This document shows positions 1 through 64,000 of a stretch of DNA of 64,000 bases, piece by piece (positions within the stretch are counted from its first letter, which is position 1; each line of letters begins with the position of its first letter). Under the pieces are notes generated by a model that worked only from the letters and a program-made list of their open reading frames with translations, ran no database searches and was not told the DNA's origin. The position numbers were made by a program, and so were the translations under genes. Origin of the DNA: an uncultured Pseudomonadota bacterium (lineage in GTDB: Bacteria; Myxococcota_A; UBA796; GCA-2862545); the NCBI GenBank assembly GCA_913061235.1, contig CAJXTB010000012.1, positions 124,001 to 188,000 on the forward strand, in the 5' to 3' direction.

Positions 1-943
1 TGGTCTCGCCCATGGTCTGGGTGTCCAGGCTGCTTCCGTCAGCGTTCAAGTGTCCGTCCACGGCAACGATAACGCCTGAGCCGGCCGTTCCTTCAATGCC
101 GAGTACGCCTGGAATGCCAGAAGCGAAGCCAAGGGTGCCCGGCTCCACGAAGTCGGAGATGAAGTACACGTTCATCGCTTGTCCGCCGTCTCCAGCGGTG
201 ATGGCACGCAGGATGTTGGCGTCCTCGCCCTCTTCTTCAATGATGGAGCCGCTCGGATGCGTGGCTGTGAAGGTCTCGACGGCGCCCAAGGTCGGGCCGT
301 CTCCGTTGGTATAGAGGCTGCGCATGACCTCGATAGCGTCGTCGAGTTCCTCTTGGAAAATCTCGGTTCCGTCTATGACAATCAGGTTTAGGTCCAACAA
401 ACCCGTGCCCTCTTCGTAGCGGCGGGTGGTGATGTGCAGCGTGGCCGGGGCGTCTTCGGTCAGGTCTTCTTCGCTGACCGCCATGACCGCGACACATCCC
501 GCAGTTGGGTAGGTATTGTTGTTCATTGGCAAGGCAATGGTGCCGGTGACAGCTGGAAAATGGTAGAGCGGGTCGGCTCCCCAGTCGTTGTCTACCCAAT
601 CAACGCCACCGATCTGCACGATGACGAAGCCCACTTCCTCGGACCCGCCGTCTACGGTCAGCGCAATGCTGGTGATGTCAGTGCCGGTGTCCGCGTAGAA
701 CATGGGGCTGTACGACAGGCCGCTTGCGCGGTCGTAGCCCCACTCAAATGAGCTGGAGTCTTGGCCCCACTCGCCGGCCGTTCCAAGCTCGGCCAGGTCG
801 GCCGGGCAGTCGGGTTGGGTGCCGAAGGGCACGACTTCGCTGAAGATGTCGCCGGTTGCTGGCGGTGGGTCTTCGGATGGCTTTCGCTTGCAGCCGGCAA
901 GGGCAAGGCTAGCGATGATGAGGACTAAGGGAATGTGGCGCAC
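1..943 (-). CDS. Secreted lipoprotein, probable zinc metalloprotease, 3' end cut by window edge
   Basis: The gene opens with GTG at 943, preceded by AGGAG eight bases upstream, and reads open for 314 codons to the left edge, so the C-terminus is missing. The N-terminus is a lipoprotein signal (short basic start, hydrophobic run, lipobox LAGC, Cys18). The mature part starts with a beta-rich region (about residues 35-160), then a region with MNVYFISDF, GIPGVLGIEG, SGVIVAVDGH and, at the very edge, LDTQTMGET. From family knowledge, in similar secreted myxobacterial proteins this stretch is followed directly by an HExxH zinc site; that motif lies outside the window, so protease function is inferred. 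It is the last visible gene of the minus-strand cluster that begins with the putative selenoprotein. Confidence 0.75.
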   Translation of the reverse strand, partial: MRHIPLVLIIASLALAGCKRKPSEDPPPATGDIFSEVVPFGTQPDCPADLAELGTAGEWGQDSSSFEWGYDRASGLSYSPMFYADTGTDITSIALTVDGGSEEVGFVIVQIGGVDWVDNDWGADPLYHFPAVTGTIALPMNNNTYPTAGCVAVMAVSEEDLTEDAPATLHITTRRYEEGTGLLDLNLIVIDGTEIFQEELDDAIEVMRSLYTNGDGPTLGAVETFTATHPSGSIIEEEGEDANILRAITAGDGGQAMNVYFISDFVEPGTLGFASGIPGVLGIEGTAGSGVIVAVDGHLNADGSSLDTQTMGET

Positions 944-1002
944 GTGGACGTCTCCTGCGCGCACCCTACCTAGATTTTGTTGCGAATGTGTTGGGAAGGC
1001 TC

Positions 1003-1452
1003 TCAAGGCGCGGTGACGCCAGCCCGTGAGCTGATGCAGCCTTCCGATACACCAGGAATAGAGATGTCCATGACGTTTTCGCCGTAGCGGACGCGGTTGA
1101 TGCCCTCGTTGGATGGTGGCATGTCGCATTGAGCAGTTCCAACGCGCAGACACATGTCCTGGTTGTCCCATGGAAGCCTGCCGGGGACTTCGATGTCCAT
1201 CTCACTGCGAATGATGGCTTCGTCGCCGTCCACTTCAACCGTACACTCGGTAAACAGGACCCGTGTCGAGCAGCCGAAGCCCGCATGTACAAACAGTGGG
1301 ATGGGCTCGCCAACGGAGATGTCGGCGGCTCCAGGCCGATCTCCAGACGCGAAGTCGTCTCGCGCAATGCATGCCGCGCCGGCGTCCACAATGGTGCCGG
1401 ACTGCTCACACGCGGTGAGTAGTGCCAGCAGAACGAGACTGAATCGACCCAT
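1003..1452 (-). CDS. Small six-cysteine lipoprotein, paralogue A
   Basis: A 149-residue lipoprotein. The start at 1452 is chosen because GGGAG lies seven bases upstream and the signal peptide MGRFSLVLLALLTAC begins there; a longer frame extends upstream without signal features. After the lipobox Cys the mature domain has six cysteines at positions matching those of the genes at 1573-2013 and 3775-4206. Shared motifs include VDAG/VDPG, GEPIPL, EAI(V/I), PGRLPW/PGRFPG, a CxxPP element and VRYG/IRYA. The family is not recognised. It could be a small disulfide-stabilised envelope protein. It lies 120 bases downstream of paralogue B and 59 bases upstream of the metalloprotease-like lipoprotein, all on the same strand. 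Confidence 0.8.
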   Translation of the reverse strand: MGRFSLVLLALLTACEQSGTIVDAGAACIARDDFASGDRPGAADISVGEPIPLFVHAGFGCSTRVLFTECTVEVDGDEAIIRSEMDIEVPGRLPWDNQDMCLRVGTAQCDMPPSNEGINRVRYGENVMDISIPGVSEGCISSRAGVTAP

Positions 1453-1572
1453 GACATTCTCCCATCGTGCCCACGACAGGTTGATTGTATCCTGCGGACC
1501 GAAACGGAGCGAGAGAGTGGCTCGACGTGTCTGTGTTGTAGGGGCTCGCAAGTGCTGAATAGAGGTTCGTGG

Positions 1573-2013
1573 CTACTCTTGTGGAGTCCAGACCTCAGCC
1601 TCAATGCAGTTCCTACCTGTGCCGGGCGCGGTGGCTGCCATGATGCCGGTTCCGTACCGGACGACAGTCATGCCCTCGGCGGCTGGAGGCGTCTCGCAAG
1701 CGATGCTTCTGAAGCACGCGCTTAGGTCTTGGCCTCGGCCTGGAAAGCGGCCCGGTGTTGTGAACTCAAAGACGCTGCTGACAATGGCCTCGTTGTCGAC
1801 GATGTCCACCATGCACTCGCTCGTCACTTGGCTTGCGTCGCAGCTGATGCCCGTGGTCACCATGAGGGGAAGCGGCTCCCCGACGCGCACTTCCGCCGGG
1901 CCCATGAAGGCTGTCGTGTTGTCGGCGAAGCACAGACTGCCAGGGTCGACCATTGTGGTGGTCTGCTCGCAGGCAGTCAGTAGACCCAGAGCAATCCAGA
2001 TGAAGCGACTCAT
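1573..2013 (-). CDS. Small six-cysteine lipoprotein, paralogue B
   Basis: A 146-residue lipoprotein with signal MSRFIWIALGLLTAC and a mature domain carrying the same six cysteines and the GEPLPL, EAIV, TPGRFP, CETPP and VVRYG elements as its two paralogues. Its ATG (2013-2011) lies one base after the TAG stop of the thioredoxin-like selenoprotein candidate (2017-2015), with only a weak GAG upstream. Translation is therefore probably coupled to ribosomes finishing the upstream gene, which would have to decode its internal UGA. No known function; the cysteine pattern suggests three disulfides. Confidence 0.8.
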   Translation of the reverse strand: MSRFIWIALGLLTACEQTTTMVDPGSLCFADNTTAFMGPAEVRVGEPLPLMVTTGISCDASQVTSECMVDIVDNEAIVSSVFEFTTPGRFPGRGQDLSACFRSIACETPPAAEGMTVVRYGTGIMAATAPGTGRNCIEAEVWTPQE

Positions 2014-2014
2014 G

Positions 2015-2740
2015 CTACTCGGCGTTCGTTGCGTCGATGAGCAGCTGCGTCAGTGCTTCGTAGTTTGCTGGAACACCGAGGTTGTTGGTGGTCAGATTGT
2101 AGACGCCCACGACTTCGTTGTCCCCATTGAGGATGACGACATCACGGTAGACAGGGTCCCACTGACTCCACGCGTCCACCTCTGCGGTGTCCTGCAACAA
2201 GCCGATGTCTCGGCCGTCTGTGAAGTTCGCGTTGCCGGACTCAAAGCCAATACCGTTCACCCCGTACAGGGTGACGGGAACGGCGAGGGCCATGGCGTCG
2301 AGGTCTGCTTGAATGTCGTTGAGGTAGCCAAACTGGCTACTGCAGTAGCTTCAAGTGGCGTGGGTGAAGTACCAGCCGCTGACCTGTTCGAGCAGGTCTC
2401 GTGGCGAGACATCTTCACCTGCTGTGGGCGAGGTGGTGTTGACGTCCATCAGGGCAAAGTCGGGGACTGGGCCTGCGGATGTGTCGGTGTCGAGGTCCGT
2501 GTCGGAATCGGTGTCGAGGTCCGTGTCGGAATCGGTGTCCGTGTCGGAATCGAGGTCTGTGTCGGAGTCGGTGTCCGAATCGACGTCAGAGTCGGTGTCT
2601 GAATCGACGTCAGAGTCGGTGTCCAGCTCGGTATCGCCTGAGGTGTCGAGCTCGGTCCCAGGGTCGGTGTCCTGCCCCTCTTCCGTGCACGCCGTGACGG
2701 TGGTGCCGAGCAGGAACAGAGCTGGGAAGATGCGACGCAT
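2015..2740 (-). CDS. Putative selenocysteine-containing thioredoxin-like lipoprotein (in-frame UGA as Sec130)
   Basis: Read through one internal TGA (2353-2351), the frame encodes 241 residues. Residues 1-18 are a lipoprotein signal ending TVTAC. Residues about 20-90 are a Glu/Asp/Thr/Ser linker (DTDSD, DVDSD repeats). From about residue 93 a thioredoxin-fold domain begins (VPDFALMDVN, SGWYFTHAT), then U-S-Y-C, then SSQFGYLNDIQADL, YGVNGIGFESGN, WDPVYRDVVILNG and VVGVYNLTTNN. The UGA replaces the first Cys of a CxxC-type redox motif (UxxC, partner Cys133), and clear domain sequence continues in the same frame on both sides. A hairpin of SECIS geometry follows. Conventional gene calling would give a truncated 129-residue protein (2351-2740) and a headless 92-residue piece (2015-2293). 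The alternative is a Cys-to-stop nonsense mutation or base error; selenocysteine machinery is not visible in this window. Confidence 0.75.
2324..2353 (-). promoter_or_regulatory. UGA codon and SECIS-like hairpin of the selenoprotein candidate
   Basis: On the minus strand the UGA (2353-2351) is followed by ten bases and then GTAGCC-AGTTT-GGCTAC (2340-2324), a perfect 6-bp stem with a 5-base loop. The apical loop starts 16 bases after UGA and has G at its second position. Bacterial SECIS elements are known to lie just 3' of the UGA, with the apical loop roughly 16-37 bases away and a G among its first two bases, so geometry fits. A competing 5-bp palindrome (GCTACTGCAGTAGC) overlaps it. Function is inferred. 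Confidence 0.55.
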
Positions 2741-2840
2741 GGCGAACGCTTAACCGGGTCTGGGCGAGACGCGAGGTGTCAGACCGCCGGAAACAGAATG
2801 GCAGACGTCGGCCACCGCTGTCTAAACGAGGGGGTGGCGC

Positions 2841-2869
2841 TTGGATTGTGTTGTACATGTTGATAAGAT
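2841..2869 (+). promoter_or_regulatory. Possible sigma70-type promoter for the exported protein gene at 2890
   Basis: TTGGAT (2841-2846), a 17-base spacer and TAAGAT (2864-2869) sit 20 bases before the ATG at 2890 in the locally AT-richer divergent region 2741-2889. The match to consensus is partial. Confidence 0.35.
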
Positions 2870-2889
2870 GAGGGGACCCATGGAGATTT

Positions 2890-3771
2890 ATGTTTTCGGC
2901 AGCAATTCTACTTTTAGCTGGTGTCTTTGCGCAGACGGAACCCGCAATGCCTACCGCCGACATGCTTGCATGGCCCGCCGGAGAAACACGTCGCTTCTAC
3001 TCGACTATGGCCTTTCGTTCGCCGTACGTGGTCACACTCATCGCTGTTCGAAACGAAGAGCGTACCGCCGCGGAAGTCGCCTTGTCGGCGGTGTTTCGCT
3101 GCGAATCCCTTGGCATCATGCGCAGTGCGACGGAAGTGCGCTGTCAAGTTGAAGACGCAGGCGTTCAGGCGACTCCTATGCAGTCAGATGCTGGCAAATT
3201 GCAGACAGTGCTTGAGGAGTGGGAGCGCAGTGCGGAAGCTGCCACAGTGTACTTTCGCATTCGCGAGGACGGCCGTGTTGACCGGGTGAGGCTCGAAGAC
3301 CTGCCGGACAGCGGACCCCGTGAGCGCTACATCTCGGGCAAGCTGGAGCTCTTCATGGCGCGCCTTCTAAGCCCCTTCGACCTTGAGCTTCCGGCACAAG
3401 GCGAGGCTGAGTGGAAGCACCGGTCTCCCGCTGTTGCGAGCATGCCGTTTAGCTCGGCGGGTAGTAGCCTCAAGCTGGCCCAGTCAGCGGTTCAGGAACA
3501 AGATGGCATCCTGGTATCCGGCAGCGGCAGCGGCCAGTTGGTGGGCCAGTACACGTTCTCTATGGAAGCTACTACCAAGCACCAGATCGACGCCGAGTGT
3601 CACTGCATCCGACGGGCTTCGGTTGAGGTCGTGGGCATGGCGAACGTGGACACTGGGCACTTGTCGTATCGAATGGCTGGGTACATCGAAGACATTGGCG
3701 AGCAGCCGCTAGAGCAGCCACTGACGAGCTGGGACTTGAGTGTGCCTCGGCTGATTCCGCAGGACGATTGA
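2890..3771 (+). CDS. Exported protein of unknown function
   Basis: A 293-residue protein with a Sec-type signal peptide (MFSAAILLLAGVFAQ, cleavage probably after AGVFA). The ATG at 2890 has GGAG five bases upstream. The mature part contains alternating beta-strand-like segments (SPYVVTLIAVRNE, GQYTFSMEATTKHQIDA, RRASVEVVGMANV) and a short Gly/Ser stretch (SGSGSGQL). No family was recognised; the overall look resembles periplasmic proteins that carry a repeated beta-sheet domain. It runs divergently from the selenoprotein candidate and convergently to the third six-cysteine lipoprotein, with only three bases between the facing stop codons. Confidence 0.8.
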   Translation: MFSAAILLLAGVFAQTEPAMPTADMLAWPAGETRRFYSTMAFRSPYVVTLIAVRNEERTAAEVALSAVFRCESLGIMRSATEVRCQVEDAGVQATPMQSDAGKLQTVLEEWERSAEAATVYFRIREDGRVDRVRLEDLPDSGPRERYISGKLELFMARLLSPFDLELPAQGEAEWKHRSPAVASMPFSSAGSSLKLAQSAVQEQDGILVSGSGSGQLVGQYTFSMEATTKHQIDAECHCIRRASVEVVGMANVDTGHLSYRMAGYIEDIGEQPLEQPLTSWDLSVPRLIPQDD

Positions 3772-3774
3772 CGA

Positions 3775-4206
3775 CTACCCAGCGCCTTGAATGCACTGGT
3801 CAGACTGACTTGGCACGGTGATGTCCATGGACTGGTCGGCATACCGGATGGTGGTGACACCTTCGGTGGCTGGGGGCATCTCGCACGCGACAGTTGTGAG
3901 TCGACCACACTCTTGCACACCCACCCATGGCAGTCGTCCGGGAGTGCGAATCGTTATGACGGTACTCACGATGGCCTCTTGGTCCACGACGTCGACGATG
4001 CACTCGGCGTCCTCAAACTCTACGGTGCAGCCGCCGGACATGCTGAACACGAGTGGAATGGGCTCCCCGGGCACCACATTCGGCTCGCGTATTGGGCTGT
4101 CATCATCAATGGTTCGTCCCACACACACCGCGCCTGCGTCGACCAAGGTGTCAGACTGGGCACATGCAGCGAATACGAGCCATACGAGAGAAGTGTGCTT
4201 GATCAT
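3775..4206 (-). CDS. Small six-cysteine lipoprotein, paralogue C
   Basis: A 143-residue lipoprotein. The start at 4206 is preferred over an upstream ATG at 4242 because GGAG precedes it and the signal (MIKHTSLVWLVFAAC) starts there. The mature domain has the same six cysteines and shared elements (VDAG, GEPIPL, EAIV, TPGRLPW, CEMPP, TIRYA) as the genes at 1003-1452 and 1573-2013. It is separated from them by the divergent gene at 2890-3771, so the family has spread within the locus rather than forming one tandem array. Function is unknown. Confidence 0.8.
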   Translation of the reverse strand: MIKHTSLVWLVFAACAQSDTLVDAGAVCVGRTIDDDSPIREPNVVPGEPIPLVFSMSGGCTVEFEDAECIVDVVDQEAIVSTVITIRTPGRLPWVGVQECGRLTTVACEMPPATEGVTTIRYADQSMDITVPSQSDQCIQGAG

Positions 4207-4248
4207 CGTGTCTCCGTGCCGTGCCCACGACACGTTGGTCATAACAAA

Positions 4249-4281
4249 GACGCCCGAGCAGTGTTGAACTGCTCGGGCGTC
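4249..4281 (-). terminator. Strong rho-independent terminator downstream of the glycine-rich gene
   Basis: A perfect 14-bp inverted repeat (GACGCCCGAGCAGT ... ACTGCTCGGGCGTC) with a 5-base loop. In the minus direction it is followed by TTTGTTAT. It lies 85 bases beyond the end of the glycine-rich reading frame (4366). Confidence 0.8.
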
Positions 4282-4365
4282 AGATGGGTGTGGGGAAGAG
4301 CTACGGCGTGCAGCCCCCGCCGTTGGCGCTGTTTCCGGTGGAGCACGTGGTGTTGGCGTTTGGCG

Positions 4366-4821
4366 TTATTCCCAGTAGACGATGACTTGGCCAGCCGCGC
4401 CGTCGCCACCTTCGGTGCCTGCGCCAGAACCGCCGCCGCCAGAGGTGTCCTGTAGGACGGCTCCAGACGAGATGACGTAGTTGTCGCCGCCGTTGCCACC
4501 GTCGCTAGGGTCGCCGCCGAAGCCACCCGGCCAGCCGCCGCCGCCGCCGCCGCCGCCGAATCCGCTGCGTGTGCCACCGCCGGAGCCGCCGCCACCGAAA
4601 CCACCCGTGCCGGCTTCGCTTCCGCAGTACCCGCCGCCACTCACGGTGCTCACCGGCCCGCCGGTGAAGTTCGGGGCGCCAGAGCCCGCTTGTCCGTTCT
4701 GTGCAGTGGGGTCAGAACACTCGCCGCCGCCGCCGAACCCGCTGCCCCCGGAGAAGCCGCCGCCAAGCGTGCTCGTGTCCGCGTTGTGCACACCACCACC
4801 ATTGCTACCCGACACGCCGGA
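4366..4821 (-). pseudogene. C-terminal remainder of the glycine-rich protein beyond an in-frame TAG
   Basis: Immediately after the TAG at 4824-4822 the same reading frame continues open for 151 codons with the same composition (many GGG runs) and ends QVIVYWE, a typical closing strand of Gly-rich beta domains. The stop therefore splits one domain rather than separating two genes. No convincing ribosome binding site precedes the first internal start (GTG 4815). It is either a nonsense-disrupted gene tail, a read-through product or a base error. Confidence 0.6.
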
Positions 4822-5649
4822 CTATGCAGCACCGGCGCCGGCGCCGCCGCCCGCCACCGCGAGCGGCGTGAAGTTGTCCAAGAACACCCCAGACAGTCCG
4901 CCACCACCGGCCCCGTTCGTACCGCCGCCACAGCTAGCACCTTCGCCGCCGCCACCGACGACGACCTGTAGCGTGGATGCGCCGCCCAAGGCGCTGACCG
5001 GGACAGTCGCTTCGACAAAGCCTCCCGTGCCGCCGGTGCCAGGAGACAGCGTTGCCCCTCCGCCAGCCCCTTGGATCTCGAATCGAAGAGTATCGCATCC
5101 TTCGGCGGCGGCGACCGTAAAGCTGTTGATACCCTCGGCACCGAACGGCTGACTGCCTGCCACACAACTGCTACCGCTGGACGCGCCAGCAATCGGAGTC
5201 CAAGAACCATCCACGCAGATCTGCAGTGAGCTGTCGCTGGTGTCGTAATAGACGCGCCCCTGTGCCGTCGAATCGCAGGCCCCAAGGGGGCTCGCGGCTA
5301 CGCGAATTCGGTCTGTGACCATCGCGACAGGCACCCCGGCGATGACATGTCGTGGCTCCAGCACCACGGTGTCAACGGCGACCTCAATGTACAGGTCTCC
5401 GGCGAGAAACTCGCTCCCATCATTGTCGAGGGTGATGTGGGCGTAGCCATTGTCGAGGGTCATGGTCAGATCGGTTGCCGGCCCCACGGTTGAGCCGCCA
5501 GACATCGCGTCCCACAGCTGAACCGAGACGTCGTGGCTTCCTGTCAGTGGCGCCCCGGTGGTGTCGATGAGTCGGCCTTGCCAACTTAGGGGGGCTGCGG
5601 TCGCATTGCCGAGCCAAAGTGTACCGAGCAAAAGTATCAGACTACGCAT
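4822..5649 (-). CDS. Exported glycine-rich protein, N-terminal part ending at an in-frame TAG
   Basis: The start at 5649 has GGGGGGA before it and gives a signal peptide (MRSLILLLGTLWLGNATA). Residues about 20-110 form a domain of the kind found in tail-fibre-like and collagen-like secreted proteins (LSWQGRLIDTTGAPLTGSHD, VSVQLWDAMSGGSTVG). Next comes a short spacer with QGRVYYDTSDSSLQICV, then a Gly-rich beta domain starting INSFTVAAAEGCDTLRFEI. The frame ends at TAG after GGGAGAGAA, 275 residues in, although the Gly-rich domain clearly continues downstream (4366-4821). Intact length would be about 427 residues. Function is probably structural or adhesive at the cell surface. Confidence 0.75.
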   Translation of the reverse strand: MRSLILLLGTLWLGNATAAPLSWQGRLIDTTGAPLTGSHDVSVQLWDAMSGGSTVGPATDLTMTLDNGYAHITLDNDGSEFLAGDLYIEVAVDTVVLEPRHVIAGVPVAMVTDRIRVAASPLGACDSTAQGRVYYDTSDSSLQICVDGSWTPIAGASSGSSCVAGSQPFGAEGINSFTVAAAEGCDTLRFEIQGAGGGATLSPGTGGTGGFVEATVPVSALGGASTLQVVVGGGGEGASCGGGTNGAGGGGLSGVFLDNFTPLAVAGGGAGAGAA

Positions 5650-6100
5650 TGTATCCCCCCGATGCGTCCTGTTGAAGGCGCCGCGGCCGGTATGGTGCCT
5701 AGTCACGTTGCATTTCGCAACGGTATTGTGGGGCTGAACTCTCCACGCACGCTCTTGGCGCGTCGGTGACCGTGCGACCAACTGGAGTCGTTTGTGCGCA
5801 TTATCCAAGTTGATGGGGGATTGTAGGAGCGGGTTTCGTCTGTCATTCAGGGCTCAACCGTTCTGCGAGATCGGATGACGCTCTGGAAGGATGTGTGTGC
5901 CTGATGTTGGGAAGATGAGACCCGCAGGGGCGGCTCGTCGGTTTTGTAGGGCTGGCGGCTCGGTGAGGGGGCGGTGGTGTGGGGTGAGTCCTGGGGCCCG
6001 GATGGGTGCATGCGTGGGGGTGTACCTTCAAGACTCGTTCGGTTCGCCCTGCGACATCGCGCATGCCGGTGTTACAACGCGCGCCATTCGCGGAGTCCCC
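5650..6100. other. Intergenic region without a recognised gene
   Basis: A 451-base divergent region between the glycine-rich protein gene (minus) and the penicillin-acylase-type gene (plus). Open frames here lack signal sequences, ribosome binding sites or recognisable domains. It presumably holds both promoters, but no convincing -35/-10 pair was found. Confidence 0.5.
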
Positions 6101-9100
6101 ATGCGCTCAGTCCTGCTCGTCCTTGCTCTTTCCCTGGTTGGTTGCCCCAAGACCGAAGACAGCGGTGAGATGGAGCCGTCACCCCTGTTGGACGTGGAAG
6201 AGACCGCGAGCTGGGAGATTGAGGGGCTTAGCGAAGAAGCGTACGTGGTCTTCACTGAGGGCGGCATTCCGCACATCTACGGCGCGTCAGATACGGATGT
6301 TGCCGCTGTTCACGGCTTTATCGCGGCACGTGACCGCTTTCTGCAGATCGATCTAGGCCGGCGCCTGGGACTGGGCGAGCTGAGCCCGTTGGTCGGAGAC
6401 ATTGGCCTAGAAGCAGATGTTGAGAGCGTTCAGACCGGTGTTCGCGTCATCACCGAGAACGTGGTCGCAGCCTTGTCTGATGAAGAACGGGCCCTCTTCG
6501 AAGCCTACGCGCACGGTGTCAACGCCTACATTGCGGCAGTCGTGGCCGAAGACCTGGACGCCCCGAGCGAATACCAGACCCTTGCCCCCATTCTTGGCCA
6601 CGCGACTCCTGGCGATATGTTGGAGCCGTTTGAGGTCGAAGATGTTGCCGCTATCGTCACCACCTTTGTGTTCCAGGCTGGGTATTCAAGCCGCGAGATT
6701 GGCTGGACCCGCGCCGTCTCCCAGCTCGAAGGCTTGTACGAAGGCGAAGCGCTTGCTGAGCTGCGCCAAGAGGGCGTCTGGGACGACGTGTGGAACCGCG
6801 TAGACCCGATTCACGGCGTAGTCTCCGCCCCTGACTTTGACGGTGCTCGTCGCAGCGCTGCCCTGCCGATGGTCCCGAACCTGCCGCACGTTCCCGACAC
6901 CTTGTTGGAGCGCGCCGAAGTCCGTGCGGACGCCCGTGAACGCCGCTGGCACCACGACCCGCTGGAAGGGTGGGGAAGCAACGCCTGGGCCGTAGGGTCA
7001 GGCGGTACCGCAGACGGCGGCTCGCTGTTGGCAGGAGACGGTCACCTCGACCTGTCCTCTCCGTCCATTGTCTGGTCGGTTTCTTTGGATTCCGACCACC
7101 TGTCCGGTGGCCAAGGCTCGCACCAATACGGTGTCACGAGCCCAGGTCTTCCGGCCATTGCGGCAGGTACAAACGGCAAGGTTGCTTGGTCGAGTACCCA
7201 GCCCTTCTCCGACATTAACGACCAGTACGCCGAGCAGATTCGCTTGTCGCCAGCCGGAGCCCCTACAGAGGCGCTCTTCAACGGCGACTGGCGTCCCTTG
7301 ACCGAGCACATGGACAGCTACAGCATCCGCGACGTCCCCTTCATTGACAGCATTGGCCGCACCGAAGAGTGGGCCCGGTACACCTTGTTTGACGGCCGCA
7401 TGTTGTCGGACATTGAAGGGCGCCGCGTGGACGGCGACTACGAAGCACAGGCTGGCGAGACGGTCGTCAACATGGGCGGCACGTTGCTGGTACCTGAGGA
7501 CACTGATGACGACGGCATCATCTCGGGACTGTCCTTCGACTTTACTGGCTTGGATGAGCGCTCGCTCACGTCGTTCTTTGGCGTTCGCAACGTGGAGACC
7601 GTTGAAGGATTCCGCGAGCTACTCACCCATACAGCAGCTCTGTCGCAGAACTTCGTGGTCAGTGACAGCGCCGGCTCGGTGATGTTCACTCAGTTCCAGG
7701 CCATGCCCTGCCGCGACACATTGCCGCGCGGTGAAGACGGTGGGTTTGCAGACGGTGCCAACCCTCGCTTTGTCATGGATGGAACTCGCTTCGGTGGCTT
7801 TACCATTCCGTTCACTGCCGAAGGACGGCTCGACTTTGACGACGCTGACAACTGCGTCATCCCACCCGAGCGCTACCCCTTCACGGTTGACCCCGCCCAA
7901 GGCTACGTACTGTCAGCGAACAACGACCCGAGTGGGTTGTCGCTCGACTCGAACCTTGAGAATGACGACGTCTACATTGGTGGGCCGTGGGAAGACGACT
8001 TCCGCGCGGTTCGTATTGATGAGCTTCTTGGCGAGCTCTCTGGCGCCCAGGCCGGAAGCATTGGCACCATGGAAGACACGCAGGCGGACCATAAGAGTGG
8101 CTTGGGGCAACAGTACGCACCGCTGCTTGTTGACGCGATTTCCCGCGCTCGGTTGCTGTCAGGGTCATCGGACGTCTTGACCGCGTCGGAGACACGCATG
8201 GTGTCGCTGTACACAGCAGATGCAGCGCGATGGGAAGAGGTCGAGGCCCGTCTCATTGCTTGGGGACAAGGGGACTACGACACGCCCAGCGGTGTGGACA
8301 CCTTCTACGACCCGCTGGTCGAAGGCGAACAGGCGGATGCCGTTGCCACCATGATCTTCAATGCTTGGCTGCCTCGCTACAGCAACTGGATCTACCAAGA
8401 CGAACGCTTCCCGGGTAGCCTTCTGTCCACCATCACCGGCGCCACCGGACGCACGCGTCTGATGTCCATTCTTCATGAAGGACGCGGACAGACGGGCCTG
8501 GCATCGCACAACCCCGAGACCGGCGAGTCGGCCTTCTTCGACCGCTTGGGCACCGAAGAAATCGAGACCAGCGACGAAGGCATGCTGCTCATGCTGACTG
8601 CCGCTCTCGATTACTTGGAGACCGAGTCCACCGAAGACGGCAAGGGTGGCTTTGGCACCGCGGACATGGACCAATGGCTGTGGGGACTGCGTCACTGGGC
8701 ACACTTCCCGAGTTTGCTCGGCAGCGCCTTTGGAACGGATGGCCCACTTGGAGCGCTGACTGCGTCGTTCGATATCAACGCAACTGACGTGTCTATTGCC
8801 GACGGCATTCCCTCGGGCGACCCTCGCCGTGACATCCCCGGCTGGCCCCGCCACGGAGACGCGCTGAACGTGGACTCCGGCAATCCTGGCTGGTCCGGCA
8901 CGCACTGGGACTATGACTTTGGCCCCAGCTTCCGCTTGGTTGTGGCCCTTGGACCCAACGGCGAAGTCAGCGGTCAGAACATCCTGCCCGGCGGCCAATC
9001 CGCAGTACTCGCTGCCGACCACTACACCGACCAAGTGCCGCTGTGGCTGTCGAACACGGCCTTGCCCATTCACTGGACGGTGGACGACGTGGTCGCCAAC

Positions 9101-9133
9101 GGTGTCGAGCGCCACACGTTCAACGCCCCGTAG
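6101..9133 (+). CDS. Penicillin acylase (S45 Ntn-hydrolase) family lipoprotein
   Basis: A 1010-residue protein. The start at 6101 is preferred because GGAG lies five bases upstream and it opens a lipoprotein signal (MRSVLLVLALSLVGC); the frame is open further upstream without those features. Penicillin-acylase features are the N-terminal chain with GGIPHIYGASD and HGFIAARDRFLQIDLGRR, the GWGSNAWAVGSGGTADGGS segment where autocatalytic cleavage would expose the nucleophile Ser293, and GDGHLDLSSPS just after. The family hydrolyses amide bonds (beta-lactam side chains, acyl-homoserine lactones); the substrate here is unknown. It is longer than the typical 750-850 residues. Location is inferred to be the envelope, lipid-anchored. 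Confidence 0.9.
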   Translation: MRSVLLVLALSLVGCPKTEDSGEMEPSPLLDVEETASWEIEGLSEEAYVVFTEGGIPHIYGASDTDVAAVHGFIAARDRFLQIDLGRRLGLGELSPLVGDIGLEADVESVQTGVRVITENVVAALSDEERALFEAYAHGVNAYIAAVVAEDLDAPSEYQTLAPILGHATPGDMLEPFEVEDVAAIVTTFVFQAGYSSREIGWTRAVSQLEGLYEGEALAELRQEGVWDDVWNRVDPIHGVVSAPDFDGARRSAALPMVPNLPHVPDTLLERAEVRADARERRWHHDPLEGWGSNAWAVGSGGTADGGSLLAGDGHLDLSSPSIVWSVSLDSDHLSGGQGSHQYGVTSPGLPAIAAGTNGKVAWSSTQPFSDINDQYAEQIRLSPAGAPTEALFNGDWRPLTEHMDSYSIRDVPFIDSIGRTEEWARYTLFDGRMLSDIEGRRVDGDYEAQAGETVVNMGGTLLVPEDTDDDGIISGLSFDFTGLDERSLTSFFGVRNVETVEGFRELLTHTAALSQNFVVSDSAGSVMFTQFQAMPCRDTLPRGEDGGFADGANPRFVMDGTRFGGFTIPFTAEGRLDFDDADNCVIPPERYPFTVDPAQGYVLSANNDPSGLSLDSNLENDDVYIGGPWEDDFRAVRIDELLGELSGAQAGSIGTMEDTQADHKSGLGQQYAPLLVDAISRARLLSGSSDVLTASETRMVSLYTADAARWEEVEARLIAWGQGDYDTPSGVDTFYDPLVEGEQADAVATMIFNAWLPRYSNWIYQDERFPGSLLSTITGATGRTRLMSILHEGRGQTGLASHNPETGESAFFDRLGTEEIETSDEGMLLMLTAALDYLETESTEDGKGGFGTADMDQWLWGLRHWAHFPSLLGSAFGTDGPLGALTASFDINATDVSIADGIPSGDPRRDIPGWPRHGDALNVDSGNPGWSGTHWDYDFGPSFRLVVALGPNGEVSGQNILPGGQSAVLAADHYTDQVPLWLSNTALPIHWTVDDVVANGVERHTFNAP

Positions 9134-9186
9134 GTCCCGTTTGAAGAGACGGGAGATCGGCCTTGTGTCATGGACAGTCACACTAA

Positions 9187-9221
9187 GGTGTTGGAAAACC
9201 AACACCTGTTAGTTTTCCAAC
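9187..9221. promoter_or_regulatory. Probable BlaI-type operator directly at the repressor start
   Basis: Two nested inverted repeats abut the BlaI-family start codon. GTTGGAAAAC (9190-9199) pairs with GTTTTCCAAC (9212-9221), and GGTGTTGG-AAAA-CCAACACC occupies 9187-9206. The ATG follows at 9222 with no Shine-Dalgarno sequence, so the transcript may be leaderless or nearly so. Autoregulation of BlaI/M56 pairs through such palindromes is known; the exact site is inferred. Confidence 0.6.
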
Positions 9222-9602
9222 ATGAAACACGAAGCCACTTTCACTCGCCGCGAACGTCAGGTCGTTGACGCTGTCTACGCCCAGGGTGCTGCAAGCGCCC
9301 AAGACCTTCGCGCAGCCATTGTTGACCCGCCCAGCAACTCGGCGATTCGCGCGTTGCTGAGGACCCTTGTGGACAAGGGGCACCTGCGTATTGAGCGGGA
9401 TGGAAACCGGTATGTCTACCATCCGACAGTGCCGAGGGACCAAGCCAGCAAGGGCGCGCTAGCCCGAGTGGTAGACGCGTTCTTCGACCAGTCCCCGCTC
9501 CAGGCCGCAATGGCCTTGGTTCAGATGTCAGACACTCCAAGTCCTACCGAAGTCGAGCAGCTGGAAGCGCTGATTCAACAGGTCAAGGAGCGCCAGTCAT
9601 GA
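9222..9602 (+). CDS. BlaI/MecI/CopY-family transcriptional repressor
   Basis: A 126-residue winged-helix repressor of the Penicillinase_R family: TRRERQVVDAVYAQG helix start, SAQDLRAAI, SNSAIRALLRTLVDKGHL (recognition region) and the wing IERDGNRYVYHP. The C-terminal half (about residues 75-125) would be the dimerisation and cleavage region. It overlaps the M56 peptidase gene by ATGA, the usual arrangement for repressor/sensor-protease pairs in which the membrane protease relieves repression. Likely autoregulated through the operator at its own start. Confidence 0.9.
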   Translation: MKHEATFTRRERQVVDAVYAQGAASAQDLRAAIVDPPSNSAIRALLRTLVDKGHLRIERDGNRYVYHPTVPRDQASKGALARVVDAFFDQSPLQAAMALVQMSDTPSPTEVEQLEALIQQVKERQS

Positions 9603-10528
9603 GCGGTATTGTCGGCCCCGAGCTGTTGGACCTGACCACTGGACTGGCCATCGATCTCGCCTGGAAGACGTCGCTTCCGCTGGCTGCTGGACTTGTGTTG
9701 AGTCAGCTGGCGGGCACTGCTGCGGCCAAGCATCTACGAATGGTTGTGGCATGTGCCGCCGTCCCCGTCATTGCGCTGGCCACGGTGTACAGCCGTGGCC
9801 AAGCTGCTGTGTGGACAGACGCACCCGCATGGCCGCTGGTGCTGTGGGCGGTCGGATGTGGTCTGGGTGCGCTCGGAATGCTGCGCGCGCTGTGGCTGCT
9901 GTACAGACTTCCAACGTCACCACTGGCGAATGGACTGGAGCGGTCCGACCGTATCCACACGCCGATTACGGCGGGCTGGCTGCGTCCGCGCATCATTGTG
10001 CCGCATGACTTTGAGTCGTGGGGCGCCACAGAACAGCGAGCGGCTCTGGCCCACGAGCGCGCGCACATTGCACGGCGAGACTGGGGAATCCACATGGCTG
10101 TGTGGAGTCTGAGCTGTGTGCTGTGGTTCAACCCATTGATGTGGTGGACACGTAGGCGGGTCGCGCTTCTCGCAGAGTGTGCCGCAGATGACAGCGTGCT
10201 GTTGAGCGGTGTTGCCCCCGCTGCGTATGCATCCCAGCTGTTGGCCCTTGCTCGACCGGGGCCGCAGGCTGCGCTTGCATTCAGTGTTTCGCCTGTTGGG
10301 ACGCGGATTCGTGCCGTCCTTGACGAGCGCTCACGCTCCGGTGCCTCCGTGATTTCCGGCCTGGTTTTGACGACGCTCTTCTTGGCCGCCGGAGTCGGGG
10401 TAAGCCGCTTCAATACCTGGGAACCACCTCCTGTTGTCTACGGCTGCTTGCCCGCAGAGGGTGACGTGGACCTGGGTCCCGTGCCCCTAGGCCCGGTCTA
10501 TTTGCCCTACCTTTACGAAGGGGAGTGA
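9599..10528 (+). CDS. M56 (BlaR1-type) membrane metallopeptidase, short form
   Basis: A 309-residue membrane protein with helices near residues 23-40, 45-65, 78-102, 160-178 and 260-280. The zinc site is HERAH (His152, Glu153, His156) in LAHERAHIARRDW, and the following AECAADDSVL segment carries the usual third-ligand Glu. Unlike BlaR1 it has no C-terminal penicillin-binding sensor domain, only about 30 residues after the last helix. It would cleave or trigger loss of the BlaI-type repressor encoded by the overlapping upstream gene. Its stop is one base before the start of the next lipoprotein gene. Confidence 0.85.
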   Translation: MSGIVGPELLDLTTGLAIDLAWKTSLPLAAGLVLSQLAGTAAAKHLRMVVACAAVPVIALATVYSRGQAAVWTDAPAWPLVLWAVGCGLGALGMLRALWLLYRLPTSPLANGLERSDRIHTPITAGWLRPRIIVPHDFESWGATEQRAALAHERAHIARRDWGIHMAVWSLSCVLWFNPLMWWTRRRVALLAECAADDSVLLSGVAPAAYASQLLALARPGPQAALAFSVSPVGTRIRAVLDERSRSGASVISGLVLTTLFLAAGVGVSRFNTWEPPPVVYGCLPAEGDVDLGPVPLGPVYLPYLYEGE

Positions 10529-10529
10529 C

Positions 10530-11306
10530 ATGAAACGCTTGATTTTTTTGGCCCTGACTGGCTGTTCAACGGCGTTCACCGCCGAGGCTCCCGTCCAGAC
10601 CGATGACGTTGTGTCGGAGAGTGCTGATGTGCCCGTAGCCACCGTTCCGAGTTGGCTACTGGCTGTCGAACCGGAGCGAATGGAGGACGACCCCCAATAC
10701 ACGGTCGAGGTGATGGAGCGTGTAACCGCGCGCATCTCACTCATGTCCCACGGTGAGCGACAGCCCCTAACGGACGCCATGAGTACGTTGATGGGGAACT
10801 GTCCCTATACTCGGGCTCGGGTCATGGTTGCCCTGACGGCCGACCGGGAACTGGCTGCGATGGACGCGTCCTCCATGAGTGCGGACAGCCAGGCGAGTTT
10901 TGTAGCCCTGTCGCGTCAAGCCAGTTCCCAAGCCGATTTCTATCGGTCCCTTGGTGCCGGCACGCTCTCCATGCCTATGCCAACAGAGTATTTGGCGTCT
11001 GCCGTCCGGGCTGTTGATGGGGCAACGTTTGCCGCGAGCGACGGCCCCATTGGTCTTTCGCTAACGGCGGTTTCCGAGGTGGATGCAGCGGTCGACGCAA
11101 TGCCCACTGAGGTTCAAGACACGATTCAGGCTGCTTGGGACGTGTTGGAGCTCCACATGGGGAACCGCGTGGTGGTGCACTTCACCGAGCGGCACTACCG
11201 CGATGCGCTGACGGCACTGATTGACGCCGAGTCCGCACAGGTCCGCCCTGTTGGCTTGGCAGAGGTGTCTGCGATGGTTGATGAGCTGAGTACGAAGGGC
11301 TGCTAG
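10530..11306 (+). CDS. Lipoprotein, tandem paralogue 1, in BlaI-M56 operon
   Basis: A 258-residue putative lipoprotein with a very short signal, MKRLIFLALTGC, started by ATG after GGGGAGTGAC and one base after the M56 stop. The mature protein is helix-rich with no recognised domain: MERVTARISLMSHGERQPL, NCPYTRARVMVALT, TEYLASAVRAVDG and a final cysteine (STKGC). It matches the next gene (11439-12227) along its whole length, including the NCPYTRA motif and terminal Cys. The gene order implies control by the BlaI-type repressor. Function is unknown. Confidence 0.75.
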   Translation: MKRLIFLALTGCSTAFTAEAPVQTDDVVSESADVPVATVPSWLLAVEPERMEDDPQYTVEVMERVTARISLMSHGERQPLTDAMSTLMGNCPYTRARVMVALTADRELAAMDASSMSADSQASFVALSRQASSQADFYRSLGAGTLSMPMPTEYLASAVRAVDGATFAASDGPIGLSLTAVSEVDAAVDAMPTEVQDTIQAAWDVLELHMGNRVVVHFTERHYRDALTALIDAESAQVRPVGLAEVSAMVDELSTKGC

Positions 11307-11438
11307 GCGTATTGACGCTGCTGAGTGCCTGGAAATCGTTGTTTTCGTTGATTGTCTACCCGCAGATGTGTGGTGTGGACTGGGGGCCGGTTTCGATGGG
11401 CCTCGTGAAATTGTCTTGCTCGCACCTTGGAGAGTGAC

Positions 11439-12227
11439 ATGAAGCGCTTGATTTTTTTGGCCCTGACCGGCTGTTCCGCCGCGTACACCGCCGAGGCTCC
11501 CGTCCAGTCGGAGGACGTGGCTGTATTGACCAAAGCGGTTGGCGAACCTGCTGTCTTCCTTCCTGGCTTGATAGCCGAGCAAGCTCTCGACACCACCCGA
11601 ATGGAGGGCAACGCGAGCTATACAACGGAGGTCCTCGAAGCGTCCGTTCTACACATCCAGTTGATGTCCGAGCCCCAGCGAGAGACGCTCGTAGATGCCA
11701 TGAGTCTGCTCGTTTCGAATTGCCCATATACACGGGCAAAAGTCATGATTTTTCTGACGTTGGACGAAGGGCTCTCCGCAATGGACCCGTCGACTTTGAG
11801 CCCGGCTGGGCAAGTGCGCTTTGCACAGGTTCTTCGCGGCGTGAAGGCAGAAGCCGAGTTCTTCCGCGCGACGAATGGAGATGCGCTGCCGATGCCGCTC
11901 TCCATTGACTACTTGGCCTCGTCCATTCAGGTGGTTGATGGGCCGACCTTCGCTGCTAGCGACGAGCCCGTCACGTTGTCATGGGCTGCTATCGAACAGA
12001 TCGATGACGCCGTTGCGGGCATGCCCGCGCGCACACAGGAGAGCATTCAGGCCGCGTGGGCGGTGCTCGACCCGCACTTGGGGGACGACGTCGTCCTCCA
12101 CTTCAACGAGCGCTTCACACGCGATGGGCTGCGGGCTCTGGAGAAGACCGAGTCGGCGGACGCTCTACCCGAAGGGCTCACCGCGCTTGCGGCGATGATG
12201 GATGAGTTCCTGTCTCACGGCTGCTAG
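11439..12227 (+). CDS. Lipoprotein, tandem paralogue 2, in BlaI-M56 operon
   Basis: A 262-residue paralogue of the preceding gene with the same signal start (MKRLIFLALTGCS), shared NCPYTRAKVM, IDYLASSIQVVDG and AASDEPVTLS stretches and the same terminal Gly-Cys. The start at 11439 has GGAG eight bases upstream. The first about 70 bases of the two genes are nearly identical at the DNA level, while the bodies have diverged strongly. A 132-base gap separates the two, so this copy may have its own promoter. Function is unknown. Confidence 0.75.
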   Translation: MKRLIFLALTGCSAAYTAEAPVQSEDVAVLTKAVGEPAVFLPGLIAEQALDTTRMEGNASYTTEVLEASVLHIQLMSEPQRETLVDAMSLLVSNCPYTRAKVMIFLTLDEGLSAMDPSTLSPAGQVRFAQVLRGVKAEAEFFRATNGDALPMPLSIDYLASSIQVVDGPTFAASDEPVTLSWAAIEQIDDAVAGMPARTQESIQAAWAVLDPHLGDDVVLHFNERFTRDGLRALEKTESADALPEGLTALAAMMDEFLSHGC

Positions 12228-12307
12228 GGGGGTGACTTTCGGCGTCCGCTGCGGGTGTGGATGGAAGGAGATACAGCCGCGAACCGTTGACTGCCCACGG
12301 AGAGTCC

Positions 12308-13912
12308 ATGTTTCTGCTGCTTGCCCTCGCTACGGCCCTCGCTACGGCCCTCGCTCAAGACCAGTGCGCCACCCCCGAAGCTAGCTTCGACTACACCGAA
12401 GGCTTTCGAAGCCAGCGTGGCAACGACACTGAGAATGCGTTGGCTAGCTACACGCGGTGTCTTGAGAAAGACCCAAACTGCGTGGCGTGCCAGTACGAAA
12501 TTGGCTGGAGCTACTGGACCCGCAGCGAGTGGGACCAGGTGATTGCGGCGTGGGAGCGTACATTGGTGCTCCAGCCGGGCAACGGTGCGGCGATTGAATG
12601 GCTGGCCAAGGCGCGTCAGAACAAGACGGGTAGCGTGCCTACGGCTGGTGGAAGTGGGCTGCATGTGGCTATTGGCACCACGTCTTCGCCGGCAGATGCT
12701 CCTGTTCAGCTGGAGCTCATTGGGCGGTTCCAGAACTACAATGCCAACCCGTCCAGTGCGACTGACCACCACGACACGGACATCTACTCGCCAAAGTCCG
12801 CGCGCTTCTTGGGCGACGGTACCCGCGTCTACGTCAACAGCCTCGAAGGTCTCAAGACCGTGGTCTACGACCCGCGTGACATCTCCAAGGTTCACACCAT
12901 CGTCCACACGTTTGGTGAAGAAGACGCCGCTTTGTTCCAGGGTTTGACCACGGTCTATGACTACCCGTACATGCGCACGTCGCCATCGGGAGACCCGAAC
13001 CAGTTCTCCGGAAAGCCGGTCGAGAGCGCCCTGTCGCACAACGACCGCTACTTGTGGGTTCCGTACTACCGTCGCGAGTTTGACGTAGGCGCGGGCTCGC
13101 CGTCTGCCGTGTCCATCATCGACACTCAGACCAACGAGATTGTGCGCGTGCTGCCAACGGGCCCGATTCCCAAGTACGTCGCCATCTCACCCGACAACAC
13201 CTGGGCCGCCATCACTCACTGGGGCGACAACACTGTCGCTATGGTCGATATCAGCAGTGGCGACCCCGCTCAGTTCACCTACCGAGATGAGCGTCTGGTC
13301 GTTGAGCGCATCCTGTCCCAGCAGGGGCTCACGGGAAGCAACCGAGACTCGGCCTGTGGGTCGTGTCTGCGCGGCACAACCTTCACGCCAGACGGCGACA
13401 CCTTGCTCGTGGCCCGTATGGGCGACGGTGGTATCGCCGGTTTCGACGTAGACAGCGGAACGTACTTGGGAACGGTCGACGGCCCCCGTCCCACACCCCG
13501 CCACTTGGTCGTCAGCCCAGATGGTCAGACCTTGTTCTTTACCAGCAACCGCAGCGGTACCGTCAGCCGAGCGCCGCTGTCTGACCTGGTCTCTGCACTG
13601 CGTGGTGCGGACGGCGGGCACGTGGACATGGAGTTCCGCTCGACTTCTGTGGGCGGCGGCGCACGTACTCTCGAAGTCTCGCCAGACGGTCGCTACTTGT
13701 TTACGGCCGTCAACGGTCGCTCTCAGATTGTAGTGGTCGACGCGAACACCCTGGAAGTCGTCGCCAAGGTGCGTACGGACAGCTTCACCGTTGGACTCGC
13801 TGTCTCACCCGACGGCAGCCAAGTGTGGACCACAAGCCAAGGGCGCAGCACACGCGGCGGCGGCAACTCGGTGTGTGTCTACGGCGTGACCTACGGTGTT
13901 CCCACCGAGTAG
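12308..13912 (+). CDS. Exported protein with TPR and YVTN-type beta-propeller
   Basis: A 534-residue protein with a signal peptide (MFLLLALATALATALA). The start at 12308 follows GGAGAGTCC. Residues about 25-95 hold a tetratricopeptide pair (NALASYTRCLEKDPNCVACQYEIGWSYW, WDQVIAAWERTLVLQP, written here in part). From about residue 130 on there is a 40-residue-repeat beta-propeller resembling YVTN/lactonase-like proteins: KYVAISPDNTWAAITHWGDN, GTTFTPDGDTLLVARMGD, RHLVVSPDGQTLFFTSN, RTLEVSPDGRYLFTAVNG, GLAVSPDGSQVWTTSQG. Probably a periplasmic or surface binding protein. The signal peptide is encoded by a 12-base tandem repeat. Confidence 0.85.
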   Translation: MFLLLALATALATALAQDQCATPEASFDYTEGFRSQRGNDTENALASYTRCLEKDPNCVACQYEIGWSYWTRSEWDQVIAAWERTLVLQPGNGAAIEWLAKARQNKTGSVPTAGGSGLHVAIGTTSSPADAPVQLELIGRFQNYNANPSSATDHHDTDIYSPKSARFLGDGTRVYVNSLEGLKTVVYDPRDISKVHTIVHTFGEEDAALFQGLTTVYDYPYMRTSPSGDPNQFSGKPVESALSHNDRYLWVPYYRREFDVGAGSPSAVSIIDTQTNEIVRVLPTGPIPKYVAISPDNTWAAITHWGDNTVAMVDISSGDPAQFTYRDERLVVERILSQQGLTGSNRDSACGSCLRGTTFTPDGDTLLVARMGDGGIAGFDVDSGTYLGTVDGPRPTPRHLVVSPDGQTLFFTSNRSGTVSRAPLSDLVSALRGADGGHVDMEFRSTSVGGGARTLEVSPDGRYLFTAVNGRSQIVVVDANTLEVVAKVRTDSFTVGLAVSPDGSQVWTTSQGRSTRGGGNSVCVYGVTYGVPTE

Positions 13913-15522
13913 TTAGCGGTCGTGTCGCAGGACATCCATCGCCAACCATCCGGCGGATGCGGCGGTGGGGATGACGAGTACGAGTCCCAAGAGCAGCGCG
14001 AACCAGCCAGCTCCGGCAATTGCCAGTGCTGCCCAGCCAATGACGCAGGCGCCGAGAACGATGGCTGCACCGAGCGTGCGACCCGTCTGTACGAGCTGGG
14101 CGCCGAGCTGTTCGGTACCCGGCGTGATGGCTTGGATGCGAATCCGGTTGTCGGCCAGCGTGGCGAGTATTCGCGCTGCGCTCTCGGGTAGCGCCTGCAT
14201 CAAGTCTTCACTCTCGAGCAAGGCCTGAAGCGCGCGAGGCGCTGTTGCTTCCTGGGTGATCATCTCTTGGAACAGGTAAGTGGCCTGCTTTCGGATGCTG
14301 TCGGCTGCACGGAAGTTGGGGTTGATGGTCGCCCCAATTTCGTCGAGCTGGAGCAGGGCTTTGCCAATCAGCGTCAGGGCCGGTGGCACCACAATGGCGT
14401 GCCGCACAGCGGCTTGTTGCATCTGAAGCAGCAAGTTGCCGACGTCTAGCTCAGACAGATTGCTCTCGACGGCATCTCCGAGTGTCTCGACGACTTGCGT
14501 GCGGAACGCTTCGGGGTCGGCGTGGTCGGGGTCTTTGCTCAAGCGGGTGAAGAGGTCCGCAGCGTCTTCGACGCGACTGTCTGCGAGGGCCAAGAGCATC
14601 TTCAGCAAGCCTCTGCGCAGTCGGCGCGGAACGGTGCCGACCATGCCGCAGTCGAGAACGGCGACTCGGCCGTCTTCGGCGAGCATCAGATTGCCCGGGT
14701 GAGGGTCTGCATGAAAGAAGCCGCCCATGGCTATCTGGTCCATCCAGGCGTGGAAGAGGGCGTCGGCGAGGGGGGCTGTTGCAGCGGTGGGCGGCACCTC
14801 GGAGAGTTTTTGGCCCGCGATGAACTGCATGGTCAACACGCACAAGCTGGAGTGCTGACGGTAGGGGGTGGGGACGAAGAGCAGTGGGTGGGCGCTCAGA
14901 ACAGTGTTGAGGCGCTCCATGTTGGAGGCTTCCCGCTCGTAGTTGAACTCTCGCAGCATGGCGTGCCGGACTTGGCGCAGGGTAGCGACTGGGCGCAGCT
15001 CGGCGCCGGCAGCAGAGCTCGCTTCGACGATACGGGCAATGCGCTCCCACAGCGCCAAGTCAGACAGCATGTGTTCGCGTACACCTCGCCGCTGGACTTT
15101 GACGGCTACATCTTCACCGGTGTGCAGGGTTGCCCGATGAACCTGTCCAATGGAGGCTGCGCAAGGGGGTCCCGCTCAAAGGTCGCAAAGTGGGCGTCCC
15201 AGTCTCCCAGCTCTTCCGTGAGGGTCAGCTCAACATCGCTCCAGGGCATGGCGGCGACGTTGTCCTGCAGCCGTGCCAGAGCGTTGCGGTAGGGCGTGCT
15301 TAGAAGGTCTGGTCGAGATGCGAGAATCTGGGCCAGCTTGACGTATGTCGGCCCCATTGACTCCAGCTCATTCGCTAGAGCCACCGCGCGCTCATCCTCT
15401 GTACCGCCAATCCTGACAACGCCTGCCAGGGCTTTCGGCACGCCGAGAGAAGACACCATCTGTGGCCCGGCATAGCGAGCGATCAATGCGGCAAGAGTCA
15501 GAAGACCGGGGGAATCACTCAT
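13913..15522 (-). pseudogene. AarF/UbiB-type (ABC1) kinase gene with a frameshift
   Basis: Two frames together give a full ABC1-family protein. The 5' part (15522 down to about 15165, start MSDSPGLL after GGAG) has the KxGQ-type region PTYVKLAQILASRPDLL (here KLAQ). After a one-base loss near 15157-15168, the other frame continues ASIGQVHRATLHTGEDVAVK, EFNYEREASNMERL, FFHADPHPGNLML and AVLDCGMVGTV, ending in two membrane helices (residues about 325-375 of the second part). The break is next to a CCCCC run in coding sense, so either a real indel or a homopolymer base error is possible. The family supports ubiquinone/isoprenoid-lipid metabolism as atypical kinases/ATPases. Callers would report 13913-15070 and 15106-15591 separately. 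Confidence 0.8.
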
Positions 15523-15553
15523 GGGGGCTCCGGTCGTGGATGACTTACAAGAA

Positions 15554-15580
15554 GGGGGGAACGTCTGTGACGCTCCCCCC
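15554..15580 (-). terminator. Hairpin between coiled-coil gene and AarF gene
   Basis: GGGGGGA (15554-15560) pairs with TCCCCCC (15574-15580), and inside it CGTC pairs with GACG around a TGT loop. In the minus direction it is followed by a short T-rich tract (TTCTTGT). It follows the gene ending at 15653 and precedes the AarF start at 15522, so it may end transcription or attenuate it. Confidence 0.5.
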
Positions 15581-15652
15581 ATAATTCTCACGCTTCGCTG
15601 GCGTTGGTCTTGACCGGGGACCTTGAAGTCGACCGGCCTAGGACCGTGTGCG

Positions 15653-16318
15653 CTACTCGGCTGGAGTGCCGCCCATTGCGGGTGCCTGTGTACCCGTGAT
15701 GGTCATGCGGTCGGGCAGCTCTTCGCCGCCGGCGCGGGTGAAGCGGGTCTCGGCCTGGCTGACGTCTGCACGCGCCTTCTGAAACTTGAGTTCTGCCTTG
15801 GCGCGGGCCTTACGGAACTTCGAGTCGTCGAATCCACCTTCGATAGTGGTGTCCGCGCCAACTGCGTAGATGACCTGACGCTCAGCAATCTTGACGTCTA
15901 GCTGGGTCTCGAGCAGCTCGATCTGTGCGTCGAGAAGGTCGACCAGAGCGTCGCTGATGCCTTGGCGCGTCTCGAGCACTTCGAGTGCAGCTTCGCTGGC
16001 TTCCATCGCTTCACGGGCCGCGGAAGCCACTGCGCTGTCGTCGCGCTTGCGAGCAGCCTTCAGTGCTGCTTTGTCGGCCTTGACCTGTGCTTTGGCTGCT
16101 TTGACTTCGAACTTCAGTGCCCGAGCATTGCCATTTTCCCGGTCGTGACGGGCAGCCTTGGCCTCAATGGCGGCTTCGAGTTGGTCGATCTGGGCGTCAA
16201 GTGGAGCGGCCTGTGAAAGCACTTCGGCGGGGAGGTTTTCGACAATGTCGCGGTCAACAGACGGTCCTGCATGGGCTGCAGAAGCGGCGAAGAGAGCGAG
16301 GAAGAGAAAGCGGCGCAT
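15653..16318 (-). CDS. Exported coiled-coil protein
   Basis: A 221-residue protein with a signal peptide (MRRFLFLALFAASAAHA). The start at 16318 has AGGAG seven bases upstream. Nearly all of the mature part is Ala/Glu/Lys-rich helix predicted to form a coiled coil: LDAQIDQLEAAIEAKAARHD, VKAAKAQVKADKAALKAARK, LVDLLDAQIELLETQLDVK. A short Gly/Pro tail ends it. The family is not recognised; resemblance is to small periplasmic coiled-coil proteins rather than to an OmpA domain. Isolated gene with its own 160-base upstream region. Confidence 0.75.
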   Translation of the reverse strand: MRRFLFLALFAASAAHAGPSVDRDIVENLPAEVLSQAAPLDAQIDQLEAAIEAKAARHDRENGNARALKFEVKAAKAQVKADKAALKAARKRDDSAVASAAREAMEASEAALEVLETRQGISDALVDLLDAQIELLETQLDVKIAERQVIYAVGADTTIEGGFDDSKFRKARAKAELKFQKARADVSQAETRFTRAGGEELPDRMTITGTQAPAMGGTPAE

Positions 16319-16480
16319 TTTGGCTCCTAATGATGGGCGCGGCGTAACGCGGGTCCCAATGGTGGAACACTTCTGGGGTGGCAATCGATAGCATTCGAGA
16401 GGCATATGACAGAATCGTGAGCCGGTGAAGTTGCTACCCTACGGCCGCACGCTATTGGACCATGTAAGACGGATACTTGA

Positions 16481-17572
16481 ATGACCTCGTTCCCGCCATC
16501 ACCCACATCGCATGATGATGTAGAAACGCTCACTATTCCCAAGGCGGTTGGCAATGGCCGATTCGTGTTGGGGCGGACATTGGGAGTAGGGGGAGCAGCA
16601 GCGGTGCTGGTTGCCCGAGACACGTCGTTGGACCTAGAACGTGCCGTCAAGATTCTCCGCGTAGACCATGACGCCATTCGGGAGCGGTTCTTGGCTGAGG
16701 CGCGCGCTCTTGCCCGCATTCGGCATCCCAATGTTCTGCGAGTCATGGACTACGGAGAGACAGACGGGACCCCGTGGATGGTGATGGACCTCGCAACCGG
16801 TGGTACTCTCGCTCATCGTCTGCAAGACGGCCCATTTCGCTCGATAGACGCCTGCAGCCTGATGCTCGAGATCATCTCCGGTGTCGCGGCCATTCATGCC
16901 GCTGGGTTTGTACATCGCGATATCAAGCCTAGCAACGTCCTCTTAGGCGAGGATGATGAGGTGTGGGTCGGCGACTTGGGCGTCATCGCGGGTTCCGAGA
17001 AGCTGGTGAAGCGCCAGTGGAAGACCAGCGGGGCACTGGGTACGGTCGGCTACCAATCTCCAGAGCTGCGTGCGGACGCGAAGGGTGCGGACTTGCGCTC
17101 GGACATCTATGCGCTGGGTGCCACGCTCTGGGCGGTTCTGACGGCTCGCGCGCCGATCGACCTGTCGTTGGTAGACCTGCGTCCGGAGATGCTCGAGAGG
17201 CTTCCAGAGGAGTTCCGCGACATCGCAGTTCACGCGACTCACCGCAATCCTGACCTGCGCTACGCGTCGTGTGAGGAGATGGCGCGCGACATTGCTACGC
17301 TGCATGTGCAGCTCGACCCCACCGCTCCTAGCGTAGACGTGGCCATGAGCTCGTTTGCTCGTCTGCGGCGTCGCTCTGGAAAGACCGAGTCGTCGGAGCC
17401 GAACAGGGGAGCGTTTAGTCTGTCGCCCCGGCCGGCCATGCCTCGCTCATCCTTTGGGGATTCGACCGTGAAATCGCCGGCGATGTGGTCCTCGGTGGCC
17501 CCGTTGTTGTGGGCATTTGTTGGAGCTACCATGGTTCTTGTCATGGTGCTGACCGTGGCTTGGTTGCTGTAG
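16481..17572 (+). CDS. Ser/Thr protein kinase, membrane-anchored at C-terminus
   Basis: A 363-residue Hanks-type kinase. Glycine loop LGVGGAAAV (about 34-42), Lys57 in AVKIL, catalytic loop HRDIKPSN with Asp147, and DLG (165-167) in place of DFG, which keeps the metal-binding Asp. A kinase C-lobe runs to about residue 275, then a Ser/Arg-rich linker and one C-terminal membrane helix (about 338-362) with almost no residues after it. It lacks an extracytoplasmic sensor domain. Followed after 30 bases by a membrane protein gene on the same strand, which may be functionally linked. Confidence 0.9.
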   Translation: MTSFPPSPTSHDDVETLTIPKAVGNGRFVLGRTLGVGGAAAVLVARDTSLDLERAVKILRVDHDAIRERFLAEARALARIRHPNVLRVMDYGETDGTPWMVMDLATGGTLAHRLQDGPFRSIDACSLMLEIISGVAAIHAAGFVHRDIKPSNVLLGEDDEVWVGDLGVIAGSEKLVKRQWKTSGALGTVGYQSPELRADAKGADLRSDIYALGATLWAVLTARAPIDLSLVDLRPEMLERLPEEFRDIAVHATHRNPDLRYASCEEMARDIATLHVQLDPTAPSVDVAMSSFARLRRRSGKTESSEPNRGAFSLSPRPAMPRSSFGDSTVKSPAMWSSVAPLLWAFVGATMVLVMVLTVAWLL

Positions 17573-17602
17573 GAACGCTGAGGGGCACCCACGGTGTAGG
17601 GT

Positions 17603-19144
17603 GTGAGCGTGAACCAGCGCCCAGCCAGTCGTATCGTCACCGTGGTGACCTTCCTCGCCATCCTTCTCGCCGCATCCTCGTTGGTGTACGGCGCTGTGTG
17701 GTGGGTTGACCAAGGTGGCATTCGTAGTCCACTAGCGTTGGTGTTGTCTGCGGAAGCTGCTGACCGAATGGGGAGCTTCGCTGAAGTCGTTGTTGCGGTT
17801 CTCGGCGTTGCCATCACCGTTGTGGCCATCTTGGTAGAGCTCGCCGCAAACCGCTACACCCCGCGTATTACCGACTTGTTTGTGCGCGACCCGGTCAATG
17901 TGGTGGTGCTTGCCTTCTTCGTTGTCTCGTCAGTCCTGGTGGTTTGGTTGGATGTCACCGGCTGGCCGCCGGAAGCCACCACCATGCGCCTTGCCGCCTT
18001 GGTGCTCATCTCCGCGAGCCTGTTGGCGTTGTTGCCGTATTTTGCCTACGTCTTTGACTTTCTGACCCCGACCCGTGTCATTCGCACGCTTCAGCGCCGT
18101 GCTCAACGCGCCGTTAGGCAAGCCGCTGGCGGCCGTAAGAACAACTCGGCACTTCGCGTTGAGGTGCTTCTGCAGTTGGACCAGCTGGGAGACATGGCGC
18201 TGCATGCGGTCGACAACAACGACAAGGCCATTGCAGTGGCCGCCGTCAACGCCATCGCAGACATCTTGGAAGTGTACCTGCCACTCAAGAGCAAGATGGG
18301 CGCCGAGTGGTTCCCAGTCGGCTCGTTGATTCGAAAAGACCAAGACTTTGTGGCCATGCATCCTGACATCCTGGACGTCATTGGGGAGCGGGGAACCTGG
18401 GTGGAGATGAAGGCGCTTCGTCAGCTTGAGGCTGTGTTTAGCGATGCTTTGAACGACGGCCGCGACGTCAACCACCTCATCGGCATTCGTGTACGCCGAC
18501 TCATGACAGTGACGAGCGGCACAGGGGACGAGCCCGCCCGCACACTGCTGCTGCGCTTCGTCTACACCTACCTGCGCGCAAGCATCAATGGCCGCGATGT
18601 CCGAACGACCTACAACCTCTACAATGAACTGCGCCTCATTGCAGAGGGGCTCATGGACGAGTCGTCGGCGGACCGCCTCGTTGAAGTGGCCCAACGTATG
18701 AAGTTCTATGGTCAGCTCGCCTTCCACAAGGACCTGCCCTTCATCCTAGAGACGGCCGCCTACGACCTGTGCTCACTGCTGGTCCGCGCCAGTCGGTTGG
18801 AGCACTCGCGTCATGACGAGCTGCTGTCGGTGTTCTTGGACGTGGACCGTGAGCCGGACAGCGACAACCAAGAGGCTGCCCTGCGAGGTGTACGCAAGGC
18901 GCAGGCGAAACTGGCGACTCACTACCTGTTCACGGGAGACAAGGGTCGCGCCCGCCGCATCCAAGAGGACATGCGCGGCGAGCCGCCTGAACGTCTTCAG
19001 TCGATCCGGCTGGAGCTGCTAAGCATTCAGGATCCAGAGTTCTGGGAGGTCAGCGACCGCGGCATCAACTTTGACTACATCCCACCAGAACGTCGCGAGC
19101 ATCTCAATGCGTTCTTCGCTTGGTTTGGGCAGAAAGCGTCGTAG
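17603..19144 (+). CDS. DUF2254-like integral membrane protein
   Basis: A 513-residue protein with four N-terminal membrane segments (about 10-30, 58-80, 98-118, 128-150; for example VVVAVLGVAITVVAILVELA) and a long helical cytoplasmic domain (LQLDQLGDMALHAVDNNDKA, NAIADILEVYLPL). The layout and DMALHAVD-type region resemble the DUF2254 membrane family, whose role is unknown; assignment is from memory. The start is GTG 17603, with a second GTG two codons later equally possible. It follows a kinase gene closely. Confidence 0.75.
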   Translation: MSVNQRPASRIVTVVTFLAILLAASSLVYGAVWWVDQGGIRSPLALVLSAEAADRMGSFAEVVVAVLGVAITVVAILVELAANRYTPRITDLFVRDPVNVVVLAFFVVSSVLVVWLDVTGWPPEATTMRLAALVLISASLLALLPYFAYVFDFLTPTRVIRTLQRRAQRAVRQAAGGRKNNSALRVEVLLQLDQLGDMALHAVDNNDKAIAVAAVNAIADILEVYLPLKSKMGAEWFPVGSLIRKDQDFVAMHPDILDVIGERGTWVEMKALRQLEAVFSDALNDGRDVNHLIGIRVRRLMTVTSGTGDEPARTLLLRFVYTYLRASINGRDVRTTYNLYNELRLIAEGLMDESSADRLVEVAQRMKFYGQLAFHKDLPFILETAAYDLCSLLVRASRLEHSRHDELLSVFLDVDREPDSDNQEAALRGVRKAQAKLATHYLFTGDKGRARRIQEDMRGEPPERLQSIRLELLSIQDPEFWEVSDRGINFDYIPPERREHLNAFFAWFGQKAS

Positions 19145-19154
19145 GACGGCTTGG

Positions 19155-19400
19155 CTACTCGTTCTTTAGCGTGCCACGAACCGCGCCCATCTCTGCTCGG
19201 AAGGCCGCATTAACGGCTTCTCCGGCGTCGATTCGAGCACGAATGCGACGTCCCAAGAGCAGGTGGGTCAAGCGCTCGCCAATGTCGTCTCCGTCGACCT
19301 GAAGCAGGTCCTCTTCACGCTCGGTGATGGCTTCGATGCCCGCGTCAATCTGCTCAACGCTGTAGGTATTTGCGACAATGCGCACTGCACTCGGTTTCAT
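19155..19400 (-). CDS. Small acidic protein partner of thioredoxin (DUF6952-like)
   Basis: An 81-residue protein whose ATG overlaps the thioredoxin stop (ATGA). The sequence AVRIVANTYSVEQIDAGIEA, then VDGDDIGERLTHLLLG, resembles the small DUF6952-type proteins that lie next to thioredoxins in Bacteroidota. That match is from memory. No catalytic residues are evident and there are no cysteines, so it is not itself a redox protein. The coupling suggests a role with the thioredoxin. Confidence 0.75.
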   Translation of the reverse strand: MKPSAVRIVANTYSVEQIDAGIEAITEREEDLLQVDGDDIGERLTHLLLGRRIRARIDAGEAVNAAFRAEMGAVRGTLKNE

Positions 19401-19723
19401 GCGTCACCCTTACCGAAGTGAGCTTCGACGAACTCACGGAACTTCGCTTCGTCCGACAGGGACTTGCCTTCGACGAACTCACCGTTCTTGTAGATGCCAA
19501 AGTACGGCAGGTTGTCGATGGTAACGGTCTTGCGCGCTTCGGGTGCGTGCTCACCGTCCACCTTGAAGAAGGTGATGTGCGGGTAGTCCTTGCTGATGCG
19601 CTTGAACTTTGGTCCGAACATGATGCAGGGACCGCACCAGCCGGCGTAAAAGTCCACAATCGCCAGTTCGCTGCCTGCGAGTGCGTCAGTAAAGGTGTCG
19701 TCGCTGAGGTCTGTGACGGCCAT
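19397..19723 (-). CDS. Thioredoxin
   Basis: A 108-residue cytoplasmic thioredoxin with active site WCGPC (Cys30, Cys33), the DFYAGWCGPC context, a cis-Pro region (NLPYFGIYKNGE) and a C-terminal helix (FREFVEAHF). AGGAGG lies five bases before the ATG. It lacks a signal peptide. It leads a two-gene operon with the DUF6952-like protein and is divergent from the kinase gene at 19811. Confidence 0.92.
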   Translation of the reverse strand: MAVTDLSDDTFTDALAGSELAIVDFYAGWCGPCIMFGPKFKRISKDYPHITFFKVDGEHAPEARKTVTIDNLPYFGIYKNGEFVEGKSLSDEAKFREFVEAHFGKGDA

Positions 19724-19810
19724 AAATGCCTCCTAATTGAGAGGTGTCCGTAACACCCATCGCCGCCGGACCGATATCTCCTGCGGTAAGCTCTTGTTTG
19801 TGAGGGTGAC

Positions 19811-21151
19811 TTGCCACATCGGCCAATATACCGAATCGATCACATTCCAGCGACAGGTTCCTACGCCACAATCGTGGTTGCTGAGGACTCGAACGCAAAG
19901 CTTGTTGCGCTTAAGGTTCTACGCCGGGATCTGGTCGACAATCCCGACCACATTGACCGTCTGTACGATGAAGCCGTGATGCTCGCCCAGCTGCGTCATC
20001 CCAACATCCTCCGGGTGGATGAAGTCCTACACATCTCGGGGCGCCCCGTCATTGTGATGGAGTGGGTCCGTGGCGTGTCGTTGGACAGAGTTCTACGAGG
20101 CGAGCAGGGCAAGGTGCCGCTTCGAGAAGCGGTGGAGATTGCGCGACAGACCGCACTAGCACTGCAAGCGGCGTTCGAAGCTCCGGGAAAAGATGGCAAA
20201 CCCATGTGCATTGTCCACAGAGATGTGAAGCCGTCGAACATTCTGCTGTCGGTCGATGGTCAAGTGAAGCTCGCGGACTTTGGAGTCGCCAAGGGGGAGT
20301 TCACGGGAAGACAGTCGGACTCCCTGTACTTGGTTCACGGGTCTCTCTCGTTCACGGCACCCGAACGCCTAGAAGGGGCGCCAGACGAACCGGCTGTTGA
20401 CGTATACGCGTTGGGGCTTTCGCTGTTTGAGTTGGCAACGGGTCGGCAGATGATTTTGTCGCGCCGGCGGGCTCGCCATGATGCTGCTCTTGCCGACTTT
20501 CTGGCCCGCCTGTGCCCGGACCTAGAAGGTGAAGACGGCGACTGCATTCGAGGGATTGTAGGCGCCATGTGTTCGCATGACCCAGCGCTTCGCCCCTCTC
20601 CGGCGCAGGCCGCCGCTCGACTGGAAGCCTGGCTACTTCAGACGGGGGGGCCTGCTCATCTCGACGCTTGGGCGTGGGAAGAAGTCGCACCCTTGCTTCG
20701 CGATGCGATGATTCCTGCTGTCGAGCATCCGGCCTACTCAGATGTATCTTTTCTTCAAGACATGACGCTCAAGCAGGTCACGCAAGAAGCGCAGCGGGTT
20801 GAGCTCCGAACCACAGAAGAGCTCGACAAGTGGATTGAAGAGCAGACCGAGCAGGACCAGTGGTGGCGGCAGCTTGCAGAGCTGCTGGCCGCTACCCGCA
20901 CCCGAGATGACTGGTCTGTGCTTCCATTCTTGGCGATTCTGTCCAAGGCACAACGACCTTGGTGGAATCCATGGGCGAAGCTCGCTAACCCAGCCGAGGT
21001 TGCCGCTTCTTTGGAGTTGCTGAGACATCGTGCAACCCCAGATATTCGGGACCGTGCGTCACGTCTGGTGGAGCATCCCACGGCCATCATTGCTCAAGCC
21101 GCAAAGAGGGTGATGGCACGCGCTGCTCGGCCGGACCGGACGCAACCTTGA
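19811..21151 (+). CDS. Ser/Thr protein kinase, soluble
   Basis: A 446-residue Hanks-type kinase started by TTG 19811 after GAGGGTGAC; no ATG or GTG fits upstream in frame. Glycine loop is degenerate (PATGSYATIV), with Lys35 in VALKVL, Asp138 in HRDVKPSN, DFG at 156-158 and APERLEG for the activation-segment end. The kinase domain ends near residue 280. The remaining about 165 residues are helical (TEELDKWIEEQTEQDQWW) with HEAT-like character at the end. There is no membrane helix. The stop overlaps the start of an FAD-oxidoreductase gene (TTGA), implying coordinated expression. Confidence 0.88.
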   Translation: MPHRPIYRIDHIPATGSYATIVVAEDSNAKLVALKVLRRDLVDNPDHIDRLYDEAVMLAQLRHPNILRVDEVLHISGRPVIVMEWVRGVSLDRVLRGEQGKVPLREAVEIARQTALALQAAFEAPGKDGKPMCIVHRDVKPSNILLSVDGQVKLADFGVAKGEFTGRQSDSLYLVHGSLSFTAPERLEGAPDEPAVDVYALGLSLFELATGRQMILSRRRARHDAALADFLARLCPDLEGEDGDCIRGIVGAMCSHDPALRPSPAQAAARLEAWLLQTGGPAHLDAWAWEEVAPLLRDAMIPAVEHPAYSDVSFLQDMTLKQVTQEAQRVELRTTEELDKWIEEQTEQDQWWRQLAELLAATRTRDDWSVLPFLAILSKAQRPWWNPWAKLANPAEVAASLELLRHRATPDIRDRASRLVEHPTAIIAQAAKRVMARAARPDRTQP

Positions 21152-22242
21152 GTCCATGGACGGTGGGGCGCACCTACCTCGGTGAGTTGCCGGCTCGAAC
21201 AGACGTCGCCATTGTGGGAGGAACGGTCTCGGCGTACCTGTTGGCCACCGTTCTCGCAGAGAGTGGTGCCCAGGTGGTTGTGCTAGATCCCGCACAATCG
21301 GTCGGAGCAACCGGTGCAAACCAAGGCGTTGGCCATGGATATGGCGGCCTGGCGGAGAGTGCGTTTCGGTTGGTCCATGCCATAGGCTTCGACCGCGCAG
21401 CGGCCTTGTACCGAATGAGCGACGAAGGGCTTGCGTTTCTAGCCGAGAGGGGAGTGTTGTCCCGCTGTACAGGACGCTGGCGTGCAAGCGATGCCAAGGA
21501 AGAGCAGACGCTACAAACGTCGGCTGCACACCTTCGCAAGATGGGCCAAAATGCCTCGTTTTCGGATGGTGTACTATCGCTACCCGGTGAGGCGCTGGTC
21601 GACCCCGTTCGTGCGCTCAACGCCCTGGCAGCCTGTGCCGCCGACGCAGGGGCTCGCATTCTGACGCAACAGCAGCTGCTGTCCTTGGACGACGGCGTCC
21701 TGCGTACGCCCGAGGCTGAGCTGTGTGCGGACGTAGTGATTCATGCAGCAGATGCCGCATCGTCGGACTGGCACCCATTCTTCGCACCGTGTCTGCTGAC
21801 GATTCGTGAGAATGCGGCTGTGTATTCAAGCCTACCAATGAGCGGCGTTGAGCGGTATCAAATGGGGTATTTCACCGTACGGGAGACACCCCTCGGAACC
21901 TTGGTTCGCGGTGCGCGCTGGGCCACGATGCACATGGAGACCGGAGAGACCGAACCGGTCATTGTTCCTAAGATACAGGCAAAACTCGATGCCTTCGCTG
22001 AACAGCGGGGCGCCTCGTCCACTGATGCCGACCACCGGTGGGCGTGGATTGAGACCACCACCTGCGACAACCTCCCGCTAGTGGGGCCGTTGCCTGGAGC
22101 CCCGACGCTCTTTGCCTGTAGTGGCTTTGCAGGGTGCGATTGGGGACTTGGAGCGGGAGCCGCGCTGGCGCTGGCGGAGAGTCTGCTGCGCACCGGACAG
22201 CCTGCGACACCGGGTCTGGAGCCGAGTCGCATGGTGTTGTGA
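21148..22242 (+). CDS. FAD-dependent oxidoreductase, DAO family
   Basis: A 364-residue protein with an N-terminal FAD-binding Rossmann segment (DVAIVGGTVSAYLLATVLAE, then AQVVVLD) and the ATGANQGVGHGYGG turn typical of the D-amino-acid-oxidase/GlpO family. A C-terminal segment (NLPLVGPLPGAPTLFACSGFA) completes the FAD site. The substrate is not predictable. The start is TTG at 21148, overlapping the kinase stop; no better start lies near. Lack of a signal peptide suggests it is cytoplasmic. Confidence 0.8.
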   Translation: MSPWTVGRTYLGELPARTDVAIVGGTVSAYLLATVLAESGAQVVVLDPAQSVGATGANQGVGHGYGGLAESAFRLVHAIGFDRAAALYRMSDEGLAFLAERGVLSRCTGRWRASDAKEEQTLQTSAAHLRKMGQNASFSDGVLSLPGEALVDPVRALNALAACAADAGARILTQQQLLSLDDGVLRTPEAELCADVVIHAADAASSDWHPFFAPCLLTIRENAAVYSSLPMSGVERYQMGYFTVRETPLGTLVRGARWATMHMETGETEPVIVPKIQAKLDAFAEQRGASSTDADHRWAWIETTTCDNLPLVGPLPGAPTLFACSGFAGCDWGLGAGAALALAESLLRTGQPATPGLEPSRMVL

Positions 22243-22335
22243 AGGATGTCTTTCACGTGGTCCGCCTTGCACGCAGGGACATCGCCGTGTGAGAGACTTC
22301 GCACATCAGCGGATACCCCGCTTGGAGGATTGCCC

Positions 22336-22821
22336 ATGTCTAGCGAAACTGCACCCGTTGCCAAGCAGCGAGCCGGTTGGGTCAACGCACTCATCGGCGT
22401 CGTCATTGGCCTAGCACTTGGAATGACCATCGGCGCAGCCGGGGCGGTAAAGCTCTGGTATGACGCAAACAGCCTGTTGGAGGCAACCCAGGCTCAACAC
22501 ATGACAGACATCGCAGCCAAGGACGCTGAGTTGGCTGAAATGCAGGCTGAATACCAGGCCTTGGTCAAGAAGGCCGCTGGCATGAATGCCCGGATTGCTG
22601 TTGCTCGCGCCGTTGAACAACTCGACATGCGCAACTTTGGTAGCGCCCAGGCCGAGATTGAGCGTGCCCGCGAGCTGCTCGGCCAGTCGTTGCCGGCTGT
22701 CTCCGAAGCTGGCGCCGGGCTGGAGTCGGTAGACCTTCGTGTTGCCGTTGACGCTGGTGCACAGCGCGCGTTGCTCGTTGGCATTGGCAGTCGCTTGGAC
22801 ACCGCCAACGCTGGTCAGTAG
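22336..22821 (+). CDS. Membrane-anchored coiled-coil protein
   Basis: A 161-residue protein with one N-terminal membrane helix (ALIGVVIGLALGMTIGAAGAV, residues about 18-39), followed by a coiled coil (DIAAKDAELAEMQAEYQALV) and a helical hairpin (AVARAVEQLDMRNFGSAQAE) that resembles a TPR-like arrangement. The start at 22336 has GGAGG seven bases upstream and is preferred over the upstream ATG at 22246. Family is not recognised. It faces the short-chain dehydrogenase gene, with four bases between stop codons. Confidence 0.75.
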   Translation: MSSETAPVAKQRAGWVNALIGVVIGLALGMTIGAAGAVKLWYDANSLLEATQAQHMTDIAAKDAELAEMQAEYQALVKKAAGMNARIAVARAVEQLDMRNFGSAQAEIERARELLGQSLPAVSEAGAGLESVDLRVAVDAGAQRALLVGIGSRLDTANAGQ

Positions 22822-22825
22822 CGGT

Positions 22826-23665
22826 CTACTTTGAGAAGACGCGCCTGCGGTAAGACGCTCGCGCGACCTCGTCGACCTCGCCAAAAAGACGGTCCATGCC
22901 CAATAAATGCCCCACGCGCTCGTAAAAGGGCCGTGGGGTAATTGCTTGCAGAATCTGTCCCCAGCGTGCGCCCTTCGGCACGTATACATCGACTGCACCG
23001 CTGCGAATCGCCGCTACGATGGCCTTGGCAACGTCTTCGGGTTCCTGAATCGGTGGCCAGCGCATGCGCTTGCTTCCGCTGATCAGCTCGGTGTTCACTG
23101 GAACCGGCATGATGTACGACATGGCAATGCCTTGGTCGGCTTCTTCCCGACGCACGGCCTCGGTGAGACCAACAACCGCGTGTTTGGCGGCGGTGTAGGC
23201 TGCCGCGTAGGGCATACCAATCTTCCCTGCGGTGGAGGCGATGTTGACGATGTGCCCACGTTTGCGTCGTCTCATGTGAGGAATGGCGGCGCGCATTCCA
23301 TTCATGACGCCAAACACGTTGATATCGAACTGCATTTTAATGGCATCTGGGTCCATGTCCGTGAATCGACCAATGGGCATGATTCCAGCGTTGTTCACTA
23401 GGATGTCGATGGGTCCGAGCTCGTGCTCGGTCCGGCGAACAACCTCCGTGAAGGCATCCGCGTCGCGCACATCAAGACCGTAGGCCCGTGTGCGTGTCCG
23501 CCGTGGGTCCAAGGTGCCTGCGGTGATGCTGACGAGCGAGCCGTCTACGTCCGTTAGGGCCACCCGGGCGCCTGTCTCGAGCAGAGCCGCTGCTGTGGCA
23601 CGGCCAATTCCGCGTGCCGCGCCGGTGACGAGTGCCACGCGCCCTGCAATGTCGTTGAATGCCAT
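22826..23665 (-). CDS. Short-chain dehydrogenase/reductase
   Basis: A 279-residue classical SDR. The NAD(P)-binding motif is TGAARGIG (14-21), with NNAG in the middle and the catalytic set Ser (NIASTAG), Tyr and Lys (AAYTAAKHA). The Asp in ALTDVDG after the second strand favours NAD(H), though this is only an inference. The C-terminal extension (VPKGARWGQILQAITPRPF, YERVGHLLGM) is of the kind seen in lipid- or steroid-related SDRs. Start at 23665 with AGGAG seven bases upstream. Confidence 0.88.
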   Translation of the reverse strand: MAFNDIAGRVALVTGAARGIGRATAAALLETGARVALTDVDGSLVSITAGTLDPRRTRTRAYGLDVRDADAFTEVVRRTEHELGPIDILVNNAGIMPIGRFTDMDPDAIKMQFDINVFGVMNGMRAAIPHMRRRKRGHIVNIASTAGKIGMPYAAAYTAAKHAVVGLTEAVRREEADQGIAMSYIMPVPVNTELISGSKRMRWPPIQEPEDVAKAIVAAIRSGAVDVYVPKGARWGQILQAITPRPFYERVGHLLGMDRLFGEVDEVARASYRRRVFSK

Positions 23666-23916
23666 GCCATTCTCCTGCGACGCGCACCCTATCACCACCC
23701 GGAGCCCCCGAGCCCGTTGGAGCGTTCGTTGACCGCCGACGACGTTGGTAAGTCCCGGTGCGCACGTCCATGGAGTTGGGTCTTAAGTTTTGCGTGATTT
23801 CTGGTTGCGGTTGTGTTTGGTGCTGGAGGTCGGTGAGCGCTGGATTGATACGTTCCTTTGTCGATTCACGGCGTTCCTATCTGCCCTTGCCTGTGGGCAC
23901 CATGTTAGGGTTAGGG

Positions 23917-24975
23917 ATGAATAATTTTGTGAAAATGTGCTTTGCAAGAGGTAATGCGGTGCCAGTCCTTCTGGTTTTCGGCTGTTCCTTGAACGAGAAC
24001 GATTTCCACCCTCCCAGCTCTGGAGGACCTGGTACCTTCGAGGGGTTGCTGACGTTTAATGAGCGTACGGCAGGCTACGACCTGAATGGGCGAATCGACG
24101 AGACATGCACTGCAGTATTTGCGGTTTCTGGTGTGCAATCTGACATCGATTGCTTTGGGTGCGATTGGGCATTCGAGCTGAACAGCACTGAGAGTTCCAG
24201 CGATTGTACCGAGCTTCCCGTGGTGGCCACACTTCAGCACAGCAAAGACGGCGACCCGTTGTTTTTGGCCGGTTGGCCTGGCGCGAGGTTGCCCATCAAC
24301 CGTGGCATCAGCCCGCTGGACATTGCAGAGCAGACGGAGCCCGAGTTCGTGGTCTCGCTGGATGGCGAGCAGGTCACCGATCCGTACGCTTCCTTCCGCC
24401 TCGATGGCATGGATTTGGCTTGGACGTACTCCTGGGGTCCGAGCAGTGTCTTTGGCGAGCCCGCACTGATGGCGCGCTGCGGGGGATTGGGCACGATGAC
24501 GCCGGACATCGGCTTGGAGATTGGGCCGCCCATGGTCGGCGACCTACCCTGTGAGCAAGGATACGCCGACGTTTACGAGTGCTCGGGTTCTGCGGGTAGC
24601 CCCATATCTATTTCGCTCGACATGACGGCCCCGGTTTCCGGGCTCGCCCCGACCCTCACGATACTCAACGAGTTTGGCTGCTACCAACGACCTGACTTCG
24701 GGTCGTTCGAGTGCTCGGGGGGAGACGGTGATTGTCCCTTTGCTACGTTCACACCCGCAGTGGACGGTCCATTCCAAGTGCTCGTCCAGGCCGAACCCAT
24801 CGGGGACGTACCGCAACTAGCGACATGCCCACTGGGCCGATTTGGCTACGAAATACAGGTGGACGGCGCCGACCCCACACTTGTGGACGATGTTCCGGTC
24901 TACGAAACATCGCTCGATGTCCATGCCATGATTGCGGTGTCGGGAACCCTGAGCGGGGGACTGGACTCGCTGTAG
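23917..24975 (+). CDS. Lipoprotein with pre-peptidase-like C-terminal domain, unknown function
   Basis: A 352-residue putative lipoprotein; the start at 23917 is chosen because it gives a signal ending in LLVFGC and TTAGGG lies just before it. An upstream extension to 23758 is open but AT-richer and lacks signal features. The mature protein has many cysteines (CTAVFAVSGVQSDIDCFGCD, CGGLGTMTP) and a C-terminal beta-sandwich (SISLDMTAP, LAPTLTILNEFGCYQRPDF, FQVLVQAEP) resembling pre-peptidase domains. No catalytic motif is seen. Convergent with the MerR-type gene. Confidence 0.7.
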   Translation: MNNFVKMCFARGNAVPVLLVFGCSLNENDFHPPSSGGPGTFEGLLTFNERTAGYDLNGRIDETCTAVFAVSGVQSDIDCFGCDWAFELNSTESSSDCTELPVVATLQHSKDGDPLFLAGWPGARLPINRGISPLDIAEQTEPEFVVSLDGEQVTDPYASFRLDGMDLAWTYSWGPSSVFGEPALMARCGGLGTMTPDIGLEIGPPMVGDLPCEQGYADVYECSGSAGSPISISLDMTAPVSGLAPTLTILNEFGCYQRPDFGSFECSGGDGDCPFATFTPAVDGPFQVLVQAEPIGDVPQLATCPLGRFGYEIQVDGADPTLVDDVPVYETSLDVHAMIAVSGTLSGGLDSL

Positions 24976-25031
24976 CGTTGACCGCCTACGTTGATGGTGG
25001 GCAATGAGGCTCCCTGTCCCGGGCTGACGGC

Positions 25032-25853
25032 TCACCCTCGCAGCTTGCTCCGGGTACCCGTCGTCATCAGGTCCAGCAGTACCCGCCGCATCTCCTCGGC
25101 AAACACGCCTGCTACAAGCCCGGGTCCTTGTTCCCTCCAGGCCTCAATGGCCTGGTTGAGCTCGGTGGGTTCAGCGCCGCCGAAGCCCTCGCCCGCATGG
25201 GACTCAAAGAGTGACGTCAGCTCCTTGGCTAGCTTTGCGGTGTGCTTGCGACTGCGGTCGACGGCTGCCGCGCTCACGCTCACGGCAATGCCCTGTTCCT
25301 CGAGCTGAATGAGGGTCTGCAGGCGCTGCGGATTGCTGACGAGGAACTTGTCTTCCTTGCGCTCTACCAGCTTGAGACGAACCAGTTCCGAGAGCTTTCC
25401 ATGGGGCAGGGGGCCGATGAGCTTGCCAAGGTCAGCTTCCGACAGAAGGCTGGGCCCATCATTGCTCCAAGGCGCCACCAGGGTGTCCTGTAGGCCAAGC
25501 CACTCGCTGAGCACGAGCTCACCCGCTTCGAAGCGGGAGACCAAGTCACGGATGGCTCGAATGCGAAGGCCTCGGTCCTTGAGCTGGCCAATCAGCTCGA
25601 GTCTCTCAACATGGGCATCGACATAAAATGCCTTTCGCCCGCGAATTTCCGGCTTTTGAAGCGCTCCCTTGGACTGGTAGAAGCGGATGGTGCGGCTGGG
25701 CACGCCTGTGTGCGCTGCCAGCGTGTCGATGGAGTATTCGGGGGCAGCGATGGGCTCGACGAGCTCAGGCGCGAGACTGTCAGTGGCTAGGTCCTGGGGC
25801 TCGGTCATTGGGGGCTCCTCCACCGGTGTGGGGTGGATTGAGACGGTGTTCAT
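25032..25853 (-). CDS. MerR-family transcriptional regulator
   Basis: A 273-residue regulator with an N-terminal MerR winged helix at about 40-110 (YSIDTLAAHTGVPSRTIRFY, QSKGALQKPEIRGRKAFYV, HVERLELIGQLKDRGLRIRA). A long helical C-terminal effector region follows, with no cysteine pair of the metal-sensing kind. Its ATG overlaps the stop of the desaturase gene (ATGA), so both are on one transcript and it probably controls that operon through the palindromes near 27222-27248. The ligand may be lipid-related, by context only. Confidence 0.88.
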   Translation of the reverse strand: MNTVSIHPTPVEEPPMTEPQDLATDSLAPELVEPIAAPEYSIDTLAAHTGVPSRTIRFYQSKGALQKPEIRGRKAFYVDAHVERLELIGQLKDRGLRIRAIRDLVSRFEAGELVLSEWLGLQDTLVAPWSNDGPSLLSEADLGKLIGPLPHGKLSELVRLKLVERKEDKFLVSNPQRLQTLIQLEEQGIAVSVSAAAVDRSRKHTAKLAKELTSLFESHAGEGFGGAEPTELNQAIEAWREQGPGLVAGVFAEEMRRVLLDLMTTGTRSKLRG

Positions 25854-27091
25854 GCGGCCTCCGTGTGGTTCAGGGGCCGCTGCTGCGCGGAGTCGTTGGG
25901 GCTGACTTCGGTGGTTGTGCTTGTGGTATCGGGCCGGGCCAGCTGGGACACGCGTCCCAGTGCTTTGCGTAGGATGCTACCCCACGAACCGGTGCTGTAT
26001 CGGACCTCGTGGGCCTTGCAGATGGCTTTCACCTCTGGGGCAATCTGCCTGAGACGGCGCGGCGTGAGGCGTGGGAAGAGGTGATGTTCGATCTGCCGGT
26101 CCAGGCCGCCGCACAGAACCGACAGTACCCACGGGACCTCGTAGTTCTGCGTGCTCTGAGCCTGCATGGCGTACCAGGCGCCTTTTCCGCTGGCTCGGGT
26201 GCCGGGCTCGTAGGTGTCGACATCCTCACCCACATGGCCTGGGTAGATGGACGCGGCGGTGTACACATCGCGCAGAGTACCGGCCAGGAAGTTGCCCGCG
26301 ACAACCTTCCACCAGAAGGGACCGGCGAGGGCTGGGAAGAACACATATTCTTTCAGGGAGTAGGGGATGTACTTTCGGAAGGCTGCTTTGTAGGCGGTCT
26401 TCTTTGACTCCCAGGAGAGATCTGGCACAAAGTCGAGGTCGTCGACGCCGCGCTCACCGGGCTGGCCATTGCCAAAGTACACGTCGTTGAGGCCCGAGAA
26501 GTGCCAGTTCATGGTCCATGTGAAGTGGGGGAACAGGACGAACAGAGTGTAGGCGAGCTGACGGCGGTGGTGGGCTTGGTGTGGCGTGTGCTCGGTGAGG
26601 CGCACGGGCCCGAAGTGGATGTCTGGGTCTTTGCCGGCGACGTTCGTGTGCTGATGGTGCTTGAGGTTGTGTCCGGCGTGCCAGGAGGCCTCGTCAATCG
26701 GCGTGTCCCAGCTGAAGCCTTTGCGGTGGAACTGGGGAATCTCGTCGAAGCGGTCGTAGGCACCGTGCATGCAGGTGTGCCCCACTTCGGTGGTCTGAAG
26801 CTGCTTGTGGATGAAGAGGGCCACAACGCCGGCGGTGAAGCTGACGGGCTCTGGTGAGACGTGGATGAGCACGCGGCCCACGGCCTCTAGGGTGCGGCTG
26901 AAGCGCTGGAGCTTGATGATGTGCTGAACGTCGTCGTTGCCGAGTTCCGCCTCCACGCGCTTGTTCAGAGCCGCCAGCTCCTTGCCGAAGGAGCGCAGAC
27001 GAGCGGTGTCTTTGGCCGCTGGGTCAACAAGGTCGGACCAATGTGTGGGCTCCAGACGGACGACTTCTGCAGTGTTCTTTTCGGTGCTCAT
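25850..27091 (-). CDS. Fatty acid desaturase (membrane di-iron)
   Basis: A 413-residue desaturase with the three histidine boxes: HTCMH (105-109), HNLKHH (141-146) and DRQIEHHLFP near residue 325. Hydrophobic segments lie around 85-100, 185-205 and 255-285. The QIEHH box is typical of front-end-type and related acyl-lipid desaturases. The start at 27091 has GGAGTACCC before it. It is the first gene of an operon with a MerR regulator. It would introduce double bonds into membrane acyl chains, using reduced ferredoxin or a similar donor. Confidence 0.92.
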   Translation of the reverse strand: MSTEKNTAEVVRLEPTHWSDLVDPAAKDTARLRSFGKELAALNKRVEAELGNDDVQHIIKLQRFSRTLEAVGRVLIHVSPEPVSFTAGVVALFIHKQLQTTEVGHTCMHGAYDRFDEIPQFHRKGFSWDTPIDEASWHAGHNLKHHQHTNVAGKDPDIHFGPVRLTEHTPHQAHHRRQLAYTLFVLFPHFTWTMNWHFSGLNDVYFGNGQPGERGVDDLDFVPDLSWESKKTAYKAAFRKYIPYSLKEYVFFPALAGPFWWKVVAGNFLAGTLRDVYTAASIYPGHVGEDVDTYEPGTRASGKGAWYAMQAQSTQNYEVPWVLSVLCGGLDRQIEHHLFPRLTPRRLRQIAPEVKAICKAHEVRYSTGSWGSILRKALGRVSQLARPDTTSTTTEVSPNDSAQQRPLNHTEAA

Positions 27092-27221
27092 GGGTACTCC
27101 AGGCGGACGGGTGCCCTCGCGGCAGGGGGCCACGTGGATACGGTCATTGGGCCTCGGGGCTCCACCATGGGGCGCCGGGCCGGTCAGTGATGGAGCGGTT
27201 GCTCGTCCTGACAGACCCAGT

Positions 27222-27248
27222 AGTAAACGTGACAGTGTTTACTGTCAA
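27222..27248 (-). promoter_or_regulatory. Interlaced palindromes overlapping a TTGACA element upstream of the desaturase operon
   Basis: AGTAAAC (27222-27228) and GTTTACT (27237-27243) form one inverted repeat with an 8-base spacer. TGACAGT (27230-27236) and ACTGTCA (27241-27247) form a second, with a 4-base spacer. In the minus direction TTGACA sits at 27248-27243 with a weak TACTAC 17 bases on. A promoter with an embedded MerR-family operator is inferred. The rest of 27092-27367 shows nothing else. Confidence 0.5.
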
Positions 27249-27367
27249 CATCTATGTTGCAGTAACCGGTGTCACGGTTTGCACTGGCGACGTCGCGTCG
27301 ACGCCTTTGCGGGCGTTAGAGACTGTCTTCCGTGCGGTGACGTCTACGATTCCGACGGTTGCCTACG

Positions 27368-27960
27368 CTAGGCGGGGTTTGCGGGCGTGAGCGCGATGCC
27401 GGTCAGCCAGTCGAGGTCGTCTGCGATGGGCACGTCTTCCACGGTGGGGGCAATCGGCATCACGAGGTTCATCACTTCAACGGGGTCGAGTGGCTTGAAC
27501 AGCGTGGTCGTTGCACCCAGTGTCTCGGCTCGGGTGGCAATCCAGTCCTGATGCTGTCCGGTCATGCGCACAATGGCACCGTCGAATCCTGACTGACACC
27601 GGCTCTTGATGACGTCAAAGCCGCTTCCGTTTGGCATGGCCAGGTCTACAAGGACCAGGTCCTAGGAGTGTTCTGCGGTCGCGCGGAGGGCCTCCCGTCC
27701 ATCACGAGCCGTATCCACGACGATGGGGGCCGCCGTGGGAAAGCGAACCCAGCAGGCGCTCCAACGATTTGCGCACCTACGGGTTGTCGTCGGCGTTCAG
27801 CGGAAGACGACGAAGGCGCGGTCGGTTTTGGCGATGTCTCGGCAGGCGTCAGCCAAGCGTTGCGCTGCCAGGTACGTGTCGGGCTCGGCGGCCAGTTCCC
27901 GATGTGGCTGCAAACAGTCGAGCGAGCTTAAGGCTGCTCGGCAGCACCCGTGGATGCCGG
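27368..27960 (-). pseudogene. Decayed response-regulator receiver gene
   Basis: A receiver domain can be pieced together from two frames. One frame holds ADDNP, a TAG (27779-27777) and VRKSLERLLGSLSHGG. The other, joined at a CCCCC run (near 27726), holds IVVDTARDGREALRATAEHS, a TAG (27664-27662), then DLVLVDLAMPNGSGFDVIKS (phospho-acceptor Asp in LVDLAMP), MTGQHQDW and LFKPLDPVEVM (conserved Lys). Further upstream an open stretch (TYLAAQRLADACRDIAKTDR) ends at a TGA before ADDNP and may be the original N-terminal part. With at least three lesions this is a pseudogene. The only conventional open piece is 27368-27637. Confidence 0.65.
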
Positions 27961-28078
27961 TGGAGCGCGCCGCGGGGCCGTTTCCACCCGCCGGTGTCTT
28001 GCCGTCTCACTAACCGACCCCGCTCTCCCTTAGTCGCACACCTGACAGTGCGATACGCGGGCCGTCTAGGAGGTCTCC

Positions 28079-28771
28079 GTGACCGAAACCGAACCCCCAC
28101 GCAACCGTCCCCGCGCCGGATGCTGGTTCTTTGGATTACCGCTGATAGCGATTCCAACTGTGCTTAGCGGCTACGCCGCCCTGGTCTGGGCTGGCTACGT
28201 TGGCGTTCCGGCTGAAGGCGAGCGTGTGCAGATGCGTGTCCGCACCTGTGTAGAAGGCCGTGCCGTGGTGCGTGCGCGCATCGAAGATATGGGACTAGGC
28301 GACCCGGAGTACACGACAACGCCGGACGGTTTCACGGTTGTCGTCACCATGCCGGACAACGATTTTGCGAGCGACATTCCGGTCTCGCTGGCCAAGGCGG
28401 GGCAGTTTGAGATTCTGTCCAATGGCGAGGCGTTCATCACCAACGCGGACGTGGAGTCGTCTACGCTTCGCTTGGACTTTACGGGCGAGCCGTCGATTGC
28501 GATTCAGCTGAACCCAGAAGGGGCCAAGACCCTCGAAGACACCATGCGGGCGGACCCGGATGGCCTTGTTCAGCTGCAGGTGGACGGCACACCCATGGGG
28601 GAGCGCGTCAACACGCCGACCGAGACGCGTGGACACATCACCCTGCCAATTGTGGGCCCAGACCGGCCCTCTCAGGTGGCTGCGGCTGCTGAGTTCGGTC
28701 TTGTCATGAGCCGGCCGCTGCCCTGTGCAGCCACTGTAGACGTGCAGCCTATTACCGAGGTGCAACCATGA
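28079..28771 (+). CDS. Membrane-anchored protein with SecD P1-head-like domain
   Basis: A 230-residue protein; GTG start at 28079 with AGGAGG upstream. One N-terminal helix (GLPLIAIPTVLSGYAALVWA, about 19-40) is followed by a domain that resembles the P1 head subdomain of SecD: SLAKAGQFEIL, TNADVESSTLRLD, SIAIQLNPEGAKTLEDTMRA, LQVDGTPMGERVN. SecD proper would carry six membrane helices, absent here, so it is not the translocase subunit. Its stop overlaps the DsbA-like gene (ATGA). Role is unknown. Confidence 0.75.
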   Translation: MTETEPPRNRPRAGCWFFGLPLIAIPTVLSGYAALVWAGYVGVPAEGERVQMRVRTCVEGRAVVRARIEDMGLGDPEYTTTPDGFTVVVTMPDNDFASDIPVSLAKAGQFEILSNGEAFITNADVESSTLRLDFTGEPSIAIQLNPEGAKTLEDTMRADPDGLVQLQVDGTPMGERVNTPTETRGHITLPIVGPDRPSQVAAAAEFGLVMSRPLPCAATVDVQPITEVQP

Positions 28772-29322
28772 GCATTGAGTTCTTCTACGACGTTGTCTCG
28801 CCGTACACCTACTTGGCCATGACCCAGATGGCCCGCATTGCCCAAGAGGCGGAGACCGAGGTCCGCTGGCGTCCCTTCTACTTAGGCGCCGTGTTCAAAG
28901 CGACGGGCAACGCACCACCGGCACTGGTGCCCGCCCGTGGGCAGTACATGCTCAAGGATCTGTATCGCTGGGCCGGCTCATACGGAACCGACTTCAACTT
29001 TCCGTCCATCTTCCCAGCGAACAGCCTGCTCGCCATGCGTGCGCTGACCTTGCTTCCCGAGGGTGAGCGCGAGGCTCCGTCCCTAGCAATCGGCAGGGCA
29101 TACTGGGTAGACGGCCGAGACCCCTCCGACCCAGGCCTCATTGCTGAGCACGTCGGTCAGGACATTGTAGACCGTGCTCGCGAAGCCAAAGACACCTTGC
29201 GCGAGTCGACGGATGAAGCCGTCAGCCGCGGTGCCTTTGGTGCCCCAACGTTCTTTGTGAACGGCAAGATGTACTTCGGAAATGACCGCCTGCACTTCGT
29301 TGTGCGTGCTGCGAAGTCTTAG
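28768..29322 (+). CDS. DsbA-family protein, 2-hydroxychromene-2-carboxylate isomerase-like
   Basis: A 184-residue thioredoxin-fold protein of the HCCA isomerase / GST-kappa group: IEFFYDVVSPYTYLA with Ser in place of the DsbA CxxC, WRPFYLGAVFKATG, a helical insertion, and GAFGAPTFFVNGKMYFGNDR at the cis-Pro side. The family uses glutathione as cofactor to isomerise aromatic degradation intermediates. No aromatic-degradation genes lie near, so the true substrate is open. Coupled to the SecD-head-like gene by ATGA. Confidence 0.85.
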   Translation: MSIEFFYDVVSPYTYLAMTQMARIAQEAETEVRWRPFYLGAVFKATGNAPPALVPARGQYMLKDLYRWAGSYGTDFNFPSIFPANSLLAMRALTLLPEGEREAPSLAIGRAYWVDGRDPSDPGLIAEHVGQDIVDRAREAKDTLRESTDEAVSRGAFGAPTFFVNGKMYFGNDRLHFVVRAAKS

Positions 29323-29843
29323 GCGAACGCGACCTCGGCAACCGTGGTCGCTCGATGCAGCCACGTTTTTGTGCCCTCCACCGCGTCTAGCTCCAGCTCC
29401 TTTGCGGACTGGGCGTGGCGGTGCAGGAATAGGGCGCGAGTGGTGTGTGCCGTGAGAATGCTCGGGCGGATGCGTGGCGTAAACACGACTTCGTCGGTGT
29501 AGCAGACCCGGTGCTTGCCAGATGGCTGGACTCTGTGGGTGTGCTGAAACGCGCTGTATAGAAGGTTGGTGGACGAGTCTTGGTACGACGTGATGGGCGT
29601 GCTCGCGTCAATGCTCATGGGCCACGGGATAGTCAGCAGGCCGAGTGGGCCTCCGAGCCTGGCTGCGAAGCGCTGTGGAGCGTCACCGCGCATGGCGCGT
29701 GCCAGAGCGTCTGGGTCGGGTACCGTCAGCGTGAAGTACGGGGTGAACTCTCGCAGCAGAGCGGCGGGGTCGGTCTTGGCGTTCCACACCTGCTCTGGGG
29801 TTGCCATGTAGGTTGAGCGTACCGTCAACGACCACTGTGCCAT
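29319..29843 (-). CDS. SRPBCC/START-like domain protein
   Basis: A 174-residue protein whose start (MAQWSLTVRSTYMATPEQVW) and following region (NAKTDPAALLREF) look like the first strand and helix of a polyketide-cyclase/START-like fold. The family binds hydrophobic ligands in a helix-grip pocket; match is weak and partly inferred. GAGGAGG lies seven bases upstream of the ATG. Its end overlaps the end of the DsbA-like gene by four bases (tail to tail). Confidence 0.65.
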   Translation of the reverse strand: MAQWSLTVRSTYMATPEQVWNAKTDPAALLREFTPYFTLTVPDPDALARAMRGDAPQRFAARLGGPLGLLTIPWPMSIDASTPITSYQDSSTNLLYSAFQHTHRVQPSGKHRVCYTDEVVFTPRIRPSILTAHTTRALFLHRHAQSAKELELDAVEGTKTWLHRATTVAEVAFA

Positions 29844-29909
29844 CGTGCACCTCCTCTACGAACGTATCCTACGAGCCGAAACCGGGAGCCTCGGATACCG
29901 GCAACTCCT

Positions 29910-30284
29910 ATGCGCATCCTCGTCTGCTTTCTTCATGGAGTCATCGCCCTCATCATGGGCGCTGCTGTGTTGATCACAGCGGTTCAGTTTCGCGCGAATA
30001 TGGCGTGGGAACTTGGATTTTACGACGCGGTGTCCCCGTCAACGACCGCGGGACTCATCGTGGTTCCGATCATGGTCGCGCTGTCGATTGTTCAGGCGGT
30101 CTCTGCGGTTGGATGGCTGTACCGAAGACGCGGCTCGGGCTTTGCCTTGATGGGCCTGTCCATCTTCTACGGATTCATCACTCCAGCCCCGTTTCGTTGG
30201 CTGCTGTTCGCCTGCGTATTCAGTGTGGGGACAGAGCTGTGGCTGCAAGCCCGTCCGCCGGCACCGGTCGCGCCTGCGGTGTGA
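29910..30284 (+). CDS. Small four-helix membrane protein
   Basis: A 124-residue protein with four hydrophobic segments (about 5-25, 45-68, 75-92, 95-112), such as GLIVVPIMVALSIVQAVSAV. No family was recognised. The last 65 bases overlap the end of the bPH-domain gene on the other strand, and both frames look real: membrane pattern here, a conserved domain end there. Confidence 0.65.
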   Translation: MRILVCFLHGVIALIMGAAVLITAVQFRANMAWELGFYDAVSPSTTAGLIVVPIMVALSIVQAVSAVGWLYRRRGSGFALMGLSIFYGFITPAPFRWLLFACVFSVGTELWLQARPPAPVAPAV

Positions 30285-31764
30285 GCGTGTCCACCAAGTG
30301 ACGCGCCTCGGCCGTGGCCAGCAGCGGAAGGTCCACGCGTGAGCCAGCAACGCGAACCACGACCTTAGCCAGGTCCCAACGTCGTAAGATGGGCCCTTGG
30401 CGAAGGGTTATGGACTGAATCTTCTTGCGCGACACCACGTGGGTTCGGCGGTTGAGGTAGCCCGACCGCGCGATGATGAGGTGCTCGGTGACTCGCCAAC
30501 CTTGGTGACGATGGTCGAACCAGGCGAACAACACGTCGATGATGGGTGCAATCAGCAAGAAGACCCACGCCCAGCCGCCGAACCACAGCCCAATGACCGT
30601 ACCGATGATGAGTCCTTCAACGATGGCACTCAAGACCCCGCGGCGTAAGGCTCGGGGGTGGGGCGGCTGGAGCTCGGAGCCCCAGACGGTGTCGGCGTGG
30701 GGGATGACTTCGGCCAGGAGTGCGCCGATGTCATCGGTCTCGACGACGGGGATGATGGCTTCGGCAGAGGCTGTACCGCCGTCTCCCACGTGTGCGGCAG
30801 CGGTCTCCACGTGGATGGACGCGAACTGTAACAGACGCTTTGACCATGGCTGACGTACGGTCGCGAGCTGAACTTTGGACAGCTGCAGCTGGATACGACG
30901 CTTGGTCAATAGGCCTTGCGAGGCGACCAGTCTGCCGTCCGACACAGTGAGTGTGAACCTCCAGAAACGTTGAACCGCGCCCGCTATTGCCACCAAGAAC
31001 AGGCCCGAGACAAAGGCAACGACTGCCGCGGCTCCACCAACGCGGCCGATCAAGCTTGGAACGCGCTCGTATTGCTCGGGGTCGAGGAACTGAAGCGCCT
31101 CCATTCCTAGACCCACGGCAATGGCGATTCCCGCTCCGAGTCGCAGTCCGGTGGCTCCGTAGCGAAGAAGGTCACTAAGGTCTGCGCTCGACAAGACCTT
31201 CGCCTTCTCTTCGTCGTCTGTGGAGGGGCTTGAGCCTGCCCGCGCGGCGTCGAGCAGGCCCAACAACCGCTCGCCTTCCTCCTCAGAGAGTGCCGAGAGC
31301 AAGCCTTCTACTTCACGGCCCGACGCGGTCTCCACGCGCAGCTCCACCAAGCCGAGCAGCTTGTGAAGGGGGTTGCGGACCAGCTCGGTGTTTTGAATAC
31401 GGCTCGGGTCTAGCGCGCGATTCTGACGGTTCAGCAGACCCGAACGCATCTCTAGACGCCCGTGTACGACCCGATAGCGCAGCGTGAGAAAGTGTAGGAC
31501 GGTACTCCACACTGCCATGCCGAAGAACAGTGCGGCAATGAACAGGATGGCTACACTGTCTCGGCGTCCGCCAATGGCGAATGCAGCGAGCAAGGGCCAC
31601 GTGCCGCGTAGGGTTCGCCAGGTGCGAGGAGCCAAGTTCGCGACGAGCGACAGCGGATGTAGGCCCCGCCATTCGCTGTCGATGACCTCCTCTTCAGTGG
31701 GGTCGTCGTTGGCGGGTAGGACCTCTTCTGTGGGGTCGTCTTCTGCGAGTTCGTAGGAGGTCAC
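30220..31764 (-). CDS. bPH-domain membrane protein, YdbT-type
   Basis: A 514-residue protein with three bPH2-type domains alternating with membrane helix pairs: LTLRYRVVHGRLEMRSGLLN with DPSRIQNTELVRNPLHKLLG; LTVSDGRLVASQGLLTKRRI with LSKVQLATVRQPW; and WRVTEHLIIARSGYLNRRTH with VSRKKIQSITLRQGP. This is the YdbT arrangement. The GTG start overlaps the stop of the YdbS-type gene (GTGA). In other bacteria YdbS/YdbT-type pairs are envelope proteins of uncertain function. The N-terminal 25 residues are an acidic repeat (EDDPTEEVLP, NDDPTEEEVI). Confidence 0.88.
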   Translation of the reverse strand: MTSYELAEDDPTEEVLPANDDPTEEEVIDSEWRGLHPLSLVANLAPRTWRTLRGTWPLLAAFAIGGRRDSVAILFIAALFFGMAVWSTVLHFLTLRYRVVHGRLEMRSGLLNRQNRALDPSRIQNTELVRNPLHKLLGLVELRVETASGREVEGLLSALSEEEGERLLGLLDAARAGSSPSTDDEEKAKVLSSADLSDLLRYGATGLRLGAGIAIAVGLGMEALQFLDPEQYERVPSLIGRVGGAAAVVAFVSGLFLVAIAGAVQRFWRFTLTVSDGRLVASQGLLTKRRIQLQLSKVQLATVRQPWSKRLLQFASIHVETAAAHVGDGGTASAEAIIPVVETDDIGALLAEVIPHADTVWGSELQPPHPRALRRGVLSAIVEGLIIGTVIGLWFGGWAWVFLLIAPIIDVLFAWFDHRHQGWRVTEHLIIARSGYLNRRTHVVSRKKIQSITLRQGPILRRWDLAKVVVRVAGSRVDLPLLATAEARHLVDTLTPQARPVPADGLAATALSPH

Positions 31765-32276
31765 AGCCCGTCGTCCCCGCCGCCTCGCTCGACCAATGCA
31801 TCGCGCAGTGCTTCGGCGTCTTCCAGGTCCAAGCCGGGAATGGTTCCGTCAGCGCCTACTCCGGCGGCGGTAAACACATGCACGCGGGCCAGGCCGAAAG
31901 ACTGCTCTAGGATTCCTTGGTGCGTGTCTACGTGCTGAACACGGCTGTACGGAATGGAGGTTAGGCGCCGTAACAACACACCGCGCTCAATGAGGATGTC
32001 GTCTTCCCGCAGCAAATAGCGCCAGCGGTCAAAGGACAGGCTCGGCATCCACAGCGCGAGAATGAGCTGGATGAAAGCGAACAGGCTTCCGACGACAGCA
32101 CCGATCACCAACGTGCTGAAGGTGGTGACCATGATGGCGAGACCAATGGACAGCGGAACCTGGAACAGCATCCAGCGCAACGCAGCCTGTAGGTGAAACA
32201 ACCAGCGGGCGCTCGGGTCGAGTCGCTGCCACTCCTCGCTCAAAGCTCGACTCCCATGCGAATCTGACGTGCCCAT
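31761..32276 (-). CDS. bPH-domain membrane protein, YdbS-type
   Basis: A 171-residue protein: two membrane helices (about 35-55 and 60-78) followed by one bPH2 domain (RWRYLLREDDILIERGVLLR, IPYSRVQHVDTHQGILEQSF, GLARVHVFTAAG). This is the YdbS layout. The start at 32276 lies 37 bases inside the end of the kinase gene and the stop overlaps the YdbT-type start, so the three genes are translationally linked. Confidence 0.88.
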   Translation of the reverse strand: MGTSDSHGSRALSEEWQRLDPSARWLFHLQAALRWMLFQVPLSIGLAIMVTTFSTLVIGAVVGSLFAFIQLILALWMPSLSFDRWRYLLREDDILIERGVLLRRLTSIPYSRVQHVDTHQGILEQSFGLARVHVFTAAGVGADGTIPGLDLEDAEALRDALVERGGGDDGL

Positions 32277-35200
32277 GGGTGCACACGAAGTGCGGCTTGG
32301 TCAGTGTCATTGAGTCGGTCAGCGAGCTGGTTGAGCGTCTTGGCCGCGCTTCGCCACAGTTCCTTGGCGGCCTCTTCTTCTCCGTGGGACTCCGACCAGA
32401 TGGCCTTAGCGATGGTCTCCTCGAGCTGGAGCACGGGGACCGGCTGCTGGTCCAGGAATCCGCGGACTGGATTGAAGATTCCAGACGGATTGTAGTTGCG
32501 AGCCAAGCTGCGTGCACACCACACACAGGCTTCGGCTTGTGCGGTGATATCGCCGGTACCAATCAACCCCAAGATGGCGCCGCGGAACATCTCACGGGCT
32601 TCGGTGTGGTCTCCCAAGCGCCACAGGGTCTCGGCCAGTCGGGCGCGTGCCTGTTCGGCGGGCACAATGAGGGATGCCGTCGTCGCACGTCGCTGGGCTT
32701 GTTGTAGCAATCCAGCCGCTTCGGACAGATGGCCGGATGCCAGGGCGATTTCGCCTTGAACCAACATGGCTTGTAGGCGTAGGTGGAGATGGTCACCGCG
32801 CTGGGTGGCAGCCTCAAGCTCGTCTACACACTCTTGGGCCCGACCCAAGCGGAACAGCACCATCTCGCACTGTGCGGCGTTGAGGAGAAGCTGAACATGC
32901 AGGGAGGATGCCTGGCTCTTTCGCGCTTCTGGAATGCGCTTGTACAGGATGGCCAGCGCTTCGCTGATTCGGCCTTGTAGTCGTAGAACGCGGGTCCACA
33001 GGGACAGGGCTCGCCAGTGACCGGGCTGGTCGCCGATTCGCTGGAAGGTCTCCATCGCCTGCTTGGCGTCGCGTTCGGCGTTGACCATATCGCCCCAGGA
33101 GTACAGCAAGGTGCCTCGTCCCAGCAGTGCGTAGCCAATGGCCAGCGGGTCGTTCGCTTCGTTGGCAATCTGGCGTGAGCACTCGAACCACTCGCCGGCG
33201 GAGCGGGGCTTGCCCGACCAAATACAGCCATAGCCGAGCTGATAGGCGATAGACGCGCTGACTCGTGGCGCGACGTTCTCAGGGCCACGTTCCCAGGCAG
33301 CCAAGAGGGTCTTGTGGAACTTGGGGTAGTGGCCGATGACCCAGTGCAGCGTGGCGCGCGCCAAGTCACTGCGGGCTGCGCGATTGGGGTGAAATCCGAG
33401 CTCTTCGACGCGGTCTAGAGAGCGTACAATGGACGGATCGGTTGGGCGAACCATCAGCATGGCGTTCGCGTGGAGCAAGTGTAGCTCGGCTTCGTCATCC
33501 GCTGAGATACCGGCCTTTGCCAACAATGGGAGCACCTGAGCGGTGACGTCTGCAGCGAGAATCGGCTCGCCCACCTCCATGTACCGGCGTGCACACGGAA
33601 TGGCGCGCTCGGCCGCTTCCGTCAGCCGGTTGTCTGCGATGAGCAGGCGAATTCGCTCTGGAGTAGGTGTGGCTCCTATGAGGCCATTAGCTAGGAAGTT
33701 TGCAAGGTATCGCTTGCGTAGCGGAGTGATGGCCTCTAGCAGGACGTGCTTGGCGAGCGGACGGCTCAAGATGGCTCGTGTGCTGCCGAGGGACTCCACA
33801 CGGCACACCCAGCCGCGGCGCTCCAAATGGTCGAGGCTCACGCCAAGCTCGAGCTCAGAACGTCCGAGTGCTCCGCCTAGAAGAACGAGCTTGAGTGGCT
33901 CGCCAGCGACGGCGAGGGTCTCCAGAATGCGCCGGTCGTCAACCGCGAGCTGATCGATGCTGTGCTGGACTTGCCGTAGAGCGGTTCGCGGAATGCTTGG
34001 CGGTTCACCTTCAACCCAGTCAATGCGGTTGCCCTCGTTGCCCTGCACCTGAAGGACGCCGCCGTCTAGAAGGGCCCGAACGACCGCTTCGATGTAGTCG
34101 GGCTGCCCGCCGCTGGCATCGTGAATGAGCTGGGACAGACGTAGGGAAGGGGGGCGTCGGTGCAGCATACCGGCAACAGCCAGCGATACGTCACGCACCG
34201 CCAGAGGCTCCAGCATCACGATGGTGGGGTCCACAATGTGCGAGCGGATTTCCGACTTGGGGTCGGCAAGCTCGATGTCGGAGCTGACCAAGAAGCGAAC
34301 GTCCGTGGACGACTTCTTTGCGGACGCCGCCATGGATGAGACGACCTTGAGCACCACTGGGTCTGCACGATGAATGTCTTGCACAACGATTAGGACCGCG
34401 TGCGATGCTGCAGCTGCCCTGCATTGGGCGATGGTGTAGCAGCCGCGAATCAGCTGCTGACGAAAGTCCGGGTCCGACAGGCGTCCGCCGTCAGTTGCCT
34501 TACGCAGTCGTGCTGTTGCCGCCATGGCCTCGGGGTAGGACTTGGGGTCGAGCGACTCGCCAATCTTCGACATCATGGCTGCGAACGACTGGATGCCACG
34601 ACGCCGAGCCATGGTGCATGTGTAGACCTGAAGCGGCCAGCGAGCGGCGTCTTGGGCGACGGCTTGGACGAACTTTAGGCGGCCACTGCCGTCAGCGCCG
34701 ACCACAGCCACGATGCCACCGGGGTCCTTGGTCTCCAGGGCGAGCTCGACGTTGCGTGTCTCGGTGTAGCGCTGGAGTGGACGCGAGGTTCGTACTGTGA
34801 ACTCGCGGTGTCCAATGTCTGTTGCCCCACCCCGGAGGCGACGCAGGGCCTTGGCCACGGCATTTGCGGTCTGGTAGCGGTCGTCCGGCTTCTTCTCCAG
34901 AAGCCTGAGCACGACGTCCTCGACCTTCTCAGGGATGGCTGGAACCAAGTCTCTGGGGTTGGGGGGCTTGGAATGCACATGCTTGCGGGCGAGCATGTGG
35001 GGGTCGTCGTCGTCAAAGGGGCGACGGCCGGTCAGCAAGCGGTACAGCAGCACGCCAAAGCTGTACAGGTCCGACCGCGCATCGACCTCGCCTCCGCTGA
35101 TTTGCTCGGGTGCTGCGTAGGCGAATGTGCCCAGGAACTCGCCATCGGCGGTTAGGCGTTCCATTGGGTCAAGCAGGTGAACGGCACCGAAATCGACCAG

Positions 35201-35656
35201 CTTCACCCGGCCGTCAGGGAGAATAACTACGTTGCTGCTCTTGATGTCCCGATGGACCAGGCCGCGCTCGTGTACGTAAGCCAGAGCATCGGCGAGCATG
35301 GTGCCGTAGCGCAGGACCTCTCGGGTTCGGTCTGGTGTGCCAGGACGACCCATGTCTTTCGCTGCCTTCTGCAACGGAACACCGTCGAGCAGCTCCATGG
35401 AAATCCATGGCTTGTCGTTGTGAAAACCGTACTCGAACACACGCACAATACTGATGTGGTTGAGGCGCGTCATAGCCTCGTATTCCCGGTTGAAGCGGGG
35501 AAGTACGGGTCCGGGGTAGGTCAGAAGTTTGAGAGCAAGGCGTTCGCCGCTTGCCGGTTCAACAACCTCGAAGACCTCGGACATTCCGCCACAGGCAATC
35601 GATCGAACAACGCGGTAGCGTCCGATATGCTCTGGCATGGACGACGGTACTGACAC
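32240..35656 (-). CDS. Large Ser/Thr kinase with AAA-type ATPase and TPR regions
   Basis: An 1138-residue multidomain protein. Kinase domain at about 12-275: Gly loop ACGGMSEVF, Lys43 (LALKLL), Asp137 in HRDIKSSN, DFG 155-157, APEQISGGE. A STAND-like ATPase follows from about 310, with a Walker-A remnant GADGSGRL (Arg in place of the invariant Lys) and VLIVVQDIHRADP as Walker B. The C-terminal half (about 640-1130) is TPR-like helical repeats. Similar kinase-ATPase-TPR proteins are common in Myxococcota. The loss of the Walker-A Lys suggests weak or no ATP hydrolysis by the middle domain. Start: GTG 35656, or ATG 35638 directly before the kinase fold. Leads into the YdbS/YdbT genes. Confidence 0.88.
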   Translation of the reverse strand: MSVPSSMPEHIGRYRVVRSIACGGMSEVFEVVEPASGERLALKLLTYPGPVLPRFNREYEAMTRLNHISIVRVFEYGFHNDKPWISMELLDGVPLQKAAKDMGRPGTPDRTREVLRYGTMLADALAYVHERGLVHRDIKSSNVVILPDGRVKLVDFGAVHLLDPMERLTADGEFLGTFAYAAPEQISGGEVDARSDLYSFGVLLYRLLTGRRPFDDDDPHMLARKHVHSKPPNPRDLVPAIPEKVEDVVLRLLEKKPDDRYQTANAVAKALRRLRGGATDIGHREFTVRTSRPLQRYTETRNVELALETKDPGGIVAVVGADGSGRLKFVQAVAQDAARWPLQVYTCTMARRRGIQSFAAMMSKIGESLDPKSYPEAMAATARLRKATDGGRLSDPDFRQQLIRGCYTIAQCRAAAASHAVLIVVQDIHRADPVVLKVVSSMAASAKKSSTDVRFLVSSDIELADPKSEIRSHIVDPTIVMLEPLAVRDVSLAVAGMLHRRPPSLRLSQLIHDASGGQPDYIEAVVRALLDGGVLQVQGNEGNRIDWVEGEPPSIPRTALRQVQHSIDQLAVDDRRILETLAVAGEPLKLVLLGGALGRSELELGVSLDHLERRGWVCRVESLGSTRAILSRPLAKHVLLEAITPLRKRYLANFLANGLIGATPTPERIRLLIADNRLTEAAERAIPCARRYMEVGEPILAADVTAQVLPLLAKAGISADDEAELHLLHANAMLMVRPTDPSIVRSLDRVEELGFHPNRAARSDLARATLHWVIGHYPKFHKTLLAAWERGPENVAPRVSASIAYQLGYGCIWSGKPRSAGEWFECSRQIANEANDPLAIGYALLGRGTLLYSWGDMVNAERDAKQAMETFQRIGDQPGHWRALSLWTRVLRLQGRISEALAILYKRIPEARKSQASSLHVQLLLNAAQCEMVLFRLGRAQECVDELEAATQRGDHLHLRLQAMLVQGEIALASGHLSEAAGLLQQAQRRATTASLIVPAEQARARLAETLWRLGDHTEAREMFRGAILGLIGTGDITAQAEACVWCARSLARNYNPSGIFNPVRGFLDQQPVPVLQLEETIAKAIWSESHGEEEAAKELWRSAAKTLNQLADRLNDTDQAALRVHPWARQIRMGVEL

Positions 35657-35707
35657 GTGGGTAGTGTAGCAGCCTTGCTAGACGTGCTCCACTCGGTCAG
35701 TAAAGGA

Positions 35708-36538
35708 CTACGTCGATGCACCGCTCGTTGGGCTGAGTGCTGCGCTCAACACGCCTAGATCGGGGTCTCCGGTCGTGTTGTGATCAATCCCCAACGCGGC
35801 ACGCAGGTCGCTGTCCATGAGGTGCGTGGGCCGGACGTTCGACAGAGACGCGAACAGGTTTCCGGGAACATTGGCGTTCTTGGAAGCCAGATCAGCGATG
35901 AGCTGCTTGACCTGCTTACGCTGTAGGTTCTGCTGGGAGCCGCACAGGTCGCACGGCAAGATTGGAAACGCTGCTAGTTCGGCGTACTTTGCGATGTCTG
36001 CCTCTGGGCAGTAGGCGAGGGGGCGAATAATGACGTTCCGTCCGTCATCGCTGCGCAGACGCGGTGGCATGGACTTGATCTGGCCTGAGTACAAGACGTT
36101 GAGCAGCAGGGTCTCAATCATGTCGTCGCGGTGGTGACCCAAGGCAATCTTGGTCGCTCCAAGCTCAACAGCGGTCTTGTACAGCGCACCGCGTCGCATG
36201 CGGGAGCACAACGAGCAGTAGGTGCGTCCCTCGGGCACTTTTTCAAGCACAACACTGTAGGTGTCCTGCATCACCATGTGGTGCTCGAATCCGTTGTCGT
36301 CACACCAATCGGAGATGACGGTCTGCTCGAATCCGGGCTGGCCTTGGTCGAGGTTGACGGCCACAAAGGACACGTCGAATGGAAGGCGCTTCTTGATGTG
36401 GCTTAGAAGCACCATCATAGCGTAGCTGTCTTTGCCGCCGGACAAACACACCATGACGCGGTCGCCGGGCTCCAGCATGTCGTGGTCTTTGCTCGCTCGG
36501 GCGACCAAGTTCATCAGACGACGTTGTAGGCGCTCCAT
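35708..36538 (-). CDS. ttcA: tRNA 2-thiocytidine biosynthesis protein TtcA
   Basis: A 276-residue PP-loop ATPase with SGGKDS (33-38), the first CxxC (Cys108, Cys111 in TYCSLCSRMRR), HHRDDMIETLLLN, and the second CxxC (Cys196, Cys199 in PCDLCGSQQ). These are the residues TtcA uses to bind its [4Fe-4S] cluster and adenylate C32 of tRNA before thiolation. Start at 36538 with GGAG five bases upstream. Length agrees with the family. Confidence 0.93.
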   Translation of the reverse strand: MERLQRRLMNLVARASKDHDMLEPGDRVMVCLSGGKDSYAMMVLLSHIKKRLPFDVSFVAVNLDQGQPGFEQTVISDWCDDNGFEHHMVMQDTYSVVLEKVPEGRTYCSLCSRMRRGALYKTAVELGATKIALGHHRDDMIETLLLNVLYSGQIKSMPPRLRSDDGRNVIIRPLAYCPEADIAKYAELAAFPILPCDLCGSQQNLQRKQVKQLIADLASKNANVPGNLFASLSNVRPTHLMDSDLRAALGIDHNTTGDPDLGVLSAALSPTSGAST

Positions 36539-36595
36539 GGGGACTCCGCGTGGGTGACGCCCTAGACGAGGCGGCGGCACTCATACTCAGTCCAG

Positions 36596-37381
36596 CTATC
36601 CCCCGCACGATACGGAGTTCTTGCAGCTATCCACCACCGCTTTGAGCGCGTGAAAGCCTTGCAGTAAACGGGGTCCTGGGCGTCCGAGCCAGGCCTCGGA
36701 AATGGGGATGACGCGTTGATTTTTGAGAGCGGGGACGTCTTGCCAATCCGGTCTCCGTGTCACGACGTCTACCCGGTACTTTTCGAAGGGTACGCCACAC
36801 CACGCAATAACGATGGCGTCTGGGGCTAAGGCGGCTCCTTCTCCGGGCTGTAGGGGCCGGCTCTCGACATCTTCGTGGCCGAGAACGCTGACACCACCCG
36901 CGGCGTGAATGAGGTCCGTCACCCAGCTCTTCTTGCCGGGCACGATGACGGGCTTGGGCCACCACTCCACCAAGATTTTTGGTCCTGTGGGAGTCGTAGG
37001 TGGCGTGGGAATGGCGTCAATCAGCTGCTGAGCGAGGCGTTCACCGCGCTCGGGAACGCCGAGCAGGTCGGCGATGTCCCGGATGTCACGCCACACATCT
37101 GCGAGGGACAGCGGCTGGGGTGCGACAACATTCAGGCGCTCGTCTCGCAGGTCTTGCACGACCTTCTCGTGTCCTGGAACCGTGAGCGAGGCGATGACCA
37201 AGTCTGGCTTCAGTGCGGCCACCTTCTTTGGATCGACTCCCAAATCGGGCCCCACGCGCGGCAGCCGTGCAACCACGTCTTCTGGGAAATCCGAGTGCTC
37301 GTCCACACCCACCAGCATGTCGGCGCAGCCGAGAGCACAGACGATTTCAGTGTTTGAGCAGGTGGTCGTGACAATGCGCAC
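36596..37381 (-). CDS. Cobalamin/BtuF-like substrate-binding protein, no signal peptide
   Basis: A 261-residue protein of the BtuF/FhuD-type helical-backbone binding family: RIVTTTCSNTEIVCALGCAD, LVGVDEHSDFPEDV, ARLPRVGPDLGVDPKKVAAL, PDLVIASL, IHAAGGVSVLGH, VIPISEAWLGRPGPRLLQG. The start is GTG 37381 with GGGGGA upstream; it lacks a signal peptide, as do many proteins annotated simply as cobalamin-binding. No permease or ATPase genes are adjacent, so a transport role is uncertain and a cytoplasmic corrinoid-handling role is possible. Confidence 0.82.
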   Translation of the reverse strand: MRIVTTTCSNTEIVCALGCADMLVGVDEHSDFPEDVVARLPRVGPDLGVDPKKVAALKPDLVIASLTVPGHEKVVQDLRDERLNVVAPQPLSLADVWRDIRDIADLLGVPERGERLAQQLIDAIPTPPTTPTGPKILVEWWPKPVIVPGKKSWVTDLIHAAGGVSVLGHEDVESRPLQPGEGAALAPDAIVIAWCGVPFEKYRVDVVTRRPDWQDVPALKNQRVIPISEAWLGRPGPRLLQGFHALKAVVDSCKNSVSCGG

Positions 37382-37465
37382 AGCAATCCCCCATTGGAGG
37401 GGATCGGTAACCCACGCCATGGTGACGCAGTTTCCGTTAAGAAGGTCGCACACTAGGAGTGTCCC

Positions 37466-37948
37466 ATGTCCGACGCAGCCCTGACCTTCCCGTTTTCCGA
37501 AGATGCCTTTCGCGGCTCATTTAGTGAAGTTGCGCGTCTGATCTGCGAGGAGTGGCCAAAGGTGGACCGCGAGGCTCTCGACGCGACCGAAGGCGACCCC
37601 CAGAAGGTCTTGGACACTGTTGTCGCCGCGACTGGACACAGCAAGGTGTTGGTCCGCAAGCATCTTGGCGAGATTGCCGAGGTTGCTGGTGTGGATGCGT
37701 CGGGCATTGAAGCCCGCTTGGTGCGGCTGCTGCACTTCCTCGAAGACAAGGCCGACCCGATTGGGCAAGAAGCACAGCGACTCGCCGGTCAGGTCCGTGA
37801 CCGTGGCGTCAGTGTGGGCAAGACGGTTGCGGGCTCGGTACATGAAGCCGAGGGAACGATGAAGGACAACCTCTGGGTCAGCCTCATTGCCGCAATGGGG
37901 CTCGGAGTCCTCGCTGGACTCATCGCTGGCATGACTCGTGGCCGCTGA
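37466..37948 (+). CDS. YqjD/DUF883-like membrane-tethered protein
   Basis: A 160-residue protein with a helical N-terminal region (VARLICEEWPKVDREALDAT), a central amphipathic helix (AQRLAGQVRDRGVSVGKTVA) and a C-terminal helix with Gly-rich end (LWVSLIAAMGLGVLAGLIAGMTRGR, quoted in part), as in the DUF883/ElaB group that associates with ribosomes or membranes. AGGAG precedes the ATG. The next gene starts inside its last codons, forming a pair like yqjD-yqjE. Confidence 0.75.
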   Translation: MSDAALTFPFSEDAFRGSFSEVARLICEEWPKVDREALDATEGDPQKVLDTVVAATGHSKVLVRKHLGEIAEVAGVDASGIEARLVRLLHFLEDKADPIGQEAQRLAGQVRDRGVSVGKTVAGSVHEAEGTMKDNLWVSLIAAMGLGVLAGLIAGMTRGR

Positions 37949-38354
37949 GGCGCCTGCTGAGGGAGCCGTCGAGCCGCCTGTTGACACGCCCGCAGACAAG
38001 CCCTCAAGCTTCGTACAGCGGGTGGCTAAGCTACTCACACGCGTGGCGGGTCAGTACGTCACGAATGCCAAGAAGGAGTTGGAGTCCGACATCACTCGGC
38101 TTGCGATTGGCGTGGGCTTCGTCTTCATCTCGGCTGTCTTTGGCGTGCACACGGTCATCGTCGCCCATGTGGCACTCGTTGTCGGTATCTCCGAGCTCGG
38201 TGCACCACTATGGGCAGTTGTGACCGGGCTATTCCTGGTCGACGTGATGGTGTTCTTCTTCTGCCTGCTGATGGCCCGCTTGCTCTTGTGGCGGCCGCTC
38301 TTACCGCGCACACGCAAGCAAGTTGGCGAGGCCTGGCGCTTTCTGGTCGGCTAG
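37938..38354 (+). CDS. YqjE/holin-X-like membrane protein
   Basis: A 138-residue protein with two membrane helices (about 57-80 and 88-112) and a preceding amphipathic stretch (FVQRVAKLLTRVAGQYVTN), like phage-holin-superfamily/YqjE proteins. GTG start at 37938 inside the end of the upstream gene. The C-terminus WRFLVG ends within a palindromic repeat that may be the terminator. Confidence 0.78.
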   Translation: MAAEAPAEGAVEPPVDTPADKPSSFVQRVAKLLTRVAGQYVTNAKKELESDITRLAIGVGFVFISAVFGVHTVIVAHVALVVGISELGAPLWAVVTGLFLVDVMVFFFCLLMARLLLWRPLLPRTRKQVGEAWRFLVG

Positions 38355-38382
38355 CCGCAAAGGCTAGCCGCTAAGGCTAGCC
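38349..38382. terminator. Three copies of GGCTAGCC, likely bidirectional terminator
   Basis: The self-complementary octamer GGCTAGCC occurs at 38349-38356, 38362-38369 and 38375-38382, with 13-base periodicity. Any two copies can form a hairpin. It lies between the convergent genes ending at 38354 and 38391, and the first copy contains the TAG of the plus-strand gene. No poly-T tract follows, so termination is inferred. Confidence 0.5.
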
Positions 38383-38390
38383 TGGGCGGT

Positions 38391-40715
38391 CTACCAGCTC
38401 ATGACCATGGAGTTGAAGGTCGACAGCTCCATGACTCCCATCGCAGCGGGCTCAAGTGTGAACCACACCTTGTTGTTGTCTTCAGGGTCGAGAATCACTG
38501 TGCCGTAGTGGATGCCGTTGCCGCGACCGATCATGCCGGTGTTGACGCTGCGAATGAAGCCGTAGTCAGACTGCATCAACGGTGAGTCCTCGAACTCTTC
38601 GGTGTCTGCGTAGATGGACTCGCGCTGGCCTGTGGTGATGTCGATGACCGAGCCTGTGAATGGCGCATGGTTGCCGACGGCCCACAGAAGGTCGCGGGTG
38701 TCGTCCCAGAACATGTTCTGGTAGCCGATGCCCGTGTACACGCCGTCGTCGGCATTGGAGACCATGCGGCGGTCGCCTGTCTCGAGGTCAATGGCAATCA
38801 GGTCGTTGGTGAGCACCTGAACTACGAAGATTTCGCCTTCATGCACGAGCATGCCGCGCAGGTCGGTGTCTGAGGGGTCGTAGCCGCCTCCGATATCGGC
38901 GGGTGTGACACCACCACTATTGCGGGCGCCCCACCGTGCGACGAACTCACAAGTGCTTCTATCGGAGCTGATGTGCACCACACCGGTGCCAGAGCGGCTG
39001 TCGTCGAAGGCGAGGTAGAAACCATCGTCTGTGACGGCGAAGGCGGAGTTGCTCATCCACACGGAGTCATTGATACCGCCGCCCTGCGTACCGTGACGCA
39101 AGCACTGGCCGTAGTCGTCGGTGATGTCTCCGGAACCGCCGCTACCGCCCCCGCTCGGGTACCACTGGGCCTGCCAGATGATGTCGCGCTCTCCGGTTGT
39201 TGGATCGATGCTGACAATGCGGTAGTTGCTTGTCTCACCCTCCCCGGTACCGCCACCGGCCACGTACAGGGTGCCGTCTGAGCCGCGTCGCAGGCTGCTG
39301 CCGCCGGTCAGGGGCTGCTCAGCGACGGTCTCGTTGGTGGTACGACTTGGCGGGCTCATGTCGCCACTGCCGGTGAGCTCGTAGCCGTTGTCGGGGTCTG
39401 GGTAGACCCCAGAGACGATGCGGCGGACGCCGGTGTCGAGGTTGTAGGACAGGACCGTTCCCGTCGTCGCGTAGTTGGGGCTCGTCCAAGACATCAGCGA
39501 GAACAACTCGCGGGTGTCAGGGTCGAAGGCTCCGCCCATCTGGTCGCCAGAGAAGGCGGTCTCGGTCTTGAAGCCGCGGAAAGACTGGCCAGAGCCGTAG
39601 TCGAGGGGCCATGGGGTGGTCGACCAGACGCTAGACGGCGTGCAGTTCGCGATTCCCTCGGTCACGCCCGTGACGTTGATGGGGTCGACAAAGCGGCTGG
39701 TGGGGAAGCCGTTGTTTATGCCGTCACCGCTGAATCGGCAGCGGCAGTCGGCATCCAGACCGGTGGGGAAGTCGACGAACTCGGTAAACACGCTGCAGCT
39801 GTAGTCGTAGTAGGGACTGTCGATGGCTTCCTCGGTGAGGCTGCGTGCGCACGATGCTTCAACGCCGGCGTCATCGTCTTCGTGGCAGCGTGTGCCGAAT
39901 CCGCAGGTCTCAACCGTACGTTCTTCGGTGACTTCGGTGGTTCCACAGTAGTTTTCCTGAATGACCCAGCTGTCGTGGTACAGCCCGGGAAGGGTGTAGG
40001 CGCAGGTGGTGCTGTCCAAGAGCGGGCACCCGCAGACGGCCAAGTCACCGCTGTCGTCGCAGCCGGTAGAACCTAGGCAGTCGCGTGCTTCGCCGGTGAT
40101 TTCTCCACACTCATTGGCGTAGAAGACGGCACCCAGGTTGTCAGGATCGCACACTTCAACCGCGTCGTCGGCGCCGCAGACATCCTCGCAGACCGCAGGG
40201 ATGGACATGCCCTCGTCGTCGGTATCCACGCAGGCAAAATCCGGGTCGCAAGACTCGGACGCGACCTCGTTGCCACATGCGTCAACGTCTACGATGACGG
40301 TGTCATCATTGGGGTCGCACGAAGGCACGGGTGTGCCGCAGTCGACGACGTCCGTGTCTGTGTCGGCATCGGTGTCCGCATCGGTACCGGCATCTGTGTC
40401 CGCTTCCGAGTCTGTGTCGGCATCTGTGTCCGCTTCCGAGTCGGTGTCCGCATCGGTGTCGGCATCTGTGTCCGCTTCCGAGTCGGTGTCCGCATCCGTG
40501 CCGGTCTCTGTGTCCGAATCGTCCTCTGTGTCCACTTCGGTATCGGCCTCCGTGCCTGAGTCATCTTCTGTGTCGGGGGCTGTGCCGGCTTCTGTGTCAA
40601 TGCTCGTGTCTGCTTCCGTACCTTCAGGCCCGTCCCCCGTGTCTTCTGGGTCAGGACAACCGGTCAGTGCCACCGTCAGGCACAACGCAGCAATAGAAGA
40701 ACGCGAAAACAACAT
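38391..40715 (-). CDS. Large lipoprotein with acidic Asp/Thr/Ser linker, unknown function
   Basis: A 774-residue lipoprotein. The signal ends LTVALTGC. Residues about 22-125 are a low-complexity linker of Glu/Asp/Thr/Ser (DTDADTDSEADTD-type repeats). Residues about 125-300 form a cysteine-rich region with spaced pairs (DCGTPVPSCDPNDDTVIV, CVDTDDEG, CGADDAVEVCDPDNLGAVFY). The C-terminal part (330-770) is a beta-propeller-like fold with repeated segments (GGAFDPDTRELFSLMSW, GSSLRRGSDGTLYVAGGGTG, DTRDLLWAVGNHAPF). It probably acts as an extended surface protein. No catalytic motif is seen. Confidence 0.8.
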   Translation of the reverse strand: MLFSRSSIAALCLTVALTGCPDPEDTGDGPEGTEADTSIDTEAGTAPDTEDDSGTEADTEVDTEDDSDTETGTDADTDSEADTDADTDADTDSEADTDADTDSEADTDAGTDADTDADTDTDVVDCGTPVPSCDPNDDTVIVDVDACGNEVASESCDPDFACVDTDDEGMSIPAVCEDVCGADDAVEVCDPDNLGAVFYANECGEITGEARDCLGSTGCDDSGDLAVCGCPLLDSTTCAYTLPGLYHDSWVIQENYCGTTEVTEERTVETCGFGTRCHEDDDAGVEASCARSLTEEAIDSPYYDYSCSVFTEFVDFPTGLDADCRCRFSGDGINNGFPTSRFVDPINVTGVTEGIANCTPSSVWSTTPWPLDYGSGQSFRGFKTETAFSGDQMGGAFDPDTRELFSLMSWTSPNYATTGTVLSYNLDTGVRRIVSGVYPDPDNGYELTGSGDMSPPSRTTNETVAEQPLTGGSSLRRGSDGTLYVAGGGTGEGETSNYRIVSIDPTTGERDIIWQAQWYPSGGGSGGSGDITDDYGQCLRHGTQGGGINDSVWMSNSAFAVTDDGFYLAFDDSRSGTGVVHISSDRSTCEFVARWGARNSGGVTPADIGGGYDPSDTDLRGMLVHEGEIFVVQVLTNDLIAIDLETGDRRMVSNADDGVYTGIGYQNMFWDDTRDLLWAVGNHAPFTGSVIDITTGQRESIYADTEEFEDSPLMQSDYGFIRSVNTGMIGRGNGIHYGTVILDPEDNNKVWFTLEPAAMGVMELSTFNSMVMSW

Positions 40716-40904
40716 GCAAGCTCCAGGAGAAGATTCTGAAGGGTATGACCGGCATCACCGACCCACACCCCACGTCGGTCCCACATCGTTCCCCACACCA
40801 AGGCACTTGAGCCCTCAATCAACCCACTGATTGCCCCTCCTTGGCACGCCAAAACGGCTCCGCACCCCAAAGACGAAACCCCTAAAGACGAAACCCCCAA
40901 TCCC

Positions 40905-41011
40905 AATAGGGAATGGAGGTGTGGTGCCAAACAAGGCGCAAAGACCGACGCGTAGCTCGCTACGCTAGGGATGCAGCAACGCAGGGTGGCGCCGCAGATC
41001 CATTCCCTATT
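40905..41011. repeat. Long imperfect palindrome (possible repeated hairpin element)
   Basis: AATAGGGAATGGA (40905-40917) is the exact reverse complement of TCCATTCCCTATT (40999-41011). Inside, GGTGCCA faces TGGCGCC with one G-U type mismatch, and CGCGTAGC-TC-GCTACGC forms a central hairpin. It lies in the 289-base gap 40716-41006 and its right arm contains the TAG stop of the hydroxylase gene. The remaining part of that gap (40716-40904) shows nothing else. It could be a terminator, a structured RNA or a mobile palindrome family. Confidence 0.6.
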
Positions 41012-41624
41012 CGTAGGTGCCGAAGACGTGGTCCCATACCATGGCCGAGACACCGAACTTGCGCTGCTCTTTGTTGTGGTGATGGTTCATGTGGTGAGCC
41101 TTCAGCTTCTTGTAGTAGCGGAGCTTCGGCCGGTTGTGGTGGATGTAGTAGTGCACCATGTCGTAGTACAGGTACCCAGCCATCTTTCCAGCGAACATTG
41201 CCCAGACCCAGGTGGGGTCGATGACTGGCGACAGCGCTAAAGCAATGCCGTAGTACGCCAAGAAGAAGGTGACTCCGAGGCCAATGCTGGCCGCTGGTGG
41301 CATGACCAAGCGGTACTTGTCCTTCGGAAGGTCGTGGTGCACACCGTGGATGTAGAAGTGCATCTTGGCACCCCAGGTGTCATTCGGAATCCAGTGGAAC
41401 AGCGTGCGGTGCAGCCAGTACTCAGTGAGTGTCCAGATGACGACGCCGAGCGCAAACTGCACAGGGATGAGAAGCGGGGACGCGCCAAAGTAGGCACCCA
41501 TTGCGACCATGCCCACGATGACCGGTATGTAGATCATCGGCACGACCCACCAGGCAATGCGCGAGAAGAAGTCCAAGAAATTCGACTCAAACATCCGAGG
41601 GGACTCGGGTGTGGCTCGCATCAT
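41007..41624 (-). CDS. Fatty acid hydroxylase / sterol desaturase superfamily protein
   Basis: A 205-residue membrane protein with the di-iron histidine boxes of the superfamily: EYWLHRTLFH, HFYIHGVHHDLPKD, MVHYYIHHNRP and LKAHHMNHHHNKEQRKFGVS, and four membrane segments. The box spacing matches fatty acid 2-hydroxylase (FA2H/Scs7). Tandem ATGs at 41624 and 41621; AGGAG lies upstream. It likely hydroxylates acyl chains of membrane or sphingolipid-type lipids. Confidence 0.9.
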   Translation of the reverse strand: MMRATPESPRMFESNFLDFFSRIAWWVVPMIYIPVIVGMVAMGAYFGASPLLIPVQFALGVVIWTLTEYWLHRTLFHWIPNDTWGAKMHFYIHGVHHDLPKDKYRLVMPPAASIGLGVTFFLAYYGIALALSPVIDPTWVWAMFAGKMAGYLYYDMVHYYIHHNRPKLRYYKKLKAHHMNHHHNKEQRKFGVSAMVWDHVFGTYE

Positions 41625-41777
41625 GGCTTTGCTCCTACAATCAAGCAGGCGTCAGTAGCCCGAATGCCGTAGGCTGGCCAGTCTGCGCCGTGATCGCTAA
41701 GGCTGCAAGGAAAGGCCCGCCAGCGTGCTTATGGGGTTTGCAAGAAGGCTGAGCGCAATGGTGGAGCGGCTAGAGGG

Positions 41778-42038
41778 CTACATCACTGTACGCATCCTGA
41801 CCGCTTGGATGACGACGACGAGCGCCTCTGCAATGAGGACAGATGGAAGATAGGCGAACGGAAGCGCTGAAAACAACGACGACACCAGACGCGTCATGAA
41901 CAGGATTCATCCCCAAAAGGCTGTAGCTGCCAGGGCAACGGGCCGATGCGCTTGGAGCCACGGCCATAGAGCAAACCCCTGTATGAGTACGGTCAGGCAC
42001 AGGGCTAGGACGTTGGGCTCATGAGTCACGCGCAGCAT
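41778..42038 (-). pseudogene. Small membrane-protein gene interrupted by an in-frame TGA
   Basis: Read from ATG 42038 to TAG 41780-41778, the frame gives about 86 residues with three hydrophobic stretches (NVLALCLTVLIQGFALWPWL, RPVALAATAFWG, then SLFSALPFAYLPSVLIAEAL) and a short basic end. It is interrupted by TGA (41909-41907) between TAFWG and ILFMTRLV. A Trp-to-stop change is the simplest explanation. The start lies 35 bases from the opposite gene's start at 42073, and no ribosome binding site is obvious. The other part of 41625-41777 shows nothing. Confidence 0.4.
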
Positions 42039-42072
42039 GGTATCAAGAGGTTCGAGGGAGCGACAAAGTCAC

Positions 42073-42876
42073 ATGTACCGGTTGGGCCTGATACTGGCAG
42101 CGACGCTCTGGGGAGCGGTGGCACACGCTGATTGTCCAGAGCCAGCGAGTGCCGTTCGCATTGAAGAGACGACGGCTCGTGCAACGGAAGCGCTGTCTCG
42201 CGCAGACGCGGACGCCTACCGAGCGGCACACGATGAAGCGACTGCGTTGATTCCTTGTCTCGACGCCCTCGTTCCTGTTGATCTGGCTGCGGCAATCCAC
42301 CGCATGGGGGGCGTTCGCGCCTTTCTGGACCGCGACTTGGAGAGAGCGCACGTACGGTTTGCGAGTGCGCGCATGCTGGACCCCAACTACGAGTGGCCAG
42401 ATGAGCTGCTTCCGCCGAGTCATCCAATTCGCTCGGCGTATGTTGAGGTCGCCCTGACCGGAATGCGTTTTGATGTGCCCGTGAGCCCTCGTCGCGGGAT
42501 CGTCGCCACGGATGGTCGCATTGGGCAGGGGCGCCTTGAAGGGCTGCCGACCATCTTTCAGCTCATCAACAACGACGGTACGCCAGCAGACTCTCGCGTG
42601 CTTGAGCCCATGGAACCCTATCCAGAGTACGCAGGTCAGCAGAAGCGCCGCATTCGAGTGACGAGCATTGCTGCGGTCGGTGCGGTGGTCGGTGCGGGCC
42701 TTTTTTACTATGCTGCAGCGGACGCCAGAGGGACCTACAACGACTTGAGTACGCCTTACTCCGAGCTTGATGGGCATCGAACCCGTGTTGTTGCTTTCTC
42801 CCTTACCTCCGGGATTTTGCTGGGTGCTGGTGCTGGTGCTGGGATTGCCGCGGTACTTCCGAGAAAGCAGCGGTGA
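42073..42876 (+). CDS. Exported protein with a C-terminal membrane segment pair, kinase partner
   Basis: A 267-residue protein with a signal peptide (MYRLGLILAATLWGAVAHA). The N-terminal domain is helical (ATRATEALSRADADAYRAAH, then RMGGVRAFLDRDLERAHVRF, LDPNYEWPDELLPPSHPIRS). Two C-terminal membrane helices (about 203-222 and 240-260) are followed by a basic tail. The family resembles other myxobacterial proteins found next to kinases, whose role is unknown. Start at 42073 rather than 42037, because it opens the signal peptide. Stop overlaps the kinase start (GTGA). Confidence 0.75.
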   Translation: MYRLGLILAATLWGAVAHADCPEPASAVRIEETTARATEALSRADADAYRAAHDEATALIPCLDALVPVDLAAAIHRMGGVRAFLDRDLERAHVRFASARMLDPNYEWPDELLPPSHPIRSAYVEVALTGMRFDVPVSPRRGIVATDGRIGQGRLEGLPTIFQLINNDGTPADSRVLEPMEPYPEYAGQQKRRIRVTSIAAVGAVVGAGLFYYAAADARGTYNDLSTPYSELDGHRTRVVAFSLTSGILLGAGAGAGIAAVLPRKQR

Positions 42877-44549
42877 TCCTCCACCCTGGTCAACAGATTG
42901 ATCGATTCGTCGTTGAGCGTGCTCTGGGGCAAGGCGGGATGGCAGCGGTGTACCGCGTGCGCCACATCACTCTGGACGCCGTGTACGCTCTGAAAATTTT
43001 GACCATACCTAGTGCTGCCGTTCGTGAGCGCATGCTGCGTGAAGGGCGCTTTCAGGCCACGCTTCGGCACAGCAATATTGTCTCAGTCATCGACGTTCTC
43101 GACATCCACGGCGTGCTGGGTTTGCTCATGGAGTACGTGGATGGACCATCACTCGACGAGTGGTTGGCCTCCTACAAACCATCTATGCGCGAAGCGATGG
43201 CCATTTTTGGTGGGATTTTATCGGCGGTGGACATGGTTCATGCGCGCGGCATCATCCATCGGGACCTCAAGCCGTCCAACATCATGCTTCACATCACGGA
43301 TGAAGGCATGTACCCACGGGTGACGGACTTTGGCATTGCCAAGAGCGACCGGCTCTCTGAGGTCAACACAGCCTCCGGTGCGACTGTTGGTACGCCGGCC
43401 TACATGGCCCCCGAGCAGTTCAAGAACGCGGCTGGCGTTGACCAGAGGGCGGATGTGTTCTCGCTCGGAGCCTTGCTCTATGAGTTGGTCTGCGGAACCC
43501 GTGCCTTCAACGCGGACAACTTGCTCGCGCTGATGAATGCTGTAGCGAAAGGGCAGTACACCCCGGCTGAAGAGCTGGTTCCCGACCTTCCGGACGGTAT
43601 GCGAGCCGCCATTCAAGGGGCACTTCGGGCCGACCCGGATGACCGCATTCCCAACTGCAAGCGTCTCGCTGCGGTGCTGACCGGCCAGAGCGCCGTGCAC
43701 AACATTGCAGACGCGATGCAGCGGCGGCTGTTTCGCAGTGCTCCTGGCACGGTCGCTGCCATGCGTCTGCGCGAAGACCGCAGGCGCGAAGAAGAAGGAG
43801 AGGCGGAGGTACCCGTCGTCGCCGACCTCAATCATAACTTTCGGGGGCCTGCGCGACCGAGTCACCCGCCATCAAGCTCCCAGGTGACCTACGACGAGCC
43901 TATTGGCGCGTTCTTGGAAGAGCACTCGATTATAGGCCGCGCACCCGGTCAGCTACAGGTGGCGGGTCCGAGCATCATCTCGGTGATGATCCTGTTCCTC
44001 CTTGTGCTCACCATCGGACTGTTGATGGCTGTGTTGGTGGTGTGGTTGGCGGCGGCCCAGGTCCCACAGTCCCCGCCGATTCCTGTGCCCATCCAGGCGG
44101 TTCCGGACACGCTGCCCGAACCGGGCCGCATGGTGCCTATGCCGGGAACGCCTCCAGACGACCGTGCGGAAGTACCGGGGCCCGTCGCACCCCGCCCAGT
44201 CGTCCCGCCGTCACAGCCGGTGGAACCTGTGGTTGCAGAGCCCGTCGAAGTGGATGCCGTTGTTGCTCCCGTTCGTCCTCGTCCTCGTCCGCGGCCGGAA
44301 CCGGAACCGGTTGTCGAAGCACCCGCAGAGCCGGTTGGACAGGTGCGCTTGTCCACCACTGTCGCAGTGCGCTTGATGCGCGGCGGCAGCGCGGTCTCGC
44401 CCTCGGGTCCGTTGGTCGTGGGTCAGTACAGCGTACGTGCAGACTTTGGTGAAGGCTGGCAGGACGCCGGAACGATTCAGGTGATTGAGGGACAGACCAC
44501 AACCGTCACCTGCGACGGCGCCTTCCTCGTCTGCCGAGGCCAGCGATAG
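42873..44549 (+). CDS. Ser/Thr protein kinase, transmembrane with extracytoplasmic tail
   Basis: A 558-residue kinase: Gly loop LGQGGMAAVY, Lys41 (ALKIL), Asp131 in HRDLKPSN, DFG 152-154, APEQFKNA. The kinase domain ends near residue 275. One membrane helix (about 374-400) is followed by a Pro-rich linker (PRPRPRPEPEPVVEAP) and a C-terminal beta domain of the PEGA type (QVRLSTTVAVRLMRGGSAVS, GQYSVRADFGEGWQDAG). GTG start coupled to the upstream gene by GTGA. Its last 44 bases overlap the end of the metalloprotease gene on the opposite strand. Confidence 0.9.
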   Translation: MILHPGQQIDRFVVERALGQGGMAAVYRVRHITLDAVYALKILTIPSAAVRERMLREGRFQATLRHSNIVSVIDVLDIHGVLGLLMEYVDGPSLDEWLASYKPSMREAMAIFGGILSAVDMVHARGIIHRDLKPSNIMLHITDEGMYPRVTDFGIAKSDRLSEVNTASGATVGTPAYMAPEQFKNAAGVDQRADVFSLGALLYELVCGTRAFNADNLLALMNAVAKGQYTPAEELVPDLPDGMRAAIQGALRADPDDRIPNCKRLAAVLTGQSAVHNIADAMQRRLFRSAPGTVAAMRLREDRRREEEGEAEVPVVADLNHNFRGPARPSHPPSSSQVTYDEPIGAFLEEHSIIGRAPGQLQVAGPSIISVMILFLLVLTIGLLMAVLVVWLAAAQVPQSPPIPVPIQAVPDTLPEPGRMVPMPGTPPDDRAEVPGPVAPRPVVPPSQPVEPVVAEPVEVDAVVAPVRPRPRPRPEPEPVVEAPAEPVGQVRLSTTVAVRLMRGGSAVSPSGPLVVGQYSVRADFGEGWQDAGTIQVIEGQTTTVTCDGAFLVCRGQR

Positions 44550-45819
44550 TCGACAGCCACACGGCGCTCCAGCCCAGGGGAATCCGTGTTGCCGAGCAGG
44601 TCGAACCTTCCGCCACGATGGACTCGGCAGGGCCAACCGAACAGGTGACGCTCAGCGGTTCATCTCCGGTGGATGCCACAACAATGCGTGCAGAACCGCC
44701 GTCTGGGACCGCATCTAGCGAGCGTAGAGTGATGGCACTCATTCGTTCGGCGGTGCGAGCGGGCACCTGACCAATTCCGTCGGCATCCACGGGTACAACG
44801 GTCAAGACCAGGGCGCCGGACTCTGGCGCGTCACACTGTACGAGTACGGTGTCGCCTTCTGTGTCGGGAGTCCACTCGAGGGTCTGGGATGCGTACGGAG
44901 CGTCAGGGAGGACGATGGCTGTTGGCTCTCCGGTGATGACGCCTTGAATCGGAACCGCTTGTGGAGACGTACACCCGGCGACGGTCTCGTCGTAGTGGGC
45001 CTCATCGGACAGGCCGCAGGCGAAGGCGTTCCACGTGCTGTAGGCGGCGAACCACTCAGCGAGTGACAGGCCGAAGGCATCGTCAGCAACGCGCTCGAGT
45101 GCGGGTTCCCAGTCGGGGTCGCGGGCGAGTGCTTGCCAGACGTCAACGGACCTGGGAGCTGGGCGACGGAACTCGTCGAGGTGCTTGAACAGAAGGAAAC
45201 CGGCGTACTCGTAGCGGTCGCCTCGGTCGTTGATGGGGCGGTTGGGCTCTGCCAAGCGGGCGGCGTACAGCAGCTGCAGGCCGAGGTCTAAGCTCTCGCC
45301 GGCGAGGAGGTATTGCTCCCAGGTCGCGCTGGCCTCGTAGATCCAGCTAGCGGAGCGCGTGCTGTAGCGAAACTGTACGCAGTGATGCAGTTCGTGCTGT
45401 GCGACTGAGGACAGAATGCCGCCTCGCAGACTGTTGTCGAGCTCGATGTAGCAAGCCGCACCGCCGTCGGGGCTTGCATCGGCCAGGGGATAGGCGTAGC
45501 CATTGGCGTTGATGGGCAGGAAATACACATCGAGCGCGGCGTCGCCTCCGGTGCCGTCGTCACCGGTTGTGGGGCGGTAGCCACGCTGTGCATAGGCGAG
45601 CTCCGCGTCCTGAAGAGCCTGTAAGACGACAGTTACACCGAATGGAATGCCGTCTTCTACAGGGCCTTGGGGCGCGAACTCGCGAGAGTCGCTCCAGTGC
45701 AGTCGGTATCGACCATCGGGTGACAGCACAGATTGTGCGTCGTCAGGAAGCGTAGGACGGTCGCTGCCGCGCGGTTCTCGGACCCCTGCAAGTGCAAGTG
45801 CGACCAATAGCGCTGTCAT
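44506..45819 (-). CDS. Exported HExxH metalloprotease with C-terminal anchor (MXAN_6640-like)
   Basis: A 437-residue protein. The start at 45819 is set by the ATGA overlap with the upstream gene. Signal peptide TALLVALALAG. Zinc site HELHH (His142, Glu143, His146) in SSVAQHELHHCVQFRYSTRS, followed by WIYEASATWEQYLL, whose Glu is a likely third ligand. Matches the myxobacterial MXAN_6640-type putative metalloproteases by motif and layout (from memory). Ends in a short helix and an Arg-rich tail (GLGRRGRRRRR), a CTERM-like sorting signal. A beta domain lies at about 290-410. Confidence 0.85.
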   Translation of the reverse strand: MTALLVALALAGVREPRGSDRPTLPDDAQSVLSPDGRYRLHWSDSREFAPQGPVEDGIPFGVTVVLQALQDAELAYAQRGYRPTTGDDGTGGDAALDVYFLPINANGYAYPLADASPDGGAACYIELDNSLRGGILSSVAQHELHHCVQFRYSTRSASWIYEASATWEQYLLAGESLDLGLQLLYAARLAEPNRPINDRGDRYEYAGFLLFKHLDEFRRPAPRSVDVWQALARDPDWEPALERVADDAFGLSLAEWFAAYSTWNAFACGLSDEAHYDETVAGCTSPQAVPIQGVITGEPTAIVLPDAPYASQTLEWTPDTEGDTVLVQCDAPESGALVLTVVPVDADGIGQVPARTAERMSAITLRSLDAVPDGGSARIVVASTGDEPLSVTCSVGPAESIVAEGSTCSATRIPLGWSAVWLSTIAGLGRRGRRRRR

Positions 45820-47513
45820 TGACGGCGTCGGCGGACCAGGACCAAGGGTAGCAAGAACAGAACGGCTCCCATGCCGCCGGCTGCACTCGAGCAACCACCG
45901 CCGGCGTCTCCGCCGCTGCAGCCGCCACCGCTGTCACATCCGGCACCCTCGTAAGGGACCTCACCCACTGTGGCTGTCAGACCCAGCCAGTCGCCATCTC
46001 CGCTCGGAGCCGCTTCTGCGGTCATCAATCCCACACCCTCGAAGGAGGGAAGGCTGAACTCAAAGCCGTTCAAGGCATCGCCGACCAAGCTGTCCAACAA
46101 CACGCCGACCAAGCCGGATACGCTGTCCTCAATGTCAGCACTAGCCTCTGCGACGAGCTCGTTGTGCGTGGCGATGATGGTGATGTTGTCGGGGCCGAGC
46201 GCAATGTCTGCGGCCAGGAGGCCGGTGTTTCCGTCAAAGACAACGTCAACGCCTGCGTCCGCCTCGATGGTGAGACCCACGGCGCGAGTCTGGCGGAAGT
46301 CGATCTCGGTGAAGATGTCTAGGCCCAACTCCCGGACTTCCGCGGTCAGGTCGTAGTCGCCGTCGAAGTTGGCAAGGGGGGACTCAACGGGGTTGGTGCG
46401 AATGACGATTGGCTGTGGGGTCTCGGGCAGAATGGCCTCGAAACCTTCACCACCGAGCAAGCCGAGTAGGCTGCTGTCGATGGGGAAGCCAATGTCCAGT
46501 TCGCTCTCGGCGCTGATTTCGTAGCAGAGCAGGCCACTGCGCCAGACTGCGTACAGGCCCTGATTCACGAGCTCGTCGCCAACATGGATGATGAGCTCGG
46601 TCCCAGCCGGGTTGTCGCCGATCTCTGGAACGAGGGTATCTGTCAGCAATGAGCCACCAGGGTCGAGGGCGGCAATGCACGGGTCAGCTGGCGAGGAGAT
46701 GGCACCGAGCAGGTCGATAGCCAGGCCGCCGGGTGTGATGTCAATGTCGCGCGGCTCGATGAGAACGCTCAGCTCGGCTCCGGCGAGGTCGATGACGTCT
46801 TCGTAGCGAGCGGCCGAGAGGGCATCTTCGATCTGCAGCTCAATGTCACCGACTTGGTCGTCAATGGCGCCCTCTAGGAACGGGTCAACAACACCAATGA
46901 TGAAGTCGTAGATGGAGAGGTTGAAGGCGGCCAGAACGCCGTCGATGGTGTCCAGTGTGGAGCAGGACTCGGTGAGCTCAATGTGCGTGTTGTTGAGACC
47001 GTTCTCAATGGAGATGGGCTCTACAGTGGCATCGATAAAGCGCGAGCCGTCCGGTGCCGTTGCGACAGCAAGCTGGAAGGGCACAATTGCGGTGACGGGG
47101 AATGGGCGGACCCAGCCGGCGCAGTCTCCGGAAATGCAGGCGACGTCAAAGTTGAAGTCGAACGGCGAGCCCGAGTCGTTGATGCTGACGAGCAGGTCGA
47201 TCTCGGTGTTGAGGCGCCCAGTGACGGGTCGAAAGCGGATGTCTTCGATCTGAAGACTCACCTCTACGCCCATGCCGGCTGCAGTGTTGCCCAGCTCCAG
47301 CTCGAACTCTGTGAGACAGAAGCCGCCACCACCGGACTGACGAACATCGTCAATCGGGAGGCTGTCAGGGATCAATGCCGGAATGAATGCGCCGAAATTG
47401 TCCAAGCCGGTCTGCGTGACTTGAATCGATACAGCCCGCTCAACGGACGAATTAGCGGGCACAGTCTGTGCAGTGGCGACAGATAGGGTCAGTAACGAAA
47501 GCAGAGACAACAC
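45816..47513 (-). CDS. Exported protein with MYXO-CTERM-like tail
   Basis: A 565-residue protein. GTG 47513 is chosen as start because GAGG lies six bases upstream and a signal peptide (LSLLSLLTLSVATAQ) follows; a longer frame to 47552 is open. The mature part is acidic and beta-rich with long strands and Asp/Ile/Leu content (ALSAARYEDVIDLAGAELSV, IDLLGAISSPADPC, DITPGGLA). The C-terminus has a Gly/Cys-rich stretch (GGGCSSAAGGMG), a hydrophobic helix and RRRR, as in MYXO-CTERM sorting signals. Cargo role is unknown. Coupled by ATGA to the metalloprotease. Confidence 0.8.
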   Translation of the reverse strand: MLSLLSLLTLSVATAQTVPANSSVERAVSIQVTQTGLDNFGAFIPALIPDSLPIDDVRQSGGGGFCLTEFELELGNTAAGMGVEVSLQIEDIRFRPVTGRLNTEIDLLVSINDSGSPFDFNFDVACISGDCAGWVRPFPVTAIVPFQLAVATAPDGSRFIDATVEPISIENGLNNTHIELTESCSTLDTIDGVLAAFNLSIYDFIIGVVDPFLEGAIDDQVGDIELQIEDALSAARYEDVIDLAGAELSVLIEPRDIDITPGGLAIDLLGAISSPADPCIAALDPGGSLLTDTLVPEIGDNPAGTELIIHVGDELVNQGLYAVWRSGLLCYEISAESELDIGFPIDSSLLGLLGGEGFEAILPETPQPIVIRTNPVESPLANFDGDYDLTAEVRELGLDIFTEIDFRQTRAVGLTIEADAGVDVVFDGNTGLLAADIALGPDNITIIATHNELVAEASADIEDSVSGLVGVLLDSLVGDALNGFEFSLPSFEGVGLMTAEAAPSGDGDWLGLTATVGEVPYEGAGCDSGGGCSGGDAGGGCSSAAGGMGAVLFLLPLVLVRRRRQ

Positions 47514-47563
47514 TGGGACCTCACAGTTTCGAGGCCCCTTGTACCCGATCAAACCGAGGCTGG

Positions 47564-47956
47564 TCAGTCTTTGTCCGCCTTAGGGGTCGGGGTATGGGAT
47601 CGGACAAGGGCCGGATCAATACTTCCATCCAACAGAATTCCGCCGTCCATGCGTACGACCTCTGTTGCATCCATGTCGTCAGAGTCGTAGACGGCGAACA
47701 TATGGCTGCGGTTGAACAGCTCGGTGGCCGGGTCGTCTCCCATGGCGTCGTCAAACGCATGCAGATTGGCTTGGCCAGTATCCGATTCAACAGAGGGGTT
47801 CCGAACAACGAGCGTCTGTCGTCCTGGCTTCATCCACACGAACAGCGCAGCGCCCAGCACTGCAAGCCCGATGAAGCCGAGCAGGGTGATCAAGACAAGG
47901 GCCGCGAGGGCAATGACAATGGCGACGGTCACGGTGTGGGAGTTCCTCAAGCCCAC
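47564..47956 (-). CDS. Small single-helix membrane protein
   Basis: A 130-residue protein with an N-terminal helix pair (AIVIALAALVLITLLGFIGL, AVLGAALFVWMK; about 12-42) and an acidic cytoplasmic or periplasmic tail (AFDDAMGDDPATELFNRSHM, VYDSDDMDATEVVRMDGGIL). No family was recognised. Start GTG 47956 or the second GTG at 47932; ribosome binding sites are weak for both. Confidence 0.65.
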   Translation of the reverse strand: MGLRNSHTVTVAIVIALAALVLITLLGFIGLAVLGAALFVWMKPGRQTLVVRNPSVESDTGQANLHAFDDAMGDDPATELFNRSHMFAVYDSDDMDATEVVRMDGGILLDGSIDPALVRSHTPTPKADKD

Positions 47957-48012
47957 TGTAGCGCAACACGGGTGTCTGGTGCTGTTATGCAGCCGCCCAC
48001 GCCGGAGGTCCT

Positions 48013-49635
48013 ATGAGCGCGCGCATTGCCCAAGTCCCCACCCCCCTCAATGAGCCCGTCCGGGCCTACGCTCCCGGAGATGCTGACCGGGCGTTGGTAC
48101 TCGCAGAACTCGACAAACAATCTGCCGACGTGATGGAGATTCCGTGTCTGATTGGGGGCGAGGAGGTGTTCACTGGAAACACCGTCGCGATTCGCAATCC
48201 CTCCGATCACAGCCACATCTTGGCCAATGTGCATCTTGCGGGACCGGATGAGGTGAATGCTGCGGTGGATGCTGCACAGGCCGCTCGGGCGGACTGGATG
48301 GCGCTGAGCTGGGAAGACCGTGCTGCCGTCTTGCTTCGCGCAGCCGCACTGCTGGCCGGTCCGCACCGCGCGGCGGTCAATGCAGCCACTATGCTGGCTC
48401 AAGGCAAGACCATCTATCAGGCCGAGATCGATGCGGTGTGCGAGCTCGTCGACTTCTGGCGCTTCAACGTCAAGTACGCAGCAGACATTGTGGCCGACCA
48501 GCCTCCGGCTCACTCGGAAGGCGTGTGGAACCAGCTGGACTACCGTCCATTAGACGGGTTTGTCTTTGCAATCGCTCCGTTCAACTTCAGCAGCATTGCA
48601 CTGAACTTGTGCACGGCACCGGCGCTGATGGGGAACACCGTAGTGTTCAAGCCGACCTTGCAGTCCATGCCTTCGGTGTGGCGCATGATGCAAGTTCTCC
48701 ACGAAGCAGGCATGCCTGCCGGCGTCATCAATCTGGTGAATGGCCACGGTGCGGATGTTGGAGACATTGTGATGTCCCGTCCGGAGCTCGCCGGTGTGCA
48801 TTTCACCGGGTCTACGAAGGTTTTCCACGGACTGTGGAAGCAAGTCGCGAACAACTTGGACACCTACCGATGCTACCCGCGCATTGTGGGTGAGACGGGC
48901 GGCAAGGACTTTATCGTTGCTCACCCCAGTGCAGATCCAGCCGCGCTGAGCGTTGCCATCTTGCGCGGTAGCTTCGAGTTCCAAGGGCAGAAGTGCAGCG
49001 CGGCGAGCCGGCTGTATGTACCGTCGAACCTCTGGGAGAGCGTGCGCGACACGGTCTGCACCGAGATGGCCAACATGAAGATGGGCGACGTCCGCGACCT
49101 CTCCAATTTCATTGGCCCCGTCATTGACGAGCGCGCCTTCCGCAAGCATCAGGAGTACTTGAAGATCGCGGCGGACACCGCAGAGATCGTTGCGGGCGGC
49201 ACATCAGACGACAGCACCGGCTGGTTCATCAGCCCGACCTTCGTGCGCGTCACAGACCCCAAGCATCGGCTGATGTCTGAAGAGATCTTCGGCCCGATTG
49301 TGACCGTGTACGTCTACGAGCCGGAAGACTGGGAAGAGACCCTTGAGTTGGTCGACACCACCAGTCCGTACGCTCTCACGGGTGCGTTGTTTGCACGTGA
49401 CCGTGCGGTGATTGCAGCAGCCAGTGAACGTCTGCGCTTCGCAGCCGGCAACTACTACATCAATGACAAGCCGACCGGTGCAGTCGTCGGCCAACAGCCC
49501 TTCGGCGGTGGTCGCGCATCAGGCACCAACGACAAGGCCGGAAGTCCGATGAACCTTCTGCGCTGGGTCTCTCCGCGCACCATCAAAGAGACGATGGTTC
49601 CGGCGACCGATTGGCGGTACCCGTTCCTGGACTGA
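48013..49635 (+). CDS. pruA: 1-pyrroline-5-carboxylate dehydrogenase (PruA/ALDH4 type)
   Basis: A 540-residue NAD-dependent aldehyde dehydrogenase with FTGSTKVFHGLWKQVANNLD, the general-base Glu294 (GETGGKDFIV) and nucleophile Cys328 (FEFQGQKCSAASRLYVP). The closing segment GQQPFGGGRASGTNDKAG matches ALDH4/PruA. It oxidises glutamate semialdehyde to glutamate in proline catabolism. GGAGG lies five bases upstream of the ATG. The proline dehydrogenase partner is not in the window, so a stand-alone enzyme is implied. Confidence 0.92.
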   Translation: MSARIAQVPTPLNEPVRAYAPGDADRALVLAELDKQSADVMEIPCLIGGEEVFTGNTVAIRNPSDHSHILANVHLAGPDEVNAAVDAAQAARADWMALSWEDRAAVLLRAAALLAGPHRAAVNAATMLAQGKTIYQAEIDAVCELVDFWRFNVKYAADIVADQPPAHSEGVWNQLDYRPLDGFVFAIAPFNFSSIALNLCTAPALMGNTVVFKPTLQSMPSVWRMMQVLHEAGMPAGVINLVNGHGADVGDIVMSRPELAGVHFTGSTKVFHGLWKQVANNLDTYRCYPRIVGETGGKDFIVAHPSADPAALSVAILRGSFEFQGQKCSAASRLYVPSNLWESVRDTVCTEMANMKMGDVRDLSNFIGPVIDERAFRKHQEYLKIAADTAEIVAGGTSDDSTGWFISPTFVRVTDPKHRLMSEEIFGPIVTVYVYEPEDWEETLELVDTTSPYALTGALFARDRAVIAAASERLRFAAGNYYINDKPTGAVVGQQPFGGGRASGTNDKAGSPMNLLRWVSPRTIKETMVPATDWRYPFLD

Positions 49636-50654
49636 CCCAGACAACGGCACGTTTTGCCGCCGCAGACGACGCCATTGCGGCCTTCTGGGCCTGGTGGGCG
49701 TCCAACGCAGAAGCGCTGACAGAGGCGCTCAATTGCGGTCAAGCCGGCGACTGGCGTGTACAGTTGTCGGAGCGTGTCCGTGCGCTTCATCCCAAGCTCC
49801 AGTGGGAGCTTCGAAGTGGACAGGTGGCGTCCTTTGCCCTGTGTCTGTCCGGCACCGGTGACGCTGTCCTGCGCATTACCGCCGAGCGCTGGCGTCAAGC
49901 GGGGCCGGACTCGGACGATGTGTGGGAGTTCCACGCATCGCGTCCAGCGGCGTCGAAGGCTGAATCGCTCGTGCTGCACATTGCCGGCGAAGCCATGGCC
50001 CTCGCTGACCTTCGCATTGGTGTGGCCGACGACCCAGGCCGTGAGCGGCTCAACTGTCGAGTCTACCATCCGGCTTTTTCCGGCTTGCCAACCGCAATGC
50101 GGGACTCCGTGGCGGTACTTCTTCTCGACCATGCGGTTGGAGAGGATGGCGTAGAGAGCTGGTTGGGAGCCATCAACACATCCACGAGCGTACCGGAAGA
50201 CCCACGCACGGTGATGGAGCTGAACGCTGCGATTGGCTGGCGCAAAGACACTGCAACCGGTGTGCATTGGGGCGTGACCACTGCGCCTTCGCCAGACGGA
50301 ACGCTGTTCCAGATTGTGAACTACGCCGTGAAGCGGTGGGCGTATCCAACGTTCGATGTGCGCTGCGACCTCACCTTTGAGCTGCAGCGTCCAACCCCGG
50401 CTGGCATCCCAGACCCGTGGGAGTCCGAGGGCTTTGAAGCCATTGAAGACGGCTTGGCACGCGGGCTGAAAGACCATGCCGTTCTCGTTGCGCGGACCAG
50501 CGGTCGTCAGCGTCACACTGTGCATCTGTACGCCCGTGAGGACAGCATTGCTCCCGACGCGATTGCGGCCTGGGCGCGTGGACTAGACCGGCCGGTTGAT
50601 GTGACGTGGGAGTTTGACCCCGAGTGGCGCTTACTGACGTCGTCTCCGGAGTAG
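49611..50654 (+). CDS. DUF695-like protein of unknown function
   Basis: A 347-residue soluble protein. The C-terminal third (FEAIEDGLARGLKDHAVLVA, RTSGRQRHTVHLYARED, WARGLDRPVDVTWEFDPEW) looks like the DUF695 fold, and the N-terminal part (AAFWAWWASNAEALTEALN) is helical. TTG 49611 overlaps the end of pruA by 25 bases; a CTG at 49632 on the pruA stop is another possibility. Follows pruA and precedes the carboxyltransferase gene; contribution to that pathway is unclear. Confidence 0.7.
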   Translation: MAVPVPGLTQTTARFAAADDAIAAFWAWWASNAEALTEALNCGQAGDWRVQLSERVRALHPKLQWELRSGQVASFALCLSGTGDAVLRITAERWRQAGPDSDDVWEFHASRPAASKAESLVLHIAGEAMALADLRIGVADDPGRERLNCRVYHPAFSGLPTAMRDSVAVLLLDHAVGEDGVESWLGAINTSTSVPEDPRTVMELNAAIGWRKDTATGVHWGVTTAPSPDGTLFQIVNYAVKRWAYPTFDVRCDLTFELQRPTPAGIPDPWESEGFEAIEDGLARGLKDHAVLVARTSGRQRHTVHLYAREDSIAPDAIAAWARGLDRPVDVTWEFDPEWRLLTSSPE

Positions 50655-50697
50655 CCGGGTGAGGTTGATGGTAGACTGACGGCGTAGGAGTCTGCCC

Positions 50698-52296
50698 ATG
50701 CCCGTCCTTCGTTCTGCCGTTGACCTTCGCTCGGAGACTGCGCTCGCCAACGAGTCGGCGAACCGCGAGTCGATACAGACGTTGCTCGGTCATCTTGCGA
50801 AGGCTCAGGCCGGCGGCGGACCCAAGTACACAGACCGCCATATCCGTCGGGGCAAGCTGCTTCCCCGACAGCGCATTGACCTGCTGTTGGACCGAGACAG
50901 CCCGTTTCTGGAGCTCATGCCGCTAGCTGGCATGCATGTGTCTGGTCAGGTGCCGGGAGCGGCGGTTGTTGCGGGCATTGGCTGGGTCTCGGGAACACAG
51001 GTTCTCATCACGGCGTCCGAAGCTACGGTTCAAGGTGGCGCGATTGGCGAATGGGGGGTGAAGAAGTCGGACCGACTCGCGCAGATTGCGGTGGAGAACG
51101 AGCTTCCCGTGGTTCACCTCATTGAATCTGCGGGTGCCGACCTGCCCAATCAAGCGGAGATTTTCGTACCGGGTGGTGCCGGTTTTCGTGCCATCACACA
51201 GCGCTCCGCTCGTCGGATCCCAACGATTAGCCTGGTGTTTGGCTCATGTACGGCAGGCGGTGCGTACATTCCGGGCATGAGCGACTACTCGGTGATGGTC
51301 AAGGACGCCGCGTACATGTACTTGGCCGGTCCTCCGCTGGTGAAGATGGCGATTGGCGAAGACATTGCCGACGAGGCCCTGGGCGGGGCGGCCATGCACA
51401 CCGCTGTGTCGGGTGTGAGTGACTTTCTCGCTGAGGATGAGCGAGACGCGCTGCGCATTGGCCGTGAACTTGTCGCCGGTCTGCGCTGGACTGCAAAGGG
51501 GCCAGGACGAGATGCCACACCGGTCACGCCGCGATTGCCGGCATCCGACCTTCTCTCTGTCACATCGTCCGACGTCCGACAGCCCTTCGATGTCCGCGAG
51601 GTGCTAGCGCGCATTGTGGACGACTCGTCCTTTGTGGAGTTCAAGCCGTCGTATGGGCCCACGCTGGTCTGCGGGCAAGCGCACATTGACGGGTTCGCTG
51701 TGGGCATCTTGGCCAACAACGGCATCTTGTTCACTGAGTCTGCGAACAAGGGCGCCCAGTTCATCCAGCTGATGAACCAGTCGGACACGCCTCTGCTGTT
51801 TCTCCAGAACATCACCGGCTTCATGGTGGGCGAAGCGGCAGAGCGAAGCGGGATTATCAAAGCGGGTGCAAAGCTCATCAACGCCGTCAGCAACAGCACG
51901 GTTCCTGCGATTACCCTGATGGTGGGCGGGTCCTACGGTGCCGGCAACTACGCCATGATGGGCCGCGCTTACCAACCTCGCTTCTTGTTCACGTGGCCCA
52001 ACCACAAGATTGCGGTCATGGGCCCTGAGCAGCTCGCTGGCGTCATTGACATTGTCAAGCGCCAAGCGGCGGCTCGTCGGGGCACCACAGTCAACGAAGA
52101 ACAACTCACCATGATGAAGCAAATGCTCGCCGGCAAGGTCGCCCATGAATCCACCGCATGGTCGGCTACAGGCCGCTTGTGGGACGACGGTGTCATCGAC
52201 CCTCGCGACACCCGGGCGGTGTTGTCTATGGCCCTGTCCGCTGTTCACTCGGCGCCCGTACGTGGTGCGTCTGCCTGGGGTACCTTCCGTCACTGA
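50698..52296 (+). CDS. Acyl-CoA carboxylase carboxyltransferase (beta) subunit
   Basis: A 532-residue carboxyltransferase of the methylcrotonyl/propionyl/geranyl-CoA group: [72 protein letters not shown] (acyl-CoA half), and [36 protein letters not shown] (carboxybiotin half). It transfers CO2 from biotin to an acyl-CoA. The matching biotin-bearing subunit is 53366-55342. SD GGAG is seven bases upstream. The acyl specificity cannot be read from the sequence. Confidence 0.88.
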
Positions 52297-52313
52297 CGGA
52301 CGCGGGAGTCGAT

Positions 52314-53366
52314 GTGTCGGCGTTTGATATCGAAGTGATTCGGTTTGTGTACGTGGCGTTTGCCGCCGTTGTGCTGCTGCTCGTCGTCGTTGGAGCGGAG
52401 TGGCGGGTCCGTCTGCACTTTGGCGAGAACATTCCGGGCGCCATCCTCTGGGCGGTTCGCCTGGGTGCCATTGCCGCATTGGTGATTGTCACCGCACCCA
52501 TCCTTGGATTGGTGACATTTGCCGAGACGATGCGGGGCGTGAACTTCGGCCTCAACGCGACCCTTCTTCAGCTCGGCGAGCAGCGAATCACGCTCTCGGG
52601 AATCCTGACGTTCCTGTTCTTCTTTGCCGTGACGGTAGGCGTTTCGCGGCTGTTGCGACGTGCACTCACCCGTAGTCATGCGATTCGCCGGGTCACCGAC
52701 ACGGGGACTGTCGGGGTCATTGAGCGACTGGTGCACTACGGCATCATGGCGGTAGGGCTTACGATTGCGCTTAGCGCAGCCGGCGTGAACCTCACGGGTC
52801 TGGTGACCGCTGGTGCGGCCTTTGCCGTGGGTATTGGTTTCGCTCTACAGGGCGTGGCACAGAACTTCGTCAGTGGCCTCATCTTGCTGGTGGAGCGTGC
52901 CATCAAGCCGGGAGACGTCTTGGACGTGGAAGGCGAGCGCGTCCGCGTGGTTCGCATGGGCATTCGCAGCACCATTGTGCGTTCGCGAAACGAAGCGGAC
53001 CTCATTGTTCCCAACACGACGCTCGCCCAATCAACGGTTCGCAACTTCACCTTTATGGATCGGTTCTGCCGGGTCAGGTGCGTGGTCGGCGTGTCCTACT
53101 CCTCCGACATCCAGCAGGTGTTTTCCGTGTTGACCGAGGTCGCTGCTGCCGCTCCAGACCGACTGAAGAAGCCCGAGCCGCGCGTCCTGTTGACTGGATT
53201 TGGGGCGAGCTCGGTGGACTTCGAGGTCAGCATCTGGACCGACGACGCCTGGAACGACCGCAACAGCCAGAGCGCCTTGTACAACGCCATCTGGAATGCG
53301 CTGAAGGACGAAGGTATCGAGATTGCCTTCCCACAACTGGATGTTCACTTTGACTCGGAGAACTGA
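52314..53366 (+). CDS. MscS-family mechanosensitive channel
   Basis: A 350-residue channel. The GTG at 52314 has GGGAG five bases upstream and follows the carboxyltransferase stop by 17 bases; a longer upstream frame overlaps that gene and is less likely. Membrane helices lie at about 6-30, 45-68, 85-112 and 130-150. The pore helix is Ala/Gly-rich (AGAAFAVGIGFALQGVAQNF), followed by SGLILLVERAIKPGDVLDVE, GEVRVVRMGIRST-type beta domain (here GERVRVVRMGIRSTIVR) and IVPNTTLAQSTVRNF. It relieves osmotic stress or carries small solutes. Its stop overlaps the next start (TGATG). Confidence 0.9.
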   Translation: MSAFDIEVIRFVYVAFAAVVLLLVVVGAEWRVRLHFGENIPGAILWAVRLGAIAALVIVTAPILGLVTFAETMRGVNFGLNATLLQLGEQRITLSGILTFLFFFAVTVGVSRLLRRALTRSHAIRRVTDTGTVGVIERLVHYGIMAVGLTIALSAAGVNLTGLVTAGAAFAVGIGFALQGVAQNFVSGLILLVERAIKPGDVLDVEGERVRVVRMGIRSTIVRSRNEADLIVPNTTLAQSTVRNFTFMDRFCRVRCVVGVSYSSDIQQVFSVLTEVAAAAPDRLKKPEPRVLLTGFGASSVDFEVSIWTDDAWNDRNSQSALYNAIWNALKDEGIEIAFPQLDVHFDSEN

Positions 53367-55342
53367 TGCGCTTGCTCATTGCCAACCGTGGTGAGATTGC
53401 TCGCCGTATCATTCGTGCCGCGCGCGTTGAGGGCTGTGTCACCATTGCGGTGTTCAGCGACGCCGATGCCGATACTCAGCACGTCCTAGAGGCGGACATG
53501 GCAGTTCGACTGGGGCCAGGCCCTGCTGCCGAGAGCTATCTTGATAGCGCAAAGGTGTTGGCAGCGGCTGTGCAGTCCGCAGCCACAGCGATTCACCCAG
53601 GCTATGGGTTCTTAGCAGAAAATGCAGAATTTGCGCAGGCTGTTGTAGACGCTGGGTTGACCTGGGTCGGACCGTCGCCAGCGGCCATGCGTGCATTGGG
53701 AGACAAGGTCTCGGCACGACGAGTGGCAGCCGAACAGGGCGTTCCAACCCTCTTGGGTGCGGATGAACGAGACGGACCGGTCGACTGGAGTGCGGCAGCC
53801 GCAGAGATTGGTTTTCCAGTGCTTGTGAAGGCGGCTGCAGGGGGCGGCGGACGCGGTATGCGTGTGGTGCATCAGGCCAGTGAGCTGGACGACGCCATGC
53901 AAGCGGCACGTCGCGAGGCTCAGTCGAGCTTTGCGGATGGGCGACTGTTGTTGGAGCGATTCGTCGAGCGCGCGAGGCACATCGAAGTGCAGGTCTTAGC
54001 GGACAACCACGGTGCTGTGGTCCACCTGTATGAGCGGGAGTGCAGCGTTCAGCGTCGTCGGCAAAAGGTGTGGGAGGAGGCTCCGGCTCCGGGACTGTCC
54101 GACGCCATGCGAGACAGACTGGGTGCGTGGTCTGTACAGCTTGCACAAGCTGTCAGCTACAGCGGTGCCGGGACCGTCGAGTTCTTGGTCGATGGTGACA
54201 ACGCCTTCTTCATTGAGATGAACACGCGCATTCAGGTGGAGCACCCTGTCACAGAGGCGGTCACGGGCATTGACCTGGTTCGCTGGCAGATTCGAGTGGC
54301 CCTGGATGAGCCGTTGTCGATGTCCCAACAGGACATCCAGCTCACTGGACACGCCATTGAGGTGCGCTTGGTCAGCGAAGACCCCATGGCGGACTGGCGA
54401 CCCACAACGGGAACGCTTGTGCGCGTCGACCTTCCCCAGACCGACGGGGTGCGCGTTGATGCGTGGGTCCACGACGGCACGGTCATCTCACCACACTACG
54501 ACAGCCTGCTCGGTAAGGTCATTGCGGTGGGACGAGACCGCAGCCATGCGCGTCGTCGACTCGCTCGTGCGCTTCGCACCGCTTGGGTCACGGGTGTGGC
54601 CAACAACTTGGCGTTCCTGCGTGCGTTGACGTCGCATCCGGATGTTGTGGCGGGGCAGGTTCACACGCGCTGGCTGGAGAGCGACAGCGGCCTGCCGTCG
54701 CCACCCCCTGAAGACCCCGTCTTTGCAGCAAGGCTTGCGACCGCTCTCTCCGCGAGCCTGTCGCGACGTCACGGTGCCGCTCCCGCCGGTTGGCGCGTGT
54801 TTGGCCGGGCAACGCAAGAGGATGTCTGGCGAGTCGGTGCGGCTTCTTTGACAGCGACCTACACCGCCGCAAGCGATGGCTGGGACATCACGGTGGGAGA
54901 CACGACCTCGCGTGTCCATGTGCTCAAGACACAGGCGGGTGGTGCCGTTGTTCGCGTAGACAGTCGTCAGGTTTTGGTGCGGTTTGTGTCGGCTCCAACC
55001 GTCGGAGACCCCGTAGATGACGCGATTGTCGACGATGCGCTTTTGTACCTGCACTGGGGAGATGGCGAGGCCGTCCTTTCACGCATGCCGCGCTTGCCAG
55101 AGCCGCTGACTGCCCTGGGAGACACTGACGGATGTATCGCGCCAACACCAGGAACCGTGCGAGCCGTGCATGTTGAGGTCGGCGACGAGGTGGAGGCTGG
55201 ACAGGCCTTGGTCACCCTCGAGAGCATGAAGGTTGAGCAGACGCTGACCGCATCCGCCGCCGGTGTAGTGAGTGCTGTCCGGGTGAGTGTGGATGACGCT
55301 GTTGCTCAGGGTGAGCGGCTGGTGACCATCGACGAGAGCTAG
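53366..55342 (+). CDS. Biotin carboxylase / BCCP (alpha) subunit of acyl-CoA carboxylase
   Basis: A 658-residue subunit. Biotin carboxylase region at 1-440: LIANRGEIARRIIRAARVEG, ATAIHPGYGFLAENAEFAQA, GGGGRGMRVVHQ (ATP grasp), FIEMNTRIQVEHPVTEAVTG. Middle connector at 440-585, then the biotinyl domain at about 590-655 with biotin Lys622 in LESMKVEQTL (family motif AMKM, here SMKV). The start codon overlaps the MscS stop, so it is in the same operon as the beta subunit. Architecture fits MCC/PCC alpha chains. Confidence 0.92.
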   Translation: MRLLIANRGEIARRIIRAARVEGCVTIAVFSDADADTQHVLEADMAVRLGPGPAAESYLDSAKVLAAAVQSAATAIHPGYGFLAENAEFAQAVVDAGLTWVGPSPAAMRALGDKVSARRVAAEQGVPTLLGADERDGPVDWSAAAAEIGFPVLVKAAAGGGGRGMRVVHQASELDDAMQAARREAQSSFADGRLLLERFVERARHIEVQVLADNHGAVVHLYERECSVQRRRQKVWEEAPAPGLSDAMRDRLGAWSVQLAQAVSYSGAGTVEFLVDGDNAFFIEMNTRIQVEHPVTEAVTGIDLVRWQIRVALDEPLSMSQQDIQLTGHAIEVRLVSEDPMADWRPTTGTLVRVDLPQTDGVRVDAWVHDGTVISPHYDSLLGKVIAVGRDRSHARRRLARALRTAWVTGVANNLAFLRALTSHPDVVAGQVHTRWLESDSGLPSPPPEDPVFAARLATALSASLSRRHGAAPAGWRVFGRATQEDVWRVGAASLTATYTAASDGWDITVGDTTSRVHVLKTQAGGAVVRVDSRQVLVRFVSAPTVGDPVDDAIVDDALLYLHWGDGEAVLSRMPRLPEPLTALGDTDGCIAPTPGTVRAVHVEVGDEVEAGQALVTLESMKVEQTLTASAAGVVSAVRVSVDDAVAQGERLVTIDES

Positions 55343-55375
55343 CGGCCACAGCGCTGGGCTGACGCGGTAGACTGG

Positions 55376-55789
55376 GTGAGTGGGGTGTGTGTGCGGTTTT
55401 GTATTGGGCTGGTTGTGTTGATGGGGTGCGACGACTCCCTGTTCGTACCGCAGCAGACCTTCGGTTCGGACTGGGCCGGAACGCGCGAGATGTTGTCTGT
55501 GCAGTGTGCGGACTGTCACCCCTCAGGTTCACAGGTGCTGCCAGAGGACGACCTGCGCGCTGACCGAGTCAGCATGCCTGATGTTGTACACACGGACGTG
55601 TGTGAAGACCTTGGGAAGTACGTAGTTCCCGGAGACCTAGGCGAATCCCAGCTGTGGCGCATTGTCACTGGCATACGCCGAGAGTCGGACCCTCCACAGA
55701 TGCCCAGCGGGCGGTCCAAGCTCACGGACGCGCAGGTTGCCGACCTTGAAGAGTGGATATTGAGCGGCGCTGACGCGGACTGCGACTGA
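55376..55789 (+). CDS. Small c-type cytochrome-like lipoprotein
   Basis: A 137-residue putative lipoprotein. GTG 55376 or GTG 55391 could start it; both give a signal ending in GLVVLMGC. The mature part has one haem motif in SVQCADCHPSG, a later QMPSGRSKLTDAQVADLEEW element containing the axial Met typical of planctomycete-type cytochrome c domains (DPPQMPSG). Predicted single-haem, envelope-located electron carrier. It is convergent with the DUF1501 cluster. Confidence 0.78.
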   Translation: MSGVCVRFCIGLVVLMGCDDSLFVPQQTFGSDWAGTREMLSVQCADCHPSGSQVLPEDDLRADRVSMPDVVHTDVCEDLGKYVVPGDLGESQLWRIVTGIRRESDPPQMPSGRSKLTDAQVADLEEWILSGADADCD

Positions 55790-55826
55790 CACGCATCTTT
55801 GCTGCAAGTCACAGCACCGTCGTGCC

Positions 55827-57182
55827 CTACGAGAGCATGGCTTGGTACGCGGGAACGCGCAGGTCAGCGATATCGTCTTCGAATCCGGCATGCTGGAGCA
55901 ATGCCCTGTGGATGTGCTCGGGACGAATGACCTCGCCGCCTTGGCTTGGCAGTCCGGTGGCAAGGTCGATGGTCTGGGGAATCATGCCAATCTCGCCGCT
56001 GGCCCCCAGAACACGTCCGCCGCGCAGGCCACCGCCCATCACGAAGGCGGTGTTGCTGAGGCTGTGGTCGCGACCGCCACGTGCGTTGATCATGGCTGTG
56101 CGCTGGAACTCCGAGAAGCCAACAATGACGGTGTGGTCGAACCAGCTCTCTTGGGTGCCGCGGTACTCGGTACGCTTGAGGTCTGTGACGAGCTGGGCGA
56201 CGCGGTCGAAGCCGTCACGCAGGCGTGGACCATGGCTGCTCTCCCAGTCGTCTGAGTGGGTGTCTAGGTTGTCAGTGACACTCACGCTGACACAGCGGGA
56301 GACACCCTGGATGAGCGCGCGGAACGCCATGGCGGTGCGGGCACTCGGCGTGGCGAGCTGACTACGACTGAAGCCGTAGCTGTCGCGGAGTTGGGCCATT
56401 TCATCGGTGTTGGCGCCAAAATCGAACACGCTTCCGAGGTTTTGTTGGACCACTTCATGTGCGGCCTTTCGGAACGCCAGCGCGGATGTGCGTGCCTTGG
56501 ACCGCTGGGACGTTGAGGTCTCACGAAACCGCGACAGGAGGGCGTCAATCTGTTGGCGCTCAATCTCACCAATATCATTGGGATTGGGGGACAGTGCAGC
56601 CACGAGGTCGTCCACGCTGTTGACGGACATGGCGCTGGCCCACGAGGGTTGGTCGGGGTTGAAGGTCTCAACGCGAGCTGCCAGGTTGGGGACAACGTCA
56701 TCTTGCCCGAACTGGGCCGCCAAGGTGGTCGCCAGAGAGGCGCCACGTGCTTGAGTACCTGCGGGGGGACGCCCAGTGATGAAGCGCCGTCGACCGACTT
56801 CGTGGGTCAGCGTGTCCATGGACAAGCCGCGAAATACTTGTAGGTCCGAGACATGACGGGTCAGGTCGCCAATGTATGGACCGAACTGAATGCCCCCCGC
56901 TTCGACACGGTTGGCGTTTACCATCTCTACATTCTCGTAGCCTGGGTAGGTCTTGTAGTAGGGGATGTTGTCTTGGGTGTACAGGCTTGGGTCACGGGGG
57001 TCCAAGCCGAGCAGCGCATCCCATCCACCTTGGAAGTAGACAAAGATGTAGTGCAGGTCGGAGCGTCCGACTCCTGTGGCGTGAGCCGGAAGAAGGCCTG
57101 GAAAGGGCAGGGCGGAAGACAGCCCAAGAGCCCCGGTTCCGAGGACCGTCGCAATCAACATTTCGCGTCGAGTAAGCGGCAT
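55827..57182 (-). CDS. DUF1501 family protein, exported
   Basis: A 451-residue protein with a twin-Arg-like N-terminus (MPLTRREMLIATVLG, then hydrophobic run), consistent with Tat export. The DUF1501 core includes HYIFVYFQGGWDALLGLDPR, RPPAGTQARGASLATTLAAQ, RALIQGVSRCVSVSVTDNLD, THSDDW, SWFDHTVIVGFSEFQRTAMI and GGRDHSLSNTAFVMGGGLRG. The family, related in fold to sulfatases, commonly lies next to large cytochrome/DUF1592- or DUF1549-type genes. GAGG precedes the ATG. It follows the lipoprotein gene by eight bases. Confidence 0.88.
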   Translation of the reverse strand: MPLTRREMLIATVLGTGALGLSSALPFPGLLPAHATGVGRSDLHYIFVYFQGGWDALLGLDPRDPSLYTQDNIPYYKTYPGYENVEMVNANRVEAGGIQFGPYIGDLTRHVSDLQVFRGLSMDTLTHEVGRRRFITGRPPAGTQARGASLATTLAAQFGQDDVVPNLAARVETFNPDQPSWASAMSVNSVDDLVAALSPNPNDIGEIERQQIDALLSRFRETSTSQRSKARTSALAFRKAAHEVVQQNLGSVFDFGANTDEMAQLRDSYGFSRSQLATPSARTAMAFRALIQGVSRCVSVSVTDNLDTHSDDWESSHGPRLRDGFDRVAQLVTDLKRTEYRGTQESWFDHTVIVGFSEFQRTAMINARGGRDHSLSNTAFVMGGGLRGGRVLGASGEIGMIPQTIDLATGLPSQGGEVIRPEHIHRALLQHAGFEDDIADLRVPAYQAMLS

Positions 57183-57190
57183 TCGGCGCC

Positions 57191-57832
57191 TCAGTACAGG
57201 TAGAAGTCAGGATGGGTGATGAGAGCAACGCACAGCGACTCCCACCGTGTCTGTGGCTGCGAGGCCACTTCGTTGAGTGAGCGCATCAGGAAGACCCACT
57301 CGGCAAGCTCTTGCGACTCGTCTGCGACAGCCTTGCCATGGAATCGTAGCAGCGCGTCCTTGAGGGTACGCTGCATGTCCGGACTCTCTGCAGTGTCCGA
57401 CGGCTGAACATGACGGATGAGCCAACGCGTGCCGTCGGACCGCTCAAGGTCGTCCTGCACGAGCCTTGGGCAGACATCAAGGGCGGCGTCATCTAGGAAC
57501 TTTTGGAACAGAAGCGACGGGCTCAGCGGGTCGGACACCACCTCAATGTAGTCGGGCACACCGAGGGTCGGCGCCAACTCCTCAAAGCGGTCAACGTCTT
57601 CGCCGCCCACTTCACGTGTCCAGGCATGGCCCGTGACGCGCTCGATGGACGCGGAGAGCTGGTCGATGTCCATGCGCCGGAAGTCTCGTCCAGCCTGACC
57701 CTCTTCCGCGAGGTCTCCGCCATCAACAGGCGTAAACTCACCGAGCTCAGGTGTGGAGGGTTCCGGTGGAGCTTCCAGGGTTTGTTGTGAGCAGCCCGCG
57801 AGTGCGATGCCCAGAGCAACAACGAGTCTCAT
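57191..57832 (-). CDS. Lipoprotein in DUF1501/cytochrome cluster
   Basis: A 213-residue lipoprotein: signal MRLVVALGIALAGC. After a Pro/Glu-rich spacer comes a helical domain (DIDQLSASIERVTGHAWTRE, DDAALDVCPRLVQDD, SPDMQRTLKDALLRFHGKAV). It ends CVALITHPDFYLY, like the end of PSD1/DUF1553-type proteins that sit beside DUF1501, so it may be a stand-alone version of that end domain. ATG overlaps the upstream stop (ATGA). Confidence 0.78.
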   Translation of the reverse strand: MRLVVALGIALAGCSQQTLEAPPEPSTPELGEFTPVDGGDLAEEGQAGRDFRRMDIDQLSASIERVTGHAWTREVGGEDVDRFEELAPTLGVPDYIEVVSDPLSPSLLFQKFLDDAALDVCPRLVQDDLERSDGTRWLIRHVQPSDTAESPDMQRTLKDALLRFHGKAVADESQELAEWVFLMRSLNEVASQPQTRWESLCVALITHPDFYLY

Positions 57833-59352
57833 GGAAGCCTCCGGTAGTTTTCAGAGGTGACAATGTCTCGGATGAGCGACTTGTAGTCGAATCCGGCCTC
57901 TGCAAAGCGCGTGGCGAGCTCTTGCACCCACGGCTCCTCCGCTGCAGTTGGCGAGCGGCCCAGCAACCACTCGGCAGTCTTCTCGGCAACGCACTCGGGT
58001 AGGCGACCGTCTGCCGTTGTCTTGTTGACCAGCAGCGCGGGGCCCTGGTCTACGTGCAAGGCGTGCCGGTCTTCCAGGAACTCGAAGGCATTCATGTAGC
58101 CAATGAACGGGTCTTGCTCGGGAGCCAGTCGCTCGGTCACATAGAAGGCGCGGCATTCATCCGTGCAGCTTCCGCGTGTGGAGCACTCCAGGCAGTCCGC
58201 GTTGAATGCTGGGAAGCTCTCCGGTTCTAGGTAGGCCGCACCACTCTCAGACCACCGTCCCCAATGGGCCGCAGCGGGCTCCAGCAGCGCATGGCAGTAC
58301 TGGCAGCCATCGCGAGCGGTCAGGTCGAGACTCTGGTCTTCTTCAGACACTTCGGGAAGGCCGCTGCTTGGTGGCACAAAGGGCTGGCAGAGGAAGCTGT
58401 TGTGGAACTGATTGGCCCGGCTTCGTTGGGTCTGGAAGCGCAGCAACCAGGCGGGAGACGTGAGCACGCCGCTGTGATGGTCGCCCATAGCAACGGGTAC
58501 GGACGCTTTGTCCGAGTAGGCCAGGTTCGGCAGGCGGTCCGTATCAATGCTGGTCGGACTGAAGCGGAAGCCGCTGCGGCGCTCGGTCTGGTGCGTCAGA
58601 AAGTGGGTGACGGGTCCATTCAGGTAGCCGGTGCTTCCAGTGAGCAGCTCGGTGTAGGGCTGGTCGTCCTCCACCATGGCGCGGATGCGCTGGTCGACGT
58701 CTTCCCCCAGTCCGGCGAGGATTTCGCGTTCGACAACGGTGGGGATGCACCACTGGAGGTCGGGTCCGCAGCCACACTGGTCATCGGCCGTTCCGTTGAC
58801 GCCCGCGCAGTCTGTACCGTCCGGGGCGTACTGTTGTTCCATGGCGTCAAATGCGCACACTCGAATCGGGTTCTCGGGGTCCCAGTACGGCGCGATGACC
58901 ACCGAACCTTCGTCGTAGACACCGGGAGTGACCTCTTCACGAATGGGCCAGTCAAACTCGTCAAACTCGGCATCACGTGCGGTGCAGCCTAAGTTGAACA
59001 CGCCACGAAACGGGGTGGACGCTGCGTTTCGGAACCACACACCGTTGCGGACCGTGAGGCGGCTCTGGTTGGGAGCCAAGCGCACATTGGAGACGTTGTT
59101 CCACAGCAGGCTGCGGTGCTGCTTGACCACGCGCTCGGTGAAGCCTGGGGTATCCAGCCATTGGTCGATGACGTCGTCGACTGCGTTGCCGTCTTGAACG
59201 GCTTGGTACTCCTCCATTGAGGGAACCACGCCGCGCAGGTCGAGGCTCATGGCGCGCAATAGCTCGACCCCCTCCATCTGCGTCTGTACGACGGCTGGGG
59301 TCTCTTGCGCAGCCGACATGCCGACCAGAAAAAGGCTCAAAAGTAGGGTCAT
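57829..59352 (-). CDS. Exported DUF1549/DUF1588-like cytochrome-type protein
   Basis: A 507-residue protein with a signal peptide (TLLLSLFLVGMSAAQ). Starts LLRAMSLDLRGVVPSMEEYQ, a DUF1549-type opening, and has a haem motif in DGCQYCHALLEPAAAHWGRW (CxxCH) plus additional cysteine pairs (CGCGPDLQWC, CLECSTRGSCTDEC). It ends with ESLIRDIVTS-type segment (SLIRDIVTSENYRRL). Start is at 59352 by the ATGA overlap. Likely an envelope electron-transfer or oxidoreductase protein. Function of the family is not established. Confidence 0.82.
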   Translation of the reverse strand: MTLLLSLFLVGMSAAQETPAVVQTQMEGVELLRAMSLDLRGVVPSMEEYQAVQDGNAVDDVIDQWLDTPGFTERVVKQHRSLLWNNVSNVRLAPNQSRLTVRNGVWFRNAASTPFRGVFNLGCTARDAEFDEFDWPIREEVTPGVYDEGSVVIAPYWDPENPIRVCAFDAMEQQYAPDGTDCAGVNGTADDQCGCGPDLQWCIPTVVEREILAGLGEDVDQRIRAMVEDDQPYTELLTGSTGYLNGPVTHFLTHQTERRSGFRFSPTSIDTDRLPNLAYSDKASVPVAMGDHHSGVLTSPAWLLRFQTQRSRANQFHNSFLCQPFVPPSSGLPEVSEEDQSLDLTARDGCQYCHALLEPAAAHWGRWSESGAAYLEPESFPAFNADCLECSTRGSCTDECRAFYVTERLAPEQDPFIGYMNAFEFLEDRHALHVDQGPALLVNKTTADGRLPECVAEKTAEWLLGRSPTAAEEPWVQELATRFAEAGFDYKSLIRDIVTSENYRRLP

Positions 59353-60755
59353 GGAAGAAACCCTCCGTTGCCCCAACCCACCACAAGCGACAGCTCGTCA
59401 TTGGTCAGGGGGGTACCGGTTAGTGGCATCGCGCCGCTTTGGACTTGTTCGATGATATCGGAATACCGGTCTTGCCACGAAGCGAAATCGGTGAGGATGG
59501 TCTCGGTGCCGTCCGTATGACACCTTGCACAGCGAGCTTCGTGTAGCGGGCCGATGTGTTCATCCCAGGTCACGTCGAACGGAAGCCCCACAAAGATGTC
59601 GCGCGTTTGGGCCCGTGAGTCGCCGTCGGTGTACTCAACATCAATGTCTAGGCTGTGCAGGCCTGCGTCGAGCTCGGCGGGGTCCAAGGAAAACGACCAG
59701 GTCTCATCCACGGTGATGAGGGTGTCGTCGAGCGCAATCATGACGCTCTGTACCAGCTCGGGGTCGGTCGGTTGAACGGTGAGCTCGGACGGAAGGTCGA
59801 GCACATCTCCGCGCGATAGGCCCGTCAGCACCACGGGTCGGTCGACAGCGAGTACCGACAGATCCACACCGTCCGATGTCCACAATCTGCCAGCGGGGTC
59901 TAAGGCGATGGGAGCTGCGGCGGGCGAGGTGGTGAGCTGTGCGGCAAGCAGGCCCTGAACCTTCCACCATCCGTCGTCGGCACCCATCCACACGTCTGGA
60001 CTGCCGCGCTCTGAGACGAGACTGCGAACACCGGTGCGGCCCAAACTCAACAGCTCGCCGTCGCGAGAGACCCGCTGAAGCTCGCCATTCACAACAATCC
60101 ACACCAAGCCGTAGGTGTCTGCCGTGATGGCGCTCACCTGAACGTTGTGCTCGAACACGACTGGGCCGCCCTGAACGGGGACAGCGTGAATGGCGGTCTC
60201 GGTGCCAACCCAGATGACCGACTGACCTAGTGCGACACCGCCAATGGTGAATCCGCGGGTGACGGGCTCTCCACCGACTCGAATCTCTACCAGCTCCTCT
60301 TGGGACCAGCGGAACAGCCCCTGTGTGGTCTCAATCCACAATCTGGGCGCGTCGTAGGCGAGGCGGGTGACCTGTCCGGGAAGGTCTTGTGCGAGGGGAG
60401 AAGGGCGTAACAATACGCTGTTCCACGTCCACAGCGAGCCGTTGATGAGGAGCAACTCGATGGGGGTGCCGTCTACACCAGCATCTTCAAGGTCTACGGC
60501 GCCAGCGACCTGTAGTCCGAGGGCGCGTTCAATCAACACCGCGTCTTGTCCGGGGGCTTGCCGGTACAGGTCGCCGTCTCGACCGAACCACACGACCATT
60601 CGGTCTGTGACGGCCGCACTTTCTGCGTCTTCGATGACTACTTGATTTGAGACCAGTGGTGCGTCCACTTGGATGAGGAGCGGGTCTGCGAGCTGGCGCT
60701 CAGTGGGGGTGGTCACTGTGCACGCAGCCGCAAAAAGTAGCCAACTTGTCCGCAC
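59349..60755 (-). CDS. Lipoprotein with beta-propeller and C-terminal CxxCH domain
   Basis: A 468-residue lipoprotein started by GTG 60755 after AAGGAGGTGGT; signal MRTSWLLFAAAC. Residues 25-300 are a beta-propeller (LYRQAPGQDAVLIERALGLQ, APRLWIETTQGLFRWSQEE, GLVWIVVNGELQRVSRDGEL), then an Ig-like domain (about 310-395), then a single haem-type motif in HEARCARCHTDGTETILTDF and AMPLTGTPLTNDELSLVVGW at the end. It is the first gene of the four-gene cluster and could receive electrons or bind a surface partner. Confidence 0.82.
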   Translation of the reverse strand: MRTSWLLFAAACTVTTPTERQLADPLLIQVDAPLVSNQVVIEDAESAAVTDRMVVWFGRDGDLYRQAPGQDAVLIERALGLQVAGAVDLEDAGVDGTPIELLLINGSLWTWNSVLLRPSPLAQDLPGQVTRLAYDAPRLWIETTQGLFRWSQEELVEIRVGGEPVTRGFTIGGVALGQSVIWVGTETAIHAVPVQGGPVVFEHNVQVSAITADTYGLVWIVVNGELQRVSRDGELLSLGRTGVRSLVSERGSPDVWMGADDGWWKVQGLLAAQLTTSPAAAPIALDPAGRLWTSDGVDLSVLAVDRPVVLTGLSRGDVLDLPSELTVQPTDPELVQSVMIALDDTLITVDETWSFSLDPAELDAGLHSLDIDVEYTDGDSRAQTRDIFVGLPFDVTWDEHIGPLHEARCARCHTDGTETILTDFASWQDRYSDIIEQVQSGAMPLTGTPLTNDELSLVVGWGNGGFLP

Positions 60756-60821
60756 ACCACCTCCTTCTGTCGCTACGGTACCTGTTGAGGCGGTACAGTC
60801 GCTAGCGCAGAGGGGTTGGGA

Positions 60822-63800
60822 ATGATGGTGCGCTCGCTTGTTGGACTGGTCGCGGTATCGCTAATGGCCTGCGTTGAGCCGCCAACCACGGAAACAGACG
60901 TGGGCACCGATCCGTCTACGGATGTGGACACGGACACAGACACAGACGTTGATCGAAGCTGCGCCCCGCCGCTGACAGCGCAAGTGACGGCTGCGTCGGT
61001 GTCTGGACTCACTACTGTTCAAGCGAGCGGCGGTACGGGGGACTACCGTTTTGCGGTGATAGATGACGGAGACATCAACCCTCTGTCCGGCGTGTTCTTT
61101 GCCCCACCCATGCCCGGCACCTACGGTGTTCGAGTGACCGATGAAGGGTGTGAGGGGGATGCAACGGTCGACATTGACGTGGTCTCGCGCTTGGCCCTCG
61201 TGCCAGAGCAGGCATTTGTGTTGCCCCTTGTGAGCTTTCAGCTGGACGTTGTTGGCGGCACCGGAGGAGCGACCTGCGCTCATGTCTCCGGTAGCGGTCA
61301 CGTCACCGCAAGCTGTGTGGTGACGGTTGGGTTGCCTGGAACCACGATTGTGCGCGCGACGGACGCAGAGACGGGGGACACGGCCGAGGCTGTCATTGTT
61401 GCGGGCGAGGCCAACGCCTTGGCCTTGAGCCCGTCCGAACAGCTGGTCTTGCCTGTTGGAACAGCGAAATCGGTGCGTGCGTTGACCGGTTCAGGCTTCT
61501 TGGGCCTGAGCACAGACTCGGACATTGTGGACGTTGTTGGCGACCAACTGGTGGCGGTTGGCGAAGGCACTGCCGTTGTGACTGTCACCGATCTGTATAC
61601 CGGCGACGCTGTCCCGCTGGCGGTTGCGGTGGTGGCACCCTTGGCGGTTCCCGAACCGGTCTGGTCTGGCGAAGGCAGCCGAGTCGGACGCATTGCGCTT
61701 CCCGGAGACGTAGACGGTGACGGCGTCGAAGACGTGTTCTTTGGCGACTGGGAACCCAACGTGGGCGCGGTTCGTGGCGGCGCGGTGCTCAAGTTCTCCG
61801 TCAACGCAATCGACGACGTACCCATGGAAGTCCTCCAGTTCGGGGTGTGGCCAGACGAACGTGTTGGAATCGACGTCACCTTGATGGACGTGACCGCAGA
61901 CGGACTGGAAGACTTGGTCGTTACGGCCATCTTGCCGGACGAGGTCGCCAACGACACCGGTCGCGTGCGTATCTACGAGCGCGGAGCGGACGGGTTTGCG
62001 ACGGAGCCCGTGTGGCAAGCCTACGGTGGCTCGGGGGACCGACTGGGCTCGAGTGTGGGCAGCTGCGACATTGATGGCGACGGCTTTGAAGACCTCATTG
62101 TGGGTGTTGAACGCGATGAAGACCGCTCACAGTTGGTCGTCGCGGGAGACCAAGGCGCTATCTGGGTGTACAAAGGCTCGGCGGAAGGGTTGGAAGACAC
62201 CGCGTCGATTCAGCGGTTTGGCAAGTCGTTTGTAGACGGTGAGTGGCAGCAACGTGCCGGTGCGCTGATGGGGGCGCGTCTGTCCACTGGAGACGTCAAC
62301 GGTGATGGCCTGTGCGATGTCGCGGTGGGTGCGTGGAACCGTAGGCTTAGTGCAGATGGCGTCAGTGGCGGGTTCGTGGCGCTGTACCTAGGGGATGCGA
62401 GTCGGGGCCTGACCGACGACCCCGTGCGACTCTTCGAGAACAATGTGGTCGCCAACGAGCTTGGCATTGACCATCGCATGGCGGATTTTGATGGGGACGG
62501 GCTGGATGAGCTGATCATCTCCGAACCTCGCTTCGACCCCGAGGGCATGCGTGATGTGGGAGCGGTGCACATCTACCGCTCCGGCGGACTGGACTTGGAC
62601 GTAGACGCTGGGGTCCCTGTACAGGGGGGAGAGCTGGCGGACTGGAGGCTGGTCGGCATGCGCAACAGCGACTTCTTGGGCGACAAGATTGAGCTAGTGG
62701 ACGTGGACGCCGACGGCCAACTGGACCTGATGGTCGGCGCCAGCTTCTCCGAGTGGGGAATGCCGGAACAGAACAACGACAGCGGTAATGTCGTGGTCTT
62801 CACTGCAGCAACGCTGGCCGCTGACCTGGATGCGGGCGTCACCGAACGTGTCGCGGCCGACGGCGACCACATCTGGTGGGGGCCCGCACTACCCGCCGCC
62901 GCTGGTCAGTCGTTCGCCCCGGTCGCTGACTTTGACGACGACGGGTGGCCCGAGCTCATCATGCGTGGTGGCCGTGGCGATACCCTCGGACCCGAGGTGG
63001 GGCAGTACTGGATGATGTCGTCCACAGTCATGGGAAGTGAGACCGCGTTGGGATTTCCGGGAGGCCCAGCCGGTATGCGCCATGGTGAGTCGCTAACGGC
63101 TGTCTCGACACCGCGCGGTACTGAGGTGGTGGTCGGTGCTTTTGACGCGGCCATCGGGACTGCGGTCCGTGCCGGGCGATTGGTCGCTTACTCGGCATCC
63201 ACAGGCGCGATTGTGTGGGACCCACCTCAACATCCAATGCAGAGCGGCGGCGACCGCCTCGGCTGGTTCGTCTCGGCAGCGGGAGATGTGGACGGCGATG
63301 GGGTGCAGCCGGACCTGATTGTGGCCGCAGCCCAAGAAGACCGTCCCAGCAACGACAATGCGTTCAACCCGCCAGAATGCACGGTTCCGACAGCGAGTAA
63401 TCCTGGCGCTGCCTACGTTTATCGGCGTCGTGCCTCTGGTGGATGGGAAGATGAGCCCAGTGCGGTTGCCTTTGGTCGCCAAGCTGGTCGCCAGGTCTTC
63501 CGTGTCGCGGGTGGCTTCGACTACAACGGGGACGGATTCGATGATGTCGTCTTAGGCTCCACCGGGGTGGGCGACGAGAATCGCGGGGGCGTGCGCGTTC
63601 ACTACGGAGCGTCCCTGCCGGATGGGCTGACCATCCTGTGCGACCCCATCGACTTCCAGGCCACCGAACCGAATGCACGCATGGGCTCGGCAATGATTGG
63701 GCTGGGTGACTTGGACGGCGACGGCTGTGATGAGCTGGCAATTGGCGCCTACCAAGAGGACTTCGAAGGGACCGAGTTCTTCCTTAGCAATCAGGGCGTT

Positions 63801-64000
63801 GTGCGCGTGTTGTTTGGCATGGGCGAGACCTGTGAGACGCGCGGTGTGCTGCATCTGTTGTCACGGGAGAGTGGCGCCCAAGGAGGGTTTGCACTTGCGA
63901 GCGGTGACCTGGATGGGGACGGTCTAGATGACCTCGCTGTTGGGCTGCGCAGCATTCGTCCAGAGGTCGATAGTGTAGGCGGTGTGTGGGTTGTGCCTGG
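60822..64000 (+). CDS. Long lipoprotein with Ig-like and FG-GAP (integrin-alpha-type) repeats, runs off window
   Basis: ATG 60822 (or 60825) with AGGGG upstream opens a lipoprotein signal (lipobox LMAC, Cys17). The frame stays open for 1059 codons to the right edge. A short Asp/Thr linker (DVDTDTDTDVD) is followed by a beta region and a BIG2-like domain (about 200-285). From about residue 290 repeated FG-GAP blades with calcium motifs appear: PGDVDGDGVEDVFFGD, DVTADGLEDLVV, DIDGDGFEDLIVGV, DVNGDGLCDVAVGAW, DVDGDGVQPDLIVAAA, DLDGDGCDELAIGAY. Likely a surface adhesion or ligand-binding protein. Confidence 0.88.
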   Translation, partial: MMVRSLVGLVAVSLMACVEPPTTETDVGTDPSTDVDTDTDTDVDRSCAPPLTAQVTAASVSGLTTVQASGGTGDYRFAVIDDGDINPLSGVFFAPPMPGTYGVRVTDEGCEGDATVDIDVVSRLALVPEQAFVLPLVSFQLDVVGGTGGATCAHVSGSGHVTASCVVTVGLPGTTIVRATDAETGDTAEAVIVAGEANALALSPSEQLVLPVGTAKSVRALTGSGFLGLSTDSDIVDVVGDQLVAVGEGTAVVTVTDLYTGDAVPLAVAVVAPLAVPEPVWSGEGSRVGRIALPGDVDGDGVEDVFFGDWEPNVGAVRGGAVLKFSVNAIDDVPMEVLQFGVWPDERVGIDVTLMDVTADGLEDLVVTAILPDEVANDTGRVRIYERGADGFATEPVWQAYGGSGDRLGSSVGSCDIDGDGFEDLIVGVERDEDRSQLVVAGDQGAIWVYKGSAEGLEDTASIQRFGKSFVDGEWQQRAGALMGARLSTGDVNGDGLCDVAVGAWNRRLSADGVSGGFVALYLGDASRGLTDDPVRLFENNVVANELGIDHRMADFDGDGLDELIISEPRFDPEGMRDVGAVHIYRSGGLDLDVDAGVPVQGGELADWRLVGMRNSDFLGDKIELVDVDADGQLDLMVGASFSEWGMPEQNNDSGNVVVFTAATLAADLDAGVTERVAADGDHIWWGPALPAAAGQSFAPVADFDDDGWPELIMRGGRGDTLGPEVGQYWMMSSTVMGSETALGFPGGPAGMRHGESLTAVSTPRGTEVVVGAFDAAIGTAVRAGRLVAYSASTGAIVWDPPQHPMQSGGDRLGWFVSAAGDVDGDGVQPDLIVAAAQEDRPSNDNAFNPPECTVPTASNPGAAYVYRRRASGGWEDEPSAVAFGRQAGRQVFRVAGGFDYNGDGFDDVVLGSTGVGDENRGGVRVHYGASLPDGLTILCDPIDFQATEPNARMGSAMIGLGDLDGDGCDELAIGAYQEDFEGTEFFLSNQGVVRVLFGMGETCETRGVLHLLSRESGAQGGFALASGDLDGDGLDDLAVGLRSIRPEVDSVGGVWVVP

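Follow-up and report, generated by a model that had tools for sequence, protein, structure and literature searches.

Does the TGA that interrupts a minus-strand reading frame for a thioredoxin-like protein, in the genome of an uncultured bacterium, terminate translation, or is it read as selenocysteine (Sec)? The window, i.e. the whole stretch of 64,000 nucleotides that was analysed, belongs to a 7.18 Mb genome that is 99% complete. The frame begins with an ATG at 2740, is crossed by a single in-frame TGA (2353-2351) and closes with a TAG (2017-2015), with SGWYFTHAT immediately upstream of the TGA and SYCSSQFGYLNDIQ downstream of it. An initial sequence-only reading had placed the TGA exactly at the first Cys of a CxxC motif, generating UxxC, and this placement is borne out by both the sequence and the aligned column of the family model NF053656. 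The same reading anticipated that standard gene calling would split the gene, and ORF calling indeed yields two ORFs (2740-2351 and 2293-2015).

Gene layout

A scan of the window covered 343 TGAs, each flanked on either side by 30 open codons, and the TGA at 2353-2351 obtained the best two-sided coding score of them all, in agreement with the earlier view that the frame is coding on either side. Since this TGA ranks first and the runners-up display no protein pattern recognisable by eye, the accompanying caution that other genes of the window also carry internal stops found no support. An exported Sec-containing lipoprotein with a long acidic linker had, furthermore, been considered unusual; the layout is present (Table 1), yet it is not unique, as the relative L049 shares it. 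In a profile search of the translation, the linker gives low-complexity matches to SD-repeat adhesins.

Table 1. Features of the predicted selenoprotein gene, in window coordinates
Feature	Position	Strand	Basis
Predicted selenoprotein gene, 241 aa with the TGA read through, comprising a lipoprotein signal, an acidic linker and a TUGYCR-type thioredoxin-fold domain	2015..2740	minus	sequence, translation, NF053656
Lipoprotein-type signal peptide MRRIFPALFLLGTTVTAC, probable lipobox VTAC (by eye)	2687..2740	minus	translation
Acidic Asp/Ser/Thr repeat linker, DTDSDVDSD type	2477..2686	minus	translation
ResA-like thioredoxin-fold domain, predicted U-S-Y-C active site	2015..2476	minus	NF053656, AlphaFold2, ResA match
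TGA, predicted selenocysteine codon, residue 130	2353-2351	minus	aligned column, window TGA ranking
Putative bacterial SECIS hairpin GUAGCC-AGUUU-GGCUAC	2324..2340	minus	covariation, fold, published rules

Around the gene, on the same strand, lie three small Cys-containing lipoproteins, paralogues that share 36-40% identity, at 4242-3775, 2013-1573 and about 1452-1003, the one at 2013 beginning directly after the stop codon of the selenoprotein frame; these paralogues were not found beside homologues elsewhere. Within 1.5 kb flanks of 29 loci, the neighbours 2013-1573 and 2890-3771 had no relatives beside the homologues, and because of this lack of conservation no operon partner can be named. 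Further along the window, a long plus-strand ORF (5891-9133) appears penicillin-acylase-like by eye, based on a GGIPHIYG motif.

Family membership

The translation, with Cys in place of Sec, matches the NCBIfam model NF053656 (redoxin_TUGYCR, 'TUGYCR motif thioredoxin fold (seleno)protein') along the entire profile (positions 1-146 of 146), scoring 207.6 bits, approximately twice the curated cut-off of 100, while the domain alone (2015..2476) scores 209.6 bits. The protein shares with this family the full-length domain match, the Sec position at the motif and the thioredoxin fold; its motif reads TUSYCS rather than TUGYCR, which is within the normal variation of the family. The gene is, in other words, a new member of a family that NCBI already models as a (seleno)protein. 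A Pfam scan of the whole protein returned no passing match.

No paper naming TUGYCR was found in the literature searched, and NF053656 is absent from the text of a 2026 review covering 119 families of prokaryotic selenoproteins (PMC13188914); the family thus seems to be little described within the searchable literature. The same review presents a 'Redoxin family' of UxxC selenoproteins found by metagenomics (PMC13188914), which are similar in being UxxC redoxins but are filed under PF08534, for which the present protein has no match.

Conservation of the TGA

Matches above the NF053656 cut-off were found in 55 of 379 genomes of the phylum; nine of these matches aside, each has a single in-frame stop, which is always TGA and never TAA or TAG (one further stop-free row, in genome G133, represents the downstream half of a match that was split). 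Among the best 30 matches in the phylum, the column carries TGA in 29 and TGC in one. In a broader set of 90 rows, TGA occurs 79 times, TGC eight times, TGT twice and GCC once, though these totals represent a biased frequency, because loci L091-L110 were chosen for containing TGA; the unbiased frequency is that of the 379-genome counts. Among named genomes, which include cultured Nannocystis strains, TGA is present in 78 of 80 loci, the other two having lost both Cys positions.

The alignment of homologues that the sequence-only reading had suggested reveals that Cys (TGC/TGT) takes the place of Sec at the same column in TGA-free members, with the exception of two remote Planctomycetota copies with Ser. 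The family, which is Sec-rich, extends from Myxococcota to metagenome-assembled genomes (MAGs) of Planctomycetota and Krumholzibacteriota; no viral relatives were found. Two copies from Planctomycetota MAGs (L182 and L187) possess Ser at the first motif position and Ala at the second (SxYA) and are apparently redox-dead. The cultured Nannocystis exedens DSM 71 has this TGA together with the hairpin. Nannocystis pusilla DSM 53165, another cultured strain, carries two TUGYCR copies with TGA (L170 and L192) on the same contig, separated by about 4 kb.

The putative SECIS hairpin

Numbered from the U of the UGA, bases 14-19 (GUAGCC) pair with bases 25-30 (GGCUAC), leaving 10 bases between the UGA and the stem and 16 between the UGA and the loop (AGUUU, with G second); the 6-bp stem, the 5-base loop and the spacing are all as first described. 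Bacterial SECIS elements are defined by a loop of 3-9 nt, a stem of 4-16 bp, a G as first or second loop base, a distance of 16-37 nt from the UGA and a minimum free energy at or below -7.5 (PMC13188914). The hairpin agrees with these rules, as had been claimed for it: the loop measures 5 nt (AGUUU) or 3 nt (GUU), with G second or first, the stem 6-7 bp, the distance 16-17 nt (16 nt being the shortest that the published range allows), and the energy -9.5 to -10.9 kcal/mol. The folding energy is -9.5 kcal/mol (z -4.5) for the 19-nt hairpin by itself and -10.9 kcal/mol (z -1.5) for the 33 nt counted from the UGA, while a 54-nt stretch does not stand out against shuffles (z -0.9); because the z-score of this longer stretch is unremarkable, free energy, weak evidence when taken alone, is not used as an argument here.

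The covariance analysis proposed at the outset was more informative, revealing strong compensatory change. Of 74 distinct Sec sequences, 62 form the complete six-pair stem, as compared to 20.6 expected on average (and no more than 29 in any of 1000 trials) under permutation of synonymous codons within each column, which leaves every protein sequence intact; not one of the ten Cys homologues forms it. When the residues of the present gene are recoded at random with synonymous codons, the full set of six pairs arises in 0.7% of draws. In a 62-row alignment, from which certain remote sequences with a poorer fit to the stem were omitted (the 74-sequence test included all), 98.4% of cells pair, both sides have changed in 64 cells against 13 in shuffles, and sliding the stem partner abolishes pairing. 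The stem varies from GUAGCC/GGCUAC in the present gene to GCGCCC/GGGCGC in L050 and UUUCCC/GGGAAA in L091, while C19, G21 and G25 are nearly invariant. Hairpin counts in the named-genome loci do not constitute an independent test, because the patterns used to find them include some of the motif region, albeit without the TGA. The covariation of the stem is strong evidence for selection on RNA structure inside the coding region.

An Rfam scan of the stretch found no matching family. When a model of the hairpin was searched over the organism's own genome, the present gene was the sole match, so that any further selenoproteins encoded there rely on hairpins of another kind.

Selenocysteine machinery

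The genome was searched for selA, selB, selC and selD, as recommended by the sequence-only reading, and all four are present above their curated cut-offs: tRNA-Sec (selC) with 60.8 bits and anticodon tca, SelB with 309 bits, SelA with 452 bits and SelD with 196 bits. The genome hence encodes the full set that accompanies a bacterial selenoprotein.

Fold and probable reaction

An AlphaFold2 model of the domain, generated with 49 relatives supplied, reached a pLDDT of 97.3. Its best match among solved structures is ResA (Foldseek E 7e-10), on which it superposes with a Z of 17.4 and an rmsd of 2.2 over 133 residues, indicating a ResA-type thioredoxin-like fold. The domain does not reach the Pfam gathering scores of the ResA/TlpA-like redoxins (AhpC-TSA / Redoxin), with AhpC-TSA at 12.4 bits against 26 (E 0.16), and for this reason we infer the reaction from fold and motif. 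ResA of Bacillus and the TlpA/DsbE-type extracytoplasmic thiol-disulfide oxidoreductases resemble the protein in fold, in their CxxC-type site and, presumably, in extracytoplasmic location; the protein differs from them in having Sec for the first Cys, in its identity of about 19%, and in its linker and lipoprotein anchor. The Sec-Ser-Tyr-Cys motif most likely forms the site of an extracytoplasmic thiol-disulfide (selenylsulfide) oxidoreductase.

Competing explanations

If the TGA were a real stop, ending a pseudogene or separating two ORFs of which the second would start from ATG 2293, the split returned by ORF calling would be its natural outcome. However, TGA occupies the same column in dozens of genomes, the sequence downstream of it retains 40-61% identity across relatives, the stops in above-cut-off matches are exclusively TGA, and the hairpin covaries; this explanation is refuted in practice by conservation and appears very improbable. 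A sequencing or assembly error, by which TGA would stand for TGC or TGT, is scarcely credible: Cys homologues do occur, yet the TGA is common to dozens of independent genomes, cultured Nannocystis strains among them, and the hairpin goes with the TGA and is missing from the Cys forms.

A different question is whether the selenoprotein might act mainly as a peroxidase, of the peroxiredoxin or glutathione-peroxidase-like kind, rather than as a thiol-disulfide oxidoreductase. AhpC-TSA is matched weakly by 28 of 49 members, and the model can be aligned with peroxiredoxins as well (Z about 15); against this, the UxxC spacing is that of ResA/TlpA and thioredoxins, and ResA is the best structural match, which makes a peroxidase function rather unlikely.

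The TGA at 2353-2351 is almost certainly a selenocysteine codon, whose residue is predicted to lie in the active site of a thioredoxin-like protein that is exported. We have very high confidence that this represents a genuine selenoprotein gene, its UGA being read as Sec via a SECIS element and its product being an exported ResA/TlpA-like redoxin. The original suggestion of selenocysteine insertion is supported by the Sec machinery, the conserved TGA, the Cys substitution and the covarying hairpin, from which we infer insertion itself; each of the three refuting conditions named in that reading turned out in its favour. SelB and tRNA-Sec would read the UGA as selenocysteine, directed by the hairpin, which begins ten bases after it. 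The product would then be exported and probably lipoprotein-anchored, carrying its ResA/TlpA-like thioredoxin domain on the acidic linker, and Sec-Ser-Tyr-Cys would exchange a disulfide or selenylsulfide outside the cytoplasm.

A possible link to selenoprotein P

Animal selenoprotein P is an exported protein with an N-terminal UxxC thioredoxin-like domain. Remote family members from the same phylum (L091-L093 and L115-L124) score above the cut-off of the corresponding Pfam family, SelP_N (PF04592), with up to 56.8 bits; these possess UxxC and the hairpin, most with an in-frame TGA, and in L091-L093 SelP_N is a better match than other redoxin families. L075 bridges the two groups, with 152.6 bits for NF053656 and 20.7 bits for SelP_N, just under the cut-off of 23.2. 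The likeness thus lies in the UxxC thioredoxin-like domain of an exported protein and in the distant bacterial members that exceed the cut-off, whereas the protein described here has no SelP_N match, nor was one found in its own genome. Based on these profile matches, the TUGYCR family, together with its distant UxxC relatives, may possibly correspond in bacteria to the N-terminal domain of selenoprotein P, and that animal protein would then descend from an exported bacterial redoxin or share a Sec-containing ancestor with one. This tentative link is a lead only, because other redoxin families match the same proteins; if true, an animal selenium-transport protein would be related by ancestry to an exported bacterial redoxin.

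Significance

Because gene callers cut the protein in two, this predicted extracytoplasmic selenoenzyme would be overlooked in annotation. Cultured Nannocystis strains carry the family, so that both Sec insertion and function are open to testing there. Finally, the joint loss of the TGA and the hairpin in the Cys forms offers a clean natural experiment in the evolution of SECIS elements.
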